A DNA stretch of 64,000 nt from Bacillota bacterium (GTDB lineage: Bacteria; Bacillota_I; Bacilli_A; Izemoplasmatales; Hujiaoplasmataceae), in assembly GCA_018816905.1 (NCBI GenBank), contig JAHIVB010000004.1, positions 1-64,000 on the forward strand, read 5' to 3'. The notes below the pieces were generated by a model. That model saw nothing but the letters and a program-made list of their open reading frames with translations, was not told where the DNA came from and did no database searches. The translations under genes were made by a program, and so were the position numbers. Positions 1 to 64,000 of the stretch are shown here, piece by piece. The stretch's first letter is position 1. Every line of letters starts with the position of its first letter.

Positions 1-2
1 CT

Positions 3-113
3 ATTGTAAAAGAATACATGTTCTATTACAATAACCAAAGACTTCAAGAAAAAATAAAAGAACTCGCTCCAATTCAATTCAGGAAACAAGTTCTTTCAGC
101 TCTTTTTATTTAA
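3..113 (+). CDS. IS3-family transposase, C-terminal end (partial)
   Basis: An open frame enters from the left edge and stops with TAA at 111-113. The visible 36 residues contain EYMFYYNNQRLQ followed by ELAPIQFRKQ. That is the closing motif of IS3/IS150-group OrfB transposases, where the end of the integrase core reads YYNxxR...L.P.xyR. The catalytic DDE residues lie outside the window, so activity cannot be judged. The right terminal repeat of the element should lie just after the stop, around 112-150, but its boundary cannot be fixed without the left end. Confidence 0.8.
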   Translation: MVKEYMFYYNNQRLQEKIKELAPIQFRKQVLSALFI

Positions 114-196
114 CTGTCCGTTTTAATCAAACTAACTCTTAAAGGGCTTTTTTATACTTATTTGTGAATTCACATATGTATTTTTTTACTTTGTTT

Positions 197-205
197 TGTT
201 ATAAT
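197..205 (+). promoter_or_regulatory. Extended -10 promoter for the 264 gene
   Basis: TG-T-TATAAT lies at 197-205, about 60 bases before the start at 264. No good -35 is seen at the expected position, as is common with an extended -10. Confidence 0.5.
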
Positions 206-263
206 GATTCTAGTATGTGCATGAATTGACTGATAATTTGCGAGAAATTGATTAGGGGAACAA

Positions 264-839
264 ATGAAAAAGACACAAATACTAGTGTTTATATTGTATT
301 TTTATATTATTGCTGTAGCTGTGATGTTTATTCGAGCTATCTACTTTGCATTAGAAATAGATGGAAATCTATTTAGTGATGCTTTATTTGATCTTTCTTT
401 TATACTATCGATTATGCTTGCGATGTTCGTTCTTGTGTTTCTTGTTTTCGGTATTTATCGAAGTTTTCAACTTTTTTCTGAAAATGAGACAGAAAAACTT
501 AAGGTTGAAATGAAGCGCTTGAAATTTTCATTAATTCCATTTTACATCATTAATTTCATAGTTTACTTTTCAGTATTTATTCTCGTCGTTGTGGCAACAA
601 GAGGCTTCATCCTTTTCACTTCATTTGTCTTTCCGTTTTTACTTCAAATCGGCTTTACTTATTTGATTGTCGCAGGGACATCGTCTTACGGTATTTTCTA
701 TGTTTATTCAAGATATAAAAGTAATCATATAAAAGTAGACAAGGTAATCATCTTGGTTCTATTGCAATTTTTCTTTATTTTAGACATTGTATCTACAATC
801 ATCATATTAAAAGATAAAGAAATCAACCGAATTCTATAG
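264..839 (+). CDS. Uncharacterised multi-pass membrane protein
   Basis: The 191-residue product is very hydrophobic. About five membrane segments are visible, near residues 6-28, 42-66, 90-112, 115-140 and 160-180, with a charged cytosolic loop around 70-88 (ENETEKLKVEMKRLK). No family motif is recognised. The ATG follows AGGGGAACAA, a usable ribosome site. The next gene starts 11 bases after the stop, so the two are probably co-transcribed as the first members of a run of four unknown genes up to 3313. Function unknown. Confidence 0.65.
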   Translation: MKKTQILVFILYFYIIAVAVMFIRAIYFALEIDGNLFSDALFDLSFILSIMLAMFVLVFLVFGIYRSFQLFSENETEKLKVEMKRLKFSLIPFYIINFIVYFSVFILVVVATRGFILFTSFVFPFLLQIGFTYLIVAGTSSYGIFYVYSRYKSNHIKVDKVIILVLLQFFFILDIVSTIIILKDKEINRIL

Positions 840-850
840 GAGGCTCGTAT

Positions 851-1360
851 ATGCAAGAATTAGTATTGAAATTACAGTACTCAAAAGAAGATTTGCGAAA
901 ATATCATTTTTTCACTATTTTTAAAAAATCAAAACTCTATTTAGTAACATTCTCCATCTCTATCATAATCGGAATTATTTCGATTATTACCTATATCTCG
1001 CTGAGTAGGAATTCTTTATTAATTATATTTGGCATTTTCTTGATTTTATTTCCGGCTTATATCATTTTGGTTCTAATGATTCAAAGCGATAGATTATTTA
1101 AATCTGCGAAGATATATTGGGAGGAGCATATTGTCACTTTTTATGAAGATCACATTTTTGTGACAACTTCTGACTCAACTCAAAAAATATATTGGGATAA
1201 AATATACGAGGTCGTATGGACAAAAAAAGAGTTGGTAATCTATTTAGGAAGAAACCTTGGCGTTTATCTCATAAGATCTAAATATGACCCAGAGATTTTG
1301 TTCAGGGTTGAAGAACTTTTGAAGAAGAGTATACCACTTAACAAATTCAAGTTAAAATAG
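851..1360 (+). CDS. YcxB-like membrane protein
   Basis: The product has 169 residues. A pair of hydrophobic segments near residues 30-52 and 55-77 follows a short cytosolic start. The C-terminal half (HIFVTTSDSTQKIYWDKIYE...ELVIYLGRN) looks like the YcxB-like C-terminal domain found in many Bacillota membrane proteins: a small beta domain with the W-DKIYEV core. The gene is preceded by a clear GGAGG and sits 11 bases behind the upstream membrane gene. The molecular role of YcxB-type proteins is unknown. Confidence 0.6.
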   Translation: MQELVLKLQYSKEDLRKYHFFTIFKKSKLYLVTFSISIIIGIISIITYISLSRNSLLIIFGIFLILFPAYIILVLMIQSDRLFKSAKIYWEEHIVTFYEDHIFVTTSDSTQKIYWDKIYEVVWTKKELVIYLGRNLGVYLIRSKYDPEILFRVEELLKKSIPLNKFKLK

Positions 1361-1405
1361 TATATTCTAGACCTTTCTAAAAGCATATTCAATCAGGAGG
1401 TACAA

Positions 1406-2338
1406 ATGGAAGAGAATTATAAAGAGAAGATGGAATCCTTAAAAGAAAAAATAAATCAAAAGTACATTTTAAATTCAGATCTAAATAAAATCAACAATGA
1501 AATTATGGATATACAATCAAAATTAAGCAATCAATCGAATGTTCTGTACAAAGCAGAAGTGGCAGTCAGGAATTTGCAACGGATTTCACTTTCTAGCTTC
1601 TTTGCTACTATTTTAAACAATAAACCAGAAAAATTGATGAAAAAGGAAAATCAACTTCACAAAGAGAAGGTTCTATTTGAAAAAATATCAGAAAGCATAA
1701 AAGACTTAGAAAAACAAAAAAACGAGATAATCAAAAGTCAAAAGAAAATCATCTCCTATGAGAGAGAATACAAAATATTGTATCAAGACAAGAAAAATTG
1801 GGTACTGACTCTCGACAGTGACGCAGCCAAACTAGTCAAGCATCATATTGATAAGATTGAAAGTATTGATTTATCAATAGCGAATTTAGCCAAAGCTTTA
1901 AGAGTTGGTGAAATAACGTCCAGTTCTATGGTAAGCGTTTTGAATGAACTTCGAAAAACATCGAATTCATTTCATGAGTATCATTCTTTGTTCGCAGAGG
2001 TTGTAAAGGCGGATTCCACGATTCCACGCGCAAAGAGTTCGGTTGCGGCTCAAACATATCTTGAAAGTTTTAAGAAAGAATTAGAATCTGTTGGATCCGA
2101 AATCAGTCATTTGTTTCCCGATACAGAATCAACTTCTCGTGCATTTGAAGTCTTTACGGATAAAGATATATCTTATGATTTTTTTAGAACCAATTTCGTT
2201 GCTCAAGAATCAAGTGTTATTCACATTCTTAATTCAGTCGACGCTCAAACAGCAAACATCAAATATGCAATTACTGAGATGAAAAAAATTAAGGATTCAA
2301 TTGAAAGACATACAGAAACTTTGGTCACTGAATTCTAA
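1406..2338 (+). CDS. Uncharacterised coiled-coil protein
   Basis: The 310-residue product has no signal peptide or membrane segment. Residues about 1-140 are rich in K, E, Q, N and I/L with heptad-like spacing (EKMESLKEKINQKY, LEKQKNEIIKSQKK), indicating a long coiled coil. The remainder looks helical and less charged, with conserved-looking patches such as VKADSTIPRAK near residue 200. AGGAGG stands before the ATG. It lies between a YcxB-like gene and a zinc-site membrane gene in the same direction. I do not recognise the family; a structural or scaffold role is possible but not shown. Confidence 0.6.
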   Translation: MEENYKEKMESLKEKINQKYILNSDLNKINNEIMDIQSKLSNQSNVLYKAEVAVRNLQRISLSSFFATILNNKPEKLMKKENQLHKEKVLFEKISESIKDLEKQKNEIIKSQKKIISYEREYKILYQDKKNWVLTLDSDAAKLVKHHIDKIESIDLSIANLAKALRVGEITSSSMVSVLNELRKTSNSFHEYHSLFAEVVKADSTIPRAKSSVAAQTYLESFKKELESVGSEISHLFPDTESTSRAFEVFTDKDISYDFFRTNFVAQESSVIHILNSVDAQTANIKYAITEMKKIKDSIERHTETLVTEF

Positions 2339-2407
2339 TATGAGGAGATTGATTCCACATATGAAATATAAGTTTATATAAATTACAAATATTCCTAAGG
2401 AGAAATT

Positions 2408-3313
2408 ATGGCTAACTTAATGAAACTCGCACAAGATTTACAATTCAATTTTAAGAACAAATATGCAAATGGCAAGTACAATGGATACGATGTCGCTCTG
2501 GAGCAATCCATGGCCAACCCCATGTTGTTTTCCTTTCAAGTAGAACCACTTGATGCAGCTCAGTACAATCAGTTTGTCGCCTTCCTAAACAATAACAAAA
2601 AACAACTTAAAATGAATCAATATCGGATTAAAGATCATATGATTTCGATCTCTTGGTTTGGATCACTTTCACCGATGAGCGCTAAAATTGCGACAGAGTA
2701 TTTAGATTTGGTAACAAGTGAACTTAGAAGGCTTTCAATCTATCCAAACGATAGTTGTGTTCTGTGCGGAGAAAAGGATAATCTCACTGAAATTACGATC
2801 AATGGTGTTAAGATGAAAGCTCATCAGGAGTGTAAAGACTCTGAGATTCTAAAACTAAAACAAGATACTTCAAATAAACCCATTACCGAGAAACATTTGT
2901 TCAATGGAATCATCGGTGCATTCATCGGAGCGATTATAGGATCCATACCATGGATTCTTATTGAAATACTAACGGGTTTTTACGCCGCCGTGTTAGGCAT
3001 TCTAATTGGATATTCAGCGTTCTTTCTATACAAAACTTTTGGTGGTCCATTAAATAAAAATACAAAATTCATTATCCTGATTGCTACTCTATTTGGAGTG
3101 TTTTTTACAAACATTGCGCTTGCATCCTATGTGATAATCATATCGGGAGGCGGAATTATGATTGCGAATTATATCATTTGTTATACGGATCCAGACATTT
3201 CATCCATGCTATTTACAGATTTATTCATTGGACTTGCGATGACTGCATTTGCAATCCCTGCTATATTTAAAAAAGTTATTTCCTCTGAAAAGCCCAAAAC
3301 AATCATCGAATAA
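2408..3313 (+). CDS. Membrane protein with an N-terminal soluble domain and CxxC zinc-type site
   Basis: The product has 301 residues. Residues 1-110 form a soluble domain of unknown type. Cys117, Cys120, His139 and Cys142 (CVLCGEK...HQEC) look like a small zinc-binding knuckle. From about residue 164 to the end there are four to five hydrophobic segments, the first rich in Gly/Ile (FNGIIGAFIGAIIGSIP). The ATG is preceded by AAGGAGA. It is the last gene before a terminator at 3320. The mix of a cytosolic zinc site and a membrane bundle is unusual; no function can be assigned. Confidence 0.6.
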   Translation: MANLMKLAQDLQFNFKNKYANGKYNGYDVALEQSMANPMLFSFQVEPLDAAQYNQFVAFLNNNKKQLKMNQYRIKDHMISISWFGSLSPMSAKIATEYLDLVTSELRRLSIYPNDSCVLCGEKDNLTEITINGVKMKAHQECKDSEILKLKQDTSNKPITEKHLFNGIIGAFIGAIIGSIPWILIEILTGFYAAVLGILIGYSAFFLYKTFGGPLNKNTKFIILIATLFGVFFTNIALASYVIIISGGGIMIANYIICYTDPDISSMLFTDLFIGLAMTAFAIPAIFKKVISSEKPKTIIE

Positions 3314-3319
3314 TCTTCC

Positions 3320-3346
3320 AAGGAGCTGTCGCTCCTTTTCTTTTTC
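3320..3346 (+). terminator. Intrinsic terminator after the four-gene module
   Basis: Perfect stem AAGGAGC / GCTCCTT with loop TGTC, followed by TTCTTTTTC. It closes the transcription unit ending at 3313. Confidence 0.8.
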
Positions 3347-3398
3347 AAGAATACGCGATATTGCTGCGTAATATTGAAGAAAAAAAGGATGTGTTACT

Positions 3399-5042
3399 TT
3401 GAAAAAAATGGTTATGGTCATTCTATTGGCACTCATTTCACTGACTTTATTTAAACAACAGGTTTTGGCTGAATCTTGGGATTATCTTCCTGGTGGGGAT
3501 AACTATCTGAACGTCGATAACTTTGTAATTGAGAATGGATTCTTCGTTTCAGAACAGCCGTTTGTATTCCTAGAAAACCAAGATTTTATCTTTACAGTAT
3601 CAGATGAATATCATCGAATGTTTGGCCCGTGGGAAGAACTAATTGTATTCTCTTTTTATGATGATGATACCTTGATAAATACCGACACCGCTCTATTTCA
3701 AGATTTTGCTTTAAGTTTGGATTATGTAACGCTAAGTTATTTATTCCATACTCCATTAAATACAAACAAGATCGAAATCAAAATATTGGATTTAGAATCT
3801 TACTTTTTACTAAATGGATTTAGTGCTATGATTCTTGAAGCAGGAAGTACATTTGACGGATTTGAAGATTTTATCTACGGAACGATTGTCGATACGACAT
3901 CACCAGAGTTTAGTGATATTAATACCGTTTATTCTTATGTTCAGTCTCCGATCTTAGTCACTGAGATTCAAGCTTCCTTATCAGCAATTGATGCAATCGA
4001 TGGCGATGTAACTTCAAGAATTTCTGTAGTTTCAGACACCTATACTCCCCACATGGACACCTTAGGGACGTACTCTATTCTGTTTGAAGTTACAGATTTG
4101 TCAGGGAACGCGAAACAAGCAGAGATTTTCGTTAATGTCATCGATGTGTTGAAACCTGAATTCTCTGTTATAGAGCCCATATTGATTCCATACGGAAGTA
4201 CATATACAGTATCAGAGATACTTTTAATGCTTCATGCGAGCGATAACTATGATGGCGATATTTCAGGATTGATTTCTTTGGTTGAAGATAATTATTCTTC
4301 AAATAAAATGATTGTAGGTAATTATACTATGACTTTTTCCGTTAGTGATTCAAGCGGGAATCAAGCGTCTCAAACGATAGAGATTTACGTTATTGATGAA
4401 GAGGCCCCGATTATCACGGGCGAAACCACCATCGTTGTAGGATATGATGAGACGATTACAATCTCTGAAATTCTTCAAAGCTTAAGCGTATCAGACAACT
4501 ATGATTCTCAATTGGATTTTGTGACTGAAAGTGATAATTACACTGAAAACAGGTATATTATCGGAAGCTATCACATTGAATTTTCAGTTACGGATTCATC
4601 CTTAAATGTATCATCAGTTATTATTAACATTGAAGTGGTCGATGAAATAGGGCCGATTCTATATTTTGATTCAAGCATCATACAAACGTATTCAGATACG
4701 GTATTGGCCTTGGAGGATTTTATTCATTTGCTGTCCATTACTAATGAGATTTCAAACATTGAATCAATAAACATCAAGGTTCTTTATGATTCATATACAT
4801 CCCACGCATCGATTCCGGGGGTCTATCATTTGAAACTCAGTATAGAAAGTTCTGAGACCGATTCTTTTGAGAAAGAGTTTCAAATCATTGTTAAGGATTC
4901 AGAAGAACATATCTATATTCCACAAGAAGATTTAGAAGTTTCGTTCATAGAAAAATATAAAAACTATCTAGTGATTGGTGCAATTGGATTCATTACTATC
5001 GCTTCAAATGTTGTGTGGATTATCGTGACGAAAAAGAGATAA
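3399..5042 (+). CDS. Secreted, membrane-anchored protein with Ig-like repeats
   Basis: The 547-residue product starts with a signal peptide (basic KK, hydrophobic core, likely cleavage after QVLA near residue 25). After a unique region to about residue 160 come at least three tandem domains of roughly 82 residues, at about 165-248, 251-331 and 334-414, and a weaker fourth. Each follows the DUF5011/bacterial Ig-like pattern: a DNYDG or DAIDGDVTS motif, then YTxxxxxxGxYxxxFxVxDSSGNxxxxxIxxxVID. A single membrane segment near 522-542 followed by KKR forms a C-terminal anchor. There is no LPxTG motif. The TTG at 3399 follows AAAGGATG. Likely a surface protein for adhesion or extracellular contacts; the ligand is unknown. 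Confidence 0.75.
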   Translation: MKKMVMVILLALISLTLFKQQVLAESWDYLPGGDNYLNVDNFVIENGFFVSEQPFVFLENQDFIFTVSDEYHRMFGPWEELIVFSFYDDDTLINTDTALFQDFALSLDYVTLSYLFHTPLNTNKIEIKILDLESYFLLNGFSAMILEAGSTFDGFEDFIYGTIVDTTSPEFSDINTVYSYVQSPILVTEIQASLSAIDAIDGDVTSRISVVSDTYTPHMDTLGTYSILFEVTDLSGNAKQAEIFVNVIDVLKPEFSVIEPILIPYGSTYTVSEILLMLHASDNYDGDISGLISLVEDNYSSNKMIVGNYTMTFSVSDSSGNQASQTIEIYVIDEEAPIITGETTIVVGYDETITISEILQSLSVSDNYDSQLDFVTESDNYTENRYIIGSYHIEFSVTDSSLNVSSVIINIEVVDEIGPILYFDSSIIQTYSDTVLALEDFIHLLSITNEISNIESINIKVLYDSYTSHASIPGVYHLKLSIESSETDSFEKEFQIIVKDSEEHIYIPQEDLEVSFIEKYKNYLVIGAIGFITIASNVVWIIVTKKR

Positions 5043-5064
5043 AGCGTTTACCTTCTCATTTTAG

Positions 5065-5093
5065 TTTATAATGAACGTTCCTAGTGATATAAT
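5065..5093 (+). promoter_or_regulatory. Promoter of the ABC importer leader
   Basis: TTTATA (5065-5070), a 17-base spacer, then TATAAT (5088-5093) with TG-A upstream. Transcription should start near 5100, giving a leader of about 150 nt before the gene at 5251. Confidence 0.75.
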
Positions 5094-5099
5094 ATGATT

Positions 5100-5250
5100 G
5101 TTGAATGACCGTAAAAGCAGTTAGATTCAAGTTTATTTAGCAAGGCAGACGACATTTAGATTTTTTAACCGGGTTGTCTATTTTTTAAATTGAATCTTTG
5201 TTTGCTGACACGGAAAAAAACAAAATCACATCACGAAAGGTATAACTTTT
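5100..5250 (+). promoter_or_regulatory. Structured 5' leader, unassigned class
   Basis: Two nested helices can be drawn by eye. The outer one pairs AGATTCAA (5123-5130) with TTGAATCT (5190-5197), continued after a bulged G by TTTA (5132-5135) with TAAA (5186-5189). The inner hairpin pairs AGACGAC (5147-5153) with GTTGTCT (5173-5179) and is followed directly by TATTTTTTA, so it resembles an intrinsic terminator. The outer helix would compete with the U-rich tail. This layout suggests attenuation. The sequence does not match the TPP, SAM, purine, guanidine-I or THF riboswitch signatures I know. Confidence 0.5.
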
Positions 5251-6174
5251 ATGAAAAAGCTCTTTTTGATTTTTACGTTATTGATTCTATCCTTTTTGCT
5301 CATCGGATGTCAAAAAGAAACCGAGATTTACAGCGTTATCGTTCCCAATGGAGGCCCCGCTGTAGCTCAAATGTATATGCAGAACCAACCTGAAAAATAT
5401 GCAGTTGACATCGTCAATGGACCAGATCCATTGCTTGCTGCATTTGGTTCTAAAAGCCATGATTTTATCTTAGCAGGGACGAACATGGGCGCAATCATGT
5501 ATGCGTCTACGCAAGATTATATCTTCATTGCTTCTTTCACTTATGGGAATCTTTACCTCGTAAGTGATTCTCAAGAAACATTTGATATTGAAAGTCTTGA
5601 AGGCAAAGAAATTGTAGTATTTGGACAAAATTCGACGCCTGAAATCATATTAAACTATGTTTTAGAACAAAATGAGATTAATTGTACTTTCACATACGTT
5701 GACTCTGTAGCAACAGCCGTTTCTACATGGGTAAGTGACCATTCAAAAATCGTCTTGACTGCAGAACCTTCATTAAGCGTTCTTTTGGGTGCAAATCCCG
5801 ATTTAGACGTGATTGACTTGCAAGAAGAATATGCAGAAATCTCAGGCAATTCTTCCTATCCTCAAGCTGGAGCATTTGCAAAGTCCACATTATCGAATGA
5901 AGCAATTAATCAGTTTTTAGTTGATTTGGAAGCTTCTGTGGAGAGTGTCAATACTAATCCTACTGATGCTGCTACCTTAGGCGTTCAACTTGAATTTGGT
6001 TTTTCGTATGACGTTATCTTGTCATCTATTCCAACAAGCCATCTTGTATATGTTGGTGCTCAAGACATCAAAGCCGTTATGGAAGCTTATTTTTCTTTAT
6101 TGTATAGTGTGAATCCAGCTTTAATTGGCGGATCTATGCCAAACGATAATTTCTATTATGATCCAAGTAGGTGA
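5251..6174 (+). CDS. ABC transporter substrate-binding lipoprotein, SsuA/NrtA-like
   Basis: The 307-residue product has a lipoprotein signal ending in the lipobox LIGC (Cys near residue 20). The mature part has the layout of NMT1/SsuA-type binding proteins: a first strand ending in NGGPAVAQMY, then a DPLLAAFGSKSHDFILAG segment, then a TYGNLYLVSDS hinge region. Such proteins capture sulfonates, nitrate, thiamine precursors or similar small solutes outside the membrane; the ligand cannot be read from the sequence. The ATG follows GAAAGG. It ends in TGA overlapping the start region of the permease gene. No ATPase gene is adjacent. Confidence 0.7.
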   Translation: MKKLFLIFTLLILSFLLIGCQKETEIYSVIVPNGGPAVAQMYMQNQPEKYAVDIVNGPDPLLAAFGSKSHDFILAGTNMGAIMYASTQDYIFIASFTYGNLYLVSDSQETFDIESLEGKEIVVFGQNSTPEIILNYVLEQNEINCTFTYVDSVATAVSTWVSDHSKIVLTAEPSLSVLLGANPDLDVIDLQEEYAEISGNSSYPQAGAFAKSTLSNEAINQFLVDLEASVESVNTNPTDAATLGVQLEFGFSYDVILSSIPTSHLVYVGAQDIKAVMEAYFSLLYSVNPALIGGSMPNDNFYYDPSR

Positions 6175-6962
6175 TTGATTTGAAAAAAACCGGAATCACG
6201 ATTCTTTCTATATTTACGATATTCATAGTATGGGTTATCGGATATGCGGTTGTTTCAAATCCCTTGCTGCTTCCGAGCCCTTTAGAAGTATTAAAAGCTT
6301 TTTTTGGTCTGTTCACCACGTGGAAATCCCTTTTGGTTATGTTAATGACTTTTGTGAGACTTCTGATTGCGTTGTTGTTCGCATTCTTATTGGGCTTTAT
6401 ATTAGGAATATGGTCCGGATTCAATAAAAACGTTGCGACGTTTTGGCATCCTATCGTTACTATTTTCAGAACCATTCCCGTCATATCAATCATCGTCATA
6501 TTACTTATTTGGTTCGGGTTTACATTAACACCTTACGTCATTACTTTTTTAATGATATTTCCAATCATCTATCAAGCGGTATATGAGGGGATTATCAACA
6601 TCGATACTGAGATGGTAGATGTTTATAAGTTGGAAGATAATCGTCTCATTACAGGTTTGAAACATTGTTACATTCCTTTAATCAACACACAAATTAAAAC
6701 CGCGTTACTTCAATCTGCTGGACTTGGAATCAAAGTTCTTGTCATGGCGGAGTACTTATCCCAAACAAAGACTTCAATCGGAAACTCTTTGTATCTTGCA
6801 AAAGTGACCTTGGAATTTGACCAGGTGTTTGCATGGACGATTCTTCTGATTTTAATGGCAATTGTACTTTCGATTTTAATCGAAAGATATTCGCTTCGAA
6901 ATTCAACTCAGCCTATTCAAAAATCAAAAGTAAAATCAAGTGAGAGATTGACAAATCAATGA
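6171..6962 (+). CDS. ABC transporter permease, SsuC/NrtB-like
   Basis: The 263-residue product has six membrane segments and the SsuC/ThiX-type signature: a PSPLEVLKAF segment after the first helix, GFILGIWSGFN, and TIFRTIPVISIIVILLIWFG. The coupling region is EGIINIDTEMVDVYKLEDN, where EAA-loop permeases contact their ATPase. It overlaps the end of the lipoprotein gene by 4 bases, so the two are coupled. No ATP-binding gene follows. The next promoter overlaps the 3' end of this gene, and the downstream gene is an unrelated P-type ATPase, so the pair must use an ATPase encoded elsewhere. Confidence 0.75.
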   Translation: MIDLKKTGITILSIFTIFIVWVIGYAVVSNPLLLPSPLEVLKAFFGLFTTWKSLLVMLMTFVRLLIALLFAFLLGFILGIWSGFNKNVATFWHPIVTIFRTIPVISIIVILLIWFGFTLTPYVITFLMIFPIIYQAVYEGIINIDTEMVDVYKLEDNRLITGLKHCYIPLINTQIKTALLQSAGLGIKVLVMAEYLSQTKTSIGNSLYLAKVTLEFDQVFAWTILLILMAIVLSILIERYSLRNSTQPIQKSKVKSSERLTNQ

Positions 6963-6976
6963 TTCTTGGGTATCAT
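6948..6976 (+). promoter_or_regulatory. Promoter of the Mn riboswitch / P-type ATPase unit
   Basis: TTGACA (6948-6953), a 17-base spacer, then TATCAT (6971-6976). It overlaps the stop of the permease gene. The start point near 6983 falls just before the first paired base of the riboswitch at 6985. Confidence 0.8.
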
Positions 6977-6984
6977 ATATTCGA

Positions 6985-7075
6985 CATAAGGGAGTAGCTG
7001 GCGCATTGTGCGTGATTAAATCAACAAGCATGGCGGAATAATCGCCTGGTTTAATTGTTAGCAGCAAGACTTATG
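6985..7075 (+). ncRNA. yybP-ykoY manganese riboswitch
   Basis: The diagnostic strings are present in order: GGGAGTAGCT (6990-6999), ATCAACAAGC (7020-7029), GGCGG...CGCC in the middle, and AGCAAGA (7063-7069). The closing helix P1 is CATAAG (6985-6990) with CTTATG (7070-7075), placed as in characterised members where the P1 strands directly flank GGAGUAG and AGCAAGA. The 3' strand of P1 is also the 5' strand of the terminator at 7068-7107, so aptamer folding and termination exclude each other. In this family Mn2+ binding stabilises the aptamer and allows read-through. The downstream gene is a cation P-type ATPase, a known partner of this class. Confidence 0.88.
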
Positions 7076-7107
7076 CACCGATTTGTGCATAAGTCTTTAT
7101 TTTTTTT
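7068..7107 (+). terminator. Riboswitch expression-platform terminator
   Basis: Perfect 11-bp stem GACTTATGCAC / GTGCATAAGTC with loop CGATTT, followed by TTTATTTTTTTT. It shares bases 7070-7075 with P1 of the riboswitch, making it the switch element in front of the ATPase gene. Confidence 0.88.
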
Positions 7108-7118
7108 AGGAGGGTCCA

Positions 7119-9812
7119 ATGGAAAACTATCAAAAGACAACAGAAGCAATTTTACAAGAACAAAAAGTTGAACTAAAAAAAGGGCTATCTTCATCTGAGG
7201 TATTAGCGAGACAGGAAAAATTTGGGAAAAATGAATTAAGAGAAAAAAAGAAGAAAACATTCTTTCAAATGTTTCTTGAACAATTCAAAGATTTTCTTGT
7301 CATCATTTTATTGATAGCCGCTGCAATTTCAATTGTTACCGGAATCTTGACGGATGAGGGCATGGTTGACGGTCTCGTCATTTTGGCAATCGTGATTTTG
7401 AATGCTATTCTAGGCGTTACCCAGGAACAAAAAGCCAGCAACGCATTAGCTGCTTTGAAAAAAATGAGTTCTCCTCACGCAAAAGTACTTAGAGATGGCG
7501 TTGTGAAGGACGTTCCTTCCACAGATTTGACTCTAGGTGACATTGTTTATCTGGAAACCGGAGATTACGTAGCCGCTGACATTCGTTTGTTGGAAAGCAC
7601 GAATTTAAAATTAGACGAATCTGCATTAACCGGTGAGTCCAATCCGGTAGAAAAAGACGCAAAAATCGTTTATGAAGAAGATCGTCTTTTGGCAGAACGC
7701 TATAACTTAGCATATATGTCCACATTGGTTTCGTATGGAAAAGCCGTGGGGATTGTAACTGAAATTGGAATGTCTACTGAAATAGGAAAAATAGCGACAT
7801 TGCTTGATGCAGTAGAAGAAGGCAAAACACCTCTTCAAAAGACAATAGATGCATTTGCCAAAGTTCTTGGTTTTATCTGCATTGGCGTTTCCATAATCGT
7901 ATTCGCTCTTGGCGTATTACAAGGCAATGACATCTTCGAAATATTCCTTACAGCCATTGCGCTTGCGGTTGCCGCAATTCCAGAAGGGCTCACAGCTGTC
8001 ATCACTGTCGTACTTGCACTTGGCATGCAAAGAATGGTCAAACGACACGCTATTATCAAAAATCTTTCTACTGTTGAGACTTTAGGTCAAGCAACGGTCA
8101 TTTGCTCTGATAAAACAGGTACTTTGACCCAAAACGAAATGACCGTTAGAAAAGTATTTGATTTGACAAATGATTATGATGTTACAGGTTCGGGATACGA
8201 TACGAAAGGTCAAGTCCTATCAGCAAATAAAGAAGCAGTTAAAACTTCTAACCTTGATATGATATATAAAGTATGCTTGCTCTGTAATGACGCTATTATG
8301 GAAGACCAAAAAGTGCTTGGTGATCCAACTGAGGGAGCTTTATTAGTGCTAGCTCAAAAAGGTGGATATAATCTAAAAGGTAAAAACGAGTTATATCCTC
8401 AAGCCAATGAATACTCTTTTGATTCTACTAGAAAAATGATGACTTCAATCAATATGGTTGATTCCGAATACCTCGTTTTGACCAAAGGTGCAACTGATCA
8501 GTTAATTAAGCAATGTAACAGAATTCAAATCGGAGATGAAATCCGTGCTCTAACGAAAAAAGACATTAAGATGATTCTTGACAAAAACGATGAATACTCT
8601 GCTCAAGCTTTTAGAGTGTTAGGTTACGCTTATCAAAAAACTACCACCCCAGAATCCATGGATTTGGAGAACGACTTAATCTTTGTCGGTATGACCGCAA
8701 TGATTGATCCTCCACGTCCGGAAGCAAAAGCTTCGATTGAAGCATGCCATCATGCAGGCATTCGCGTCATGATGATTACTGGAGACCATTTGATGACCGC
8801 AAAAGCGATTGCATCAGAGTTAGGAATATTGAAACCCGGACATTTAGCTTTGTCTGGAGAAGATACGTTAAAGATGTCGGATGAAGAGTTCGAAGATGCA
8901 ATTATGAATTGTGATGTCTTTGCCAGATCGACACCTAAAGATAAAATCAGAATAGTGGAAGTCTTGCAAAAACACGGAGAAATTGTTGCAATGACAGGAG
9001 ACGGAGTCAATGATTCACCTGCATTAAAGCAAGCTGACATCGGAGTTGCAATGGGAATTACGGGTACGGAAGTATCTAAAGAAGCCAGCAATATGATTTT
9101 AACTGACGATAATTTCTCTTCAATAGTAAGCGCGGTTGAAGAGGGAAGAATTATTTATAGCAATATCCGCAAATTTACAATCTATTTGATTTCATGTAAC
9201 ATTGGGGAGATATTGGTTATCTTCCTTGCAATGCTTTTAAACTTCATGTTCACCTTTGACGGTGAAGCTGTGATTCCTCTATTGGCAATCCACTTACTTT
9301 GGATTAATCTTATGACCGACGCCTTTCCTGCATTCGCACTTGGAATGGAAAAGGGAGAAAAAGGAATCATGGATCAGGCTCCTAGAAAAACAAATGAGAA
9401 ATTGTTGAACAAACCCACTTTAGTTAAGGTTTTCGTACAAGGATTTGGGCTTGCTTTAGCAGGATTAACTTCTTTCTGGTTAGGGACCCATGTATTTCCT
9501 GAAGCTGATTTGGCTCAAGCAAGGACAATGATTTTCGTAACGATTATTTTCGGTGAATTGTTTAGAACATATGCCGCAAGATCTGAATCGAAATTCTTAT
9601 TCCAAATGAAGCCTTTCGATAACAAATATGTGAATATGAGTGTATTTTTTAGTGCTTCAATGCTAATGTTACTGGTATACATTCCACCATTCGCTTCCAT
9701 CTTTAAAATCGAAGCTTTGACTTTGTTAGAATTGATCACTGCAGCATCACTTGGAATCGTACCGATGTTGTTTGGCGAATTAACCAAAATATGGCACGAT
9801 AAAATAAATTAA
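7119..9812 (+). CDS. P-type cation ATPase (P2A, probable Mn2+/Ca2+ exporter)
   Basis: The 897-residue product is a full-length P2A pump. Visible landmarks are the N-terminal cation ATPase domain, the LTGES actuator loop near residue 172, AIPEGL in M4 near 288, the phosphorylation site CSDKTGTLT with Asp near 331, TGDHLMTAKA, and the hinge TGDGVNDSPALK near 625. Transport-site residues of SERCA are kept: Glu in PEGL, Asn and Glu in CNIGEI of M5, and Asn, Thr and Asp in NLMTDAFPA of M6. By similarity it would be called a Ca2+ pump, but the Mn riboswitch in its leader points to Mn2+ efflux, as for related riboswitch-controlled bacterial pumps. AGGAGG precedes the ATG. Confidence 0.88.
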   Translation: MENYQKTTEAILQEQKVELKKGLSSSEVLARQEKFGKNELREKKKKTFFQMFLEQFKDFLVIILLIAAAISIVTGILTDEGMVDGLVILAIVILNAILGVTQEQKASNALAALKKMSSPHAKVLRDGVVKDVPSTDLTLGDIVYLETGDYVAADIRLLESTNLKLDESALTGESNPVEKDAKIVYEEDRLLAERYNLAYMSTLVSYGKAVGIVTEIGMSTEIGKIATLLDAVEEGKTPLQKTIDAFAKVLGFICIGVSIIVFALGVLQGNDIFEIFLTAIALAVAAIPEGLTAVITVVLALGMQRMVKRHAIIKNLSTVETLGQATVICSDKTGTLTQNEMTVRKVFDLTNDYDVTGSGYDTKGQVLSANKEAVKTSNLDMIYKVCLLCNDAIMEDQKVLGDPTEGALLVLAQKGGYNLKGKNELYPQANEYSFDSTRKMMTSINMVDSEYLVLTKGATDQLIKQCNRIQIGDEIRALTKKDIKMILDKNDEYSAQAFRVLGYAYQKTTTPESMDLENDLIFVGMTAMIDPPRPEAKASIEACHHAGIRVMMITGDHLMTAKAIASELGILKPGHLALSGEDTLKMSDEEFEDAIMNCDVFARSTPKDKIRIVEVLQKHGEIVAMTGDGVNDSPALKQADIGVAMGITGTEVSKEASNMILTDDNFSSIVSAVEEGRIIYSNIRKFTIYLISCNIGEILVIFLAMLLNFMFTFDGEAVIPLLAIHLLWINLMTDAFPAFALGMEKGEKGIMDQAPRKTNEKLLNKPTLVKVFVQGFGLALAGLTSFWLGTHVFPEADLAQARTMIFVTIIFGELFRTYAARSESKFLFQMKPFDNKYVNMSVFFSASMLMLLVYIPPFASIFKIEALTLLELITAASLGIVPMLFGELTKIWHDKIN

Positions 9813-9838
9813 TTCACTTTTTAAATTTCACTATAATA

Positions 9839-9867
9839 TTGAAATAACCGCGTTTTTAGGGTAAAAT
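9839..9867 (+). promoter_or_regulatory. Promoter for the 9898 gene
   Basis: TTGAAA (9839-9844), a 17-base spacer, then TAAAAT (9862-9867). Confidence 0.75.
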
Positions 9868-9897
9868 AAAAGAAAGACGTACCAAGGGGGATTGCAG

Positions 9898-10440
9898 ATG
9901 AAAAACAATATCACCCGTAACGTCACTTTGAGTTCAAAAGAGAAAGTGGTAAAAGACTTTAAGAAGTTGCAAGCGATCGGAACGTTTGCACAAGTTCTTT
10001 TGACTAGTAATCGGTTGATAATCTACACAAGAGGAATAGCAACTAACCGAGGAAAAAAAGTGCGAAAGAAAATGATGAATGAAATTGATTTAAAAAGCAT
10101 CCATCGTTTTGAATACTACGAGGAAACCAAAAAATTACCTTTACTAGTCCGTTTTTTTGGTTTGATTCTATTTGCCGGAATTGCCTATTTAGTATATTTA
10201 TACTATTCTGGTGGACTAACCATCCCTGTGTACCCCTACCAATCAATGTATACAGATTACGGCGGTTTGGGATTACTCATGCTTATCAGTTTGATTTTAA
10301 TGTTTAAATCTAAAAGCATCTTGTATATGAAAATAATATCTGGTTCTGGCATGGAAGAGAAAACAACCCTTCGGTTGCAAGCGAACCGATACAATGAAAT
10401 GGCCATTAAATTCTTAGCAGGAAAAATAAGAACAAACTAA
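9898..10440 (+). CDS. Uncharacterised membrane protein with PH-like N-terminal part
   Basis: The 180-residue product begins with a soluble stretch (residues about 1-75). Its alternating strands (LLTSNRLIIYTRG, followed by basic residues) resemble bacterial PH-like membrane domains. Two hydrophobic segments follow near 80-102 and 118-138, and then a short tail. The ATG at 9898 is preferred over the TTG at 9892 because AAGGGGG at 9884-9890 has correct spacing to the ATG. It has its own promoter and terminator, so it is a monocistronic gene. Function unknown. Confidence 0.65.
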   Translation: MKNNITRNVTLSSKEKVVKDFKKLQAIGTFAQVLLTSNRLIIYTRGIATNRGKKVRKKMMNEIDLKSIHRFEYYEETKKLPLLVRFFGLILFAGIAYLVYLYYSGGLTIPVYPYQSMYTDYGGLGLLMLISLILMFKSKSILYMKIISGSGMEEKTTLRLQANRYNEMAIKFLAGKIRTN

Positions 10441-10463
10441 AGCGCAGCGATGCGCTTTTTTTA
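10441..10463 (+). terminator. Intrinsic terminator
   Basis: Stem AGCGCA / TGCGCT with tetraloop GCGA followed by a T run, directly after the stop at 10440. Confidence 0.8.
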
Positions 10464-10517
10464 TTTTTGACTTTCGATTGTATTTTCGTAAATATCCTAT
10501 TTCAACCAATAAAAAAA

Positions 10518-10526
10518 TGATATAAT
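10518..10526 (+). promoter_or_regulatory. Extended -10 promoter for the transporter gene
   Basis: TG-A-TATAAT at 10518-10526, 40 bases before the ATG at 10566. The -35 region (TATTTC) is weak. Confidence 0.65.
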
Positions 10527-10565
10527 ACCGATATGTGTGCATTAAATAAATTGAAGAGGTGAATT

Positions 10566-12164
10566 ATGAAACTTGATTACAAAAAAGTCTTTTTTGTAGG
10601 TATGGCATTTTTTCTAATTTCAATGTTTTGGCAAACCTACGATTCAATCATTACCAAGATTTTAATTGACAAATTCGGATTGAATCAAACTTGGTCTGGT
10701 GTAGTTATGGCTATGGATAACGTTTTGGCAGTTTTCATGTTACCATTGTTTGGACACTTATCTGACAAGACAAATTCAAAACGAGGAAGAAGAACGCCTT
10801 ACATTATTTTAGGAACCATTGTTGCCGCTTTTGCCTTTATCGCATTATCCTATACGGATCATGTACAAACCTTAAAAATAGAAGCTGAGACGACAATTGA
10901 AGTGGATTATCAGAGCATTCAATCGGCCGATTTAACGATTTCAAATTGGGAAAACATTATGACCGAAATGGATTCTGAACGTTCTGCAGCCGTCGTGAAT
11001 GGAACAATCACGGCATCCGATTACACTGAATTTCAGACCGATGTTTATGATCCAATGACTTTGATACTTGATGAAGACGCCGTTTTGGATTCGTTTGAAA
11101 CCGATCAACTGAAAGATTATTATTATTCTTATTTGAATGGGCGTGCATGGGAACTTACAAGTCATAACCCAACGACATTCATCGCTTTTGCAGGTCTACT
11201 ATTCATCGCATTGGTATCAATGGCAACTTTTAGATCTCCAGCCGTTGCTTTGATGCCCGATGTCGTCGTAAAACCTTTAAGAAGTAAAGCCAACGCTGTA
11301 ATCAACTTAATGGGTACATTCGGAGGAATTTTATCGATATTAATTCTTTCCTTGTTTGGATTAAGCAAGTTTTCCTATGTTAATTACGCTCCAGCGTTTA
11401 TTGCTGTTGGATTATTGATGCTTGTATTCCTCGCAATCTTTTTATGGAAGGTTAACGAGCCTAAACTAGTTAAAAAAAGAGAAGAAGATGACTTAAAGTA
11501 TGGATTAACAGAAGAAAAAGAAGCGGAAGTTCTACATGAAAGTGTTGAAGAACTTTCGAAAGAGAAGTCCAAATCATTATTCTTAATTTTAAGTAGTGTA
11601 TTTTTATGGTTTGTTGGATATAATGCAGTTACGACTAAACTATCCGATTATGCTCCAAAAGTTTTGAATTTAGGATACGCAACCCCCTTATTGATTGCGC
11701 AAGCAGCTGCTTTAATTGCTTTTATTCCGATTGGAATCATCGCAACCAAAATCGGAAGAAAAAAGACCATTCTTATCGGTATTTCATTACTTACATTATG
11801 CTTTGGTTCAATTTACTTCTTGACTGTAGATACAGCCGCATTGATGTATGTAATCTTTGGATTGACAGGTATTGGATGGGCTACTATCAATGTGAACTCG
11901 TATCCAATGGTTGTTGAACTTTCAAAAGGATCGAATGTTGGTAAATACACAGGATATTATTACACATTTTCAATGGCAGCTCAAATCTTGACTCCGATAT
12001 TATCCGGTTTGTTAATGGATGAGTTTTCCAGAAAAATCTTGTTCCCATATGCGACTTTATTTGTTCTCCTTTCATTCTTTACAATGTTGCTCGTAAAACA
12101 TGGCGATGCAGTTGTCACAAAGAAAGAATCAGTTTTAGAGAGTTTTGACGTCGATATGGATTAA
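10566..12164 (+). CDS. MFS/GPH-type sugar transporter with a large outer loop
   Basis: The 532-residue product has twelve predicted membrane segments. Landmarks are the first helices with FWQTYDSIITKIL, the cytosolic loop GHLSDKTNSKRGRRTPYI typical of GPH and SLC45-like carriers, and a second-half loop GIIATKIGRKKT. Residues about 100-200 form a roughly 100-residue hydrophilic acidic stretch (ADLTISNWENI, QTDVYDPMTLILDEDAV) between two early helices, where usual members have a short loop; by topology it faces outside. A second charged region (about 303-340) is the central cytosolic loop. The substrate is probably a sugar or glycoside with H+ or Na+ symport, but this is not proven. GAGGTG precedes the ATG. 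Confidence 0.75.
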   Translation: MKLDYKKVFFVGMAFFLISMFWQTYDSIITKILIDKFGLNQTWSGVVMAMDNVLAVFMLPLFGHLSDKTNSKRGRRTPYIILGTIVAAFAFIALSYTDHVQTLKIEAETTIEVDYQSIQSADLTISNWENIMTEMDSERSAAVVNGTITASDYTEFQTDVYDPMTLILDEDAVLDSFETDQLKDYYYSYLNGRAWELTSHNPTTFIAFAGLLFIALVSMATFRSPAVALMPDVVVKPLRSKANAVINLMGTFGGILSILILSLFGLSKFSYVNYAPAFIAVGLLMLVFLAIFLWKVNEPKLVKKREEDDLKYGLTEEKEAEVLHESVEELSKEKSKSLFLILSSVFLWFVGYNAVTTKLSDYAPKVLNLGYATPLLIAQAAALIAFIPIGIIATKIGRKKTILIGISLLTLCFGSIYFLTVDTAALMYVIFGLTGIGWATINVNSYPMVVELSKGSNVGKYTGYYYTFSMAAQILTPILSGLLMDEFSRKILFPYATLFVLLSFFTMLLVKHGDAVVTKKESVLESFDVDMD

Positions 12165-12173
12165 AGTTTCAAT

Positions 12174-12218
12174 AAAAAAAGGTTTTGCCGATGCATTGCA
12201 TGGACAAAACCTTTTTTA
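12174..12218. terminator. Bidirectional terminator between convergent genes
   Basis: Long stem AAAAAAAGGTTTTG / CAAAACCTTTTTT around a 16-base loop. It serves the transporter gene on the plus strand and overlaps the stop codon of the minus-strand phosphodiesterase. Confidence 0.85.
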
Positions 12219-12959
12219 TTTTGATTGTTTGGGAAGAAAATATTCAAATACAGAATTGTGATAGTGTTTCTTAACCATGTCGAACTGCTCTTGAGATTGT
12301 GATGCATATCCAATCACAGTCATTCCTCTTTTCATCTGCCGATCGATATATTTGTTTGGCATATCTTTAACACCATAGTTTATAAAGTCAGGTTTTGTGA
12401 AGATCTTTAGTATCATCGACTTCATAATCCACTTCGTTATTCTCTTCATTTTTGGATCATCCTTGAAATACTCAGTTACTTGTCCTCTAATAATTTCAGG
12501 ATGGTTCTTTTTAAACCAATATACCGTCATGGGATGGAACGAATGCATTGCCCATACTCCTTTATAATCTTTCATTACTTCCATGAATCGACTACAGAGT
12601 AAACTGTTGTCGCCCAGTGGTTTCAGTTCGATTAATAGAGGGACTTTGCCATCCACAAAGTCCAGTACTTCTTTAAGGGAAGGAATGTGTTCGTCCGAGT
12701 TTAAAATCCGATAAGAACTGATTTCATCAAAGTTGAGTTCGCTTAACGATTTATCTACACCACATAATCTTTTGAAATCGGGATCATGAAAACAAACGAC
12801 GGTTCCATCCTTCATGACGTTAATGTCAAACTCGATTCCATAACCTCTTTTTATGGCATTTTCAAATGCTAAAAGAGTATTTTCAGGTACAGTCTTATCG
12901 ATTGTATGTAAGCCTCTGTGAGCAATCAAACCATTTCTAATCCAAGTCAAATCTTTCAT
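12216..12959 (-). CDS. Glycerophosphodiester phosphodiesterase
   Basis: The 247-residue product hydrolyses glycerophosphodiesters to sn-glycerol 3-phosphate and an alcohol. The catalytic set is visible: IAHRG near residue 12, PENT near 25, IEFDI near 40 with the metal-binding acid residues, and the second catalytic His in CFHDP near 54. Later strands include PLLIELKP. There is no signal peptide, so it acts in the cytosol. Length is normal for the short GDPD family. It is convergent with the transporter gene and shares its terminator. Confidence 0.88.
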   Translation of the reverse strand: MKDLTWIRNGLIAHRGLHTIDKTVPENTLLAFENAIKRGYGIEFDINVMKDGTVVCFHDPDFKRLCGVDKSLSELNFDEISSYRILNSDEHIPSLKEVLDFVDGKVPLLIELKPLGDNSLLCSRFMEVMKDYKGVWAMHSFHPMTVYWFKKNHPEIIRGQVTEYFKDDPKMKRITKWIMKSMILKIFTKPDFINYGVKDMPNKYIDRQMKRGMTVIGYASQSQEQFDMVKKHYHNSVFEYFLPKQSK

Positions 12960-12983
12960 TATCTATCCCTCATTTCAAAGATA

Positions 12984-12989
12984 ATTATA
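12984..12989 (-). promoter_or_regulatory. Promoter -10 for the phosphodiesterase gene
   Basis: The minus strand reads GGTATAATTATC, with TATAAT at 12989-12984. A 14-base inverted repeat TGTTTCTCGAAACA at 12995-13008 lies just upstream, over the -35 side, and could be an operator. Confidence 0.5.
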
Positions 12990-13042
12990 CCATTTGTTTC
13001 TCGAAACATACCAGCATTGTTTTTAATATTTTAGGTTCATTA

Positions 13043-13051
13043 TGATATAAT
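13043..13051 (+). promoter_or_regulatory. Extended -10 promoter for the alcohol dehydrogenase gene
   Basis: TG-A-TATAAT at 13043-13051, 25 bases before the GTG start at 13077. Confidence 0.65.
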
Positions 13052-13076
13052 ATACAATAGTTGAAAGGGTGATATT

Positions 13077-14252
13077 GTGGAAAATTTTACTTTTTACAGT
13101 CCAACAGAATTTGTCTTTGGAAAAAATTCAGAGACCTTAACATGGAAATTGTTAAAAAAACATCAAGCGAAGAAAGTCCTTATTCATTACGGAGGAGGTT
13201 CTGTCATTCGATCCGGTTTACTACAAAAGATTGAGAATCAATTGAAGGAAAACCGAATTGAATATGTCATGCTCGGAGGAGCTAGACCCAATCCTGTTGA
13301 TTCAAAAGTATATGAAGGAATTGAATTATGTAAAACAGAGAATATTGATTTTGTGTTAGCTGTTGGCGGAGGATCTGCGATTGATTCAGCAAAAGCAATT
13401 GCCGATGGCAGCAAATATGAAGGCGACTTTTGGGATTTGTTCGATAATAAGGCAAAAATCGAAGCATCTCTACCTGTAGGGGTTGTCCTTACAATACCGG
13501 CAGCCGGATCTGAGGGGTCGGGCTCCGCTGTAATTACAAAGGAAAGTTTAGGCCTGAAAAGAGGAGTTTATTCTGTTTTTCATCGACCTGTTTTTGCAAT
13601 TATCAATCCAGAATTAACCTATACTTTGCCAATGTATCAAACTGCAGCTGGAATTGTGGACATGATGAGCCATATTTTTGAAAGATATTTAACAAAGTCA
13701 ACGGGAGTCGAACTTACGGACCGTCTTTCTGAAGGCACACTGATATCAATCATGGAAGCAGCAAGAGTAATATTTAAAAATCCTACAAATTATGATGCTA
13801 GAGCTACTATTTGTTGGGCTGGAACGATTGCACATAATGGAAGTCTTGGTGTTGGCAGAGTTGAAGATTGGGTCACTCATGGACTGGAACATGAGCTAAG
13901 CGCTCTTTACGACGTAACACACGGAGCTGGGTTAGCGGTGATGTTTCCGGCTTACATGAAATACACCATTGATGAAGACGTTAATCGTTATTATCAACTT
14001 GCGACAAGAGTGTTTGGCGTAGAAAGAGATGAAAACAACAAAAGAGGAGTTGCTCTCTTAGGAATTGATAAATTAGTTGAGTTCTTTATCGAAATAGGTA
14101 TGCCTGTTACTTTTGATGAGATTGGCGCAAAAAAAGAAGATATAAATTTCTTATTGAATCAATTAGAAATCAATCGAGGATTCCCTGTTGGATCCTTCAA
14201 GACACTATCGAAAGAAGATTGTAGAAACATCTATTTACTAGCTTGTTTATAA
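13077..14252 (+). CDS. Iron-containing alcohol dehydrogenase (butanol dehydrogenase type)
   Basis: The 391-residue product belongs to the group III metal-dependent alcohol dehydrogenases of the YqhD/BdhA branch and reduces aldehydes to alcohols with NAD(P)H in fermentation. Visible motifs are GGGS near residue 40, the nucleotide loop VGGGSAIDSAKA near 98, PAAGSEGSGSAV near 140, and metal-ligand regions AGIVDMMSHIFERY near 190-205 and THGLEHELS...THGAGLAV near 255-280. It uses a GTG start behind AGGGTGAT. Length is normal for the branch. Alcohol chain length and cofactor preference cannot be told from sequence. Confidence 0.85.
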   Translation: MENFTFYSPTEFVFGKNSETLTWKLLKKHQAKKVLIHYGGGSVIRSGLLQKIENQLKENRIEYVMLGGARPNPVDSKVYEGIELCKTENIDFVLAVGGGSAIDSAKAIADGSKYEGDFWDLFDNKAKIEASLPVGVVLTIPAAGSEGSGSAVITKESLGLKRGVYSVFHRPVFAIINPELTYTLPMYQTAAGIVDMMSHIFERYLTKSTGVELTDRLSEGTLISIMEAARVIFKNPTNYDARATICWAGTIAHNGSLGVGRVEDWVTHGLEHELSALYDVTHGAGLAVMFPAYMKYTIDEDVNRYYQLATRVFGVERDENNKRGVALLGIDKLVEFFIEIGMPVTFDEIGAKKEDINFLLNQLEINRGFPVGSFKTLSKEDCRNIYLLACL

Positions 14253-14276
14253 AGAGGAGAAATCCTCTTTTTATTT
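14251..14276 (+). terminator. Intrinsic terminator
   Basis: Stem AAAGAGGA / TCCTCTTT with loop GAAA and a T-rich tail, overlapping the stop codon at 14250-14252. Confidence 0.8.
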
Positions 14277-14336
14277 TTATTTGGATTCAATTTCATAAAT
14301 GAAAGGATTTCTTATAGATTTTTTAAAAGTAAACAG

Positions 14337-14365
14337 TTGTTTATTATATAAATGAAGTGTATAAT
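14337..14365 (+). promoter_or_regulatory. Promoter for the epimerase gene
   Basis: TTGTTT (14337-14342), a 17-base spacer, then TATAAT (14360-14365). The start point near 14372 lies after the ATG at 14352, which excludes that ATG as the translation start. Confidence 0.75.
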
Positions 14366-14390
14366 GAAGTTGAACAAAGGAGGTGGAATC

Positions 14391-15407
14391 TTGAAATGTT
14401 TAGTTACGGGAGCAACCGGTCACATCGGAAATGTTCTCGTGAAACAGTTGTATCAACAAGGACATGATGTCACGGCGCTAGTCTTACCGAAAGATAAAGC
14501 TTATATGATTGAAGCGTACGCTCGTATAATATATGGAAACATCCTTGATATGGAATTTTTACTTCAAAATGTTGTAGATTTTGATGTTGTATTTCATTTG
14601 GCAGGCATTGTTGAAATTGGAACCGGAAACAAGAAGAAGTTATTCAAAGTCAACGTCGACGGGACAAATAACATTCTCAAAGCATGCCAATCAAACCATA
14701 TAAAAAGATTGATCTATACTTCATCAGTGCATGCTATCGAAGAATTACCAAAAGATCAAACTATGAAAGAAGTTACTGAGTTTGACCCTAACAAAGTAAA
14801 GGGCTTATATGCAAAAACGAAAGCGATTGCTACTTCGCTCGTTTATAATCAAGAAGATCCCAATTTGGAAGTGGTGATTGTTCATCCTTCTGGAGTCATT
14901 GGCCCTCACGATTATCAACTATCGAATATTTCTCAACTGTTTATTGACTTTTTGATGGGACGCTTGACCGCCTATATGAAGGGTGGCTACAATTTTGTCG
15001 ACGTAAGAGATGTTGCGGATGGCATTATTAAGGCAGCTCTTTTAGGAAAAAACAAATCATGCTATATTCTGTCGGGAGAAGAAATCACAGTAAAGGAATT
15101 ATTAGATACAATTTCTGAATACACCGGCAAGAAGAAGATTAAGACCAAACTGGCTTTCTGGTTTATCTTCGCTATGAGTTACTTTGCAGAGATCTACTAT
15201 AAAATCGCAAAGCAAAAACCGTTGTTTACTCATTACTCGATTGTTGTGTTGAAATCAAATTATCATTTCAGCAATGAACTCGCAAAAAAAGAACTCGGGT
15301 TTCATGTGCGTAGTATTAAAACGTCCATTCACGACGCAATCGAATTTACTCGCACCAATTTTTTGATGAAGAAAGGCAAAAAATACATTCGAAAATCATT
15401 GGATTAA
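14391..15407 (+). CDS. NAD-dependent epimerase/dehydratase family protein
   Basis: The roughly 338-residue product is an extended short-chain dehydrogenase. The Rossmann motif LVTGATGHIGN opens the protein, VFHLAG is the next strand, and the catalytic set is Ser in YTSSVHA with YAKTKA (Tyr and Lys). The C-terminal half resembles dihydroflavonol reductase or 3-beta-HSD-like members (SGEEITVKELLDTISEYTGKK). The TTG at 14391 is chosen because AAAGGAGGTG ends about 5 bases before it and the promoter lies downstream of the earlier ATG. The substrate is probably a sugar nucleotide or a ketone; not determined. A terminator follows. Confidence 0.78.
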   Translation: MKCLVTGATGHIGNVLVKQLYQQGHDVTALVLPKDKAYMIEAYARIIYGNILDMEFLLQNVVDFDVVFHLAGIVEIGTGNKKKLFKVNVDGTNNILKACQSNHIKRLIYTSSVHAIEELPKDQTMKEVTEFDPNKVKGLYAKTKAIATSLVYNQEDPNLEVVIVHPSGVIGPHDYQLSNISQLFIDFLMGRLTAYMKGGYNFVDVRDVADGIIKAALLGKNKSCYILSGEEITVKELLDTISEYTGKKKIKTKLAFWFIFAMSYFAEIYYKIAKQKPLFTHYSIVVLKSNYHFSNELAKKELGFHVRSIKTSIHDAIEFTRTNFLMKKGKKYIRKSLD

Positions 15408-15416
15408 TGTCAAAAT

Positions 15417-15454
15417 AAAACATGAAAAACAAACAAAGTTTTCATGTTTTTTTT
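15417..15454 (+). terminator. Intrinsic terminator
   Basis: Stem AAAACATGAAAA / TTTTCATGTTTT followed by a T run. Confidence 0.8.
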
Positions 15455-15615
15455 AACGACATTTTCTTTTAATTAAGAGAAAGAAGATTTAAAAAATTCA
15501 GACGTTTTTTTTATACGTCAAAAAATGGACTTCATTTGCTTGAAGAAGATTTTTTTGAATCATCTTTTTCGTAAAATCTCCTCCCTTATATTGTATAATG
15601 GTATTGGTGATGCGA

Positions 15616-17988
15616 TTGAAAGAACATCGAATAAGCGCTAAAGAAATCGCAGAATTGTTATTTGGTTCTGGAAATATTACAAGCGATAGAGTGTTGCAGA
15701 CAAGAGCTCAAGAAGGCACTGAAATTCATCAGTACTGGCAGAGTAAATATCTAGAGAGCGATTCAAAAGAAGTCTTCGTCAAGACTTCTTTTGAGCACGA
15801 AGATTTTCTAATCGAAGTATCTGGTAGAATTGATGGAATTTTGATTAGGGATGGATTGGTAACTCTAGAAGAAATCAAATCAACAAGATTAGATTTTGAA
15901 TATTTGGAAGACGATACTTTTCCTGCACACATGGCACAAGCTAAACTGTACGCATATATTTACATGTTGATGAATCAATTAAAAAAAATAAAAATCTTAT
16001 TAACATATATTCAAGTTGAAGATAGAGAAGTATTACAATTTGAAAAACAATATAGTTTTAAAATGCTTGAAACTTTTTTTGTCAAAACAATACATAAATA
16101 CATATCTTGGTTGGAAAAACTTACTGCTCATGAAGAGGAAAGACAAAAATCAATAGAAGGGTTGTCTTTTCCGTTTCCTGAATACCGTTTGAATCAAAGA
16201 GAATTGATGGCTCACATTTATAGGAATGTGATTGATAAAGGGATTCTTTACGCTACCGCTCCCACGGGGATTGGCAAGACCATTGCATCTATATTTTCTT
16301 CTTTGAAAGCCATTAATTCGAATCGCCAAAAGCTCTTTTATTGTAGCGCAAAGAACGATGGAAAATTGATTGCTCTCGATACCGTTAAGTTATTGGAAAA
16401 TCACGGGTTAATCGCCAAAACTTGCAATATTTCAGCAAAGGATTCGATGTGTCTTTTAAAAGAAAGAGATTGTGATCCCGAAGTATGCAAGTATGCTCAT
16501 GGGTATTATAAAAGAATATATAAAGCAATCGATGATTTGTATCAAAACGAAAGTATTTTCACAAAAGAAATCTTCAAAGAGTATGGAAAAAAACATAAGG
16601 TATGTTCCTTTGAGTATTCACTGGACATCTCAAATTATTCGGATATCATTGTTTGTGACTACAATTACGTATTTGATCCCAGAGTTCACTTGATTCGATA
16701 TTTTGAAGAAGATACTTATCTTCCGATTTTACTTGTAGACGAGGCTCATAACATGGTTTCGAGAAGCAGAGAAATGTACTCAGCTACTCTTCGTCAACAA
16801 ACGCTAGAAACGATGTTGGGGCTTTCTAAGCTTCTACGCCCGAGTCCAAGAAGAGAAGTCCAAAAATGTCTTGATTACTTTCAAGAGAAGGACATCGATT
16901 ATCTTTTGGAAGTTGATTTTGTTACTAAAGAAGGGTTGGATACCGGGCTATTGACGATACTGAAACGTCTTCTTAACAAGTTTGATCAAATCCTTTCAAG
17001 CGAGAAAAAAATACCAATGAAATCTCAAGTGATGGACGTCTATTTCGAAGTGTACCAGTTTGTCAAAATTTCAGATTATTTTAATCAGGAATATATATTT
17101 ACTTATGAGAAAATCAACGGGAAAATCGAAGTCTCTATGAAGTGCCTTAATGCAAGTGAATTCATTCGAAGAACCATTGAGGAACATTCACAAGGTTGCA
17201 CTTTTTTCAGTGCTACACTTGATCCTATTCAATATTACAAAACACTGTTGACGCAGGACCAAGGCAATGATATCAAAATGGTTTCATCGTTTCGACAAGA
17301 CCATTTATTACTGATAGCAGTGGATGATGTTTCTACGAGATACAAAGATAGAAATGACTCTATTCATAAAGTCGTAGAAGTATCCAAAGCGCTTATTGAA
17401 AGCAAAAAAGGGAATTACATTCTTTTCTTCCCGAGTTATCAATATTTGAATATGGTTTTTGAAGAACTTGACTTTGATTCAAATCAAGTTGATGTATTGA
17501 AACAAGAAAGAAACATGTCATTAATAGAACGAAATTCAACACTTACAATGTTCAAAACATCCTCAGACAAAAGCCAGGTTGGTCTCTTTGTGATGGGAGG
17601 AGTCTTTGGAGAATCGATTGATTTAATCGGAGATATGCTTTCCGGAGTTGTAATTGTCGGTGTCGGATTGCCTCAACTTTCTCCATTCAATAATCTATTA
17701 AAATCCCATTTTGATATTGAATTCAACCAAGGATTTGATTTTGCCTACACTTACCCCGGATTAAACAAAGTCATTCAAGCGGTTGGCAGAGTGATTCGTT
17801 CGGAGACCGATCGTGGAATTGCAATTTTGATTGATGACCGTTTTACTTCGAGAAAATACTATTCGCTTTATCCAAGAGAATGGTCACATCTTGAAGTTAT
17901 CAATGACTCCAAGCATTTAAAGAAATTATTTAAATCTTTTTGGAAAAAAGGAGAAATAAATGAAAACTTTAACAAAGAGAATTCTTAG
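15616..17988 (+). CDS. DinG/XPD-type helicase with an N-terminal PD-(D/E)XK nuclease domain
   Basis: The roughly 790-residue product combines two modules. Residues about 1-190 carry RecB/Cas4-like nuclease motifs: GRIDGIL (Asp), EEIKST (E-x-K) and QAKLYAY. The rest is a superfamily 2 helicase of the Rad3/XPD/DinG group: Walker A APTGIGKT, four cysteines in the iron-sulfur position (SMCLLKERDCDPEVC and KVCSFEY), VDEAH, a FFSATLD segment and GRVIRS motif VI. Such enzymes unwind DNA 5' to 3' in repair. A TATAAT at 15594-15599 overlaps the first in-frame ATG (15598), so a later start is needed: TTG 15616 behind GGTGAT, or ATG 15610. The next gene starts inside its 3' end. Confidence 0.82.
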   Translation: MKEHRISAKEIAELLFGSGNITSDRVLQTRAQEGTEIHQYWQSKYLESDSKEVFVKTSFEHEDFLIEVSGRIDGILIRDGLVTLEEIKSTRLDFEYLEDDTFPAHMAQAKLYAYIYMLMNQLKKIKILLTYIQVEDREVLQFEKQYSFKMLETFFVKTIHKYISWLEKLTAHEEERQKSIEGLSFPFPEYRLNQRELMAHIYRNVIDKGILYATAPTGIGKTIASIFSSLKAINSNRQKLFYCSAKNDGKLIALDTVKLLENHGLIAKTCNISAKDSMCLLKERDCDPEVCKYAHGYYKRIYKAIDDLYQNESIFTKEIFKEYGKKHKVCSFEYSLDISNYSDIIVCDYNYVFDPRVHLIRYFEEDTYLPILLVDEAHNMVSRSREMYSATLRQQTLETMLGLSKLLRPSPRREVQKCLDYFQEKDIDYLLEVDFVTKEGLDTGLLTILKRLLNKFDQILSSEKKIPMKSQVMDVYFEVYQFVKISDYFNQEYIFTYEKINGKIEVSMKCLNASEFIRRTIEEHSQGCTFFSATLDPIQYYKTLLTQDQGNDIKMVSSFRQDHLLLIAVDDVSTRYKDRNDSIHKVVEVSKALIESKKGNYILFFPSYQYLNMVFEELDFDSNQVDVLKQERNMSLIERNSTLTMFKTSSDKSQVGLFVMGGVFGESIDLIGDMLSGVVIVGVGLPQLSPFNNLLKSHFDIEFNQGFDFAYTYPGLNKVIQAVGRVIRSETDRGIAILIDDRFTSRKYYSLYPREWSHLEVINDSKHLKKLFKSFWKKGEINENFNKENS

Positions 17989-19072
17989 AATATTCATTTT
18001 GATCATTTTGATTGTGTTAGCTTTGGTTATCACAATCAATTTTCCCGTAACCACGTTTATCAATCATACATCAGAACAAAGTTACGATACATGGATGAGC
18101 GATACCTTGTCAAGTGAAGATTTAATCATTGATATTGCGATGCTCGGAGCCCATGATGCATTTACATCCGATATGGACGTATTTTCACCAATTGACAACT
18201 ACTCTGCAGACTCCATCCAAAAAGGAACCATTGGCTTATTAATCAAAGGTTTCTCGTACAAACAATCGAAAACTCAAGTATCTGATGTAACGACACTATT
18301 GAATGCCGGTGTTCGGTATTTTGACATTCGATTGACATTTGATCTTGATACAAATCAATGGTGGACGGTTCACACCTATTTTAGTACTCCTTTTGAGGAT
18401 GTGCTTTTAGATATCAATACATTTTTAGAAAACCATCCCGGAGAATTTCTAATCCTCGATATCCAGCATGTTTACGCTGTCGATCCTTTTTCTTCAGCAT
18501 CACCCTTGCTTCAACTTCATCATTTGTTTGAAGATACAGGCGTGTTGGATTATGCTTATCTAGATGATATAAAACCACTAAACGAGATCACATATGGTGA
18601 TGTTACAGAAAACGGAACAAAAGCAGGCGTAGTGATATTATCAAAATACGACGAACCTAATACATCCTTTTTTCTATATCAATCCAGTATCAGATCAGCT
18701 TGGGCCAATACAGACAGTATCGATGCTCTCTATTCCTTCTTGGGAGAAGAGACGACTTTAATTCAAAGTCATGAAGCCTTGACAGGAAACCAAGTATCTG
18801 ACAATCTTGTCGCTGTGGACTCTCTTGAAGGATTTAGAGTCATGCAAGGAGTCTTAACAATGCAAATGTCAGGAGGAGGCATCATCGAAGCTGTTTTGAA
18901 ATGGTCTTTGCTTGAACGCGCTATGACTGTCAACTCAAGTTTGATTGAACACGATGATTTTTCAAACTGGCTAGAAGCAATGCCTATTGTGATGGTTGAT
19001 TATGCCGACTCAACAAAAGATGGGTTTATTACCGATGTCATGGAAATAATCATCAATTTCAACGAAAACTAG
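17960..19072 (+). CDS. Membrane-anchored PI-PLC-like phosphodiesterase
   Basis: The 370-residue product starts with a basic tail and one membrane segment (residues about 8-30) and is otherwise extracytoplasmic. The PLC X-domain pattern is present: IAMLGAHDAFTSD with the first catalytic His, LNAGVRYFDIRLTFD, and WWTVHTYF with the second His, then FLENHPGEFLILDIQHVY. Such proteins cleave phosphodiester bonds of inositol lipids or related substrates; bacterial members often have unknown natural substrates. It overlaps the helicase gene by 29 bases with its own AAAGGAG, so it is co-transcribed with a DNA repair enzyme, an odd pairing. Confidence 0.75.
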   Translation: MKTLTKRILRIFILIILIVLALVITINFPVTTFINHTSEQSYDTWMSDTLSSEDLIIDIAMLGAHDAFTSDMDVFSPIDNYSADSIQKGTIGLLIKGFSYKQSKTQVSDVTTLLNAGVRYFDIRLTFDLDTNQWWTVHTYFSTPFEDVLLDINTFLENHPGEFLILDIQHVYAVDPFSSASPLLQLHHLFEDTGVLDYAYLDDIKPLNEITYGDVTENGTKAGVVILSKYDEPNTSFFLYQSSIRSAWANTDSIDALYSFLGEETTLIQSHEALTGNQVSDNLVAVDSLEGFRVMQGVLTMQMSGGGIIEAVLKWSLLERAMTVNSSLIEHDDFSNWLEAMPIVMVDYADSTKDGFITDVMEIIINFNEN

Positions 19073-19123
19073 CAATATATATATAATAAGGAAAAAAAGG
19101 TTCTATAAACTGAGAAAAAAGAC

Positions 19124-19152
19124 TTGCTTTATGGTTTAAAATTTGCTAAAAT
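19124..19152 (+). promoter_or_regulatory. Promoter of the ribosomal superoperon
   Basis: TTGCTT (19124-19129), a 17-base spacer, then TG-C-TAAAAT (19147-19152). The predicted start near 19159 leaves a leader of about 138 nt. Confidence 0.8.
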
Positions 19153-19158
19153 GTTAAA

Positions 19159-19296
19159 TGCCTGTCGTGTACAGGAAGGCGTAGACTTGTGAGGTTGCTG
19201 ACACACACGTAGCCGTTGTTATGACAACGTGCGAGGTTAGGGAATTCACAACGAGCTCGTATATAAGCTAAGTTATATGCAAAGGAGGAGCAATAA
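19159..19296 (+). promoter_or_regulatory. Structured leader of the S10 operon
   Basis: The leader holds small hairpins CCTGT-CGTGT-ACAGG (19162-19176) and CGTTGT-TATG-ACAACG (in the 19213-19228 region), a possible outer pairing GTTG...CAAC, and AAAGGAGG before the rpsJ ATG. S10 operons are controlled by a ribosomal protein (L4 in E. coli) through such leaders. I cannot name the class here. Confidence 0.45.
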
Positions 19297-19602
19297 ATGG
19301 CTAATCAAGTAATTAGAATCAGACTCAAATCTTATGACCACAGATTGTTGGACCAATCCGCTCGCAAGATCGTGGATACGGCAAAGAAAACGGGTGCTAC
19401 CGTTTCGGGACCCATCCCTCTTCCAACGGAAAAAGAAATCTTTACGATTTTAAGAAGTCCACACGTGAACAAAGATTCTCGTGAGCAATTCGAAAGAAGA
19501 ACTCACAAACGTTTGATCGACATCATCAATCCATCGGCTAAAACAATCGATTCATTGATGCATCTGGACTTACCATCCGGCGTCGATATCGTATTGAAAT
19601 AA
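19297..19602 (+). CDS. rpsJ: 30S ribosomal protein S10
   Basis: The 101-residue protein has the complete S10 pattern: [17 protein letters not shown] at the start, SGPIPLPT in the middle, and [15 protein letters not shown] followed by LPSGVDI near the end. S10 sits in the 30S head and, as NusE, binds NusB in antitermination. It is the first gene of the operon and follows an AAAGGAGG site. The gap to rplC is 49 bases, the longest inside the first half of the operon. No tuf, fusA, rpsL or rpsG precede it, so the str operon has been separated from the S10 operon in this genome. Confidence 0.97.
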
Positions 19603-19651
19603 TTGACATGAAAACAAAAAAAGAAAGAAAAAATTTATAGGAGGTGTACTC

Positions 19652-20284
19652 ATGGCAAAAGGTATCTTAGGAAAAAAAGTAGGAATGACACAAGTGTTTG
19701 ACGTGGATGGAAGATTGATTCCTGTCACAGTAATCGAAGTTACTCCAAACGTCGTCTTACAAAAGAAAACAGTTGAGACAGATGGATACGAAGCCGTTCA
19801 GTTGGGGTTTAATGAAAAACGTGCAAATATCGTTAACAAACCACAAACAGGACATTTCGCAAAAGTCGGAACAACGCCTAAGCGCTACGTACGGGAAATT
19901 CGTCTTCAAGACATGAACGAATATGAGCCCGGCCAAGAGGTCAAATGTGATATATTTGCCGCTGGTGATTATGTAGACGTAACAGGAACATCAAAAGGAA
20001 AAGGATTCCAAGGCGTGATCAAACGTCACAACTTCGGAACTGGCCCAATGGCTCATGGATCCAAATACCATCGTGGTGTTGGTTCAATGGGAACCATCGA
20101 TCCAAACCGTATCCGCAAAGGAAAACAAATGCCCGGAAGAATGGGACATGAAACAATCACAATCCAAAACCTGACAGTTGTTCGTGCTGATGCAGAAAAC
20201 AACATTTTGTTAGTTAAAGGAAATGTACCAGGCGCAAATAAATCATTAGTCATCATTAAAAATGCATTCAAAAAACAAAAATAG
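19652..20284 (+). CDS. rplC: 50S ribosomal protein L3
   Basis: The 210-residue product opens with [14 protein letters not shown] and has the characteristic [26 protein letters not shown] loop that reaches towards the peptidyl transferase centre, including the Gln in KQMPG that is methylated in some bacteria. L3 is an early 23S rRNA binder. Start follows AGGAGGTG. Length is normal. Second gene of the operon, between rpsJ and rplD as in most bacteria. Confidence 0.97.
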
Positions 20285-20310
20285 AAAAACCGTGAAAGGA
20301 GGAAATTGCT

Positions 20311-20934
20311 ATGCCTAAATTAGCATTGTTAAACCAAGCAGGAGAAACTGTAGGAAATATTAATTTAGCTGATTCCGTATTTGGAGTCGAGTCGAATCAA
20401 CAAGTCATGTATGATGTTGTCAAAGCGCAAAGAGCCGCTATGAGACAAGGAACAAACAAAACTAAAACTCGTACCGAAGTTCGTGGCGGCGGTAGAAAAC
20501 CGTATCGTCAAAAAGGAACTGGTAATGCTCGTCAAGGATCCATCCGCGCTCCGCAATGGGTCGGTGGTGGAATCGTATTCGGTCCAATACCAAGAAGCTA
20601 TGATTATAAAGTCAATAAAAAAATCCGTCGATTGGCATTGAAGATTGCCTTGTCCGATAAGGTTAGAGAAGAAAGCCTAATTGCACTTGACAAGTTCGCT
20701 CTTGAGGACTTCAAAACCAAAGGAATGGTACAAGTATTAAACAATTTAAAGGTTAGCGGAAAAACAATGTTGGTTCTTGATAATGTGAACGAACTCGTTG
20801 ACATTGCAACAAGAAACTTACCAAATGTTACAACCGTTACTTACGACCATACCAGTGTGTATGATATCTTAAACGCTGATAAAGTTGTTGCAACTGAACA
20901 AGCGTTAAAAATGATTGAGGAGGCTTTGAGTTAA
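20311..20934 (+). CDS. rplD: 50S ribosomal protein L4
   Basis: The 207-residue product carries the L4 exit-tunnel extension TRTEVRGGGRKPYRQKGTG followed by ARQGSIRAPQWVGGG. It binds 23S rRNA domain I and lines the exit tunnel. In several bacteria L4 represses its own operon through the leader, which makes the structured region at 19159-19296 a possible target. The ATG follows AAAGGAGG. rplW starts immediately after the stop, so the two genes are translationally coupled. Confidence 0.97.
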   Translation: MPKLALLNQAGETVGNINLADSVFGVESNQQVMYDVVKAQRAAMRQGTNKTKTRTEVRGGGRKPYRQKGTGNARQGSIRAPQWVGGGIVFGPIPRSYDYKVNKKIRRLALKIALSDKVREESLIALDKFALEDFKTKGMVQVLNNLKVSGKTMLVLDNVNELVDIATRNLPNVTTVTYDHTSVYDILNADKVVATEQALKMIEEALS

Positions 20935-20935
20935 T

Positions 20936-21217
20936 ATGGACAAATATCAAATCATCAAGCGCCCAGTCGTTTCTGAAAAATCCGCAAGACTCGCTTCTGA
21001 TCGCAAATACACGTTCGAAGTCGACAAAAACGCAAACAAAATCCAAATCAAAGATGCGATTGAATCCATCTTTGATGTGAAAGTCGCGAAAGTAAATGTC
21101 ATTAACAGCCCAGCAAAAGCGAAAAGAGTAGGTCAATACTCTGGATTTACAGCTGCTATATCCAAAGCAGTCGTTACGCTTGAAAAGGGTTATAAGATTG
21201 ACATTTACACAGCGTAA
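20936..21217 (+). CDS. rplW: 50S ribosomal protein L23
   Basis: The 93-residue product begins IIKRPVVSEKSARL, the usual L23 start, and has the VDKNANKIQIKDAIESIF helix and KVNVINSPAK loop. L23 sits at the tunnel exit and is the docking site for trigger factor and SRP. It begins one base after the rplD stop, with GAGG upstream inside rplD, indicating coupling. Confidence 0.96.
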   Translation: MDKYQIIKRPVVSEKSARLASDRKYTFEVDKNANKIQIKDAIESIFDVKVAKVNVINSPAKAKRVGQYSGFTAAISKAVVTLEKGYKIDIYTA

Positions 21218-21232
21218 CAGGAGGAACAACTA

Positions 21233-22063
21233 ATGGCTATTATTAAATACAAACCACGGACCCCTGGAACTCGTGGTATGACGAAGTTGGATTATGCTGA
21301 ACTTACAACTTCCAAGCCAGAGAAATCATTGTTAGCGCCTTTAAAGAAAGAAGGCGGAAGAAACAATCAAGGTAAGATCACCGTTCGTCATCAAGCTGGT
21401 GGCGCTAAGAGAAAATACCGTATCATTGATTTCAAAAGAAACAAAGACGGCATTCTTGGAAAAGTAGCGACGATCGAGTACGATCCAAACAGAAGTGCAA
21501 ACATCGCATTGTTAAACTATGTCGATGGTGAAAAAAGATACATTCTCGCCCCAAAAGGGTTACAAGTAGGACAATTTGTCGTATCTGGAGAAAATGTTGA
21601 TATCGTTGTCGGAAATGCAATGCCAATTAAGAATATTCCTGTTGGTACTGTCATCCACAACATTGAACTTTATCCCGGAAAAGGCGGTCAGTTGATTCGT
21701 GCTGCTGGTACAAGCGCGCAAATCCTCGGACGTGAAGAACGTTATGTTCTAGTTCGTTTAAAATCCGGAGAAGTGCGTCGTATTCTAGGTGTTTGCCGTG
21801 CAACGGTTGGAGAAGTCGGTAACGAATTCTACGAACTCGTTAAAATCGGTAAAGCAGGTAGAAAAAGACACATGGGAATTAAACCGACCGTTCGTGGTTC
21901 TGTAATGAACCCGGTAGACCATCCTCACGGTGGTGGTGAAGGTCGCCAACCTATCGGTCATCCATCGCCTCTTACTCCTTGGGGTAAAGTCGCTCTTGGA
22001 AAAATCACAAGAAAAAATAAAAAATCTAGCGATAAACTAATCGTTAGAAGAAGAAATAAATAG
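21233..22063 (+). CDS. rplB: 50S ribosomal protein L2
   Basis: The 276-residue product is a complete L2. It opens [15 protein letters not shown], contains [16 protein letters not shown] and [14 protein letters not shown], and keeps the [12 protein letters not shown] loop near residue 225, whose conserved His supports peptidyl transferase centre assembly. The ATG follows AGGAGG. Position between rplW and rpsS is the standard order. Confidence 0.97.
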
Positions 22064-22081
22064 GAAAGGAGGAACTCGAGT

Positions 22082-22369
22082 ATGTCACGTTCAGTTAAAA
22101 AAGGTCCATTTTGTGATGATCACTTAATGAAAAAAGTGGTAGAAGCAAACAAGTTAAACTCAAAGAAAGTCATTCAAACATGGTCAAGACGTTCAACAAT
22201 ATTTCCGCAATTTGTCGGATTAACCATCGGTGTTCATAACGGGAAGGAACACATCCCCGTATATGTAACCGAAGATATGGTCGGTCACAAATTAGGAGAG
22301 TTCTCTCCAACCAGAACATATCGCGGTCATGCGGACAAAAAAGTAGTTAAGAAAGCGGGAGGCAAATAA
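22082..22369 (+). CDS. rpsS: 30S ribosomal protein S19
   Basis: The 95-residue product begins [10 protein letters not shown] and contains [19 protein letters not shown], then [11 protein letters not shown] and [13 protein letters not shown]19 lies in the 30S head next to S13. The last base of its stop codon is the first base of the rplV ATG, a typical coupled junction. Preceded by AAAGGAGG. Confidence 0.97.
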
Positions 22370-22704
22370 TGGAAGCTAAAGCAAGTGTAAACAGCGTAAG
22401 AATTGCAGCTCGTAAAGTCCGCTTGGTTGTAGACTTGATTAGAGGGAAGAACGTTGGCGATGCCTACGCTATTCTTCGCAACACCCCAAGGGGCGCAACG
22501 AAAATGGTTGAAAAATTATTGAAATCTGTTGTCGCGAACGCAGAACATAATTATCAACTTGACCAAAACAATTTGTTTATCAAAGAAATCTACGTAGGCG
22601 AAGGCAGAACATTAAAAAGAATGCAACCGCATGCGCAAGGTAGAGGATTTGCGATTTTAAAAAGAACCAGTCATGTGTACATCACAGTGGCTGAGAAAGA
22701 ATAA
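22369..22704 (+). CDS. rplV: 50S ribosomal protein L22
   Basis: The 111-residue product has the L22 core [16 protein letters not shown] and the tunnel hairpin [16 protein letters not shown] near residues 84-100, where macrolide resistance changes occur in other bacteria; no departure from the normal loop is seen. It overlaps the rpsS stop by one base. Confidence 0.97.
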
Positions 22705-22715
22705 GGAGGGATTTT

Positions 22716-23363
22716 ATGGGACAAAAGGTTAGTCCAATCGGACAAAGAATCGGGATCATCCTTGATTGGGAATCCAGATGGTATGCTGACAAAAACGACG
22801 TTGCTGATTTACTTCTTGAAGACATTAAAATTCGCGACTTATTAAACGATTTGTATAAAAACGCTAGCGTTTCAAAAATAGAAATCGAAAGAAGCAAATC
22901 CAGAGTTATCATCACAGTCAATACTGCAAAACCAGGTATGGTCATTGGCCGTAACGGTGAAACAAAAAATGCAATCGTTGACAAACTAAAAAAATTCACG
23001 AACAAAGAAGTATTCCTCAATGTCGTTGAAATCAAACGCGCTGAATTGGATGCTAAATTGGTCGCAGAAAGTATCGCAAAACAATTAGAAAACCGTGCTT
23101 CATTCCGTAGAGTTCAAAAAGTTGCAATCCAAAGAGCCTTAAAAGCAGGCGCAAGAGGATGCAAGACTTTAATCTCTGGACGTTTAGCCGGAGCCGAAAT
23201 GGCACGTAGTGAAGGTTATAGTGAAGGAAATGTACCTCTACATACTTTGAGAGCTAACATCGATTATGCATTAGCAGAAGCGAAAACCACTTATGGTAAG
23301 CTCGGCGTCAAAGTGTGGATTTACAAAGGAGAAATTCTGCCTTCAAAGAAGGAGGCTAGGTAA
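22716..23363 (+). CDS. rpsC: 30S ribosomal protein S3
   Basis: The 215-residue product opens [14 protein letters not shown], has the KH domain motif [18 protein letters not shown] near residue 70, and ends with [17 protein letters not shown]3 lines the mRNA entry channel of the 30S subunit. Start follows AAGGAGGG. Length is normal for this group. Confidence 0.97.
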
Positions 23364-23365
23364 TT

Positions 23366-23791
23366 ATGTTAATGCCTAAAAGAACGAAGTATCGTCGCCC
23401 TCATCGCGTAAGTTATGAAGGAAAAGCCAAAGGTGGCTCGACAATAAACTTCGGCGAATTCGGACTTGTTGCACTTCAAGGTGCATGGATCACCGCTCGT
23501 CAAATCGAGGCAAGCCGTATCGCAATGACCCGTTATATGAAACGTTCTGGACAAGTTTGGGTAAGAATATTCCCACATTTGGCTAAAACGAAAAAGCCAA
23601 TGGAAGTTCGAATGGGATCCGGTAAAGGTTCTCCAGAAGAATGGGTAGCAGTAGTTAAAGAAGGATTAATCATGTTTGAAGTTGCTGGTGTAACTGAAGA
23701 CGTGGCAAAAGAAGCTTTGAGACTTGCATCCCACAAACTTCCGATTAAGACTAAAATAATCAAGAAAGAGAGTGGTGAGTCAAATGCTTAA
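23366..23791 (+). CDS. rplP: 50S ribosomal protein L16
   Basis: The 141-residue product has the L16 start [33 protein letters not shown] and [14 protein letters not shown]16 helps place tRNA in the A and P sites. Two ATGs are possible, 23366 and 23372; AAGGAGG at 23349-23355 spaces better to 23366. The stop overlaps the first codons of rpmC by 8 bases. Confidence 0.97.
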
Positions 23792-23978
23792 TAATAAAGA
23801 TATTCGTGCAATGGATGAAACCACAATCTTGACCGAAATCGAAAATCTAAAAAAAGAATTATTTGACCTTCGTTTCAAGCACGCGACTGGTCAACTTGAA
23901 AACACTGCACGCTTATTCACCGTTAGAAAAACAATCGCTCGCATGAAGACTATTCTTAGCGAACGAGTGGGAAAGTAG
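23784..23978 (+). CDS. rpmC: 50S ribosomal protein L29
   Basis: The 64-residue product matches L29: a first helix with [23 protein letters not shown] and a second with [11 protein letters not shown]. It lies near the tunnel exit beside L23. The ATG at 23784 is chosen because GGTGAG at 23774-23779 is correctly spaced; the GTGs at 23772 and 23775 would lie on that site. It overlaps the end of rplP. Confidence 0.95.
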
Positions 23979-23990
23979 GAGGATACGATC

Positions 23991-24251
23991 ATGGAAGGCA
24001 AAATTCAAAAAGTATTTACCGGAAAAGTAGTGTCCGACAAAAACGATAAGACAATCACGGTTCTGGTAACAACATATAAAAAGCATCCACTATACAGCAA
24101 ACGAGTTATTTCGTCCAAAAAATTTAGAGCTCATGATGAACTGAATCAAGCGAAAACCGGCGACACTGTCAAAATCGTGGGATGCCGTCCTTACTCAGCA
24201 ACGAAACGTTTCCGTTTAGTTGAAATCGTTGAGCACAACGAAGCACTATAG
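23991..24251 (+). CDS. rpsQ: 30S ribosomal protein S17
   Basis: The 86-residue product carries the S17 signature: [20 protein letters not shown], then [21 protein letters not shown], and [17 protein letters not shown]. It binds 16S rRNA early in assembly of the 30S body. AGGAGG-type site precedes the ATG. Gene order rpmC-rpsQ-rplN is standard. Confidence 0.97.
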
Positions 24252-24270
24252 GCGAAGGGGAGGATAAAAC

Positions 24271-24639
24271 ATGATACAGCAAGAAACCAGATTAAAAATA
24301 GCAGACAACTCCGGAGCCAAAGAAATCCTAACCATTAAAGTCTTGGGCGGAACCAGCCGTAGATACGCCAATATCGGCGATATCATCGTAGCTACCGTCA
24401 AGGCAGCAACTCCTGGCGGATTAGTCAAAAAAGGCGAAGTAGTCAAAGCAGTAATCGTGAGAACAAAAAAAGGTGTTCGTCGTGCAGACGGATCATTCAT
24501 TAAATTTGATGACAACGCAGCAGTCATTATCAAAGACGACAAGAGCCCAAAAGGCACTCGTATCTTTGGACCGGTTGCGCGTGAGTTAAGAGAAGCCGAG
24601 TTTACAAAAATCGTTTCTTTAGCTCCGGAAGTATTATAA
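24271..24639 (+). CDS. rplN: 50S ribosomal protein L14
   Basis: The 122-residue product opens [18 protein letters not shown] and contains [17 protein letters not shown] and [13 protein letters not shown], the L14 core that contacts 16S rRNA and the silencing factor RsfS. Start follows GGGGAGG. Standard length of 122 residues. Confidence 0.97.
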
Positions 24640-24649
24640 GGAGGACATC

Positions 24650-24988
24650 ATGAAATTAAAAAAAGGCGATAAAGTCGTTATAATCTCTGGATCCGACAAA
24701 GGAAAGCAAGGAACGATCTCGAAAGTTCTATTGAAATCCGAACGCGTTTTGCTTGAAGGCGAAGGATTGTCAAAAGTTAAAAAACATTTGAAACCATCTC
24801 AATCAAATCCGGATGGCGGAATTATGGAAATCCAAAAACCACTTCATGTTTCAAACGTGATGTTGTTAGATCCAAAAACAAAAAAACCAACAAGAATCGG
24901 TTACAAAACCGTTACTAAAAAAGTTAAAAAAGAAGACGTGACGGAAGTTGTCCGTTACGCAAAAAAATCAGGCGAAGTCTTAAAATAA
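24650..24988 (+). CDS. rplX: 50S ribosomal protein L24
   Basis: The 112-residue product has the KOW motif [18 protein letters not shown] at the start, then [34 protein letters not shown]24 starts 50S assembly. Length is slightly above the usual 101-105 because of a basic C-terminal tail. AAGGAGG precedes the ATG. Confidence 0.97.
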
Positions 24989-25004
24989 TGAAGGGAGAAT
25001 ATTG

Positions 25005-25547
25005 ATGAATCGTTTACAAACAAAATACAGCAGCGACATAATGCCAGCTTTACAGGCAAAATTTAATTATTCTTCCGTCATGGAAAGCCCTAAAGTGGCA
25101 AAAATTGTCATTAACATTGGGGTTGGAGATGCAGTAGCAAATCCAAAAGTATTAGATGATGCCGTAAGTGAATTAGCACAAATTACAGGTCAAAAACCAC
25201 TCGTTACCAAAGCAAAGAAATCCATCGCAAGCTTTAAGCTTCGTGAAGGGATGCCTATTGGCTGCAAAGTCACTTTGAGAGGCGAGAGAATGTTCCAATT
25301 CCTGGACAAATTGATTACCATCGCATTACCACGTGTACGTGACTTCAGAGGAGTAAACCCCAAAGGATTCGACGGACGTGGAAACTACACGCTAGGCGTC
25401 AAAGAGCAATTGATTTTTCCGGAAATCAATTACGACAAAGTCAATAAAATTCGTGGAATGGACATCGTCATCGTCACAACCGCAAAAACCGATCAAGAGG
25501 CTTTTGAGTTGTTGAGACTGTATGGCATGCCATTCAGAAAGAACTAG
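25005..25547 (+). CDS. rplE: 50S ribosomal protein L5
   Basis: The 180-residue product is a complete L5: [46 protein letters not shown], and the closing [12 protein letters not shown]. It binds 5S rRNA and forms bridge B1b with S13. The ATG at 25005 is preferred over the adjacent in-frame TTG at 25002, given AAGGGAG at 24991-24997. Confidence 0.97.
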
Positions 25548-25556
25548 GAGGAAAAC

Positions 25557-25742
25557 ATGGCAAAAACATCGATGAAAGTCAGACAAAAACGTGGTTCGAA
25601 GTTTCCAGTTAGAGACTATACAAGATGCGAACGTTGTGGACGTCCTCATTCAGTCTATCGCAAATTCAAACTATGTCGTATTTGCTTCCGTGAGTTGGCT
25701 TACAAGGGACAAATACCTGGCGTCAAAAAAGCAAGTTGGTAA
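25557..25742 (+). CDS. rpsN: 30S ribosomal protein S14, zinc-binding type
   Basis: The 61-residue product is the short C+ form, with Cys24, Cys27, Cys40 and Cys43 (CERC and CRIC) binding one zinc, and the closing [11 protein letters not shown]. Many Bacillota also keep a zinc-free paralogue; none is in this window. AGGAGG precedes the ATG. Confidence 0.97.
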
Positions 25743-25793
25743 TTATTATGATGAAAATAAATTCCTACAATCCAGGAAGGAGGCATTATTAAT

Positions 25794-26192
25794 ATGGTTA
25801 TGACAGATCCTATTGCGGATATGCTTACAAGAATCCGTAACGCAAATCAAATGAAAAAACAAACCGTGGACGTACCCGCTTCCAAGTTGAAAGTGGAAAT
25901 CCTTTCTTTGCTCAAGCAAGAAGGATTCATCACTGATTTTGAAGTTGTCAGCGGTGGTGTTCAAGCGAACATCAAAGTAACACTGAAATATTTACACAAT
26001 TCTGAAAGAGCGGTTAGGGGATTAAAGAAAATTTCCAAACCGGGATTAAGAGTATATGCCAAAACAGATGATCTTCCAAGAGTGTTGAATGGTTTAGGTA
26101 TCGCAATTGTCTCTACTTCAAGAGGCATCATGACAGATCGCGAAGCCAGAAAACAACAAATCGGTGGAGAAGTCTTAGCATATGTTTGGTAA
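25794..26192 (+). CDS. rpsH: 30S ribosomal protein S8
   Basis: The 132-residue product begins [15 protein letters not shown] after the start and ends in [26 protein letters not shown], both standard for S8. S8 nucleates the 30S platform and represses the spc operon in E. coli. Of ATGs 25794 and 25800, the first is better spaced from GGAAGGAGG at 25774-25782. Confidence 0.97.
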
Positions 26193-26241
26193 TCAAACAT
26201 TCTAAAATTAGAGAAAGAATATACGGAGGTGCAAGAAAACT

Positions 26242-26784
26242 ATGAGTCGTGTTGGTAAACTAGCGATCCAAGTTCCCGCAGGTGCCAGTGTCGTTGTCGG
26301 AAAACAAAATTTAGTCACCGTCAAAGGACCAAAAGGAACATTAGAATTTTCATTCCATACGGACATGAAAATCGAAGTTGCTAATAACGAAGTTTCTGTA
26401 ACCCGACCATCAGATTCACTTCGCCATCGTGCCTTACATGGTACGACGAGAGCGTTGTTGAATAATATGGTTAAAGGTGTGACCGAAGGTTACACGAAGA
26501 TCCTTGACATTAAGGGTGTTGGTTACCGTGCTTCATTAAAAGACAGCAGTACATTAGTAGTAAGCGTTGGATATTCAAATCCAGTGGAAGTAGTGATTCC
26601 TGAAGGGCTAACCGTAGAGACTCCAATCAATACGGAAATCCACATCAAAGGAATCGATAAACAAGCGGTAGGAGAATTTGCCGCCAATGTTCGCAAAATC
26701 AGACAACCTGAACCCTATCTTGGTAAAGGTATCAGATATCGTGGCGAATATGTACGTCGTAAAGAAGGGAAAACTGCTAAGTAA
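26242..26784 (+). CDS. rplF: 50S ribosomal protein L6
   Basis: The 180-residue product begins MSRVGKLAIQVPAG, contains VTVKGPKGTLEFSF, and ends with the signature RKIRQPEPYLGKGIRYRGEYVRRKEGK. L6 lies at the factor-binding site near the sarcin-ricin loop. Preceded by GGAGGTG. Normal length. Confidence 0.97.
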   Translation: MSRVGKLAIQVPAGASVVVGKQNLVTVKGPKGTLEFSFHTDMKIEVANNEVSVTRPSDSLRHRALHGTTRALLNNMVKGVTEGYTKILDIKGVGYRASLKDSSTLVVSVGYSNPVEVVIPEGLTVETPINTEIHIKGIDKQAVGEFAANVRKIRQPEPYLGKGIRYRGEYVRRKEGKTAK

Positions 26785-26802
26785 TAGCAGGCGGGTGAAA
26801 AT

Positions 26803-27159
26803 ATGTTTAATCCAGTGAATAAAAACGTTCAACGTACGAAAAGACATTTTCGTATCAGAGCAACCGTCAAGGGAACAGCTGCAAGACCTCGTCTAAACGT
26901 TTTCCGTTCCAACAAAGGCATCTATTGTCAACTCATTGATGACATCGCAGGAGTAACTCTTGCAGCTGCTTCATCACTTGAACTCAAAGATGTATACGGC
27001 GGAAACATTGAAGCTGCAAAAGCAGTCGGTACGCTGATTGCAAAAAAAGCTCTTGAAAAAAATATCAAACTTGTCGTATTCGACCGCGGTGGCTACCTCT
27101 ACCACGGAAGAGTCAAAGCTTTGGCCGATGCTGCTCGAGAAGCAGGGCTAGAATTCTAA
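26803..27159 (+). CDS. rplR: 50S ribosomal protein L18
   Basis: The 118-residue product has [36 protein letters not shown] and the closing [28 protein letters not shown] pattern, in pieces typical of L18, which binds 5S rRNA. The ribosome site GGGTGA is weaker than at neighbouring genes. Confidence 0.97.
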
Positions 27160-27175
27160 TGAAGGAGGGTACCCA

Positions 27176-27730
27176 ATGCTAGAGAATAATACCAGAGATG
27201 GTGCAAATTCAAAAAGACCATCCAAAGGATCTCGCACGAGAAAAAAAGAAGAAAAACTTTATGAAGAAAAAGTTGTCAATATTGGAAGGGTAACCAAAGT
27301 TGTCAAAGGTGGTAGACGTTTTAGTTTCTCTGCTTTAGTTGTGGTCGGTGACAGAAAAGGCAAAGTCGGTTTTGGTACCGGTAAAGCCAGTGAAGTTCCA
27401 GACGCAATCAAAAAAGCGATTGAAGACGCTAAGAAAAACATCATCACTGTTCCAATGAATGGAACAACGATTCCTCATACAATCACCGCTCGTTACGGTG
27501 CTGCCAAAGTCTTCTTACGTCCAGCCGTTGAGGGAACCGGAGTTATCGCAGGAGGACCTGTACGGGCCGTCCTTGAATTAGCCGGTGTTGAAGACGTATT
27601 AAGCAAATCATTAGGTTCAAATTCGCCAATCAATATCGTCAGAGCGACAGTTGAAGCACTCAAACAATCCAGAAACATCGAAGAAGTAGCTGCAACCAGA
27701 GGATTGACTGTTGAGGAGGTTTTGAAATAA
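27176..27730 (+). CDS. rpsE: 30S ribosomal protein S5
   Basis: The 184-residue product contains the S5 double-stranded RNA-binding fold, beginning [21 protein letters not shown], followed by [17 protein letters not shown] and [14 protein letters not shown]5 supports decoding accuracy and mRNA unwinding. A charged 30-residue tail ([23 protein letters not shown]) precedes the core and makes the protein longer than the 166-residue B. subtilis form. AAGGAGG lies in front of this start, so the tail is probably real. The stop overlaps the rpmD ATG. Confidence 0.96.
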
Positions 27731-27912
27731 TGGCAAAAGTAAAAGTAACCTTGGTTAAAGGTTTGATGGGCCGTAAGCCTAACCAAGTCAAAACAGTGAA
27801 GGCTCTAGGCCTTACAAAACGGAATTCTTCCGTTGTAAGAGAAGAAAACGACGCTATTAACGGAATGATTAACACCATCCGTCATTTAGTAAAAGTCGAA
27901 GAAGTTAAGTAG
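27730..27912 (+). CDS. rpmD: 50S ribosomal protein L30
   Basis: The 60-residue product has [27 protein letters not shown], the L30 core, and ends shortly after [13 protein letters not shown]. Its ATG shares a base with the rpsE stop. L30 is absent from many reduced Mollicutes, so its presence speaks for a less reduced genome. Confidence 0.95.
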
Positions 27913-27923
27913 GAGGTGCGAAT

Positions 27924-28364
27924 ATGAAACTACATGAATTAAAACCCGTAGAAGGCGCAACTCACTACAAGAAAAGAGTTGGACGCGGCACAAGTAGTGG
28001 AACAGGAAAAACATCTGGACGTGGACAAAAAGGCCAAAACTCACGTACTGGTGGAGGAACTCGTTTAGGTTTTGAGGGTGGACAAACTCCCTTATTCAAA
28101 CGTCTTCCAAAAAGAGGATTCACAAACTATTTCAGAAAAGAATTTGCAGTTGTGAATTTGCTTGATCTTAACACTTATGAAAATGGGACTATCGTTACAC
28201 CCGAAGTACTATTGAAAGACCGTAAGGTCAGTGCTCTCAAGAGCGGAATCAAAGTTCTTGGAAAAGGTTCACTTTCTGTTAACCTTACTGTCAAAGCTCA
28301 TAAATTCTCGGCTTCTGCAAAGAAAGCAATTGAAGACGCCGGGGGCAAGATAGAGGTGATTTAA
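27924..28364 (+). CDS. rplO: 50S ribosomal protein L15
   Basis: The 146-residue product has the Gly-rich extension [22 protein letters not shown], then [18 protein letters not shown] and a compact C-terminal domain ending [12 protein letters not shown]15 acts in late 50S assembly. AGGAGGTG precedes the ATG; secY begins 2 bases after the stop. Confidence 0.97.
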
Positions 28365-28366
28365 AG

Positions 28367-29722
28367 ATGGGTACGCTAAAGAAGATATTGACAAATAAAA
28401 CTGTCTTAAAGAAAATCGGGTTTACATTACTTGCATTCTTGGTTTTCAAATTGCTCACTTACGTAACCATGCCTTTGATAGATTCCTCTTCGCTTACAGA
28501 ATTATTCAACAATAGCGGATTCTTAGGAATCGTCAACTCGATTTCTGGTAACGCGTTAAGTAACTATTCAGTCATCGCTCTTGGTATCAGCCCGTACATT
28601 ACGGCATCCATCGTGATTCAGATGTTACAAATGGATATTATTCCAGTCTTAAAAGAATGGAGTGAAGAAGGCGAAGTCGGACGTGCTAAAATTAGTCGTT
28701 TGACAAGATACGTCGCAATCTTTCTAGCATTCGTACAAGCTTTGGCTATGACGTTTGCATTCCATAGTTCCCAATCTCAACTATTCCAATACGGCGTAGC
28801 TGACTGGGCAACTTCAGGCGGAAGAAATTTATGGTTCTTAGTTTATTTCTACATTGCAGTCGTATTGACAGCAGGAACAGCTTTCATGATCTGGTTGGCA
28901 GACCAAATTACGTTGAAGGGTATCGGAAACGGTTCTTCAATGTTGATTGTTGCCGGTATCATCATGAGTTTCCCTGGAACCATTGCATCCTTGATTCAAT
29001 ACTACATCACCGATCCAAACAACGCAATTGCGACTCCGTCTCCTGTTCAGGGAGCATGGCAGGGATATGCTTTGTTCGGTGTCAGCATCTTGATGTTCAT
29101 CCTCGTTTTGGTCGGTGTGACTTACATGCAGGACTCACAACGCAAAATACCGATTCAATACGCTAACAGACCAGCAAGCTCGAAGTTTGCCGGAAAATCG
29201 GAATCGAACATACCGATCAAGATTAATACTGCTGGTGTTATTCCAGTTATCTTCTCATCGATTATCTTGAGTTTGCCAATGACGGTGGTTAGTTATCTCA
29301 ACGTTACGTCTGCAGCGGCAACCAACTGGTTCAATCAAATCTTTACTTACACTCAACCAATTGGATTTTTGCTCTATGTTGTTTTGATTGTCGTATTTAC
29401 ATTCTTCTATGCTTTCATTTTGATTAAACCTCAACAGATGGCAGAGAATTTACAAAAACAAAATGCTTACATCCCGGGTGTCAGACCTGGTGCTGAAACG
29501 GAAACTTACATTACGAAGACGTTATTCAGAATCACCGTTATTGGTGCGCTGTATCTCGTTATCATCGCAAGTTTACCAATCATAACGTCCGCGATACTTG
29601 GGCAAAACTATGCCAATATCGGTGGTACATCATTACTGATTATCGTTGGTGTTGCATTAGAAACCGCAAAACAAATCAATACAGACACGCAAGAGAAGGC
29701 ATATGCAGGTTTCATGAGATAA
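28367..29722 (+). CDS. secY: Preprotein translocase subunit SecY
   Basis: The 451-residue product is the pore-forming subunit of the Sec translocon. Ten membrane segments are visible. Landmarks are ALGISPYITASIVIQML in TM2, GIGNGSSMLIVAGI near residue 185, the cytosolic loop IPIQYANRPASSK near 265, and QNAYIPGVRPG near 365, where SecA and the ribosome dock. Coupled to rplO by a 2-base gap and to adk by a 3-base gap. Confidence 0.97.
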   Translation: MGTLKKILTNKTVLKKIGFTLLAFLVFKLLTYVTMPLIDSSSLTELFNNSGFLGIVNSISGNALSNYSVIALGISPYITASIVIQMLQMDIIPVLKEWSEEGEVGRAKISRLTRYVAIFLAFVQALAMTFAFHSSQSQLFQYGVADWATSGGRNLWFLVYFYIAVVLTAGTAFMIWLADQITLKGIGNGSSMLIVAGIIMSFPGTIASLIQYYITDPNNAIATPSPVQGAWQGYALFGVSILMFILVLVGVTYMQDSQRKIPIQYANRPASSKFAGKSESNIPIKINTAGVIPVIFSSIILSLPMTVVSYLNVTSAAATNWFNQIFTYTQPIGFLLYVVLIVVFTFFYAFILIKPQQMAENLQKQNAYIPGVRPGAETETYITKTLFRITVIGALYLVIIASLPIITSAILGQNYANIGGTSLLIIVGVALETAKQINTDTQEKAYAGFMR

Positions 29723-29725
29723 ATC

Positions 29726-30373
29726 ATGATAAATCTATTGATTATGGGAAAGCCGGGCGCCGGCAAAGGAACCCAGGCATCTAGACTACTTGAACATTAT
29801 CAGCTGACGCATATCTCCACCGGAGATATCTACCGGGAAGAAATGGCTAAGGATTCCGAAATCGGAAAACTTGCTAAAGAGTATATCGGGAAAGGTGAAC
29901 TGGTTCCCGACGACATAACCAACGATATCGTGAAAGAAGTTTTACACAAACAGGATTATCCAAAAGGCTTTATGCTTGATGGATTTCCTAGAACGAAGGC
30001 ACAAGCCGTGGCTCTTGACAAAATGATGGATGAATTAGGGATTACTCTGACTTCCGTCATCAATGTGGATGTCGATGACTCGGTGCTACTCGAAAGAATG
30101 GCAGGTCGAAGGGTCTGTTCAAATTGTGGAGCGACCTATCATATTCATTTTCACCCTCCTGTGAAGGATTGTGTTTGTGATTTGTGTGGCCATCCATTGA
30201 TTCAAAGAGAAGATGATCTGGAAGAATCGGTTCTAAACCGGCTCAAAATCTACAACGAAAAGACGAAACCACTACTCGATTACTACAAGAAAAAAGGTCT
30301 TCTGTTCGTTGTTAATGGTGATATGCCAAAAGATAAAGTATTCAGAATCATCACACAAAAACTAGGTGATTAA
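29726..30373 (+). CDS. adk: Adenylate kinase, zinc-binding LID
   Basis: The 215-residue enzyme converts ATP and AMP to two ADP. The P-loop GKPGAGKGT is at residues 8-16, DGFPRT near 85-90. The LID carries four cysteines (131, 134, 151, 154; CSNC and CDLC) that bind zinc, as in Gram-positive adenylate kinases. There is no good ribosome site, so translation probably depends on coupling with secY. The secY-adk-map-infA order is classic for Bacillota. Confidence 0.96.
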
Positions 30374-30374
30374 T

Positions 30375-31124
30375 GTGGTAACGATCAAATCTCCAAGAGA
30401 AATCGGTTTAATGAGAGAAGCAGGAAGAATTGTCGCTTTGGCACATCAAGAAGTATCAAAGCACGTATTGCCTGGAATCTCTACGTTTGAACTGGATCAA
30501 ATCGTGGAAAAAACGATTCGTGATAACGATGCAATCCCGAGTTTTAAAAATTATAACGGATTTCCTTCTTCCGCATGCATATCGATTAACCAGGAAGTAG
30601 TCCATGGAATTCCATCCGTGAAACGGATTTTACAAAGCGGAGATATCGTATCTATCGATATCGGCGCTGTGTATAAAGGATATCATGGAGATTCAGCTTG
30701 GACATATGCATGTGGAGAGATTTCGTTAGAAGCTCAAAAATTACTTGAAGGTACAAAAGACAGTCTTTTTAAAGGACTTGAACAAGCGAAAAGCGGGAAC
30801 CGCTTAACGGACATTTCTCACGCCATACAGACACACGCTGAAAGCTTGGGATACTCAGTGGTGAGAGAATTCGTAGGACACGGTGTTGGCAAGCACCTTC
30901 ACGAAGATCCACAAATCCCGAATTTTGGTTTGCCGGGTCGGGGAATCACCTTACGAAAAGGAATGACCCTGGCAATCGAACCAATGATTAACGCTGGCAG
31001 AAAAGAAGTAAAAGTATTATCTGACGGATGGACGACCATCACACAAGATCAGTCTTTGAGTGCACACTTTGAGCATTCAATTCTGATTACTGACGATGGC
31101 TACGAAATCCTGACAAAGGTTTAA
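30375..31124 (+). CDS. map: Methionine aminopeptidase, type I
   Basis: The roughly 249-residue enzyme removes the initiator methionine. Metal ligands are visible: Asp in SIDIGA, Asp in GYHGDSAW, His in [12 protein letters not shown], Glu in AIEPM and Glu in FEHS. The GTG at 30375 is preferred over the upstream in-frame GTG at 30366 because AGGTGA at 30364-30369 is the likely ribosome site. It starts directly after the adk stop. Confidence 0.95.
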
Positions 31125-31139
31125 AAGAGGAGTGATTCA

Positions 31140-31361
31140 ATGTCAAAAAAAGATGATGTAATCGAAATGATTGGGACAGTAATAGAAGTCTTGCCAAATG
31201 CCCAATTTATCATCGAACTGGAAATTGGACATCGCATTATCGGTCACGTTTCTGGTAAAATCCGCATGCATTACATACGCATTTTACCAGGCGATAAAGT
31301 CAAAGTTGAACTTTCAACTTACGATCTAACACGTGGACGAATAACCTATCGAATGAACTAA
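31140..31361 (+). CDS. infA: Translation initiation factor IF-1
   Basis: The 73-residue product is a single OB-fold S1-like domain: [17 protein letters not shown], then [17 protein letters not shown] and [11 protein letters not shown]-1 binds the 30S A site during initiation. GAGGAGTG precedes the ATG. Located between map and rpmJ as usual in Bacillota. Confidence 0.97.
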
Positions 31362-31389
31362 ATTATAAGATTTTAGGGAGGTAAATGGT

Positions 31390-31506
31390 ATGAAAATTAG
31401 ACCATCTGTAAAAAAAATCTGTGACAAATGTAAAATCATCAAACGCAATGGCAATGTTATGGTCATTTGCGAAAATCCAAAACATAAACAAAGACAAGGT
31501 AAATAG
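31390..31506 (+). CDS. rpmJ: 50S ribosomal protein L36, zinc-binding type
   Basis: A 38-residue reading frame begins with ATG behind AGGGAGG and ends TAG at 31504-31506. It reads [15 protein letters not shown] and later [13 protein letters not shown]. Cys11, Cys14, Cys27 and His32 form the zinc site of the C+ form. It fills the gap between infA and rpsM exactly as expected. Confidence 0.97.
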
Positions 31507-31515
31507 GAGGAACCA

Positions 31516-31881
31516 ATGGCACGTATCGCAGGAGTAGATATTCCTAGAGAAAAGCGCGTTGTGATCTCTTTAACTTACGTTTATGGCATCGGCAAGACAA
31601 CTTCGCAAAAGATTTTGGCAGCTGCTGGTGTATCAGAAGACAAAAGAGTTAAAGATTTGACAGACGACGAAATCGTAAGAATTCGTCAAGAAGTACAAAA
31701 ATATAGAGTAGAAGGCGATCTCCGTAGAGAGGTTTCATTAAACATCAAACGTTTAATGGAAATCGGATCTTATCGTGGAATTCGTCACCGCAAAGGTTTG
31801 CCTGTTCGTGGACAAAACACACGTAACAACGCAAGAACTCGTAAGGGTCCAAGAAAAACCGTTGCGAATAAGAAGAAATAG
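31516..31881 (+). CDS. rpsM: 30S ribosomal protein S13
   Basis: The 121-residue product has [26 protein letters not shown] in pieces, [16 protein letters not shown] and the basic tail [18 protein letters not shown]13 contacts P-site tRNA and forms bridges to the 50S. AGGAGG precedes the start. Confidence 0.97.
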
Positions 31882-31896
31882 GAGGGATGAATTAAT

Positions 31897-32283
31897 ATGG
31901 CTAATAAAGCAACTAAAAAACGTCGTGTGAAAAAAAATATTCCTTCTGGAGTAGCTCACATTCATTCGACTTTCAACAATACCATTATCACGATTACAGA
32001 TCCACAAGGCAATGCAATTGCATGGTCTTCAAGTGGAGCTATCGGATATAAGGGCAGTCGGAAATCCACTCCTTTCGCCGCAGGAATCGCAAGCGAAGCA
32101 GCAGCGAAAGCAGCGATGGATAACGGTGTGCAAAGAGTCGAAGTATCGGTAAAAGGACCAGGACCCGGAAGAGAAGCAGCTATTCGTAGCTTGCAAGTTG
32201 CCGGACTTGAAATTACAGCAATTAAAGACGTAACACCAGTTCCACATAACGGATGTCGTCCACCAAAACGGCCTCGCGGATAG
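31897..32283 (+). CDS. rpsK: 30S ribosomal protein S11
   Basis: The 128-residue product shows [31 protein letters not shown]-like sequence (here [13 protein letters not shown]), [15 protein letters not shown] and the closing [16 protein letters not shown]11 forms part of the 30S platform at the mRNA exit. Start follows AGGAGGG. Confidence 0.97.
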
Positions 32284-32295
32284 GAGGGTATTAAT

Positions 32296-33246
32296 TTGAA
32301 GGACTTGAAATTCGAAAAACCAAAAACCATTACTGAAGAAATTGATGACTTTTACGGAAGATTCGTCATCACGCCACTCGATCGTGGCTTCGGTATCACG
32401 ATTGGGAATTCTTTAAGACGAGTTTTATTGTCTTCCTTACCCGGAGCCGCAATTGTGAATGTTACAATTGACGGAGTTGAACATGAGTTTACTGCAATTG
32501 ACAATGTTGTAGAAGATGTAACAACCATCGTTCTCAATCTTAAAGGTGTCGTATTAACTATCGACAATCCTGATCCAAATGTTGAAAAACGTTTGGAAGT
32601 CATCGTAGATGGACCTTGTGACGTACACGCTTCAGACATCATCGCTGATGACGAAGTGACATTAGTCAACCCGGATCATTTTATTTGCCATGTCAACAAA
32701 GGCAAAAGATTCCGTATGGTTCTGCATGCAAGAAAAGGCAATGGATACGTCAGCGCAGATAAGAATGCACAATACGACAACATGGTAGGAGTCATTCCTA
32801 TCGACAGTCTTTTTACTCCAGTTGTGAAAGCAAACTACACTGTAGACAAAACCAGAGTTGATGACAATGCCGATCATGACAAATTGACAGTCGAAGTATG
32901 GACCAATGGTTCCATCGGACCGAAAGAAGCCATCGGAGTTGCATCCAAAATGATGATTGATCATCTGTATTCCATCGTTGAACTCTCAAACCGTGCAATG
33001 GCGGAAGACTTCATGATTGAACGCAAATCAGAAGAAGCAACAAGAAATCTTGAAAAACCGATTGAAGATCTCGATCTCTCAGTCCGTAGTTACAACTGCT
33101 TGAAGAGAGCGGGAATCCATACTCTTGGCGAACTTATCGAGAAAACCGAAGAGGATATGATGAAAGTTCGTAATCTGGGTAAAAAATCATTAAAAGAAGT
33201 GAAGCAAAAGCTTGAAGAATTAAATTTAAGCTTAGCAAAACACTAA
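32296..33246 (+). CDS. rpoA: RNA polymerase alpha subunit
   Basis: The 316-residue product is complete. The N-terminal dimerisation domain contains PLDRGFGITIGNSLRRVLLSSLPG and the C-terminal domain has LDLSVRSYNCLKRAGIHTLGELI, the surface that binds UP elements and activators. The start is TTG at 32296 behind GGAGGG. It lies between rpsK and rplQ in the normal alpha-operon order. Confidence 0.97.
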   Translation: MKDLKFEKPKTITEEIDDFYGRFVITPLDRGFGITIGNSLRRVLLSSLPGAAIVNVTIDGVEHEFTAIDNVVEDVTTIVLNLKGVVLTIDNPDPNVEKRLEVIVDGPCDVHASDIIADDEVTLVNPDHFICHVNKGKRFRMVLHARKGNGYVSADKNAQYDNMVGVIPIDSLFTPVVKANYTVDKTRVDDNADHDKLTVEVWTNGSIGPKEAIGVASKMMIDHLYSIVELSNRAMAEDFMIERKSEEATRNLEKPIEDLDLSVRSYNCLKRAGIHTLGELIEKTEEDMMKVRNLGKKSLKEVKQKLEELNLSLAKH

Positions 33247-33264
33247 TTTGTTAGGAGGATAGTC

Positions 33265-33624
33265 ATGGCTAGAGGATATACAAAACTTAACCGTAGCAGC
33301 GACAACCGTAAGGCGCTATTGAGAGACTTGGCAACGCAATTAATTTTGCATGACAAGATTGAGACCAGCGTCATCAAGGCAAAAGAGCTGAGACGTGTGA
33401 TTGAAAAACTAATTACACTCGCTAAAAAAGGCGATTTGAATTCTTTAAGGATTGCTTCCGAAACTGTTCGTACTTTAAAAATCGAAGATCAAACAGCTTT
33501 ACAGAAGCTTTTCAAAGAAATTGGACCTAAATACGCTGACCGCAATGGCGGATATACAAGAATCTACCGCATCGGAAACCGTTTGGGAGATGCTTGCCCA
33601 ATGGCAATCATCGAACTAGTTTAA
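33265..33624 (+). CDS. rplQ: 50S ribosomal protein L17
   Basis: The 119-residue product starts [28 protein letters not shown] and ends [25 protein letters not shown], both in the normal L17 pattern. It is the last gene of the superoperon; a strong terminator follows 15 bases downstream. In related bacteria the ECF transporter genes come next, but here they begin only at 39803. Confidence 0.97.
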
Positions 33625-33639
33625 TCCAATCAAAACATT

Positions 33640-33670
33640 GATGACCTCCAATTGAGGTCATCTTTTTTTC
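33640..33670 (+). terminator. Terminator of the ribosomal superoperon
   Basis: Perfect 9-bp stem GATGACCTC / GAGGTCATC, loop CAATT, then TTTTTTT. Confidence 0.88.
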
Positions 33671-33691
33671 TATATCCAATCCCGTATTTCA

Positions 33692-33720
33692 TTTACAAAG
33701 TAGCATTGATTTGTTATAAT
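33692..33720 (+). promoter_or_regulatory. Promoter for the cysteine desulfidase gene
   Basis: TTTACA (33692-33697), a 17-base spacer, then TG-T-TATAAT (33715-33720). Confidence 0.78.
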
Positions 33721-33756
33721 TCGAGGTAGGCAATGATTCCTTAAGGAGATACACAA

Positions 33757-35034
33757 ATGGTTCCATATGAAAAAGAGTTTCTACAGATACTTCAAGAAGA
33801 ATTAGTTCCTGCACTAGGCTGTACAGAACCCATCGCCATAGCTTTTGCAGGTGCGAAAGCAAGAGAAGTACTCGGTGGATTTCCAACAAAAATCAATGTT
33901 AAATGCAGCGGGAGTTTGCTCAAAAATATCAAATGTGTTAGCGTCCCCAACACCAAACTTCATGGTGTTGAGGCGAGCGTGCTTTCCGGACTGATTGCAG
34001 GAGATTCTAGTAAAGGGATGGAAGTGCTGTCAAACTTCAGTGAATCGGATGTTTTAGAAGTTGAAAAATTGCAAAAAAAAGCCATCTGTAAAGTTGAACT
34101 ATTGAAATCCCCGCTCAATCTTCATTTCATTGTCAGATATGAAAATTCAGAAGGTTCTTCTGAAGTTGAAATTCAGAATCTTCATACTAATATCACTCGA
34201 ATTTTAAAAAACAATGTAGTCTTGTACGAAGCCGAAAATGATTTACTTAAATATTATGGTGTCTTAACAGATCGAAGTTTCTTTTCCGTTGAGAATATTT
34301 ATGAGTTTGCAAAAAAAGCAAACATTGATGATTTGAAAATCATTATGGGGCCACAAGTCATTTTAAACATGGAGATTGCGGAAGAAGGATTTTCAAAACA
34401 ATATGGAGTTTCGATTGGAGAAGCAATTCTTAATTTCGATAAAACAACTTTCGGAAAAATGAAAGCTTTTGCGGCAAGTGCATCGGAAGCTAGAATGTGT
34501 GGATCTAGTTTACCCGTTATTACCAATTCAGGTTCGGGTAACCAAGGAATTGCATCTTCAGTCCCTGTGATTGTCTATGCTATCGAAAATAAGATTCCTG
34601 AAGAAGAAATGTATCGTGCACTTGCACTTTCAAACCTTCTGACCATTTATCAGAAAAACCATATTGGTAGACTATCCGCATTTTGTGGAGCCATAAGTGC
34701 AAGTTGTGGTGCTGGAGCTGCAGTGACCTACCTCGCCGGAGGCGGCCTTGACCAAATAAAAATGACCGTGGTCAATTCTTTGGCAGATGCTTCTGGAATT
34801 GTATGCGATGGCGCAAAAGCATCCTGTGCTTCAAAAATCGCCTCAAGTTTAGAGTCTGCCTTTATCGGTCATTATATCGCAATGAACAAAAAGGTATATC
34901 CACCCTATAGTGGAATTCTTGGCAAAGATGCAGATGAAACGATAACTTATGTCGGCCGAATAGCAAAAGACGGCATGAAAGACATGAACGACGTTATTTT
35001 GGAAGTCATGATGGAAAACAAGGAATCTTGTTAA
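33757..35034 (+). CDS. L-cysteine desulfidase family protein (CyuA/UPF0597)
   Basis: The 425-residue product matches the UPF0597/YhaM family, relatives of the L-serine dehydratase alpha fold that degrade L-cysteine to pyruvate, ammonia and sulfide. Visible features are ALGCTEPIAIAFAGAKA near residue 25, SGSGNQGIASSVPVI near 265 and the Cys-rich stretch SASCGAGAAVTYLAGG...CDGAKASCASKI near 310-365. The conserved cysteines are those proposed to hold an iron-sulfur cluster. Start ATG follows AAGGAG. It has its own promoter and terminator and sits directly behind the ribosomal operon. Confidence 0.8.
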   Translation: MVPYEKEFLQILQEELVPALGCTEPIAIAFAGAKAREVLGGFPTKINVKCSGSLLKNIKCVSVPNTKLHGVEASVLSGLIAGDSSKGMEVLSNFSESDVLEVEKLQKKAICKVELLKSPLNLHFIVRYENSEGSSEVEIQNLHTNITRILKNNVVLYEAENDLLKYYGVLTDRSFFSVENIYEFAKKANIDDLKIIMGPQVILNMEIAEEGFSKQYGVSIGEAILNFDKTTFGKMKAFAASASEARMCGSSLPVITNSGSGNQGIASSVPVIVYAIENKIPEEEMYRALALSNLLTIYQKNHIGRLSAFCGAISASCGAGAAVTYLAGGGLDQIKMTVVNSLADASGIVCDGAKASCASKIASSLESAFIGHYIAMNKKVYPPYSGILGKDADETITYVGRIAKDGMKDMNDVILEVMMENKESC

Positions 35035-35036
35035 CA

Positions 35037-35076
35037 AAAAAATAGAACCTATTGAAACTAGGTTCTATTTTTTTTA
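35037..35076. terminator. Bidirectional terminator
   Basis: Stem AAAATAGAACCTA / TAGGTTCTATTTT with loop TTGAAAC. It serves the plus-strand desulfidase gene and reaches the stop of the minus-strand permease gene. Confidence 0.87.
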
Positions 35077-35727
35077 ACTTAAGCTTTTGGAGTCGAGATA
35101 ATTATATCTTTTCTCTATTTTTTTAAAAATGGAAATAATGATATAACTGATGAACAAATAAAAGAACGCAGCCAAGATAAATGGAGATATCGTAAAGTCT
35201 CTTGAAACGATTTCTTTTACGTTTCTCATCAAATCGGATATTGCAATGACTGTAACGAGTGCAGTATCTTTTATCAAAGTAATGATTTCGTTTGTGATCA
35301 CAGGAATTTGGATTCTTAATGCCTGTGGAATGACGATGAATCGATAGGTTGTCAATTGAGTAGCTCCCATCACTTCAGCACTTTCTATTTGGTCCCTTGG
35401 CACACTTTCAATCCCTGCTCGAATTATCTCTGTAAAATAAGCGCTATAATTGATAACAAATGCGATGAAAGCAACAGTCATTCGATTGACCGGGATTCCA
35501 ATTGCGGGCAATCCAAACATAAAAAAGAAAAGTTGAAGCATTAATGGAGTTCCTCTGAAGAACCAAGTATATCCAGAGATGATCGTTCTTGGAATTTTGT
35601 GGGTTCGATATAAAATCGCGAATAAAATCCCGATTGGTACAGAAAGTACAAGCGTGACTGCGAAAATTTGAATAGATACAAAGGCACCTGTTCCCAGGTA
35701 TTTGATTGTATCAATTAAATAAGACAT
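35074..35727 (-). CDS. Amino-acid ABC transporter permease (HisM/GlnP type)
   Basis: The 217-residue product has about five membrane segments and the polar amino-acid permease signature: FFRGTPLMLQLFFFMFG near residue 55 and the EAA-type loop IIRAGIESVPRDQIESAEVMGATQ near 105-125. The ATG at 35727 overlaps the binding-protein stop (TAATG junction), so the longer upstream frame is not used. It forms the membrane channel for an importer of a polar amino acid or cystine. No ATPase gene follows before the terminator. Confidence 0.87.
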   Translation of the reverse strand: MSYLIDTIKYLGTGAFVSIQIFAVTLVLSVPIGILFAILYRTHKIPRTIISGYTWFFRGTPLMLQLFFFMFGLPAIGIPVNRMTVAFIAFVINYSAYFTEIIRAGIESVPRDQIESAEVMGATQLTTYRFIVIPQALRIQIPVITNEIITLIKDTALVTVIAISDLMRNVKEIVSRDFTISPFILAAFFYLFISYIIISIFKKIEKRYNYLDSKSLS

Positions 35728-36515
35728 TAGGACAGAAATACATCCTCTCCAAACCAAGTGATAGATATTTGAGCTGCAGTCCCATCGGCAATCATATCTT
35801 GCAAAGCTTGATTAATCATGTCTCTAATAGAAGTAGATTCTAGTCTGAATCCAACGCCATATTCTTCTGAACCGAAATTTTCACTTGCGACCGAATAAAC
35901 TCCGACAGATTGACTCATGATGTATCTGCCCATGATTTCATCAATGACAACCGCATCAATCGTACCATTCTCTAGTTCTAATAACGCAAGATTGAAAGTA
36001 TCGTATTTAACAACTTCAGAAAACTGGGAACTTAAATCATTATCCTCCACAGCGCTTTCGGATGCGCTGCTGATTTGAACACCCACTTTTTGGGCAACCA
36101 AATCATTGATTGTATCGATGGATGAACCGGACTTAATCATAATCATCTGTGTATTCGCAATATAGGGGTTCGAAAAACACATTTCCTCGAGTCTTGATTC
36201 TGTGATTGTTAGACCGTTCCAAATCATGTCAATGGATCCACTATTCAATTCTAATACTTTGGCATCCCAGTCAATTGGTTGAAAGACAACATCAACACCA
36301 AGTCGGTCTGCGACCTCTTTTGCCAAGTCAACGTCAAAACCGACTAGATTTCCTTCGTCGTCACGAAATCCCATTGGCGCAAACGTATCATCTAGACCCA
36401 CAATAAAATATCCTCTTTCTTCAATTTCTGACCATGTGTTTACAGGACCTGAAACGCATCCAAACATTGTAACCGATAGTAATGCAACTAAAATTGTAGC
36501 TAATAATTTTTTCAT
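35727..36515 (-). CDS. Amino-acid ABC transporter substrate-binding lipoprotein
   Basis: The 262-residue product has a lipoprotein signal with Cys near residue 20 (MFGCVSG). The mature part is a family 3 solute-binding protein: YFIVGLDDTFAPMGFRDDEGNLVGFDVDLAKEVADRLG in pieces, then IWNGLTITESRLEEMCFSNPYI. The order of genes is binding protein, then permease. It binds a polar amino acid outside the membrane; which one is not shown. The gene has a clear promoter upstream. Confidence 0.87.
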   Translation of the reverse strand: MKKLLATILVALLSVTMFGCVSGPVNTWSEIEERGYFIVGLDDTFAPMGFRDDEGNLVGFDVDLAKEVADRLGVDVVFQPIDWDAKVLELNSGSIDMIWNGLTITESRLEEMCFSNPYIANTQMIMIKSGSSIDTINDLVAQKVGVQISSASESAVEDNDLSSQFSEVVKYDTFNLALLELENGTIDAVVIDEIMGRYIMSQSVGVYSVASENFGSEEYGVGFRLESTSIRDMINQALQDMIADGTAAQISITWFGEDVFLS

Positions 36516-36534
36516 GTAATTTCACCTCTCGACC

Positions 36535-36563
36535 ATTATAACCGAACACTTTAGTATTGTAAA
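36535..36563 (-). promoter_or_regulatory. Promoter of the amino-acid transporter operon
   Basis: On the minus strand TTTACA (36563-36558), a 17-base spacer, TATAAT (36540-36535). Confidence 0.78.
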
Positions 36564-36607
36564 GTGCTAAAGTGAAGAAAACGTTATCAAAGGTCTTTTT
36601 ATCATTT

Positions 36608-36642
36608 CAAAAAAAAGAAAGATGGTCCTTTAGGGCCATCTT
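36608..36642 (-). terminator. Terminator of the malic enzyme gene
   Basis: On the minus strand a hairpin AAGATGGCCC-TAAA-GGACCATCTT (one mismatch) is followed by TCTTTTTTTT. Confidence 0.8.
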
Positions 36643-36661
36643 ATTTATGTGGATAATTTTC

Positions 36662-37822
36662 TTATTTCTTAGAAGCTTTTGATGTCCGTTTGACAGCTTG
36701 AGCAACTAATTTATGAACTTTCTTGTCAAAAGCGTAGGGTATAATGTAATCTGGAGATAGTTTTTCGGAAGGAACCGCACTTGCAATGGCGTAGCATGCG
36801 CTTACCATCATTTCATTTGTTATTTCCTTTGCTTTAGCATCCAGGGTTCCTCTAAAGATTCCAGGAAATGCAAGAACATTATTTATCTGGTTTGGATAGC
36901 TAGAACTTCCTGTACCTACGACAGTAGCTCCTGCATCCAGCGCATCTTCTCTGGAAATTTCAGGAGTTGGATTTGAAAGCGGAAATACAATGGATTTATC
37001 CGCCATCGAGCGAACCATATCTTTGGTTACACAATGGGGGCCTGAAACTCCAATGAAGACGTCAGAGTTTACGAAAGCATCTTTTAGTAGACCTGATTTA
37101 TTGTGTGAGTTTAATTTTTGTGCTAAACTGGCTTGAACTGAATTTTTGGCATTACCCGATGTGAGTATCCCATCTCGGTCACATAACGTAATGTATCTTG
37201 CGCCTAAAGAGTGTATGAATTTTGCAATGGAAATTCCTGCGGCACCAGCGCCGTTTATTACAATTGAAACATCCTCAATTTTTTTATCAACAATTTTCAA
37301 TGCATTGAGTAAGGCGGCACTTACTACAATGGCAGTGCCGTGTTGATCATCGTGAAAAATTGGAATATCACAAATCTCTTTAAGTTTATTTTCAATTTCA
37401 AAACATCTTGGAGCTGAAATATCTTCTAGATTTATTCCTCCAAAGCTATCTGAAAGCAAGTAAATAGTACGAACGATTTCGTCTACATTTTTGGATTTAA
37501 TTGAAAGAGGAAACGCATCGACACCAGCAAATGTTTTGAATAATAAGCATTTGCCTTCCATTACAGGCATTCCAGCAAGAGGCCCTATATCGCCAAGTCC
37601 CAACACAGCAGTACCGTCAGTAATAACCGCAACCATGTTGTGTCTTCTTGTATATAGATAACTTTTTTCTGGCGCATCCTTAATCTCAAGACACGCAAAA
37701 GCGACACCAGGAGTATAGGCTAAAGAAAGATCTTGGCTATTTTTTATTTTCACTCGTGGTTTGATTTCTATTTTCCCTTTGAGTAGTTTATGCAGTTCAA
37801 TAGATTCTTTTTTTAGATCCAT
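36662..37822 (-). CDS. NAD(P)-dependent malic enzyme
   Basis: The roughly 386-residue enzyme decarboxylates malate to pyruvate and reduces NAD(P)+. Features are LAYTPGVAFACLEI near residue 35, GDIGPLAGMPVMEGKCLLFKTFAG in pieces near 75-95, the metal and substrate site FHDDQHGTAIVV near 150, and the Rossmann motif INGAGAAGISIAKF near 185. It is the short bacterial form without a phosphotransacetylase domain. The ATG at 37822 is chosen because TATAAT at 37854-37849 covers the earlier in-frame TTG at 37849. It links C4 acids to pyruvate. Confidence 0.9.
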   Translation of the reverse strand: MDLKKESIELHKLLKGKIEIKPRVKIKNSQDLSLAYTPGVAFACLEIKDAPEKSYLYTRRHNMVAVITDGTAVLGLGDIGPLAGMPVMEGKCLLFKTFAGVDAFPLSIKSKNVDEIVRTIYLLSDSFGGINLEDISAPRCFEIENKLKEICDIPIFHDDQHGTAIVVSAALLNALKIVDKKIEDVSIVINGAGAAGISIAKFIHSLGARYITLCDRDGILTSGNAKNSVQASLAQKLNSHNKSGLLKDAFVNSDVFIGVSGPHCVTKDMVRSMADKSIVFPLSNPTPEISREDALDAGATVVGTGSSSYPNQINNVLAFPGIFRGTLDAKAKEITNEMMVSACYAIASAVPSEKLSPDYIIPYAFDKKVHKLVAQAVKRTSKASKK

Positions 37823-37848
37823 AGTAGACCTCGCTTTCGTTCGTTTCA

Positions 37849-37854
37849 ATTATA
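37849..37854 (-). promoter_or_regulatory. Promoter -10 of the malic enzyme gene
   Basis: On the minus strand the sequence reads GGTTATAATTG, with TATAAT at 37854-37849. It lies about 27 bases before the ATG at 37822. Confidence 0.6.
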
Positions 37855-37903
37855 ACCGATACGATGAATTTTTAAAAGTTGATTTCAATGAATTCATGCA
37901 AAG

Positions 37904-37932
37904 TTTACTTTCGTCATCATAAGTTATATAAT
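37904..37932 (+). promoter_or_regulatory. Promoter of the CBS/serine hydrolase operon
   Basis: TTTACT (37904-37909), a 17-base spacer, then TATAAT (37927-37932). The -10 covers the ATG at 37931, which therefore cannot be the start codon. Confidence 0.75.
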
Positions 37933-37951
37933 GAATAAAGAGGTGATGTTT

Positions 37952-38668
37952 ATGCTGATAAATGAAGACTTTTTGAAATTCTTCAACGACCTTGAGCGAC
38001 ACTTACGAATTGAGTATAATGATGGTCGCTTTTCAGAGTCCAGTTTTATGGGGACTCTGTATCGAATCAAAGGAAAGAAAAGCAATCCGATTATTTCTGA
38101 TAAAGACAATTTTGAGATTTTGTCCCAAGCTGCACAACTGAGAAACATCATGGTTCATAATGAAGGGGTAGCTGAGCCGACTGAAGAATTTTTAATTAGA
38201 TTCAAAAAGGTTGTCAATCGTATTATAAGGCCAAAAAGAGTTTTAGAGGTTATGCGTCCTATCAGAGAATTGAGTGTAGCCTGTTTAGATGATTCGATTG
38301 AAGATATGATTAATCTAATGAAAAAAAACAACTACTCCAATATTCCAGTTGTCGAAAATCATAAACTCAAAGGTGTCTTTACGGAACGAACCTTATTTCA
38401 TTATATGATGATGGATAACAAAGGAATCGTAAAAAAAGATATGAAGATGCAAGATCTTTTGGAAGCAATGGATCTTGACAATGATCCTACACAATATTTT
38501 GATTTTATTCCTAAAGACATAGATATATATGAAGCACTAATTTCTTTTGAAAAAGACTATGAAGAAGACAGGGAACTTGAAATTCTTTTTGTGACTGAGC
38601 ATGGATTAAGTTCAGAAGCAATTTTAGGTATTATAACGGTTTGGGATTTAAAACAAGCTTTTCTATGA
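37952..38668 (+). CDS. CBS-domain protein with an N-terminal helical domain
   Basis: The roughly 238-residue product has an N-terminal part (residues about 1-95) with FFNDLERHLRIEY and AQLRNIMVHNEG, resembling a HEPN/DUF4145-like helical unit. Two CBS motifs follow: SIEDMINLMKKNNYSNIPVVENHKLKGVFTERTLF and a divergent second one ending FVTEHGLSSEAILGIITVWDLKQAF (quoted in parts of the frame). CBS pairs sense adenine nucleotides. Start 37952 is well spaced from AGAGGTGA at 37939-37946. It overlaps no gene, and the hydrolase gene begins 14 bases after its stop. Confidence 0.72.
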   Translation: MLINEDFLKFFNDLERHLRIEYNDGRFSESSFMGTLYRIKGKKSNPIISDKDNFEILSQAAQLRNIMVHNEGVAEPTEEFLIRFKKVVNRIIRPKRVLEVMRPIRELSVACLDDSIEDMINLMKKNNYSNIPVVENHKLKGVFTERTLFHYMMMDNKGIVKKDMKMQDLLEAMDLDNDPTQYFDFIPKDIDIYEALISFEKDYEEDRELEILFVTEHGLSSEAILGIITVWDLKQAFL

Positions 38669-38682
38669 TAAGGAGAAGAACC

Positions 38683-39723
38683 ATGAGTATATCGGATGCA
38701 CTAATCAAACTGGATAATACAATCCAAAAACATGGTTATTCAGGATCCGTTCTGATTTCTTTCAAAGGGAAAGTACTCTTTAAGAAATCTTACGCATTTT
38801 CCAACCGTGAACTGGGGACGAAAAACGAAATAAATTCTGTGTATCGAATCGCTTCCATTACTAAGCAGTTTACAGCCGCAGGAATTCTTAAATTAGTTGA
38901 ATCCGGTAAAATTTCTTTGAATGATCCGGTTTCCAAAGTGATTGTTGATTATCCGAGTGGTAATTCAATCCTAATGCATCACCTTCTTTCCAATTCATCT
39001 GGAATCCAAGGGTTTTCTTTGGACACTGATTTTAACGATGTGTTACGAAGCAATAACGTTAATTTAGAACTCATTCATTTGTTTCAATCTTTGCCTTTGT
39101 CATTCAACCCGGGATCAAAGTTTGAATACTCCATCTCAGGATATCTACTGTTGGGATATATTATTGAAATTATTTCTAAGATGAGTTACATCGATTTTTT
39201 GAAAAAGTATTTTTTTGAACCGTTTGAAATGAACAACACTGATTTCGATGATTACCAAAAAATCGTCCCTGGTAGAGTGCAAGGCTATGATGTATCAAAT
39301 GGACAGATTCAAAATGCAAGGTTCATCGATATGAGGATTGCGGGTGGGGGCGGAGCACTACTGTCTACAGTAGAAGATCTTCACAAGTGGAACATAGCTC
39401 TATATTCTGGAGCAGTTATAAATAAAGAAAACATTCAAAAAATGACTTCTTCTCAAGTACAAATCATTGACAGCACCGATTATGGATATGGTCTGTTTAT
39501 TGAAAAAGAGAATGCAGAAGGAATAAAAAGAAAAAAATATTACCATACCGGAGGCGGCCCCGGAGTTAGAAGTATTAACTCTTATTATCCAGAGGATGAG
39601 ATTGAAATCATTATGTTATCAAACGCAAACGATAATGAGGTATTCTCAAAAACAGAGGAATCAGTGGAACATATTGTATTCGAGAGCCTCGATATCTTAC
39701 ATGGATTCAACTCAAAGAGATGA
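38683..39723 (+). CDS. Serine hydrolase of the beta-lactamase class C fold
   Basis: The roughly 346-residue product has the three active-site motifs of the penicillin-binding-protein/class C fold: SITK (nucleophile Ser with Lys, after YRIA), YSISG (Tyr in place of YxN), and HTGGGPG (KTG equivalent). No signal peptide or membrane anchor is seen, so it would act in the cytosol; family members include esterases and peptidases. The ATG at 38683 follows AAGGAGAAG; the longer upstream frame lacks a ribosome site. It forms an operon with the CBS gene. Confidence 0.8.
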   Translation: MSISDALIKLDNTIQKHGYSGSVLISFKGKVLFKKSYAFSNRELGTKNEINSVYRIASITKQFTAAGILKLVESGKISLNDPVSKVIVDYPSGNSILMHHLLSNSSGIQGFSLDTDFNDVLRSNNVNLELIHLFQSLPLSFNPGSKFEYSISGYLLLGYIIEIISKMSYIDFLKKYFFEPFEMNNTDFDDYQKIVPGRVQGYDVSNGQIQNARFIDMRIAGGGGALLSTVEDLHKWNIALYSGAVINKENIQKMTSSQVQIIDSTDYGYGLFIEKENAEGIKRKKYYHTGGGPGVRSINSYYPEDEIEIIMLSNANDNEVFSKTEESVEHIVFESLDILHGFNSKR

Positions 39724-39731
39724 CATTTACA

Positions 39732-39763
39732 AGGCGAATGAACGGGAATTCGTTCGCTTTTTC
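39732..39763 (+). terminator. Intrinsic terminator
   Basis: Stem GCGAATGAA / TTCGTTCGC (one G-T pair) with a short loop, then TTTTTC. Confidence 0.78.
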
Positions 39764-39773
39764 TAATCAGATT

Positions 39774-39782
39774 TGATATAAT
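39774..39782 (+). promoter_or_regulatory. Extended -10 promoter of the ecf operon
   Basis: TG-A-TATAAT at 39774-39782, 20 bases before the ATG at 39803. It shows that ecfA1 has its own promoter now that it is detached from rplQ. Confidence 0.65.
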
Positions 39783-39802
39783 GAATGAGCGCAGGTGATA
39801 AG

Positions 39803-40603
39803 ATGTCTAAGGTACAAGTAGAGGGATTGAATTTCTCCTACAATCAGAAAAGAATGATTCTAAAAAATATCAATCTTAAAATTTTAAAAGGTGAATGGGT
39901 GGCCGTTCTTGGACATAACGGATCAGGGAAATCCACACTCGCGAAAGCGATTGTTGGACTGCTTGAGCCTCAAGAAGGCAGAGTCTACATTGACGATTTA
40001 TTGTTAACTGATGATTCAGCCTACGATATTAGAAAAAAAATTGGGATTGTATTTCAAAATCCGGATAATCAATTTGTCGGTGTCACGGTAAAAGATGATA
40101 TTGCATTCGGAATGGAAAATTTGTGTTTTTCAAGAGAAGAGATGCTCCAAGCCATCGACTTTTTTTCGTCAAAAGTCGGGGTTGAGTCTTTTTTGGAGAA
40201 GGAACCCGCCACACTTTCCGGAGGTCAGAAGCAAAGAGTTGCTATCGCAGGAATACTAGCGATGAAAACTCAAATTATCATCTTTGACGAAGCGACATCA
40301 ATGCTCGATCCCTACGCAAGAGAAGACTTAATGAAATATATTAAAAAATTACACGAAGAAGGACTAACAATCATCATGATTACACATGATATCGAGGAAG
40401 CTCTATTGGCGGATCGGTTGATTGTGCTCAAAGAAGGAGAAATTTTTTTGGATGGCTCGAGAGAACAAGTTTTATCCGAACCCGATAAAATAAAAGAAGC
40501 GAATCTTGAACTTCCGATTTCTTTGCGTCTTGCGAATTTGCTTGATGAACAGTCTAACAAGGAATGGAGGGATAGTTTATGGGAATACACTTTAGAGAAG
40601 TAA
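39803..40603 (+). CDS. ecfA1: ECF transporter ATPase A1
   Basis: The roughly 266-residue product is one of two ATPases of the energy-coupling module for vitamin and metal uptake. Walker A GHNGSGKST near residue 38, LSGGQKQRVAIAGIL, Walker B IIIFDEATSMLDP and the switch His in ITHD are all intact. The ATG at 39803 behind GCAGGTGAT is used; the ATG at 39785 overlaps that site. The next gene overlaps by 25 bases. Confidence 0.93.
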   Translation: MSKVQVEGLNFSYNQKRMILKNINLKILKGEWVAVLGHNGSGKSTLAKAIVGLLEPQEGRVYIDDLLLTDDSAYDIRKKIGIVFQNPDNQFVGVTVKDDIAFGMENLCFSREEMLQAIDFFSSKVGVESFLEKEPATLSGGQKQRVAIAGILAMKTQIIIFDEATSMLDPYAREDLMKYIKKLHEEGLTIIMITHDIEEALLADRLIVLKEGEIFLDGSREQVLSEPDKIKEANLELPISLRLANLLDEQSNKEWRDSLWEYTLEK

Positions 40604-41439
40604 GCCACGAATATGCTTCGTATCAAGTTGGTGACTATCAAGCCATAAACAAAATCACTCTTTCTATTGAAGATGAAAATGAATTTATTTGTCTTGTCGG
40701 TCATACCGGGTCTGGAAAGTCGACTTTAGCACAACATATGAATGCTTTGATTTTTCCAACTGAGGGAGAAGTGGAAATCAATGGAAAAATCATTACTAAA
40801 AAAAGAGATAAAAAAACGAACTATAACTTATTAAGAAAACATGTGGGACTCGTATTTCAATTCCCAGAATATCAGTTATTTGAAGAAACAGTCGAAAAGG
40901 ACATTATGTTTGGACCGTTAAACTTCAAAATATCGTTTGAAGAAGCAAAGGCTAAAGCGGTTGAAGCAATACATCTCGTTGGATTGAATGAATCCTATTT
41001 AAAACGCAATCCATTTAATTTATCTGGTGGAGAAAAAAAGAGGGTTTCAATTGCCGGTATTTTAGCAATGGATCCTGATATTCTTGTTTTAGATGAACCC
41101 ACATCCGGACTCGATCCATTTGGAAAAAGACAACTCATGGAATTATTTAAAAACATTCAAAAAGAGACAAAGAAGACCATCGTGATTATCACACATGATA
41201 TGGATTTGGTTTATGAGTTCGCAAATCGTGTCATCGTTTTAAACGACGGTGATTTAGTATATGATGGAAACGAGGAGGACCTATTCAAAAAAGAAGAATT
41301 GACTAAATGGGCCCTAGGTCTTCCTGAAACGATAAAAGTCCTTCGACGACTGAAGGACCAATTTCATTTGGATATCAACCCCTATCAAAAGACGGTCGAT
41401 CAAGCCTATGAAGAGTTGAAGAAGGTGATGACGAAATGA
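40579..41439 (+). CDS. ecfA2: ECF transporter ATPase A2
   Basis: The 286-residue product has Walker A GHTGSGKSTL, the VGLVFQFPEYQLFEETV Q-loop typical of EcfA2, LSGGEKKRVSIAGIL and ILVLDEPTSGLDP. It pairs with EcfA1 on the shared EcfT. GGAGGG precedes the ATG inside ecfA1. The stop overlaps the ecfT start by 4 bases. Confidence 0.93.
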   Translation: MGIHFREVSHEYASYQVGDYQAINKITLSIEDENEFICLVGHTGSGKSTLAQHMNALIFPTEGEVEINGKIITKKRDKKTNYNLLRKHVGLVFQFPEYQLFEETVEKDIMFGPLNFKISFEEAKAKAVEAIHLVGLNESYLKRNPFNLSGGEKKRVSIAGILAMDPDILVLDEPTSGLDPFGKRQLMELFKNIQKETKKTIVIITHDMDLVYEFANRVIVLNDGDLVYDGNEEDLFKKEELTKWALGLPETIKVLRRLKDQFHLDINPYQKTVDQAYEELKKVMTK

Positions 41440-42398
41440 AAAACATCGTCATCGGTCAATTTGTTCCTGGAAGCGGATTTTTCTATAAACTTGATCCTAG
41501 AACAAAAATCGTCAGCATCGTATTTTTAATGGTCGCTTTATTTCTTTTGGAAAACATTACTCAACTTCTAATTGCTTTCTCAGTGTCTGTCGTATTGTTG
41601 ATCATTGGCAGATTATCGATTATCAGAATCATCAAAGGGCTCAAGCCCATCTTCATTCTTTTAATTTTTACCTTCTTATTTCAAATCTTGTTCAACCAAG
41701 AAGGAACTCTTTTGGTCAACCAATCCATGTCCCTTTCTTATTCGAGCATCGCTTCAATAGTAGCCATTACTGTTCTCTGGAGATATTTGGCTCATTTCAA
41801 ACGTTTCAATTTTTTGTTGCTCCTAGCATGGATTGCAGGAATTTATCTCATCCTCAGTTATTTTCACTATGGTCCTACATTTGCGCCTTTCTCATTCAAA
41901 GTGTATGAAAAAGGGGTAGAGATGAGTATATTCGTCGTCATCCGTCTTTTAATCATCATAACACTATCAACGGTATTGACGATAACGACGAAACCGACAG
42001 ATTTGACTCAAGGTCTTGAAAAACTTTTAAGGCCAATGAAAGTCATTGGAATGAATTCTGAAGACTTCGCATTAATCATATCCATTAGTTTAAGATACAT
42101 TCCAACCATTCTTGACGAAGCAAACAAGATTATGCTTGCTCAAGCCTCAAGAGGTGCAGACTTTTCTGAAGGAAAATTAAAAGACAAAGTCAAACAAGTG
42201 ATTAGTTTATTGGTTCCGATGTTCATCATCGCTTTTAAACGAAGTGAAGATTTGGCCGATGCTATGGAATCAAGAAATTTTATTCCAGGCAAACCAAGAA
42301 CGCGTATATATGAATTGAAATTTAATTTCTCAGATTTGATGACGAGCCTTTTTACAGCAGCTTGCTTTGCGCTCTCCATCGTACTAAAGGTGATATAA
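41436..42398 (+). CDS. ecfT: ECF transporter transmembrane subunit T, with insertion
   Basis: The 320-residue product is longer than the usual 260-270. It opens VIGQFVPGSGFFYKLDPRTKI, typical of EcfT. The coupling helices carry AQASRGADF near residue 235 and AMESRNF near 270; the second motif has Asn where Gly is usual. Residues about 93-153 are an insert with one or two extra hydrophobic segments (VAITVLWRYLAHFKRFNFLL, then LAWIAGIYLILSYFHYG) that standard EcfT lacks. The protein connects the ATPases to interchangeable substrate-binding S components, none of which is in the window. Confidence 0.88.
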   Translation: MKNIVIGQFVPGSGFFYKLDPRTKIVSIVFLMVALFLLENITQLLIAFSVSVVLLIIGRLSIIRIIKGLKPIFILLIFTFLFQILFNQEGTLLVNQSMSLSYSSIASIVAITVLWRYLAHFKRFNFLLLLAWIAGIYLILSYFHYGPTFAPFSFKVYEKGVEMSIFVVIRLLIIITLSTVLTITTKPTDLTQGLEKLLRPMKVIGMNSEDFALIISISLRYIPTILDEANKIMLAQASRGADFSEGKLKDKVKQVISLLVPMFIIAFKRSEDLADAMESRNFIPGKPRTRIYELKFNFSDLMTSLFTAACFALSIVLKVI

Positions 42399-43364
42399 AT
42401 GATGTTTTCACTTGGAGATTTGACTGAAGATTGTGGCTTGAAATATAACAAAACTGTTATCTTAAATCGTCCTGAAGTATTTGCATTTTGCGAAGAGCAC
42501 CAAGAGTGGTTTGAAGATATCGTGATTCCTTTTCATAAAGATGGAATGACTTATGGCTGGCTTGCCGATGGACAGATGTATAAAATTGGCGTGAAAAATG
42601 GTAAAATTGAACGAATCGTCATCGTGACCAAAGTGCAACACTCAAAAAGAATGATGATGAAGATAACCTATGACGGAACGGAATTTTCTGGCTTTCAAAT
42701 TCAATCTAAAGATCGAAGCGTTCAAGGCGAAATCGAGAAAATCGTATCTGAAATTCATCAAGAACCGACCAGAATTTCTGGCGCATCTAGAACCGATGCG
42801 GGCGTACATGCACTGGCACAAGTCATCCATTTTGATACCGATAGGGAAGAAACTCCTGAACGTTGGCTCTATTACTTGAACAAGCGATTACCTAAAGACA
42901 TCCATGTCATGGAAGCTCGGTTGGTGCATCCACTTTTTCATTCCAGATATGACGTATTGAAGAAAGAATATCGATACCGTTTAAATCTGAATGAGTTTAA
43001 TCCTTTGAATCGTCATTTTGAATGGTACGTGGGTAGTTTGGACATGAATCGTTTACAAGAAGAATGTGCATGCTTCATTGGAACTCATGATTTCACCAGT
43101 TTTTCAAAAGGAGAAAAAGACTCAAAGATTCGCACTATCTATAAAGCAGAAGTTCAACTCTTTCCGAATTACGTTGAAATTGTCTTCGAAGGAGACGGTT
43201 TTTTGAGATATATGATTCGTCTGATGGTGTTTTCGCTCGTGAAAATTGCTCAAGGTAATCTTAAAGTGTCAGTTCAAGAACTTCTGGAAGAGAAAAGCCG
43301 AAAGAGAACCATCCACCTCGCACCCGCAGGAGGACTCTATCTTTCTAGAGTAGATTATGAATAA
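42399..43364 (+). CDS. truA: tRNA pseudouridine synthase A with an N-terminal extension
   Basis: The 321-residue product makes pseudouridine at positions 38-40 of tRNA. The TruA domain begins at about residue 87 (KITYDGTEFSGFQIQ) and has the catalytic Asp in GASRTDAGVHALAQ, then FHSRYDVLKKEYRY and HDFTSFSKG. In front lies an extra region of about 85 residues (LKYNKTVILNRPEVFAF, WFEDIVIPFHKDGMTYGW) that I do not recognise. The ATG at 42399 has AAAGGTGAT directly upstream, while the internal Met triplet has no ribosome site, so the extension is probably translated as part of TruA. Confidence 0.88.
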   Translation: MMFSLGDLTEDCGLKYNKTVILNRPEVFAFCEEHQEWFEDIVIPFHKDGMTYGWLADGQMYKIGVKNGKIERIVIVTKVQHSKRMMMKITYDGTEFSGFQIQSKDRSVQGEIEKIVSEIHQEPTRISGASRTDAGVHALAQVIHFDTDREETPERWLYYLNKRLPKDIHVMEARLVHPLFHSRYDVLKKEYRYRLNLNEFNPLNRHFEWYVGSLDMNRLQEECACFIGTHDFTSFSKGEKDSKIRTIYKAEVQLFPNYVEIVFEGDGFLRYMIRLMVFSLVKIAQGNLKVSVQELLEEKSRKRTIHLAPAGGLYLSRVDYE

Positions 43365-43368
43365 TTTT

Positions 43369-43401
43369 TAAACATGCTTATAGATTTAAGCGTGTTTTTT
43401 T
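43369..43401 (+). terminator. Intrinsic terminator after truA
   Basis: Stem AAACATGCTTA / TAAGCGTGTTT with a short loop and a T run. Confidence 0.8.
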
Positions 43402-43439
43402 GTTGGCAACTAACGGTTGCTTCCAAATAATTTTCAAAG

Positions 43440-43448
43440 TGATATAAT
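43440..43448 (+). promoter_or_regulatory. Extended -10 promoter of the XRE operon
   Basis: TG-A-TATAAT at 43440-43448, about 36 bases before the TTG start at 43484. Confidence 0.65.
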
Positions 43449-43483
43449 GGAATCGTCTTAAAGTTACGAAAGCAGGTGATATT

Positions 43484-44017
43484 TTGCTCGATTTAATCCA
43501 AATAGGCAAAAAACTAACTGAACTAAGACAAACAAAAGAATTCACGCAAGATGACTTGGCTGAAACGATGTATGTGTCTCATCAGGCAGTATCAAAGTGG
43601 GAACGAGGTTTAGCGCTACCTTCAATCGACAATCTTTGTTATTTGATGGACCTATATTCGGTCAGTTTGGAAGAATTACTTTGTCTTGATGTGAAGATTG
43701 AAACCGATAGTCTAGATGATTTGTTTCATAATCATCAACGTGAATTTATCATCCACGAGGTTGTGTTGAACCGAGTAGAGAAGTTGAAACTGACAGATAT
43801 CATTCACAAACTATCAGAAAGCGAGAGAAAGTACGCCTTGTATTTGTTAATGGATCACAACTTAGAAATCAGTGAGATTCTATGGCCAAGATTATCACTT
43901 GAAGAAAGGCAATTGATCATTCACAAACACTTAGATGGGAACTATCTATGCAATCTAAAATCGTTATGGCATTTGATGACCTACAACGAAATCAAAAAAC
44001 TAAAGGAGAAGAAATAA
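43484..44017 (+). CDS. XRE-family transcriptional regulator
   Basis: The 177-residue product has a helix-turn-helix of the Cro/C1 type at residues about 6-60: IGKKLTELRQTKEFTQDDLAETMYVSHQAVSKWERG in pieces, then PSIDNLCYLMDLYSVSLEELL. The C-terminal 110 residues form a helical domain with no recognised family (KLTDIIHKLSESERKYALYLL), perhaps for sensing or dimerisation. The TTG follows CAGGTGAT. The next gene starts one base after the stop region, so the two form an operon, with the partner a likely effector or target. Confidence 0.78.
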   Translation: MLDLIQIGKKLTELRQTKEFTQDDLAETMYVSHQAVSKWERGLALPSIDNLCYLMDLYSVSLEELLCLDVKIETDSLDDLFHNHQREFIIHEVVLNRVEKLKLTDIIHKLSESERKYALYLLMDHNLEISEILWPRLSLEERQLIIHKHLDGNYLCNLKSLWHLMTYNEIKKLKEKK

Positions 44018-44018
44018 T

Positions 44019-44378
44019 ATGAAATTAATCCATATGTTACCATTTTTAGAAGACGAAGAAAAAAAAGAACTTGTTGACTCCATCTTGAACAATGAAATTG
44101 ATAAAGAAAAGCTATGTACTGTAACTTTATTGCCATTCATAGAAGCTGAGGATGTTAATAGACTTTTCAAAGCCGCATTGGAAAAAAAGATTGATGTGAA
44201 CCCTGCCTCATTTCTTCCATTTGTAAAAGATTCGACCATCAATGAATTGATTGAACGGATTAACGCAGGTGAAGACGTCGGAATCTCGGTGGATACTTTG
44301 ATTCCATTCTTGGAATCAGATCAAGTAAAATCGATATTCAAGACCGCTTTACAAGATGCAAAGAAAAAAGCAGAATAA
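44019..44378 (+). CDS. Small LPF-repeat protein paired with the XRE regulator
   Basis: The 119-residue product is built from four consecutive repeats of about 30 residues. Each begins with L-(L/I)-P-F-(L/I/V)-(E/K) and continues with an amphipathic helix: MLPFLEDEEKKELVDSIL, LLPFIEAEDVNRLFKAAL, FLPFVKDSTINELIERI and LIPFLESDQVKSIFKTAL. Between repeats comes a short segment such as NNEIDKEK or EKKIDVNP. There is no signal peptide or membrane segment. AAAGGAGAAG precedes the ATG. I do not recognise the family; an alpha-solenoid or a protein-binding partner of the regulator is possible. Confidence 0.7.
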   Translation: MKLIHMLPFLEDEEKKELVDSILNNEIDKEKLCTVTLLPFIEAEDVNRLFKAALEKKIDVNPASFLPFVKDSTINELIERINAGEDVGISVDTLIPFLESDQVKSIFKTALQDAKKKAE

Positions 44379-44384
44379 ATAAAT

Positions 44385-44420
44385 AAGACAGTTCCTTTCA
44401 TCGGAACTGTCTTTTTTTTT
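44385..44420. terminator. Bidirectional terminator
   Basis: Perfect 11-bp stem AAGACAGTTCC / GGAACTGTCTT with loop TTTCATC, with T runs on both strands. It reaches the stop of the minus-strand permease gene. Confidence 0.87.
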
Positions 44421-45303
44421 ACTCAGCAGATTCGTTTGTTATAGGCTCTTTTTTCACTAGTTTTCGAGATCTGATTTTTTTGATGAATGAGATTGCCATC
44501 AAGAGGATAACATTAATACTGACGATAGCTGCACCACTCGGAATTGTGAATGAATAAGCCATCCAAAGTCCAAAGAACACACTCAATTCTGAAAATACGA
44601 TAGCAATTATTGTAGTGGATTTGTACGACCATCCAACCTTCATAGCTGCCGCGACAGGAATAATCATCATCGAGGATATCAACAAAACTCCAACGGACTC
44701 GAGCAAAACACTGACAACAATACTTAACATAATCATAAATAGAAACTGGAACAAGCCTACATTGACTCCAAGCATTTTAGCATTGGATTCTTCAAAACTG
44801 ACCGCTACTATTTGTTTTCCAAAGATAATAAACAAGGCGAAAACAATGACTGCGGTTATTAAAATCAAGATGACGTAATAATTGGTTATCGTCAAGATTG
44901 ATCCAAATAGATAATTATACAAGGATCCGGTTTTCTTAGACAATGAGAAAAATATTGCACTCAATGCAGCACCGATGGAAATAACGATGACCATTGAAAT
45001 TTCTTTATAGTTTTTATAAGACCTTCGGAACAATTCTACCAATAATCCTCCGACAACGGAGAAAAGAATTCCAAGGTATAACGGCCTTTCAAAGAAAATA
45101 GAAATTCCAAGAGTTGATAAGAACAAACTGACACTGATACCTACCAAGGAAAAGTGTCCAAGCGTATCTGCGATGAATGATAATCTACGGATTACAACGA
45201 TGGAACCAATGACTGGCGCAAGAACGCCGAGGATTAGACCCGCAAGTAATGCTCTAAGCATAAAATCTTGTTGAAACAAGTCTGTAAAGAAGGATAAGAC
45301 CAT
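44419..45303 (-). CDS. Metal ABC transporter permease (ZnuB/MntB type)
   Basis: The 294-residue product is an ABC-3 permease with eight or nine membrane segments. Typical parts are VIGSIVVIRRLSFIADTLGHFSLVG near residue 30-55, EESNAKMLGVNVG near 170 and SVGVLLISSMMIIPVAAA near 205, the last bearing the conserved P in the channel. It imports Zn2+, Mn2+ or Fe2+. The ATG shares a base with the stop of the ATPase gene. No solute-binding protein gene (znuA/mntA) is next to it. Confidence 0.87.
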   Translation of the reverse strand: MVLSFFTDLFQQDFMLRALLAGLILGVLAPVIGSIVVIRRLSFIADTLGHFSLVGISVSLFLSTLGISIFFERPLYLGILFSVVGGLLVELFRRSYKNYKEISMVIVISIGAALSAIFFSLSKKTGSLYNYLFGSILTITNYYVILILITAVIVFALFIIFGKQIVAVSFEESNAKMLGVNVGLFQFLFMIMLSIVVSVLLESVGVLLISSMMIIPVAAAMKVGWSYKSTTIIAIVFSELSVFFGLWMAYSFTIPSGAAIVSINVILLMAISFIKKIRSRKLVKKEPITNESAE

Positions 45304-45974
45304 TAGAAGTCCACCTCCGATAAATCACAACGATCCCTAGTTTGGAATGTGTTTGTTCCGTCTGAAAACATCGTAAGGACGTGTGAATAATTAAGATGAC
45401 CTAGCGATTCATTGTGTGTCACCAATATGATTGTAACGCCTTGAAGATTTAATTGATTGACTGCTTTGAAAAAATATTCAGTTGATAGTTTGTCAATCGA
45501 AGCAGTGGGTTCATCAAGAATAAGAAGCTTGGGATCGTTGAGCATGCTTCTAGCGATAAAAGTTCTTTGCAGTTCACCACCAGAAAGATTGTTAATGTTT
45601 TGATTCAACAGTTCGAGGATTCCCATTTGATCCAATGCTTTCAGTCTGTTTGATTGACTTGTTTTTCTGAGACTGGATACAGACAAAAATTCATTTACAG
45701 TGATTGGAAATTCGTAATTGAAATCTTCGAATTTTTGACTCACATATCCTAAGCAGGTCCACTCTTTAAAATAATTAATGTCTTGATGGTCGTAAAAAAT
45801 CATCCCGTTTTTAACGGGATTCATACCAAGTAAACATTTAATAAATGTGGATTTTCCGGTTCCGTTCTTACCGCGAATGACAAGATAGTCTCCGCTTGAC
45901 AAACTGAGCGATAAACTATCGATTACCGTTCTATGTCCGTAAGAAAAGGATAGATTGTGCACATCAATTTGCAT
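45303..45974 (-). CDS. Metal ABC transporter ATPase (ZnuC/MntB type)
   Basis: The 223-residue product has Walker A VIRGKNGTGKSTF near residue 33-45, the Q-loop YVSQKF, the signature LSGGELQRTFIARSML, Walker B LLILDEPTASID and the switch His in VTHN. It drives the ABC-3 permease encoded next. The ATG at 45974 follows GGTGATGG. It diverges from tmk; the gap between them holds a perfect palindrome at 46040-46053 that could be a metal-responsive operator. Confidence 0.87.
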   Translation of the reverse strand: MQIDVHNLSFSYGHRTVIDSLSLSLSSGDYLVIRGKNGTGKSTFIKCLLGMNPVKNGMIFYDHQDINYFKEWTCLGYVSQKFEDFNYEFPITVNEFLSVSSLRKTSQSNRLKALDQMGILELLNQNINNLSGGELQRTFIARSMLNDPKLLILDEPTASIDKLSTEYFFKAVNQLNLQGVTIILVTHNESLGHLNYSHVLTMFSDGTNTFQTRDRCDLSEVDF

Positions 45975-46034
45975 ACCATCACCATGCCTTCTTATTTATT
46001 GTATCATATTCGAAGAGGTAGATAAAATAATATA

Positions 46035-46063
46035 TTTAAAAATCGGCCGATTTATGAGATAAT
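46035..46063 (+). promoter_or_regulatory. Promoter of the tmk operon with a palindrome in the spacer
   Basis: TTTAAA (46035-46040), a 17-base spacer, then TG-A-GATAAT (46058-46063). The spacer contains the perfect 14-base palindrome AAATCGGCCGATTT (46040-46053), a position suited to a repressor. Confidence 0.5.
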
Positions 46064-46085
46064 AGAATGTAAAGCAGGTGAAAAT

Positions 46086-46709
46086 GTGAAAGGTCTTTTT
46101 ATTTCATTTGAAGGAACGGAAGGTTCTGGAAAAACTTCAATCATCAAAGAAGTTGAAAAACACTTTTTAAATAAAGGGCTTCAAGTTTTAACGACCAGAG
46201 AGCCCGGCGGAATTCGCATCTCTGAGAAAATCAGAGATATTTTGCTCGATAAAGATCATCTTGAAATGGATGCAAGAACCGAAGCGTTATTATTTGCGGC
46301 ATCGAGGAGACAACACTTGGTTGAAAAGATCAGACCTGCTCTCAATCACGGTAAATTGATTCTCTGCGACCGTTTTGTCGACAGTTCCTTAGTGTATCAG
46401 GGGATTGCTCGAAAGCTCGGTATAGACGAGGTAATGCAAATCAATCAGTTTGCAATTGAAAACACTTTTCCTGAATTGACGATTTTCGTCGATGTACGCC
46501 CTGAAGTCGGACTCAAAAGAGTATTCGATACCTTAAATCGAGAGGTCAATCGATTGGATTTGGAAAAACTCGAGTTTCATAAAATGATTTACCAAGGATA
46601 TATGGATTTGATTTCAAAGTATCCTGATAGAATTAGACGAATTGATGGAGAAAGATCGATAGATGATGTTAGCAAGGAAGCAATCGCTTTGATTGAGTCC
46701 TTGATTTAG
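46086..46709 (+). CDS. tmk: Thymidylate kinase
   Basis: The 207-residue enzyme phosphorylates dTMP to dTDP. The P-loop FEGTEGSGKTS is at residues 7-17, then TREPGG near 38, DRFVDSSLVYQG near 92, and a LID region with FDTLNREVNRLD near 140. The start is GTG behind CAGGTGAAA. It leads a replication and RNA-modification cluster (tmk-holB-ricT-trmN6-rsmI) matching the order near the origin in Bacillota, with the usual yaaQ/yaaR genes missing. Confidence 0.95.
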   Translation: MKGLFISFEGTEGSGKTSIIKEVEKHFLNKGLQVLTTREPGGIRISEKIRDILLDKDHLEMDARTEALLFAASRRQHLVEKIRPALNHGKLILCDRFVDSSLVYQGIARKLGIDEVMQINQFAIENTFPELTIFVDVRPEVGLKRVFDTLNREVNRLDLEKLEFHKMIYQGYMDLISKYPDRIRRIDGERSIDDVSKEAIALIESLI

Positions 46710-46720
46710 GTGGTGTTCAT

Positions 46721-47755
46721 ATGAACAATACAACTTTTGAATCACTATCCACCTATCAAAGTCATGTGGCAAGAATACTACAAAACAGTTTTAAATACAA
46801 TAAACTTGCACATGCCTATATCTTTGAAGGACCGAAAGGTACTAAGAGGTTTGATACCGCAGTTTTCTTTGCAAAAGCATTACTTTGCAGTTCACCCGAT
46901 GCCGACCACAATCCATGTGGTATTTGCCATAACTGCAAAAGAATAGATCATGATACCCATCCCAATGTGTTTATTGTTACTCGAGATGGCGAGCAAATCA
47001 AAAAGAAACAGATGAAAGATTTGATTAATGAATTTTCCAAAGCATCTGTTGAGAATGGTCCTCGAGTTTATATTATCGACGAAGCAGAACGTTTAAATCA
47101 AGAAAGCGCAAATACGCTGTTGAAAACAATGGAAGAACCCGGAGCGGATATTTACCAAATTATGGTAACTGATCAAATCAACTCTTTGTTAAAGACCATC
47201 GTTTCTAGAGCCCAGGTGATTCATTTTAAACCAATTGATAAAGATTTGATTCAAGCGGACCTTTTGAAAAATAAAGTACCAACTCTTTTTGCACAGGCCA
47301 TTCCCGAATATACGAACAACTATGATGAGGCTACACAGATTTCGAAGGATCAGGATTTATTGGATCTAATCACGTTTGTGAAGGATACTTTCGATTCCTT
47401 TGCAAATAAATCAGGTTCTGCAATCCTTGATTTCAAAGAGAAGAAAGATACATTCATCAAAGACTCGACTCGAGTCGATTTTGTCTTATCCATGATGATT
47501 CTGTTTCAAAAAGACGTCATGACTTACAAACTAAGACATTTGGACCAAATCATTTTTAAAGACCAAGAGGACATTTTCAAGAAACTATCTACAAGAATGT
47601 CACAAAAATGGATAGAAGACATTCTAGACATGATGCTAGGTTTAAAACTTAGACTAAAGTATAATATCAATGTCCAATTTGCATTTGACAAATTGTTACT
47701 AACACTGGAAAGAGGTTATTACTATGGCTTATCAAGTCGCACTAATCCAATTTGA
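46721..47755 (+). CDS. holB: DNA polymerase III subunit delta'
   Basis: The 344-residue clamp-loader subunit has a degenerate P-loop (FEGPKGTKRFDTA, lacking the GKT), which is normal for delta', a zinc module with four cysteines (CSSP...CGICHNC near residues 56-75), and VYIIDEAERLNQESANTLLKTMEEP near 110-130. It opens the sliding clamp together with delta and tau/gamma. ATG follows AGGTGGTG. The ricT gene begins inside its 3' end. Confidence 0.93.
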   Translation: MNNTTFESLSTYQSHVARILQNSFKYNKLAHAYIFEGPKGTKRFDTAVFFAKALLCSSPDADHNPCGICHNCKRIDHDTHPNVFIVTRDGEQIKKKQMKDLINEFSKASVENGPRVYIIDEAERLNQESANTLLKTMEEPGADIYQIMVTDQINSLLKTIVSRAQVIHFKPIDKDLIQADLLKNKVPTLFAQAIPEYTNNYDEATQISKDQDLLDLITFVKDTFDSFANKSGSAILDFKEKKDTFIKDSTRVDFVLSMMILFQKDVMTYKLRHLDQIIFKDQEDIFKKLSTRMSQKWIEDILDMMLGLKLRLKYNINVQFAFDKLLLTLERGYYYGLSSRTNPI

Positions 47756-48584
47756 AAAATTGGGAAAAAAATATCATTTCGACTACAATCAATTGCCTAT
47801 CAAAAAAGGGGATAAAGTTGTTGTCGAAACCATCCGAGGAATTGAGTTGGGATTTGTTGTCTCCGACCTTCTTGAAATCGAAGAAAAGGACTTGGTTTCT
47901 CCACTAAAACCAATCTTAAGAATTGCAACGGATGAAGATATTCGAATGTATGAAGAGAATATTTTAAGTGAAGTAAGGGTTATGGAGAGAACTTCAAGCC
48001 TTGTCAAACAAAACAAACTTGAGATGAAACTATTAAACTGCGAATTCACACTAGACCGATCGAAATTGATTATATATTTTAACGCAGAAGGAAGAGTGGA
48101 TTTCCGAGAATTGGTTAAAGATTTGGCTACCGAGTTTCACTTGAGAATCGAGCTTAGACAAGTTGGAGCTAGAGATGGAGCTAAAGTATTGGGTGGAATC
48201 GGTCCGTGTGGTTATTTGACTTGCTGCACTACTTTCTTAGGTGAATTTCAACCTGTTTCCATCAAAATGGCAAAGAATCAAAATTTATCACTAAATCCAT
48301 CAAACATTTCAGGGCTTTGCGGAAAACTTCTTTGTTGTATTAACTATGAAGATGAAGCATACAAACAATACAGAAAAGAGCTTCCAAAGAAGGATTCGTA
48401 TGTTACAACTCCTGAAGGAAGAGCAAGAGTCACACAAGTTAATTTCTTGACACAAATTGTAAAAGTGGATCATGAAAGTGGTGGCTCTGCATTTTATCAC
48501 GTATCAGAAATTCAGTTCAAACAAAAAGCTACAGAAGAGGAACTGGATTCTAACGGACACGATTTAAAAGACTTGGAAGAATAG
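47724..48584 (+). CDS. ricT: PSP1-domain iron-sulfur protein RicT (YaaT)
   Basis: The 286-residue product matches YaaT. It has IRGIELGFVVSDLLE in the first part and the Cys-rich PSP1 core GPCGYLTCCTTFLGEFQPVSIKMAKNQ, then SGLCGKLLCCINYE near residues 200-215. In B. subtilis RicT acts with RicA and RicF to support RNase Y and mRNA maturation, binding [4Fe-4S] clusters. It overlaps holB by 32 bases with its own AGAGGT. Confidence 0.93.
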   Translation: MAYQVALIQFEKLGKKYHFDYNQLPIKKGDKVVVETIRGIELGFVVSDLLEIEEKDLVSPLKPILRIATDEDIRMYEENILSEVRVMERTSSLVKQNKLEMKLLNCEFTLDRSKLIIYFNAEGRVDFRELVKDLATEFHLRIELRQVGARDGAKVLGGIGPCGYLTCCTTFLGEFQPVSIKMAKNQNLSLNPSNISGLCGKLLCCINYEDEAYKQYRKELPKKDSYVTTPEGRARVTQVNFLTQIVKVDHESGGSAFYHVSEIQFKQKATEEELDSNGHDLKDLEE

Positions 48585-48590
48585 TGTTTT

Positions 48591-49328
48591 ATGGAAAGAG
48601 AACTTCATGATTTGATGGCTTATGAAGGCCTGAAAATCTATCAAAACAAGAAACTCTTATCATTTTCCATCGATTCGATTCTTCTTGCACATTTTGTGAA
48701 TACAACACCGAGAGTTCGGAATATCCTTGATTTTGGAACCGGATTCGCTCCAATTCCGCTGTTTCTTACTTTAAAGACTAAAGCACAAATTACTGGAATT
48801 GACATTCAAGAACAAGCGTGTGAATACGCGATGGACTCTGTAAGATATAATCATTTGGAAAATCAAATCAACATCCTTTGTCAAGATATCAAAAATGCTC
48901 ACGAGGTATTCAAAGACAGTTCATTTGACATCATTACATGTAATCCCCCTTTTTTCAAAGCGGGTGACGTCAAAGTATTCAATCAAGTTCAAGATCGAAC
49001 AAACGCGAGACACGAAACCACATTAAAGTTGGAAGACATGATTCTTGAAGCGAAGAGGCTACTTTCTACAAACGGCTCTCTCGTCTTCATTCACCGAGTT
49101 GATCGACTTGAAGAAATTATTATTTTGCTAAACAAGCATCGTTTCCACTTGAAGCGAATGCAATATGTTTATCCAAAAAAAGGAAAGAAAGCATTGATGG
49201 TATTAATTGATGCGAAATCCAATTCACAAACTGGTAGTATGGAACTTCTAGAACCGCTCTTTATTTACAATGAAGACGGCTCTTATACTTCAGAAGTGCA
49301 GGAAATATTTAATTACAAAAGGGGATGA
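48591..49328 (+). CDS. tRNA1(Val) (adenine-N6)-methyltransferase family protein
   Basis: The 245-residue product is a class I SAM-dependent methyltransferase like YabB/TrmN6. The glycine motif ILDFGTGFAPIPLFL near residue 44 binds SAM, and the N6-adenine motif NPPFF near 117 is present, followed by NARHETTLKLEDMI. It probably methylates A37 of tRNA-Val. It lies between ricT and rsmI, as in the B. subtilis yaaT-yabB-yabC order. Confidence 0.87.
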   Translation: MERELHDLMAYEGLKIYQNKKLLSFSIDSILLAHFVNTTPRVRNILDFGTGFAPIPLFLTLKTKAQITGIDIQEQACEYAMDSVRYNHLENQINILCQDIKNAHEVFKDSSFDIITCNPPFFKAGDVKVFNQVQDRTNARHETTLKLEDMILEAKRLLSTNGSLVFIHRVDRLEEIIILLNKHRFHLKRMQYVYPKKGKKALMVLIDAKSNSQTGSMELLEPLFIYNEDGSYTSEVQEIFNYKRG

Positions 49329-49333
49329 TTCCT

Positions 49334-50194
49334 TTGTTAAGACAGAAAAGTTTCACTCAGGAATTGCCGACATTATATTTGGTTCCGACACCGATTGGAA
49401 ATCTGGAAGACATGACTTTACGCAGTATCAGAATATTGAAAGAATCTAAAGTCATTTTTGCTGAAGATACCAGAGTCAGTCAAAAACTATTATCTCATTA
49501 TCAAATCTCAGGACCGTTGAAAAGCTATCATGAGCATAACAAGCATGAAGCATCGGATGAAATTCTTACCCTGTTAAAAGAAGGCAATACCGTCGCTTTG
49601 ATTAGCGACGCAGGAATGCCTTTGCTTAGCGATCCCGGATTTGAAATCGTAAAAAGGGCAAGAGAACAAGGGTTTCATGTCGTTGCCTTACCGGGAGCCA
49701 ATGCCGTTCTTACTGGATTGGTCACTTCAGGAATTCAAGTTTTACCCTTCACTTTTCTTGGGTTTCTTGATCCCAAGAAAACCAAGAGGTTAAAAGAACT
49801 TGAAGATTTGAAATACAGAAAAGAGACTCTTGTATTCTATGAAGCGCCACACAGACTCAAAGAACTTTTAGAAGATATGTATACGATTTTTGGCAACCGA
49901 GTGATTTCCATTACCAGAGAATTGACAAAAACATTTGAAGAAATTATCCACGGACCGATTTCCGAATGCATGACTCTAGAACCCCTTAAAGGAGAAATGG
50001 TTATCGTCGTATCTGGAAATCAAGAGACTGAATTCAATCATTCCCATCTCTCAATTGTAGATCAAGTGGATTTTTTCATTAAAGATGGACTTACAAAAAC
50101 GGAAGCCATGAAGAGGGTCTCAGCTTTAACCGGACTTCCAAAAAACAAAATATATCAAGATTATTTACAAACCAATATAAACCCAAAAAAATAA
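49334..50194 (+). CDS. rsmI: 16S rRNA (cytidine-1402-2'-O)-methyltransferase
   Basis: The roughly 286-residue enzyme has the RsmI start TLYLVPTPIGNLEDMTLRSI, then IFAEDTRVSQKLLSHY, LISDAGMPLLSDPGF and LVFYEAPHRLKELL, and the C-terminal HemeN-like helix KTEAMKRVSALTGLPKNKIYQ. It methylates C1402 in the decoding centre. The TTG at 49334 is preferred over ATG 49325 because AAAAGGGG lies directly against the ATG. Either start keeps the whole domain. Confidence 0.93.
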   Translation: MLRQKSFTQELPTLYLVPTPIGNLEDMTLRSIRILKESKVIFAEDTRVSQKLLSHYQISGPLKSYHEHNKHEASDEILTLLKEGNTVALISDAGMPLLSDPGFEIVKRAREQGFHVVALPGANAVLTGLVTSGIQVLPFTFLGFLDPKKTKRLKELEDLKYRKETLVFYEAPHRLKELLEDMYTIFGNRVISITRELTKTFEEIIHGPISECMTLEPLKGEMVIVVSGNQETEFNHSHLSIVDQVDFFIKDGLTKTEAMKRVSALTGLPKNKIYQDYLQTNINPKK

Positions 50195-50215
50195 TTATAA
50201 GTGAGGTGAATGTTC

Positions 50216-50764
50216 ATGAAAATTGCTTGCTTATTATCCGATGGTTTCGAAGATATCGAAGCGCTCGGAACCGTTGCCCTTCTAAGAAGAGCGGGTATTA
50301 TATGCGAATTCGTCAGTGTCTTCAACAACAAAACCGTGAAGGGTTCCTATGGAACCGAAGTCATTCCTGAAGTATTGATGAAAAAAATCAATACGAACGA
50401 TTATGATGGAATCTTCATTCCTGGAGGAAAACACGCCAAAGTGTTACGAGAAACAAAATCGGTTTTGGACTTGGTCACAACGTTCCACTCTCAAAACAAA
50501 TGGTTGATGGCTATCTGCGCAGGTCCGACAGTATTCGGTGTGCTAGGATTTCTTGATGGAGTCAATTACACTTCTTTTCCATCTACCGAAGTACATATGC
50601 CCCGAGGCATCAGACAAAAGCAAAAAGCCGTCAGAGATGGAAGAATCATTACCGGTATTGGAGCTGGTGCGGTGTATGAATTTGCATTTGAAATCATCTC
50701 TGCTTTATTAGGTGATGCTGTTAAACTTCAAGTTATCAAAGTAACACAATACATGATTAATTAA
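50216..50764 (+). CDS. DJ-1/PfpI family protein
   Basis: The 182-residue product has the DJ-1 fold motifs: LLSDGFEDIEALG at the start with the conserved Glu, YDGIFIPGGKHAKVLRE near residue 65, and the nucleophile elbow AICAGPTVFG with Cys near 100. Homologues act as deglycases or redox chaperones. The ATG at 50216 is better spaced from GAGGTG (50203-50208) than the ATG at 50210. It sits between rsmI and metG, where this gene is not usual. Confidence 0.88.
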   Translation: MKIACLLSDGFEDIEALGTVALLRRAGIICEFVSVFNNKTVKGSYGTEVIPEVLMKKINTNDYDGIFIPGGKHAKVLRETKSVLDLVTTFHSQNKWLMAICAGPTVFGVLGFLDGVNYTSFPSTEVHMPRGIRQKQKAVRDGRIITGIGAGAVYEFAFEIISALLGDAVKLQVIKVTQYMIN

Positions 50765-50773
50765 GAGGAACTT

Positions 50774-52714
50774 ATGAAGAAAACATTTTATATTACAACT
50801 CCAATTTACTATCCAAGCGGAAAGTTTCACATCGGAAGTGCCTATACAACCTGCCTCTGTGATACACTTACTCGCTATAAAAAAGAAATGGGCTTTGATA
50901 CCCATTTTTTGACAGGTACCGACGAACATGGGCTTAAAATACAAGAAGCTGCCAAAGCGCTTGGAAAGACACCCTTGGAACATGTCGATTACATTGCCGG
51001 ACTAGCCAAAGAATTATGGAAGGGACTGGCAATTGAAAATGACGATTTTATTAGAACGACCGAACAACGACATGAAGTCGTTGTTGAAAACATCTTTGAT
51101 CGACTATTAAAACAAGATGACATCTATCTTGGTGAATATAGTGGAAATTATTGCATGTATTGCGAAGCTTATTTTACTCAAACTCAACTCATTGATGGAC
51201 ATTTATGTCCTGATTGTGGAAGAGAGACCAATATTGTCAAAGAAGAAACCTACTTTTTGCGTCTATCAAAATACGCAAACAGATTACTTGAATTTATTGA
51301 TAAGTATCCAGAATTCATCACACCTGAAACCAGAAAGAATGAAGTGGTTCAGTTTGTGAAATCCGGACTTCAAGACTTAAGCGTATCAAGAACCGCTTTC
51401 GATTGGGGAATCAAAGTAAAAAGCGATCCCAAACATGTCATATACGTTTGGATTGATGCATTAAGCAATTATATCACCGCTTTGGGATATGACTCAAAAG
51501 ACGATTCTCTATATCAGAAGTACTGGGTGAATGGGGATGAAGTGGTTCACGTTGTTGGAAAAGACATCCTTCGATTTCATGCAGTTTATTGGCCAATCAT
51601 GTTAATGGCATTAAATATACCGATTAAATTCAGGTTATTTGCTCATGGATGGTATATGATGAAAGATGGAAAAATGTCTAAATCCAAAGGCAATGTCATT
51701 TATCCTGAACAGTTGACAGAAAAATACGGACTGGATCCTTTTAGATATTATATCGTTAAAGAGTTGCCCTTCGGAAATGACGGAATGTTTACTCCTGAGG
51801 ATTATGTGACCAGAACCAATACCGATCTTGTCAACGACCTTGGAAATTTAGTCAGTCGTTCTATTTCAATGGTCAATAAATACTTCAACGGATCAGTCTC
51901 AAACAAGATGACAGAGCATCCATACAAGGAATTTGCATTGGATCTTGAGACGATTTCCAAGAAAGTATTTGTCGATTATAAATTTTTTATGGACGAGTTC
52001 AAAGTATCCAATGCCTTATTCGAAGTATCTAGATTGATTGCTAGAACCAATAAGATTATAGATGAAACATCACCATGGGATCTTGCGAAAGATCCGTCAT
52101 TGAGAGACACGCTTGAGATGGTAATGTATCATCTGCTTGAATCGATTCGTCTTGCGACAATTTTATACATCCCCGTACTCATAGAGACTCCAAACAAGAT
52201 TTTTGAAGAACTGAATGTTGAAAAAAAATACCAAACATTCGAGTCTTTTGATTTTGGAAAAAAATCAAATTATGTTGTGACCAATCAGCCGATTCACCTA
52301 TTCCCAAGACTTGATTACGATACTGAAGTAGAAGCGATTAAAAATATGATGAATCCTACACAAAAGCATAAAGAAGTCATAGAGAAACCGGAAATCGGAA
52401 TCGATGTTTTTGAACAAGTAAATATTCTTGTTGGAAAAGTAATTTCTGCGAAAGCACATCCAAACGCAAAAAAACTTCTTGTATTTGAAATCAATACAGG
52501 AGACAGAGTTAGACAGATTGTTTCAGGGATCGCTGAATTTTATAAACCAGAAGAAGTGTTGGGAAAAAAATTGCTTGTAATCGCAAACTTAAAACCCGTT
52601 AAACTTCGAGGAGAACTATCCGAAGGAATGATTCTTTGCGGAGAAACGGAAGACCATAAGTTGTATATCATTGAAGCAGACAAAAATCTAGAACCAGGAG
52701 ACAACGTTCGTTAA
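50774..52714 (+). CDS. metG: Methionyl-tRNA synthetase
   Basis: The 646-residue enzyme is complete. The HIGH-type motif is FHIGSAYT near residue 17-24, a zinc knuckle has CMYC and CPDC near 130-150, and the KMSKS loop is KMSKSKGN near 298. The C-terminal 105 residues (about 540-646) are the EMAP-like tRNA-binding domain (VNILVGKVISAKAHPNAKKLLVFEINTG in parts). It charges tRNA-Met. The YitT gene starts 3 bases after the stop. Confidence 0.96.
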   Translation: MKKTFYITTPIYYPSGKFHIGSAYTTCLCDTLTRYKKEMGFDTHFLTGTDEHGLKIQEAAKALGKTPLEHVDYIAGLAKELWKGLAIENDDFIRTTEQRHEVVVENIFDRLLKQDDIYLGEYSGNYCMYCEAYFTQTQLIDGHLCPDCGRETNIVKEETYFLRLSKYANRLLEFIDKYPEFITPETRKNEVVQFVKSGLQDLSVSRTAFDWGIKVKSDPKHVIYVWIDALSNYITALGYDSKDDSLYQKYWVNGDEVVHVVGKDILRFHAVYWPIMLMALNIPIKFRLFAHGWYMMKDGKMSKSKGNVIYPEQLTEKYGLDPFRYYIVKELPFGNDGMFTPEDYVTRTNTDLVNDLGNLVSRSISMVNKYFNGSVSNKMTEHPYKEFALDLETISKKVFVDYKFFMDEFKVSNALFEVSRLIARTNKIIDETSPWDLAKDPSLRDTLEMVMYHLLESIRLATILYIPVLIETPNKIFEELNVEKKYQTFESFDFGKKSNYVVTNQPIHLFPRLDYDTEVEAIKNMMNPTQKHKEVIEKPEIGIDVFEQVNILVGKVISAKAHPNAKKLLVFEINTGDRVRQIVSGIAEFYKPEEVLGKKLLVIANLKPVKLRGELSEGMILCGETEDHKLYIIEADKNLEPGDNVR

Positions 52715-52717
52715 TAC

Positions 52718-53590
52718 ATGAAGAACTTTAATTTTAAAAAAGAAGCAAAAACCCTGTATCAAGTCATTCTTGGTACGGCAATATCCGTCCTCGGGATTGT
52801 TTTTTTCCTTGATCCTGTTGGATTATATACCGGTGGAGTCACCGGTCTTTCGCAGTTAATTATCAATGTTGTGAGTATGGTTACTGGCGGTAGCACCCTC
52901 ATCAACCTTGGTCTTTTGGTATTTGTGTTTCAAATTCCATTGCTTATATTTGGGTGGAAAAAATTAAGCAAGAGATTTATTATCTACACTTTAATTTCAT
53001 CCGTCATCGGTTCTGCCATCATGGTATATAAGGCGCCTGTCAGTATTTTGGGCAATGATTTGATTACGAGCGGAATCATTGGTGGAATTCTAGGGGGTAT
53101 CGGAAACGGTATCCTTGCCAACGCTGGAACCAGCGGTGGAGGAACTTCAATCATATTCCAGTATTTGTCGATTAAGACTGGAAAATCAATGGGAAGCTAT
53201 CAAATCATTTTTCATGGAGCGATTATTTTACTCGCTGGAATTATATTTGGGCTCGATATTGCAATATATACGATTGTTTCTCAAATTATGTCTTCGATCG
53301 TACTAGATAAGGTATTCACCGGATACAACTTCATCAAAATAGAAGCGATAACGGAGCATGGACCGGAGATTGCGGATGTGTTAAAATCAAGACTCCCGCA
53401 TGGGGTTACCATGATTGATGCCGTAGGAGCTTATTACGGTCGCGAAAAGAAAATTCTCTATGCCGTTATTTCCGTTCATGAAATGCAACAGTACCTAAAG
53501 TTGATTAACGACATTGATCCGAACGCTTTCGTTGTTTTTGCCCCAGTACAAAATGTCAAAGGCAAGTTCACGAAAAAGATTATCAATTAG
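52718..53590 (+). CDS. YitT family membrane protein
   Basis: The 290-residue product has about five membrane segments in the first 200 residues with typical YitT features: FFLDPVGLYTGGVTGLSQLI near residue 30-50 and GIGNGILANAGTSGGGTSII near 130-150. The C-terminal 80 residues form the soluble DUF2179 domain (GVTMIDAVGAYYGREKKILYAVI). The transported solute is unknown. It is coupled to metG by a 3-base gap. Confidence 0.88.
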   Translation: MKNFNFKKEAKTLYQVILGTAISVLGIVFFLDPVGLYTGGVTGLSQLIINVVSMVTGGSTLINLGLLVFVFQIPLLIFGWKKLSKRFIIYTLISSVIGSAIMVYKAPVSILGNDLITSGIIGGILGGIGNGILANAGTSGGGTSIIFQYLSIKTGKSMGSYQIIFHGAIILLAGIIFGLDIAIYTIVSQIMSSIVLDKVFTGYNFIKIEAITEHGPEIADVLKSRLPHGVTMIDAVGAYYGREKKILYAVISVHEMQQYLKLINDIDPNAFVVFAPVQNVKGKFTKKIIN

Positions 53591-53602
53591 AGCGAATTTC
53601 AT

Positions 53603-53631
53603 TTGACTAAAGCTCTTCAATTTGGTATTAT
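53603..53631 (+). promoter_or_regulatory. Promoter of rplM-rpsI
   Basis: TTGACT (53603-53608), a 17-base spacer, then TATTAT (53626-53631). The expected start is near 53638. Confidence 0.8.
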
Positions 53632-53637
53632 ATACAA

Positions 53638-53696
53638 GGTACATTTTTTGTTTTACAACCCACAGCTCTTTAATACACTTTAAGGAGGAAAGAAAA
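53638..53696 (+). promoter_or_regulatory. Leader of rplM-rpsI, probable L13-type regulatory leader
   Basis: The roughly 59-nt leader contains ACAACCCACAGCTCTTTAA and then CACTTTAAGGAGG before the ATG. A short conserved leader upstream of rplM (L13 leader) is described in Bacillota and is thought to let L13 regulate its own operon. Length and position fit, and pairing of CTTTAA with TTAAGG would touch the ribosome site. The assignment is not certain without a covariance search. Confidence 0.45.
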
Positions 53697-54131
53697 ATGA
53701 AAACCTACATGGCAAACGAAAATACAATCGAACGCAAATGGTTCGTTGTGGACGCCGCTGGCAAAAGATTAGGACGTCTGTCGACAGAAGTTGCTTCCGT
53801 ATTGAGAGGAAAACATAAACCTACATTCACACCTCATGTGGATTGTGGAGATTATGTCATCGTTATCAATGCAAGCCAAATCGAATTAACAGGAAATAAA
53901 TGGGATGATAAGCTTTATCATACACATTCAAATTATCCTGGAGGTTTGAAAACGAAAACGGCAAAAGTCTTAATGCAAGAAAAGCCAATCAGAATGGTAG
54001 AATTAGCGATCAAAGGGATGTTACCAAAAGGAAAATTAGGAAATCAAATGTACAGAAAATTATTCGTTTATGAAGGTAGCGAACACAAACACAGTGCTCA
54101 GCAACCTACTGTAATGGAACTGAAAGGTTAG
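53697..54131 (+). CDS. rplM: 50S ribosomal protein L13
   Basis: The 144-residue product has [31 protein letters not shown], then [36 protein letters not shown] and HKHSAQQP, a complete L13. The ATG at 53697 is correct: AGGAGG precedes it and the promoter covers the earlier start of the frame. L13 is an early 50S assembly protein. In relatives it follows truA directly; here about 10 kb separates them. Confidence 0.97.
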
Positions 54132-54143
54132 GAGGACCAACCA

Positions 54144-54539
54144 TTGGCTAAATCCGTAATGTATCGTGGAACAGGTAGAAGAAAATCTGCTGTTGCACGT
54201 GTGATTTTAAGACCCGGTAAAGGAACAATTACTATTAATGGCAGAGAGTTCACGCATTATATTCCTTCCTCACTGGCACGTCTTGACGTATCACAACCTT
54301 TAGTTTTAACAGCGAATGAATCCACATTTGACATCTCCGTCAACGTAAGAGGCGGCGGACTAATTGGACAAGCAGGAGCGATTCGACATGGAATCACTCG
54401 TGCATTACTTGAAGTAAACCCTGAATATCGTAAAATTTTAAAACCTGCTGGATTGATCACCAGAGACCCACGTGCCAAAGAACGTAAAAAATACGGTCTT
54501 AAAGGCGCACGTAGAGCACCACAATTTAGTAAACGTTAA
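54144..54539 (+). CDS. rpsI: 30S ribosomal protein S9
   Basis: The 131-residue product starts [19 protein letters not shown], has [22 protein letters not shown] and ends [28 protein letters not shown], the C-terminal tail that contacts P-site tRNA. The start is TTG at 54144 behind AGGAGGACC. It follows rplM by 12 bases, the universal rplM-rpsI pair. Confidence 0.97.
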
Positions 54540-54553
54540 TCAAAGCCAAATAA

Positions 54554-54590
54554 AAGACACAGGACCCCACATCCCGTGTTTTTTTTTATT
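54554..54590 (+). terminator. Terminator of rplM-rpsI
   Basis: Stem ACACAGG / CCCGTGT (one mismatch) and a run of nine T. Confidence 0.78.
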
Positions 54591-54626
54591 TGATAATGAA
54601 GTATGCGCTCTCTTTCCCTGTCTTTA

Positions 54627-54635
54627 TGATATAAT
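54627..54635 (+). promoter_or_regulatory. Extended -10 promoter for the MFS gene
   Basis: TG-A-TATAAT at 54627-54635, 25 bases before the start at 54660. Confidence 0.65.
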
Positions 54636-54659
54636 CTAGGAGACATATTTAAAGGTTGG

Positions 54660-55847
54660 ATGAAGATGAAAAAGAAAGCATTTCTATTATTGATTGTCAT
54701 CTATCTTGCATTTATCGCCCTCGGAATGCCCGATGCGATTTTGGGTTCTGCTTGGAATTTGGTTCGACTCGATTTGTCAACATCTCTTGGAACCCTTGGA
54801 ATCATGACAGTCATCGTTTATGTAATGAGTGTATTTGCAACATTCAATGCCCCAAGGTTATTAAAGGCATTGCAAACAAAAAGAATTGTTTTTGTCAGCA
54901 TTCTCTTTACAGGCATTTCTTTGTTAATGATCAGCCGCGTGAATGAGTTTTATCAGATGCTGTTCTTTGCTATTCCTTTGGGATTAGGAGCAGGCGCCAT
55001 CGATGTTTCTTTAAATCATTATCTAGCAGCTAATTATAAAGCGCACCATATGAACTTCCTTCACTCTTTCTATGGGATAGGAGTTACATTCTCTCCAACA
55101 GTCATGGCATATACCCTGAGAGACAACTCTTGGAGAATGGGATATGTTTATGTTGGTTTTATTCTTCTTGTAATTGCACTCGTTACTTTAGTCTCTTTTA
55201 AATTATGGAAGAACGAATCTCAAGAACAGCGTGATGAATCCCATACTCATATTCCAGTAAAAGAAATCATCAAAACCAGAGGCGTTATTTCGAGTATATT
55301 GATTTTCTTGTTTTATGTCCATGTCGAAACACTAGGTGGAATTTGGATTGCTAGTTATTTCTATATTACAAAGGATATTTCCTTTTCAACCGCCGCTTTA
55401 TTTACATCAATCTTTTATTTGGCACTGACAATCGGAAGACTTTTAAGTGGTTTCATTTCTTATAAACTTCATCCGAATACACTCATTAAAGTCGGAGAAG
55501 GATTCATCCTTCTTTCAGCGATCTTGATGAACTTCCATTTTGAAGAGTTGTGGATCTATTTTGCCATTGTATTCCTATTCGGATTTGGATGCGCTCCTAT
55601 TTTTCCAAATATGATGTTTATGAATTCTCAGAATTTCGATAAATCCAAGCTTTCAAGAATTATGAGCTTGCAAATGGCGATTGGATATGTGGGGGTAGGT
55701 ATTTTGACTCCGCTTGCAGGATTGTTCTTCGATGTCATTTCGATTGAAATATTTCCCTACCTTGTTTTAGGTATGGCAATCATCATCCTTTTACTGACAC
55801 TCCGTTATTTTAAATCAATAAAATCAGAGAACCAAGGAAGCCAATAG
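54660..55847 (+). CDS. MFS transporter (FucP-like)
   Basis: The 395-residue product has twelve hydrophobic segments. The first helix contains YLAFIALGMPDAILGSAW, a pattern shared by fucose permease-like MFS proteins, and GLGAGAIDVSLNHYLAANY near residue 105 and LHSFYGIGVTFSPTVM near 130 fit that group. Likely a sugar or drug/H+ symporter or exporter; the substrate is unknown. A second ATG at 54666 is also possible. It is a single-gene unit between a terminator and another terminator. Confidence 0.82.
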   Translation: MKMKKKAFLLLIVIYLAFIALGMPDAILGSAWNLVRLDLSTSLGTLGIMTVIVYVMSVFATFNAPRLLKALQTKRIVFVSILFTGISLLMISRVNEFYQMLFFAIPLGLGAGAIDVSLNHYLAANYKAHHMNFLHSFYGIGVTFSPTVMAYTLRDNSWRMGYVYVGFILLVIALVTLVSFKLWKNESQEQRDESHTHIPVKEIIKTRGVISSILIFLFYVHVETLGGIWIASYFYITKDISFSTAALFTSIFYLALTIGRLLSGFISYKLHPNTLIKVGEGFILLSAILMNFHFEELWIYFAIVFLFGFGCAPIFPNMMFMNSQNFDKSKLSRIMSLQMAIGYVGVGILTPLAGLFFDVISIEIFPYLVLGMAIIILLLTLRYFKSIKSENQGSQ

Positions 55848-55860
55848 GCTTCTTTTTTTA
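55836..55860 (+). terminator. Intrinsic terminator after the MFS gene
   Basis: Stem GAAGCC / GGCTTC with loop AATA and a T run. It overlaps the stop codon. Confidence 0.78.
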
Positions 55861-55942
55861 AGCATCACTAAGCATATTGCTTGCGAAGAAGACATCATTA
55901 GCGTTATTATTTGAGTATCATTAGAAATGAGAGTGGATTCGA

Positions 55943-56641
55943 ATGTTAATTAAATTAGATCACAATAAAATGGGGAGAAGCAATCTAGGATGGCTTAACA
56001 GTTTGTTTCATTTCTCCTTTGCAGAATATTTTAACCGATACAACATGAATTTCGGTGTTTTAAGAGTCTTGAACGACGACGTGATTCGTCCACATACGGG
56101 ATTTGATACTCATCCTCATAAAGATATGGAGATTGTAACTTACATCATTGAAGGAGAACTTACTCACGCGGATTCGATGAATAACGAAAGAACTCTTTCT
56201 AGAGGTGAAGTACAATATATGAGTGCCGGAACAGGTGTCTATCACAGTGAAAAAAATCAAGGTGAAGTACCGCTTCGTCTTCTTCAGCTGTGGATTGTTC
56301 CTGACGGAAGGGGATATCTTCCCAATTATGGAGATCACTCATTCCCATGGAATGATCGAGTGAACCAATGGCTTCATCTCGTTTCAAACATTGAAGGAAC
56401 CACACCGATAACCATCCATCAAGATGCAAATATATATGCGACTTTCCTTGAAAAGGGAAAGAATCTCACCTTTCCAGTTCAAAAAGGCAGACAAGCATAT
56501 CTTGTTCAAATAGAGGGCAATTCATTTGTAAATGAAGTTGAACTTATAGAACGCGATGCTATCCAAATACTTGAAGAATCCATTGAATTAAAAGCAATCA
56601 CGGATTCTCATTACCTTTTGGTGGAAATGAAGAAGAAATAG
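55943..56641 (+). CDS. Pirin family protein
   Basis: The 232-residue product has the pirin N-terminal cupin: VIRPHTGFDTHPHKDMEIVTYIIEGELTH in pieces near residues 50-75, and SAGTGVYHSEKN near 95-105. The metal ligands His, His, His and Glu are all visible in FDTHPHKDME and VYHSE. Bacterial pirins include quercetin dioxygenases and redox-linked regulators; the role here is unknown. No good ribosome site is seen, but ATTCGAATG provides the only start compatible with the fold. Confidence 0.87.
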   Translation: MLIKLDHNKMGRSNLGWLNSLFHFSFAEYFNRYNMNFGVLRVLNDDVIRPHTGFDTHPHKDMEIVTYIIEGELTHADSMNNERTLSRGEVQYMSAGTGVYHSEKNQGEVPLRLLQLWIVPDGRGYLPNYGDHSFPWNDRVNQWLHLVSNIEGTTPITIHQDANIYATFLEKGKNLTFPVQKGRQAYLVQIEGNSFVNEVELIERDAIQILEESIELKAITDSHYLLVEMKKK

Positions 56642-56728
56642 TCCCAAATGGACCCAATTACCAATGAGTGATTCTGATTATGGAAGCCATTCATTGATCG
56701 AGAGCACAATCAATTTGTAGATAAACTT

Positions 56729-56761
56729 GCACAAGACTTCATCATCTTGTGTTTTTTATTT
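56729..56761 (+). terminator. Intrinsic terminator
   Basis: Stem CACAAGA / TCTTGTG with loop CTTCATCA, then TTTTTTATTTT. It lies 88 bases after the pirin gene; the stretch before it shows no gene. Confidence 0.78.
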
Positions 56762-56821
56762 TGACTCCATCTTTCATCAAAGGTTGAGGTTTCATTTGAA
56801 ATCGAAAATTTATCACATTAC

Positions 56822-56850
56822 TTTGGATTCATTCCCATATAAGATATAAT
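56822..56850 (+). promoter_or_regulatory. Promoter for the NADH oxidase gene
   Basis: TTTGGA (56822-56827), a 17-base spacer, then TATAAT (56845-56850). Confidence 0.7.
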
Positions 56851-56877
56851 AATAGAGCACTAGGAGGTAGAAAAATC

Positions 56878-58215
56878 ATGAAAGTAATTGTTATAGGATG
56901 TACCCATTCAGGTACAGCCGCAGTCAAAAATATAAAAAAACTATACAAAGAGGCCGAAGTGACAGTCTATGAAAGAAATGACAACATTTCTTTTCTGTCT
57001 TGCGGAATCGCATTATATGTTATGGGCGTTGTTAAAGACCCACAAGGATTGTTTTACTCATCACCAAAAGAATTGTCTGAGATGGGTGTGAACACTAAAA
57101 TGCAACACGAAGTCGAAAAAATCGATTTTGAAACTAAGAAAGTTTATGTAAAAGATTTAGTTACCAATTCTTCATTCGAAGATTACTATGACAAATTAGT
57201 AATTGCGACAGGATCTTGGCCGATTATTCCAAGAATCGAAGGTATTACATCTTCAAATGTTCTTTTGTCAAAGAACTATGGACATTCGAATGAAATCATC
57301 GCTCAGGCAAAAGGTGTGAAAAAAATCACGGTTGTCGGCGCAGGATACATTGGAGTTGAACTAGCTGAAGCTTTTGCTGTTCAAGGAAAAGAAGTTACTT
57401 TGATTGATGCAGAATCAAGAATTATGCCCAAGTACCTGGACCCGGAATTCACAAACATCGCAGAAGAGGCCTTTAGAAAAGGTGGAATCAAGCTTGCGCT
57501 CGGAGAAATGGTTTCTAGATTTGAAACAGAAGAAGGTCTCGTAAGCAAGGTTGTCACTAACAAAGGGTCATATGAAACAGAATTGGTTATTATGTGCATT
57601 GGTTTCCGCCCGAACACAAAATTGTTTGAAGGCGGAATTGAAATGAATAAATTCGGTGCCATCATCGTAGACGAGTACATGCAAACTTCAAGAAAAGAAG
57701 TGTTTGCTTGCGGAGACGCTGCAACAGTTCACTACAATCCAACGAACGAAACAAGGTATATTCCACTAGCTACCAATGCAGTCCGAATGGGAACATTGGT
57801 TGCCAGAAACCTTGTTAAACCAACCATCAAGTCATTGGGAACGCAAGGAACTTCAGGTATTCAAATTTATGAGTACAGCATTTCATCAACCGGTCTCACC
57901 GAAATTGTTGCCAAAGAGATGAACATCAATTATGGAACCGTTACGATCAAAGACAATGACAGACCTGAATTCATGCCTGAATACGTTGAAGTTATGTTGA
58001 AAATAGTATTTGATAAGGACTCAAGACAACTATTGGGTGGACAAATCCTTTCAAAGAAAGACGTGACTCAGAATATGAACACTTTGTCGGTTTGTATTCA
58101 AAACAAGATGACTGTAGAAGATTTGGCATTTGTTGATTTTTTCTTCCAACCTAATTTCAACAAGCCCTGGAATTTATTAAATTTGGCCGGGCTTGCAGCA
58201 CTTGATGTAAAATAA
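56878..58215 (+). CDS. NADH oxidase / CoA-disulfide reductase family flavoprotein
   Basis: The 445-residue product has the FAD-binding start VIVIGCTHSGTAAVKN, the redox-active Cys in SFLSCGIALY near residue 43, the NAD motif VVGAGYIGVELAEAF near 153, and FACGDAATVHY near 280. The single active Cys is typical of water-forming NADH oxidase and CoA-disulfide reductases. In an anaerobe it would remove O2 with NADH or regenerate CoA thiols. Clear AGGAGG precedes the ATG. A terminator follows. Confidence 0.88.
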   Translation: MKVIVIGCTHSGTAAVKNIKKLYKEAEVTVYERNDNISFLSCGIALYVMGVVKDPQGLFYSSPKELSEMGVNTKMQHEVEKIDFETKKVYVKDLVTNSSFEDYYDKLVIATGSWPIIPRIEGITSSNVLLSKNYGHSNEIIAQAKGVKKITVVGAGYIGVELAEAFAVQGKEVTLIDAESRIMPKYLDPEFTNIAEEAFRKGGIKLALGEMVSRFETEEGLVSKVVTNKGSYETELVIMCIGFRPNTKLFEGGIEMNKFGAIIVDEYMQTSRKEVFACGDAATVHYNPTNETRYIPLATNAVRMGTLVARNLVKPTIKSLGTQGTSGIQIYEYSISSTGLTEIVAKEMNINYGTVTIKDNDRPEFMPEYVEVMLKIVFDKDSRQLLGGQILSKKDVTQNMNTLSVCIQNKMTVEDLAFVDFFFQPNFNKPWNLLNLAGLAALDVK

Positions 58216-58230
58216 TATAGATACAAAGCT

Positions 58231-58264
58231 AAGCGTGATGGGGATCTTCATCACGCTTTTTATT
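58231..58264 (+). terminator. Intrinsic terminator
   Basis: Stem AAGCGTGATG / CATCACGCTT followed by TTTT and a T-rich tail. Confidence 0.85.
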
Positions 58265-58275
58265 ATCTTCACTCG

Positions 58276-58304
58276 TTGCATAATTTTATTTTTTGATGTA
58301 TAAT
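58276..58304 (+). promoter_or_regulatory. Promoter for the YwaF-like gene
   Basis: TTGCAT (58276-58281), a 17-base spacer, then TATAAT (58299-58304). Confidence 0.75.
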
Positions 58305-58342
58305 CGAAAAAGGTAAAGTTTATACGTTGAGGGGATGAATGG

Positions 58343-59065
58343 ATGTTTTTCTTTGATGAACGATACGCTACTTTTGAAATGTTTTCTGCAGCACATTTGG
58401 TTGCTATCCTTGTTTTAATCACATTGTTTATTTTGATGCTGGTTTTTAGAAATCGAATTTCGAACAAACTTGATTTGTGGTTAAGAAGAACCGTGGCGGT
58501 TCTAATGATTTCGATGGAATGGACCTTTTACGCTTGGGCACTACGAGACGGGGGGTTTCAAGTTTCTTTGTTGCCAATGGGTATGTGCGCGATATCTATG
58601 TATACAACAGCGATTGCACTTTGGACGAAAAATGAGAAAATCTTTAAATTTATCTATCCATGGGCAATTATAGGATCATTTCTGTCGTTGATTGTTGCGG
58701 ATCAACCTTATGTATTTCCTCATTTTAGATATATCCATTATTTTGGGAATCACGGACTATTTCTTTTAGGTAATCTATATTTGCTCAAGGTTCATAGGTT
58801 TACATTCACCTACAAAGATACACTTAAGTCAAGCCTGATCTTATTTATCTATTCTTTGATTGTATATCCATTGAATTTTCTGTTAGAAACCAATCATCTA
58901 TTTTTGAGAGAGCTTCCTTCTGAAGTCGCTTTTATGTTCTCTTTCCTTGGAGACTTCTGGCCGATTGGATTTGGACTGGCTATTTTCATTTTATTCAATC
59001 TAGTCTTCCTTGCAACAAATGCCAAATTGAATCGAAGAAAAGACTCTTTGACCGCTACTGTTTAA
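58343..59065 (+). CDS. YwaF-like integral membrane protein (TIGR02206 type)
   Basis: The 240-residue product has about seven membrane segments. Family features are AAHLVAILVLITLFIL near residue 20, MEWTFYAWALRDG near 65, LPMGMCAISMYTTAIAL near 80, and FRYIHYFGNHGLFLLGN near 130. Proteins of this family are related to eukaryotic TMEM164; TMEM164 has been linked to acyl transfer, but the bacterial role is unknown. GAGGGGATG precedes the ATG. Monocistronic. Confidence 0.78.
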   Translation: MFFFDERYATFEMFSAAHLVAILVLITLFILMLVFRNRISNKLDLWLRRTVAVLMISMEWTFYAWALRDGGFQVSLLPMGMCAISMYTTAIALWTKNEKIFKFIYPWAIIGSFLSLIVADQPYVFPHFRYIHYFGNHGLFLLGNLYLLKVHRFTFTYKDTLKSSLILFIYSLIVYPLNFLLETNHLFLRELPSEVAFMFSFLGDFWPIGFGLAIFILFNLVFLATNAKLNRRKDSLTATV

Positions 59066-59076
59066 ACATAAAAAAC

Positions 59077-59119
59077 AAAAAGACTTAATTATTCCAAATG
59101 GAGATCAAGTCTTTTTTTA
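59077..59119. terminator. Bidirectional terminator between convergent genes
   Basis: Outer stem AGACTT / AAGTCT with an inner TTCCA / TGGA pairing. A-rich and T-rich flanks on both sides let it serve the 58343 gene and the minus-strand dehydrogenase. Confidence 0.7.
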
Positions 59120-59135
59120 TTTTCTATATAGAATG

Positions 59136-60377
59136 TTATTGGTTGTTTTTTTTCCAAACAGCTTCTATCTCTTCATAGATTTCATCCGCTATAATTGGAT
59201 TGCCTTTTGAGTAGCATGGCCATACTTTGTCTTTTGCGACTTTAGGATCAGTACAAAATATATCTTCTCTAAAGGCTTCACGATCTTCTTTGTTTCTAAA
59301 ATTTGGAATATCTACCGGAATACCGCCATTTAAAATTGAGCGATAGGCAAAATGACCAGGGAAAAACATATCGAAAGCTTCATAAATATCAATTGTATCT
59401 GCTTCTGGGTTTCCAAGAACTTTTTCACAAAAATTGTAAATAGTATAAAAATCACTTCCTCCATGACCGTAATCATGAGCCGTTTCATGAAGTTCATCTT
59501 TTGGTTCATATGTTGTTGGTGTGAAATCATATGAATTTTCATCTTGGTCCAAATTTAGATAGACCCTTTCGATATCTTTTTGCAGTGCATCTTCCCTTGC
59601 ACTTTCTATTCTTCCTTTTGATCCATAAATCGAATACCATATCGAGTTTTTATCTAAATCTCCGTGAACGCTTTTTAGGATTGCTCCATTTTCCAAAGTA
59701 ATGATTTCTAGTCCTGCTGGCGCGCCCAGTTTTCCCATCCTTCTTACTCGCTCATTGTATTTCGTCTCAAAACCGCTTACTTTTATCGGTCGAAGAGAAG
59801 TGATATGGATGAGAGGACCAATAGAATGAGTTGAATAAAATGTTGCATATTGATGGTTTCTCCAGTGATTTTTGTCTCCCCTAGTGATATCAGCCCATAT
59901 AGGCGCACAATTATGGATGTATTCACCTTCACCGTACTCGAATTCGCCTAGTTTGCCTAATTTGTATAGTCTTTTCATTTCTCTTGTGGCAGGCATATAA
60001 CAATAATTTTCACCATAAGCATAGATCAAATCATGTTTCTCAATCTCTTCAACAAGTTCAACAGCTTCTTTCATATTCTGAACCGGAAGAACTTCTGAAA
60101 AAACATGTAATCCTGCCTGTAATGCTTTAATGGCATAAGGCGCATGTTCATTGGCGTAGTTTGCCAATACTACCGCATCCATATCATGTTTGATAAACTC
60201 ATCGAATGCTTCATAATAAGTGATGGAATCATCATTTATTTGCTCCATTGTATTGAGGAGTCCCTCTGCCCAAAAATCGCAAATAGCGACTAATCGTGCA
60301 TTATTTGCTTTTTTTGTGTAATCAATCATGCTTCTTCCTCTGCCGATACCCAATACTCCAATTCTTACTTGCTTCAT
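59136..60377 (-). CDS. Gfo/Idh/MocA family oxidoreductase
   Basis: The 413-residue product opens with the Rossmann motif VRIGVLGIGRGRSMID and has VVLANYANEHAPYAIKALQAGLHVFSEVLPVQNM, where EVLP replaces the usual EKP motif. The C-terminal domain includes HYGHGGSDF-like sequence (DYGHGGSDFYTIY), typical of sugar dehydrogenases of this family. Substrates are usually sugars, inositols or their derivatives; not determined. AAGGAG precedes the ATG. The gene upstream on the same strand is a membrane protein 68 bases away. Confidence 0.85.
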   Translation of the reverse strand: MKQVRIGVLGIGRGRSMIDYTKKANNARLVAICDFWAEGLLNTMEQINDDSITYYEAFDEFIKHDMDAVVLANYANEHAPYAIKALQAGLHVFSEVLPVQNMKEAVELVEEIEKHDLIYAYGENYCYMPATREMKRLYKLGKLGEFEYGEGEYIHNCAPIWADITRGDKNHWRNHQYATFYSTHSIGPLIHITSLRPIKVSGFETKYNERVRRMGKLGAPAGLEIITLENGAILKSVHGDLDKNSIWYSIYGSKGRIESAREDALQKDIERVYLNLDQDENSYDFTPTTYEPKDELHETAHDYGHGGSDFYTIYNFCEKVLGNPEADTIDIYEAFDMFFPGHFAYRSILNGGIPVDIPNFRNKEDREAFREDIFCTDPKVAKDKVWPCYSKGNPIIADEIYEEIEAVWKKNNQ

Positions 60378-60445
60378 AGTAAAATGTCTCCTTGAATTAT
60401 AGAATGTCTTTATATATCAAAATGATAATTTTTTATATCAATGAA

Positions 60446-61141
60446 TCATATTATTTGTTTTGTCAAATCTTCTTTACGGTGTTTCGTGATTGCTCTATGA
60501 ATGAAAAACAGATATGGAATTCCCAAATTTGTCTCTATCAAAGAATTCACAATTAATGGATTGAGCCCAGAAGGCCTGATACCCGAAAGAAGAAGAACGG
60601 CCTCCCAAGAGAATTGAACCAAGATTCCAATAAACATCATTTTGAGTATTGGGAGTCTTTCTTCATCCTTGCTAGTTAAGTTCTTTACAATAACGATGGT
60701 ATATCCAACAAACAAAATCAAGGCCATAGCCCCATGATAAGAGCTGGTACCTCTCGAAATTTGAATGAGAGGGAATTCGCTTCCAAAGCTTTGGGAAAGT
60801 AATGCAACCGCAATCCATCCCGTGACAATTAACAACGACCACTCCAAAATTCTTTTGTCCTTATTAAGGAATAACCATATCCAAACAAAATTAGTAAATC
60901 CGTAGCTGGTTGATAGCCAAAGTAGAAACCAGAAGGTGTTAGCTCCAATGACTTCTCTTGTCCCTAAAAGCAGATAAAAAATCCCATAATCGACAAAAAA
61001 ATAAAGAAGCGCACCTGATAGACCGAAGAGAAAAGCAAGCCTCTTTTTGAATTTGAGTAGTAAGAATCCAAGAAAAATCAAAAAGAAGATATCTAGAATA
61101 ATATAAAGTCCATTTAATTCTCTAGCAACAGAAAAATCCAT
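60446..61141 (-). CDS. Uncharacterised seven-helix membrane protein
   Basis: The 231-residue product is hydrophobic almost throughout, with about seven membrane segments. Distinct features are RGTSSYHGAMALILFVGY near residue 135 and GIRPSGLNPLIVNSLIETNLGIPYLF near 185-210. No family is recognised. It has a clean promoter and GGGAGGG before its ATG, and may be co-transcribed with the sugar dehydrogenase gene downstream. Confidence 0.62.
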   Translation of the reverse strand: MDFSVARELNGLYIILDIFFLIFLGFLLLKFKKRLAFLFGLSGALLYFFVDYGIFYLLLGTREVIGANTFWFLLWLSTSYGFTNFVWIWLFLNKDKRILEWSLLIVTGWIAVALLSQSFGSEFPLIQISRGTSSYHGAMALILFVGYTIVIVKNLTSKDEERLPILKMMFIGILVQFSWEAVLLLSGIRPSGLNPLIVNSLIETNLGIPYLFFIHRAITKHRKEDLTKQII

Positions 61142-61166
61142 ATTAACCCTCCCACAATTGATATTT

Positions 61167-61194
61167 ATTATACAAGAGATTGGCGTTTTGTCAA
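61167..61194 (-). promoter_or_regulatory. Promoter for the 61141 gene
   Basis: On the minus strand TTGACA (61194-61189), a 16-base spacer, then TATAAT (61172-61167). Confidence 0.78.
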
Positions 61195-61227
61195 TAAGTC
61201 TTTGTTTTGCGACTATCCATTTAGATG

Positions 61228-61264
61228 AAAAAGAAAAGCACCGATTTCAGTTTGAAATCGGTGC
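61228..61264 (-). terminator. Terminator of the nuoD / nuoI-gltD operon
   Basis: On the minus strand a perfect 12-bp stem GCACCGATTTCA / TGAAATCGGTGC is followed by TTTTCTTTTTC. It marks the end of the operon. Confidence 0.87.
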
Positions 61265-61274
61265 AAGTAATCCA

Positions 61275-63275
61275 TTACTTTCTTTTTGGTTTCATTGCGA
61301 GAACTGGAGTGTTGAAGTGAATTGCTTCTCTAAGTTCTTTATAGTACTCGCTTTGTTCTTTCTTTTTCGATTTTTTGTAAAGGAATTCGTCGATTCCTTG
61401 AGCTGCTCTGTGACCGTCTGCGACACCGGTAATAATGTCTGGTCCACGGAAGATGTCTCCACCGACGAATAGCCATTCTTGTCCTGCGACTTGTCCGACT
61501 TCGTTGGCTTTGATTTTTCCACGTTCAATAATAACTTTGTCTTTCATGCTCTCTGGAATGTAATCATAATCGGGAGCTTGACCAATGGATAGATAAACTT
61601 GATCTGCTTCGAAAACTTGTTCCTGAGTTTCATCGAACTTTGGATTGAATCTACCGGCTTCATCAAATACACTTAAGCATTTCCATACTTTGAGTCCTTT
61701 GACTTTTCCGTTTTTAATCATGATTTCTTGCGGGCCGAATCCTAGTTCCATTTTTACCGCTTCTTCCCCGCCTTCAACGAACTCATCCAAACTAGCTGGA
61801 AGAATGTCTCTGGATTCAAGGCTTGTCAGCAATACATTGGCTTTTCCGTATTTCATGATTTGGATTCTTGTCAAGTTTCTTGCGACGTCAAATGCAACGT
61901 CTCCTCCACCGACAACGACTGCGCTTGGCAAAACATTCATTTCATCCAATTTGAGGTGTCCTCTTGCGAGGTCTCTTGCGAGTGGAAGGAAATCCATAGC
62001 GCCGATAACGTCTTTATGATCTGCGCCAGGAATGTTTAGCATTCTAGCTTTGAAGAATCCGGTTCCCAAAAATACAGCATCATATTTCTTTTGTAATTCA
62101 TCTAGAGTAATATCGGTTCCAACTCTTGTATTTGTTTTGATGTTTACACCAATCTTTTTGATGAAGTTGATGTCTTTTTCAACTGCGTAATCTGGAATTC
62201 TGTACTGTGGAGCACCGTAGCTTGCAACACCACCTGGGCGATCTTTTTCTTCAAATACATCAACAGTATACCCGAGTGCTCTCAAGTAGTATGCAGCACT
62301 TAAACTGGATGGACCAGATCCTGCAATCGCAATCTTGGCATCAATCACTTCGGTAACGGGTTCAGCGAATATTTTATCATACATGTCATCCGGTGCACTG
62401 TCAATGATATAGCGTTTCAACCAACGAATCGCAATAGCTTCGCCTCTGACGGCAATAGCGCAAGCTGTTTCGCAGTTGTGAGTACAAACTCTACCGCAAA
62501 CGCCAGGTAATGGATTGGTTTCATATATCTGTCTCAATCCACCCTCAATATCATCTTCCCAAATTGCTTTGATGTAATCTGGAATGTGCATTTGAACAGG
62601 ACAAGAACTAGTACAAATTCCGCATTCTACACAACGAGCCGCTTCTTGTCTTGCATATTCTTTGGAATAACCACGAACCACTTCGATGAAACTTTTCTTT
62701 CTTTCGTCAGGTTCAATATGTTCCATCGGAATTCGTTTCAGGTCAAGCAAATCGGATTCTTCCGTTTTAACGTAACCTTGTTCTACTTTTTCACCTTGCC
62801 ATGTTTTTTCAGGCATTAAAAGGAATTGATCAGGATCCGTAGAAGCATAGATGTACTCTTTACTCATCTTGAGAGATTCAGTTGTACATGTGTCAACGCA
62901 AAGAGCGCAGAAGCAGCAACGTCCGTAGTCAATGACGGGACGTTGTTGAAGTTTTCCTGCTTCGTCCTTCAAGTCAGCACGTTCTACCATTCTGATTGCA
63001 TCTGTCGGACAAATGTCTGCGCATGTTCCACATCCGATGCAGACTTCCCAATCATTGGTATGAAATCCTCTTAAATTATCTGGAGCCGTTCTAGGAGCGG
63101 AATCCAGTCTCTTCTTATTTTTGATGATGGCGTTATCGTTTAGATAGCTTGCATTTTTCCTCGTGAAGATGATTTTGAAAGGATGAGTGACAGGTTTCTT
63201 GAAGATGTACTTGAAATGTCTCATCGGACCGAAGATGCTAGCGTGTTTGTATCTCTTGTTTTCGTTATCTTTCAT
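61275..63275 (-). CDS. NuoI-like ferredoxin fused to a GltD/NfnB-like NAD(P)H flavoprotein
   Basis: The 666-residue product joins two redox modules. Residues about 1-175 resemble NuoI (KPVTHPFKIIF, then CIGCGTCADICP with Cys79, 82, 85, 89 and a second set Cys120, 123, 126, 130), binding two [4Fe-4S] clusters. Residues about 200-650 resemble the GltD/NfnB flavoprotein: Cys215, 218, 221, 225 (CVECGICTSSC) and Cys260, 264, 268, 272, the FAD loop AGSGPSSLSAAYYL near 318, GGVASYGAPQYRIP, and the NADPH loop VVGGGDVAFDVARN. It would pass electrons between NAD(P)H and the clusters. GGAGGAGA precedes the ATG. It is the last gene of the operon, 11 bases after the NuoD-like gene. Confidence 0.9.
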   Translation of the reverse strand: MKDNENKRYKHASIFGPMRHFKYIFKKPVTHPFKIIFTRKNASYLNDNAIIKNKKRLDSAPRTAPDNLRGFHTNDWEVCIGCGTCADICPTDAIRMVERADLKDEAGKLQQRPVIDYGRCCFCALCVDTCTTESLKMSKEYIYASTDPDQFLLMPEKTWQGEKVEQGYVKTEESDLLDLKRIPMEHIEPDERKKSFIEVVRGYSKEYARQEAARCVECGICTSSCPVQMHIPDYIKAIWEDDIEGGLRQIYETNPLPGVCGRVCTHNCETACAIAVRGEAIAIRWLKRYIIDSAPDDMYDKIFAEPVTEVIDAKIAIAGSGPSSLSAAYYLRALGYTVDVFEEKDRPGGVASYGAPQYRIPDYAVEKDINFIKKIGVNIKTNTRVGTDITLDELQKKYDAVFLGTGFFKARMLNIPGADHKDVIGAMDFLPLARDLARGHLKLDEMNVLPSAVVVGGGDVAFDVARNLTRIQIMKYGKANVLLTSLESRDILPASLDEFVEGGEEAVKMELGFGPQEIMIKNGKVKGLKVWKCLSVFDEAGRFNPKFDETQEQVFEADQVYLSIGQAPDYDYIPESMKDKVIIERGKIKANEVGQVAGQEWLFVGGDIFRGPDIITGVADGHRAAQGIDEFLYKKSKKKEQSEYYKELREAIHFNTPVLAMKPKRK

Positions 63276-63286
63276 CGTATCTCCTC

Positions 63287-64000
63287 CTACCTGTCAATTT
63301 CTGGCGAACATACGCCCATCGTGTCAATCCACATCGGCGCATCGTCAATTCTAGTTCCTGGCATGTATTTTTCAACACCAAGTAATCCTTGAGGATAACT
63401 TGCGCCACGTACTCCGACTCTGTATGGATTGGTTCCGCCATCGGAAACCATGAAATATCCAAATTCGCCTCTGCTTGATTCTACTGCACTGTATACATAA
63501 CCTTTTGGTACAACCCAACGCATTGATTGACCTCTGGAGATTGGAACTCTGACAGGCCCTTCAGGAATTTTAATCAAACATTGTCTGATGATGCTGATGG
63601 ATTGAAGAATTTCTTTTAATTTGCAGTCGATACGGCTTCTCGCGTCTGAATAATCTGAGTAAGGTACTTCAAATTCGACTTGGTCATATCTGCAATAAGG
63701 CATGACTTTACGAATATCATAAGGTTTATTCACTGCAGAACGCATACCGATTCCGGTTACTCCAAGTTCCCATACAACTTCTTTTGGAAGCATGATGGTG
63801 TCTTTTATTCTTTTTATGATGGATGGGTTGTCGATACCAAGATCACGATATTCGTCATATCTTGCTTCTAAACTATCCAAGAATTTATGGATGTCTTTTT
63901 CAATTCCTTTTGGTAAGTCTTTACGAACTCCACCAATCACAATGTATTGGTGATATACACGCATACCTGTGATTTGTTCAAAGATATCCAAGATTTCATT
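63287..64000 (-). CDS. NuoD-like 49 kDa subunit (partial, runs off the window)
   Basis: The minus-strand frame is open to the right edge (the codons at 64000-63992 read Asn-Glu-Ile), so the N-terminal part lies outside. The visible 238 residues match complex I subunit NuoD: FEQITGMRVYHQYIVIGGVRKDLPKG, RKVMPYCRYDQVEFEVPYSDYSDARSRIDCKLKEI in pieces, GPVRVPISRG, and ESSRGEFGYFMVSDGGTNPYRVGVRGASYPQ. It ends VCSPEIDR with only one cysteine, lacking the C-terminal CxxC that binds nickel in group 4 hydrogenases. It is therefore a quinone-type or other non-hydrogenase subunit. Confidence 0.88.
   Translation of the reverse strand, partial: NEILDIFEQITGMRVYHQYIVIGGVRKDLPKGIEKDIHKFLDSLEARYDEYRDLGIDNPSIIKRIKDTIMLPKEVVWELGVTGIGMRSAVNKPYDIRKVMPYCRYDQVEFEVPYSDYSDARSRIDCKLKEILQSISIIRQCLIKIPEGPVRVPISRGQSMRWVVPKGYVYSAVESSRGEFGYFMVSDGGTNPYRVGVRGASYPQGLLGVEKYMPGTRIDDAPMWIDTMGVCSPEIDR

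Follow-up and report, generated by a model that had tools for sequence, protein, structure and literature searches.

A 13-gene MBX/MBS-type operon of the Izemoplasmatales with a candidate NADH module fused to its ferredoxin subunit

We found that the minus-strand genes at the end of the window (the whole 64,000-nucleotide stretch analysed here) belong to a 13-gene operon that almost certainly encodes an MBX-type (hydrogenase-related, Ehr) membrane complex, whose ferredoxin subunit N carries a fused GltD/NfnB-like flavoprotein. We favour the reading, at a probability of roughly 0.55, that this complex is an MBX/MBS-type membrane oxidoreductase that is fed with NADH via the fused GltD half, pumps ions, and probably passes the electrons to an acceptor other than a quinone. 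We do not regard it as a new class: the complex is of the MBX/MBS kind, and its fused subunit has the architecture of an existing family.

The preliminary description had reported two genes 11 bases apart and a terminator behind them, and these were found as follows, together with the predicted cofactor sites:

61275..63275, minus strand: N-GltD fusion gene, 666 aa; MbxN/NuoI-type ferredoxin plus GltD/NfnB-like flavoprotein, PRK13984 architecture
62886..63041, minus strand: two [4Fe-4S] sites of the ferredoxin half, residues 79–130 (C79 C82 C85 C89 / C120 C123 C126 C130)
62460..62633, minus strand: cysteine-rich [4Fe-4S] region of the GltD half, residues 215–272, PF14691; eight invariant cysteines
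61806..61922, minus strand: nicotinamide-binding Rossmann motif, residues 452–490 (GGGDVAFDVAR ... TSLES)
about 61228–61264, minus strand: intrinsic terminator-like hairpin and T-run 3' of the fusion stop, GCACCGATTTC-AAACT-GAAATCGGTGC-TTTTCTTTTT
63287..64000, minus strand: 3' part of the L subunit gene (NuoD/MbsL-like); the full gene extends to contig position 64393 and encodes 368 aa

Reading beyond position 64,000 added 11 further genes (K, J, M, H', H, G, EF, D, C, B and A) upstream to contig position 72056, including NuoB-, NuoC- and NuoH-like genes and the antiporter-like H and H'. All 13 genes lie on the same strand of the contig (G000:C13, 97,677 bases) in the order A-B-C-D-EF-G-H-H'-M-J-K-L-N, and, apart from the L-to-fusion gap, neighbouring genes overlap or abut. 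A corresponds to MnhE, B to MrpF, C to MnhG, D to MbhD, EF to MnhB with MbhE, and G is MnhC/NuoK-like; M corresponds to NuoH, J to NuoB, K to NuoC, L to NuoD, and N is the N-GltD fusion. The longest-ORF start of the NuoC-like K gene (L002:4393-5058) overlaps J by 98 bases, and its start is probably the ATG 26 codons downstream.

This layout, with its Mrp-type Na+/H+ subunits, agrees with the ion-pumping kind of enzyme that had been proposed from the two genes. On the other hand, the complex had been called small, which does not fit an operon of 13 genes that includes Mrp-type subunits and two large antiporter-like ones. Similarly, the kinship with complex I holds, but the idea of a cut-down complex I gives way to an MBX/MBS-type complex, as judged from the operon layout and the bit scores.

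A separate nuoEFG set is absent from the 13-gene operon, and L is the only NuoD-family gene in the window genome. The NuoF-family genes of this genome lie on other contigs, in a HydABC-type [FeFe]-hydrogenase cluster (C17), near a second [FeFe]-hydrogenase gene (C2), and as a PduS-like gene (C4). The genome has two [FeFe] hydrogenases, one with NuoE/NuoF-type partners, and it also has a separate, complete NfnAB; because the latter sits on another contig, the operon was rejected as half of an Nfn. On contig C4, a BMC-domain shell protein adjoins a PduS-like protein (PF01512 with RnfC_N; L077:1932-3862, G000:C4, about 61931–63861), and this pair is a bacterial microcompartment locus. Within the window, positions 56878–58215 (plus strand), some 3 kb away from where the MBX operon ends, encode a 445-aa protein of the NADH oxidase/CoA-disulfide reductase family (NF046103, 476 bits, and PRK09564, 434 bits, both under the cut-off). 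The P. furiosus sulfur reductase NSR presumably belongs to the same broad family.

MBX/MBS complexes are seen as connecting the hydrogenases with mitochondrial complex I. The position of the window complex among these relatives was judged by the PDB bit scores of J, L, M, and N, and for J, L, and M the closest match among solved structures was the P. furiosus MBS. L scored 260 bits against MBS compared with 238 against complex I Nqo4 and 102 against MBH; J scored 223 bits compared with 129 for the best complex I type and 101 for MBH; and M scored 176 bits compared with 65 and 75 (complex I and MBH). For the ferredoxin part of N, MBS was the best within the NuoI-type matches, with 68 bits compared with 40 for NuoI. 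The P. furiosus MBS (formerly MBX, PDB 6U8Y) also has 13 genes, a membrane arm of Mrp-type and H/H' subunits, and the M-J-K-L-N order. Its MbsN is about 208 aa long and has no flavoprotein, whereas the window N is fused to GltD. Later work identified the P. furiosus MBX as a sulfane reductase, and MBS needs no quinone to reduce polysulfide (PMC7684303). Complex I (NuoA-N) shares the homologous B, C, D, H, and I core with the window complex, in which, however, NuoEFG is lacking, Mrp-type subunits replace NuoA/J, and the quinone tyrosine is missing.

The key residues of L and J combine features of both relatives. Both paired nickel motifs are absent from L, as had been noted earlier for the C-terminal one, and only one cysteine of each is left (C64 and C362, both invariant). 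These are the equivalents of C85 and C385, the two vestigial cysteines of MbsL; the N-terminal part of L thus contains a single shared vestige (C64) and no pair. A group 4 [NiFe] hydrogenase was rejected because the four cysteine Ni ligands are absent, with C64 and C362 alone remaining. As for a quinone site in the NuoD-like protein, L has an incomplete pair of complex I quinone headgroup residues: the histidine is retained (H16, equivalent to Nqo4 H38; absent from MbsL), but V or P occupies the position of the tyrosine (Nqo4 Y87). In J, C39, C42, C43, C107, and C137 are invariant in the aligned orthologues. J reads CTGCC, that is, the tandem cysteines of complex I plus the extra cysteine of MBS (CTGCCA, compared with CTGCGG in MbsJ). 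The proximal cluster of MBS, which is the catalytic site, has three cysteine ligands only (PMC7684303); judging from these residues, that of J could be fully cysteine-ligated. Because J keeps the tandem cysteines of complex I, giving a fourth ligand, the polysulfide mechanism of MBS cannot be assumed here.

The fusion protein consists of a NuoI/MbsN-type two-cluster ferredoxin followed by a full GltD/NfnB domain (PF14691 plus PF07992). The similarity to MbsN spans residues 67–194, and that to NfnB, dihydropyrimidine dehydrogenase, and GltD proteins spans residues 180–632. The ferredoxin half and the GltD half each contain eight cysteines, none of which varies among the aligned orthologues, and the nucleotide-binding glycine motifs are intact. 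Among 18 distinct sequences, which include those of single-contig genomes, orthologues share about 58–81% identity with invariant cofactor residues, a conservation far beyond chance. An AlphaFold2 prediction from an 8-sequence alignment (mean pLDDT 41.5, pTM 0.35) was unusable. We also observed that K287 of the fusion is invariant, where NfnB and GltD proteins have Glu (window about 62415–62498, residues 260 and 287). In DPD, Gln is a cluster ligand at the equivalent position; given K287, one of the GltD-half clusters may be ligated differently.

The fused architecture is not new, as it is already catalogued, without a function, as NCBIfam PRK13984 (NF010590, "putative oxidoreductase", 611 positions). 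Residues 12–635 of the window fusion align with model positions 9–609 (842 bits, E 2.6e-253), which is below the curated cut-off of 946 bits, and the window protein is, by this comparison, a divergent relative of the PRK13984 members. Among 14 control genomes, the sole match at E 1e-200 or better was in Thermotoga maritima, full-length and above the curated cut-off. We take this T. maritima gene to be TM1217, presumably located in the mbx operon. T. maritima has a 13-subunit MBX (PMC9431562). In our literature search, which did not extend to the main papers on MBX evolution, PRK13984 was not named and a description of the Thermotoga fusion gene was not found.

The fusion was found in at least 15 other genomes of the Izemoplasmatales and their neighbours, unsplit in independent assemblies; with single-contig genomes among the 18 distinct sequences, an assembly artefact was rejected. 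Of the 395 genomes of the class, only those of two Izemoplasmatales families (f1 and f2), plus G130 and G015 of other families, gave matches with ≥60% identity, and all other GltD/NfnB-like matches listed had ≤39% identity. Similarly, in a 392-genome sample of the phylum, L at E 1e-40 was found in this group only. The named relatives are Candidatus Izemoplasmatales/Izimaplasma, and the rest are Bacillota MAGs. The full operon is present at 12 other loci and elsewhere as far as the contigs reach, except in G277, from which we did not recover the first part of the fusion gene. Searching plasmids with the fusion at E 1e-60 gave no matches. In G130 (L062, G130:C1:634000-650500), which belongs to another family, the L of the operon is 84% identical to the window L, about as close as that of members of the window's own order, and from these sequences the whole operon was possibly transferred between families.

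Which nicotinamide would the flavoprotein use? In 17 of the 18 distinct fusions, SLE stands where NADP enzymes have YRR, and the most divergent fusion has ALE there, whereas the separate NfnB of the window genome retains YRR. The loss of two arginines and the gain of one acid suggest that the GltD half uses NADH rather than NADPH. With NfnB/NfnL of NfnAB, to which its GltD half is about one-third identical, the fusion shares a GltD-type flavoprotein that carries a two-cluster Fe-S domain at its N-terminus, but it differs in that the operon has no NfnA, SLE stands for YRR, and the protein is joined to a subunit of a membrane complex. A further parallel is Sporomusa StnC, in which a GltD-like domain is covalently linked to an Fe-S chain and serves as a non-bifurcating NADPH input module; in contrast to the fusion, StnC is soluble, its GltD is joined to a NuoG-like domain rather than to NuoI/MbxN, and it uses NADPH (PMC10482914). 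In Nuo-Bfu, another input module is likewise predicted in place of the NADH module of complex I (PMC9304861). Taken together, the flavoprotein is quite likely the NAD(P)H module of the complex, and the earlier proposal that it stands in for NuoEFG appears plausible from the sequence.

In the reading that we favour, the FAD in the GltD half would take a hydride from NADH rather than NADPH and release the electrons singly, first to the two GltD [4Fe-4S] clusters, then to the two of the ferredoxin half, and finally to the proximal cluster of J. The acceptor would be reduced there, at the chamber between J, L, and M, and this reduction would power the pumping of ions through M, H', H, and the Mrp-like subunits. 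A soluble ferredoxin may dock on N as well, as a possible second donor. The acceptor would be small and probably not a quinone, and the kinship with MBS and the lack of quinone genes favour a sulfane/disulfide-type compound, as in MBS, as the most likely choice. Sulfane itself is, however, the least certain step of the explanation and is put forward tentatively, at less than even odds. The potentials of NADH and polysulfide are about −320 mV and about −270 mV, respectively; as little energy would be released, electron transfer from NADH to polysulfide is a poor fit to pumping unless ferredoxin donates electrons too. The tandem-cysteine proximal cluster, the quinone histidine without the quinone tyrosine, and the fused NADH module could also indicate a quinone-independent, NADH-driven ion pump that lies between MBS and complex I, although we regard this as rather doubtful.

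A true complex I analogue, that is, an NADH:quinone oxidoreductase with an unusual NADH module that takes quinones from the surroundings, would be consistent with the retained H16 and with the tandem cysteines of J. It would be harder to reconcile with the V or P in place of Y87 and with the bit scores, which are closer to MBS than to complex I. Moreover, UbiA (quinone synthesis) was detected neither in the window genome, which is 86% complete so that absences weigh little, nor in 15 fusion-bearing genomes of the order; fusion-bearing G112 gave a weak partial match. Cytochrome bd was likewise not detected in the window genome (86% complete) and most fusion-bearing relatives. Because three such relatives (G012, G048, and G249) do have cytochrome bd, the use of a scavenged quinone is possible, and a published quinone-linked chain in a cultured relative (PMC8397711) points in the same direction; overall, we consider this explanation unlikely. 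In several Izemoplasmatales, we observed a cytochrome bd gene within a few kb of an Rnf/Nqr-family gene (G012:C1:988296-992788; G048:C1:128057-132438; G249:C12:3253-7644; G548:C6:3482-7873), with UbiA undetected in these genomes.

We judge it similarly improbable that the complex is an Rnf-like ferredoxin:NAD(P)+ oxidoreductase coupled to ion pumping, with ferredoxin delivering electrons to N and the GltD flavin passing them to NAD(P)+. The long-standing description of MBX was that of a ferredoxin:NADP oxidoreductase (PMC4596419, PMC3608648), and the fused subunit has plausible docking sites for both partners; however, both sites would lie away from the J/L/M coupling chamber, which would leave no evident drive for pumping, and the P. 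furiosus precedent turned out to be a sulfane reductase (PMC7684303). Such an activity would also be redundant in the fusion-bearing relatives within the order, which carry Rnf-family genes, though none was found in the window genome. An Rnf/Nqr-family gene is present in 85 of the 90 genomes of the order, and its absence from the window genome reflects either a gap in the assembly (86% complete) or a true loss. The NfnB-like fold family and the invariant R359, equivalent to NfnL R201, would allow a bifurcating or confurcating complex, in which the GltD flavin acts like the bifurcating FAD of NfnB and links NAD(P)H with ferredoxin in one reaction. The non-bifurcating StnC keeps the same arginine (PMC10482914), however, and with no NfnA in the operon, a complete NfnAB elsewhere in the genome, and an altered YRR site, we hold this to be very improbable.

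The oxidoreductase favoured here, with its NADH module fused to N, would show that such a machine can acquire a nicotinamide module by a second route. The key residues of the complex mix those of MBS and complex I. These findings also bear on a cultured isolate, Xianfuyuplasma coldseepsis zrk13. G048, the probable genomic counterpart of this isolate, carries the operon, with L as its sole NuoD-family gene. In zrk13, "NADH-quinone oxidoreductase" genes were up to 20-fold upregulated in rich medium, and an H+-transporting "complex I" was placed in a quinone-linked chain (PMC8397711). Because L is the only NuoD-family gene of G048, the published "complex I" of zrk13 is most likely this MBX-type complex, and the induced genes probably include this operon. 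Consequently, the published metabolic model of zrk13 probably needs correcting, and the cultured relative makes the role of the complex and its need for a quinone directly testable.
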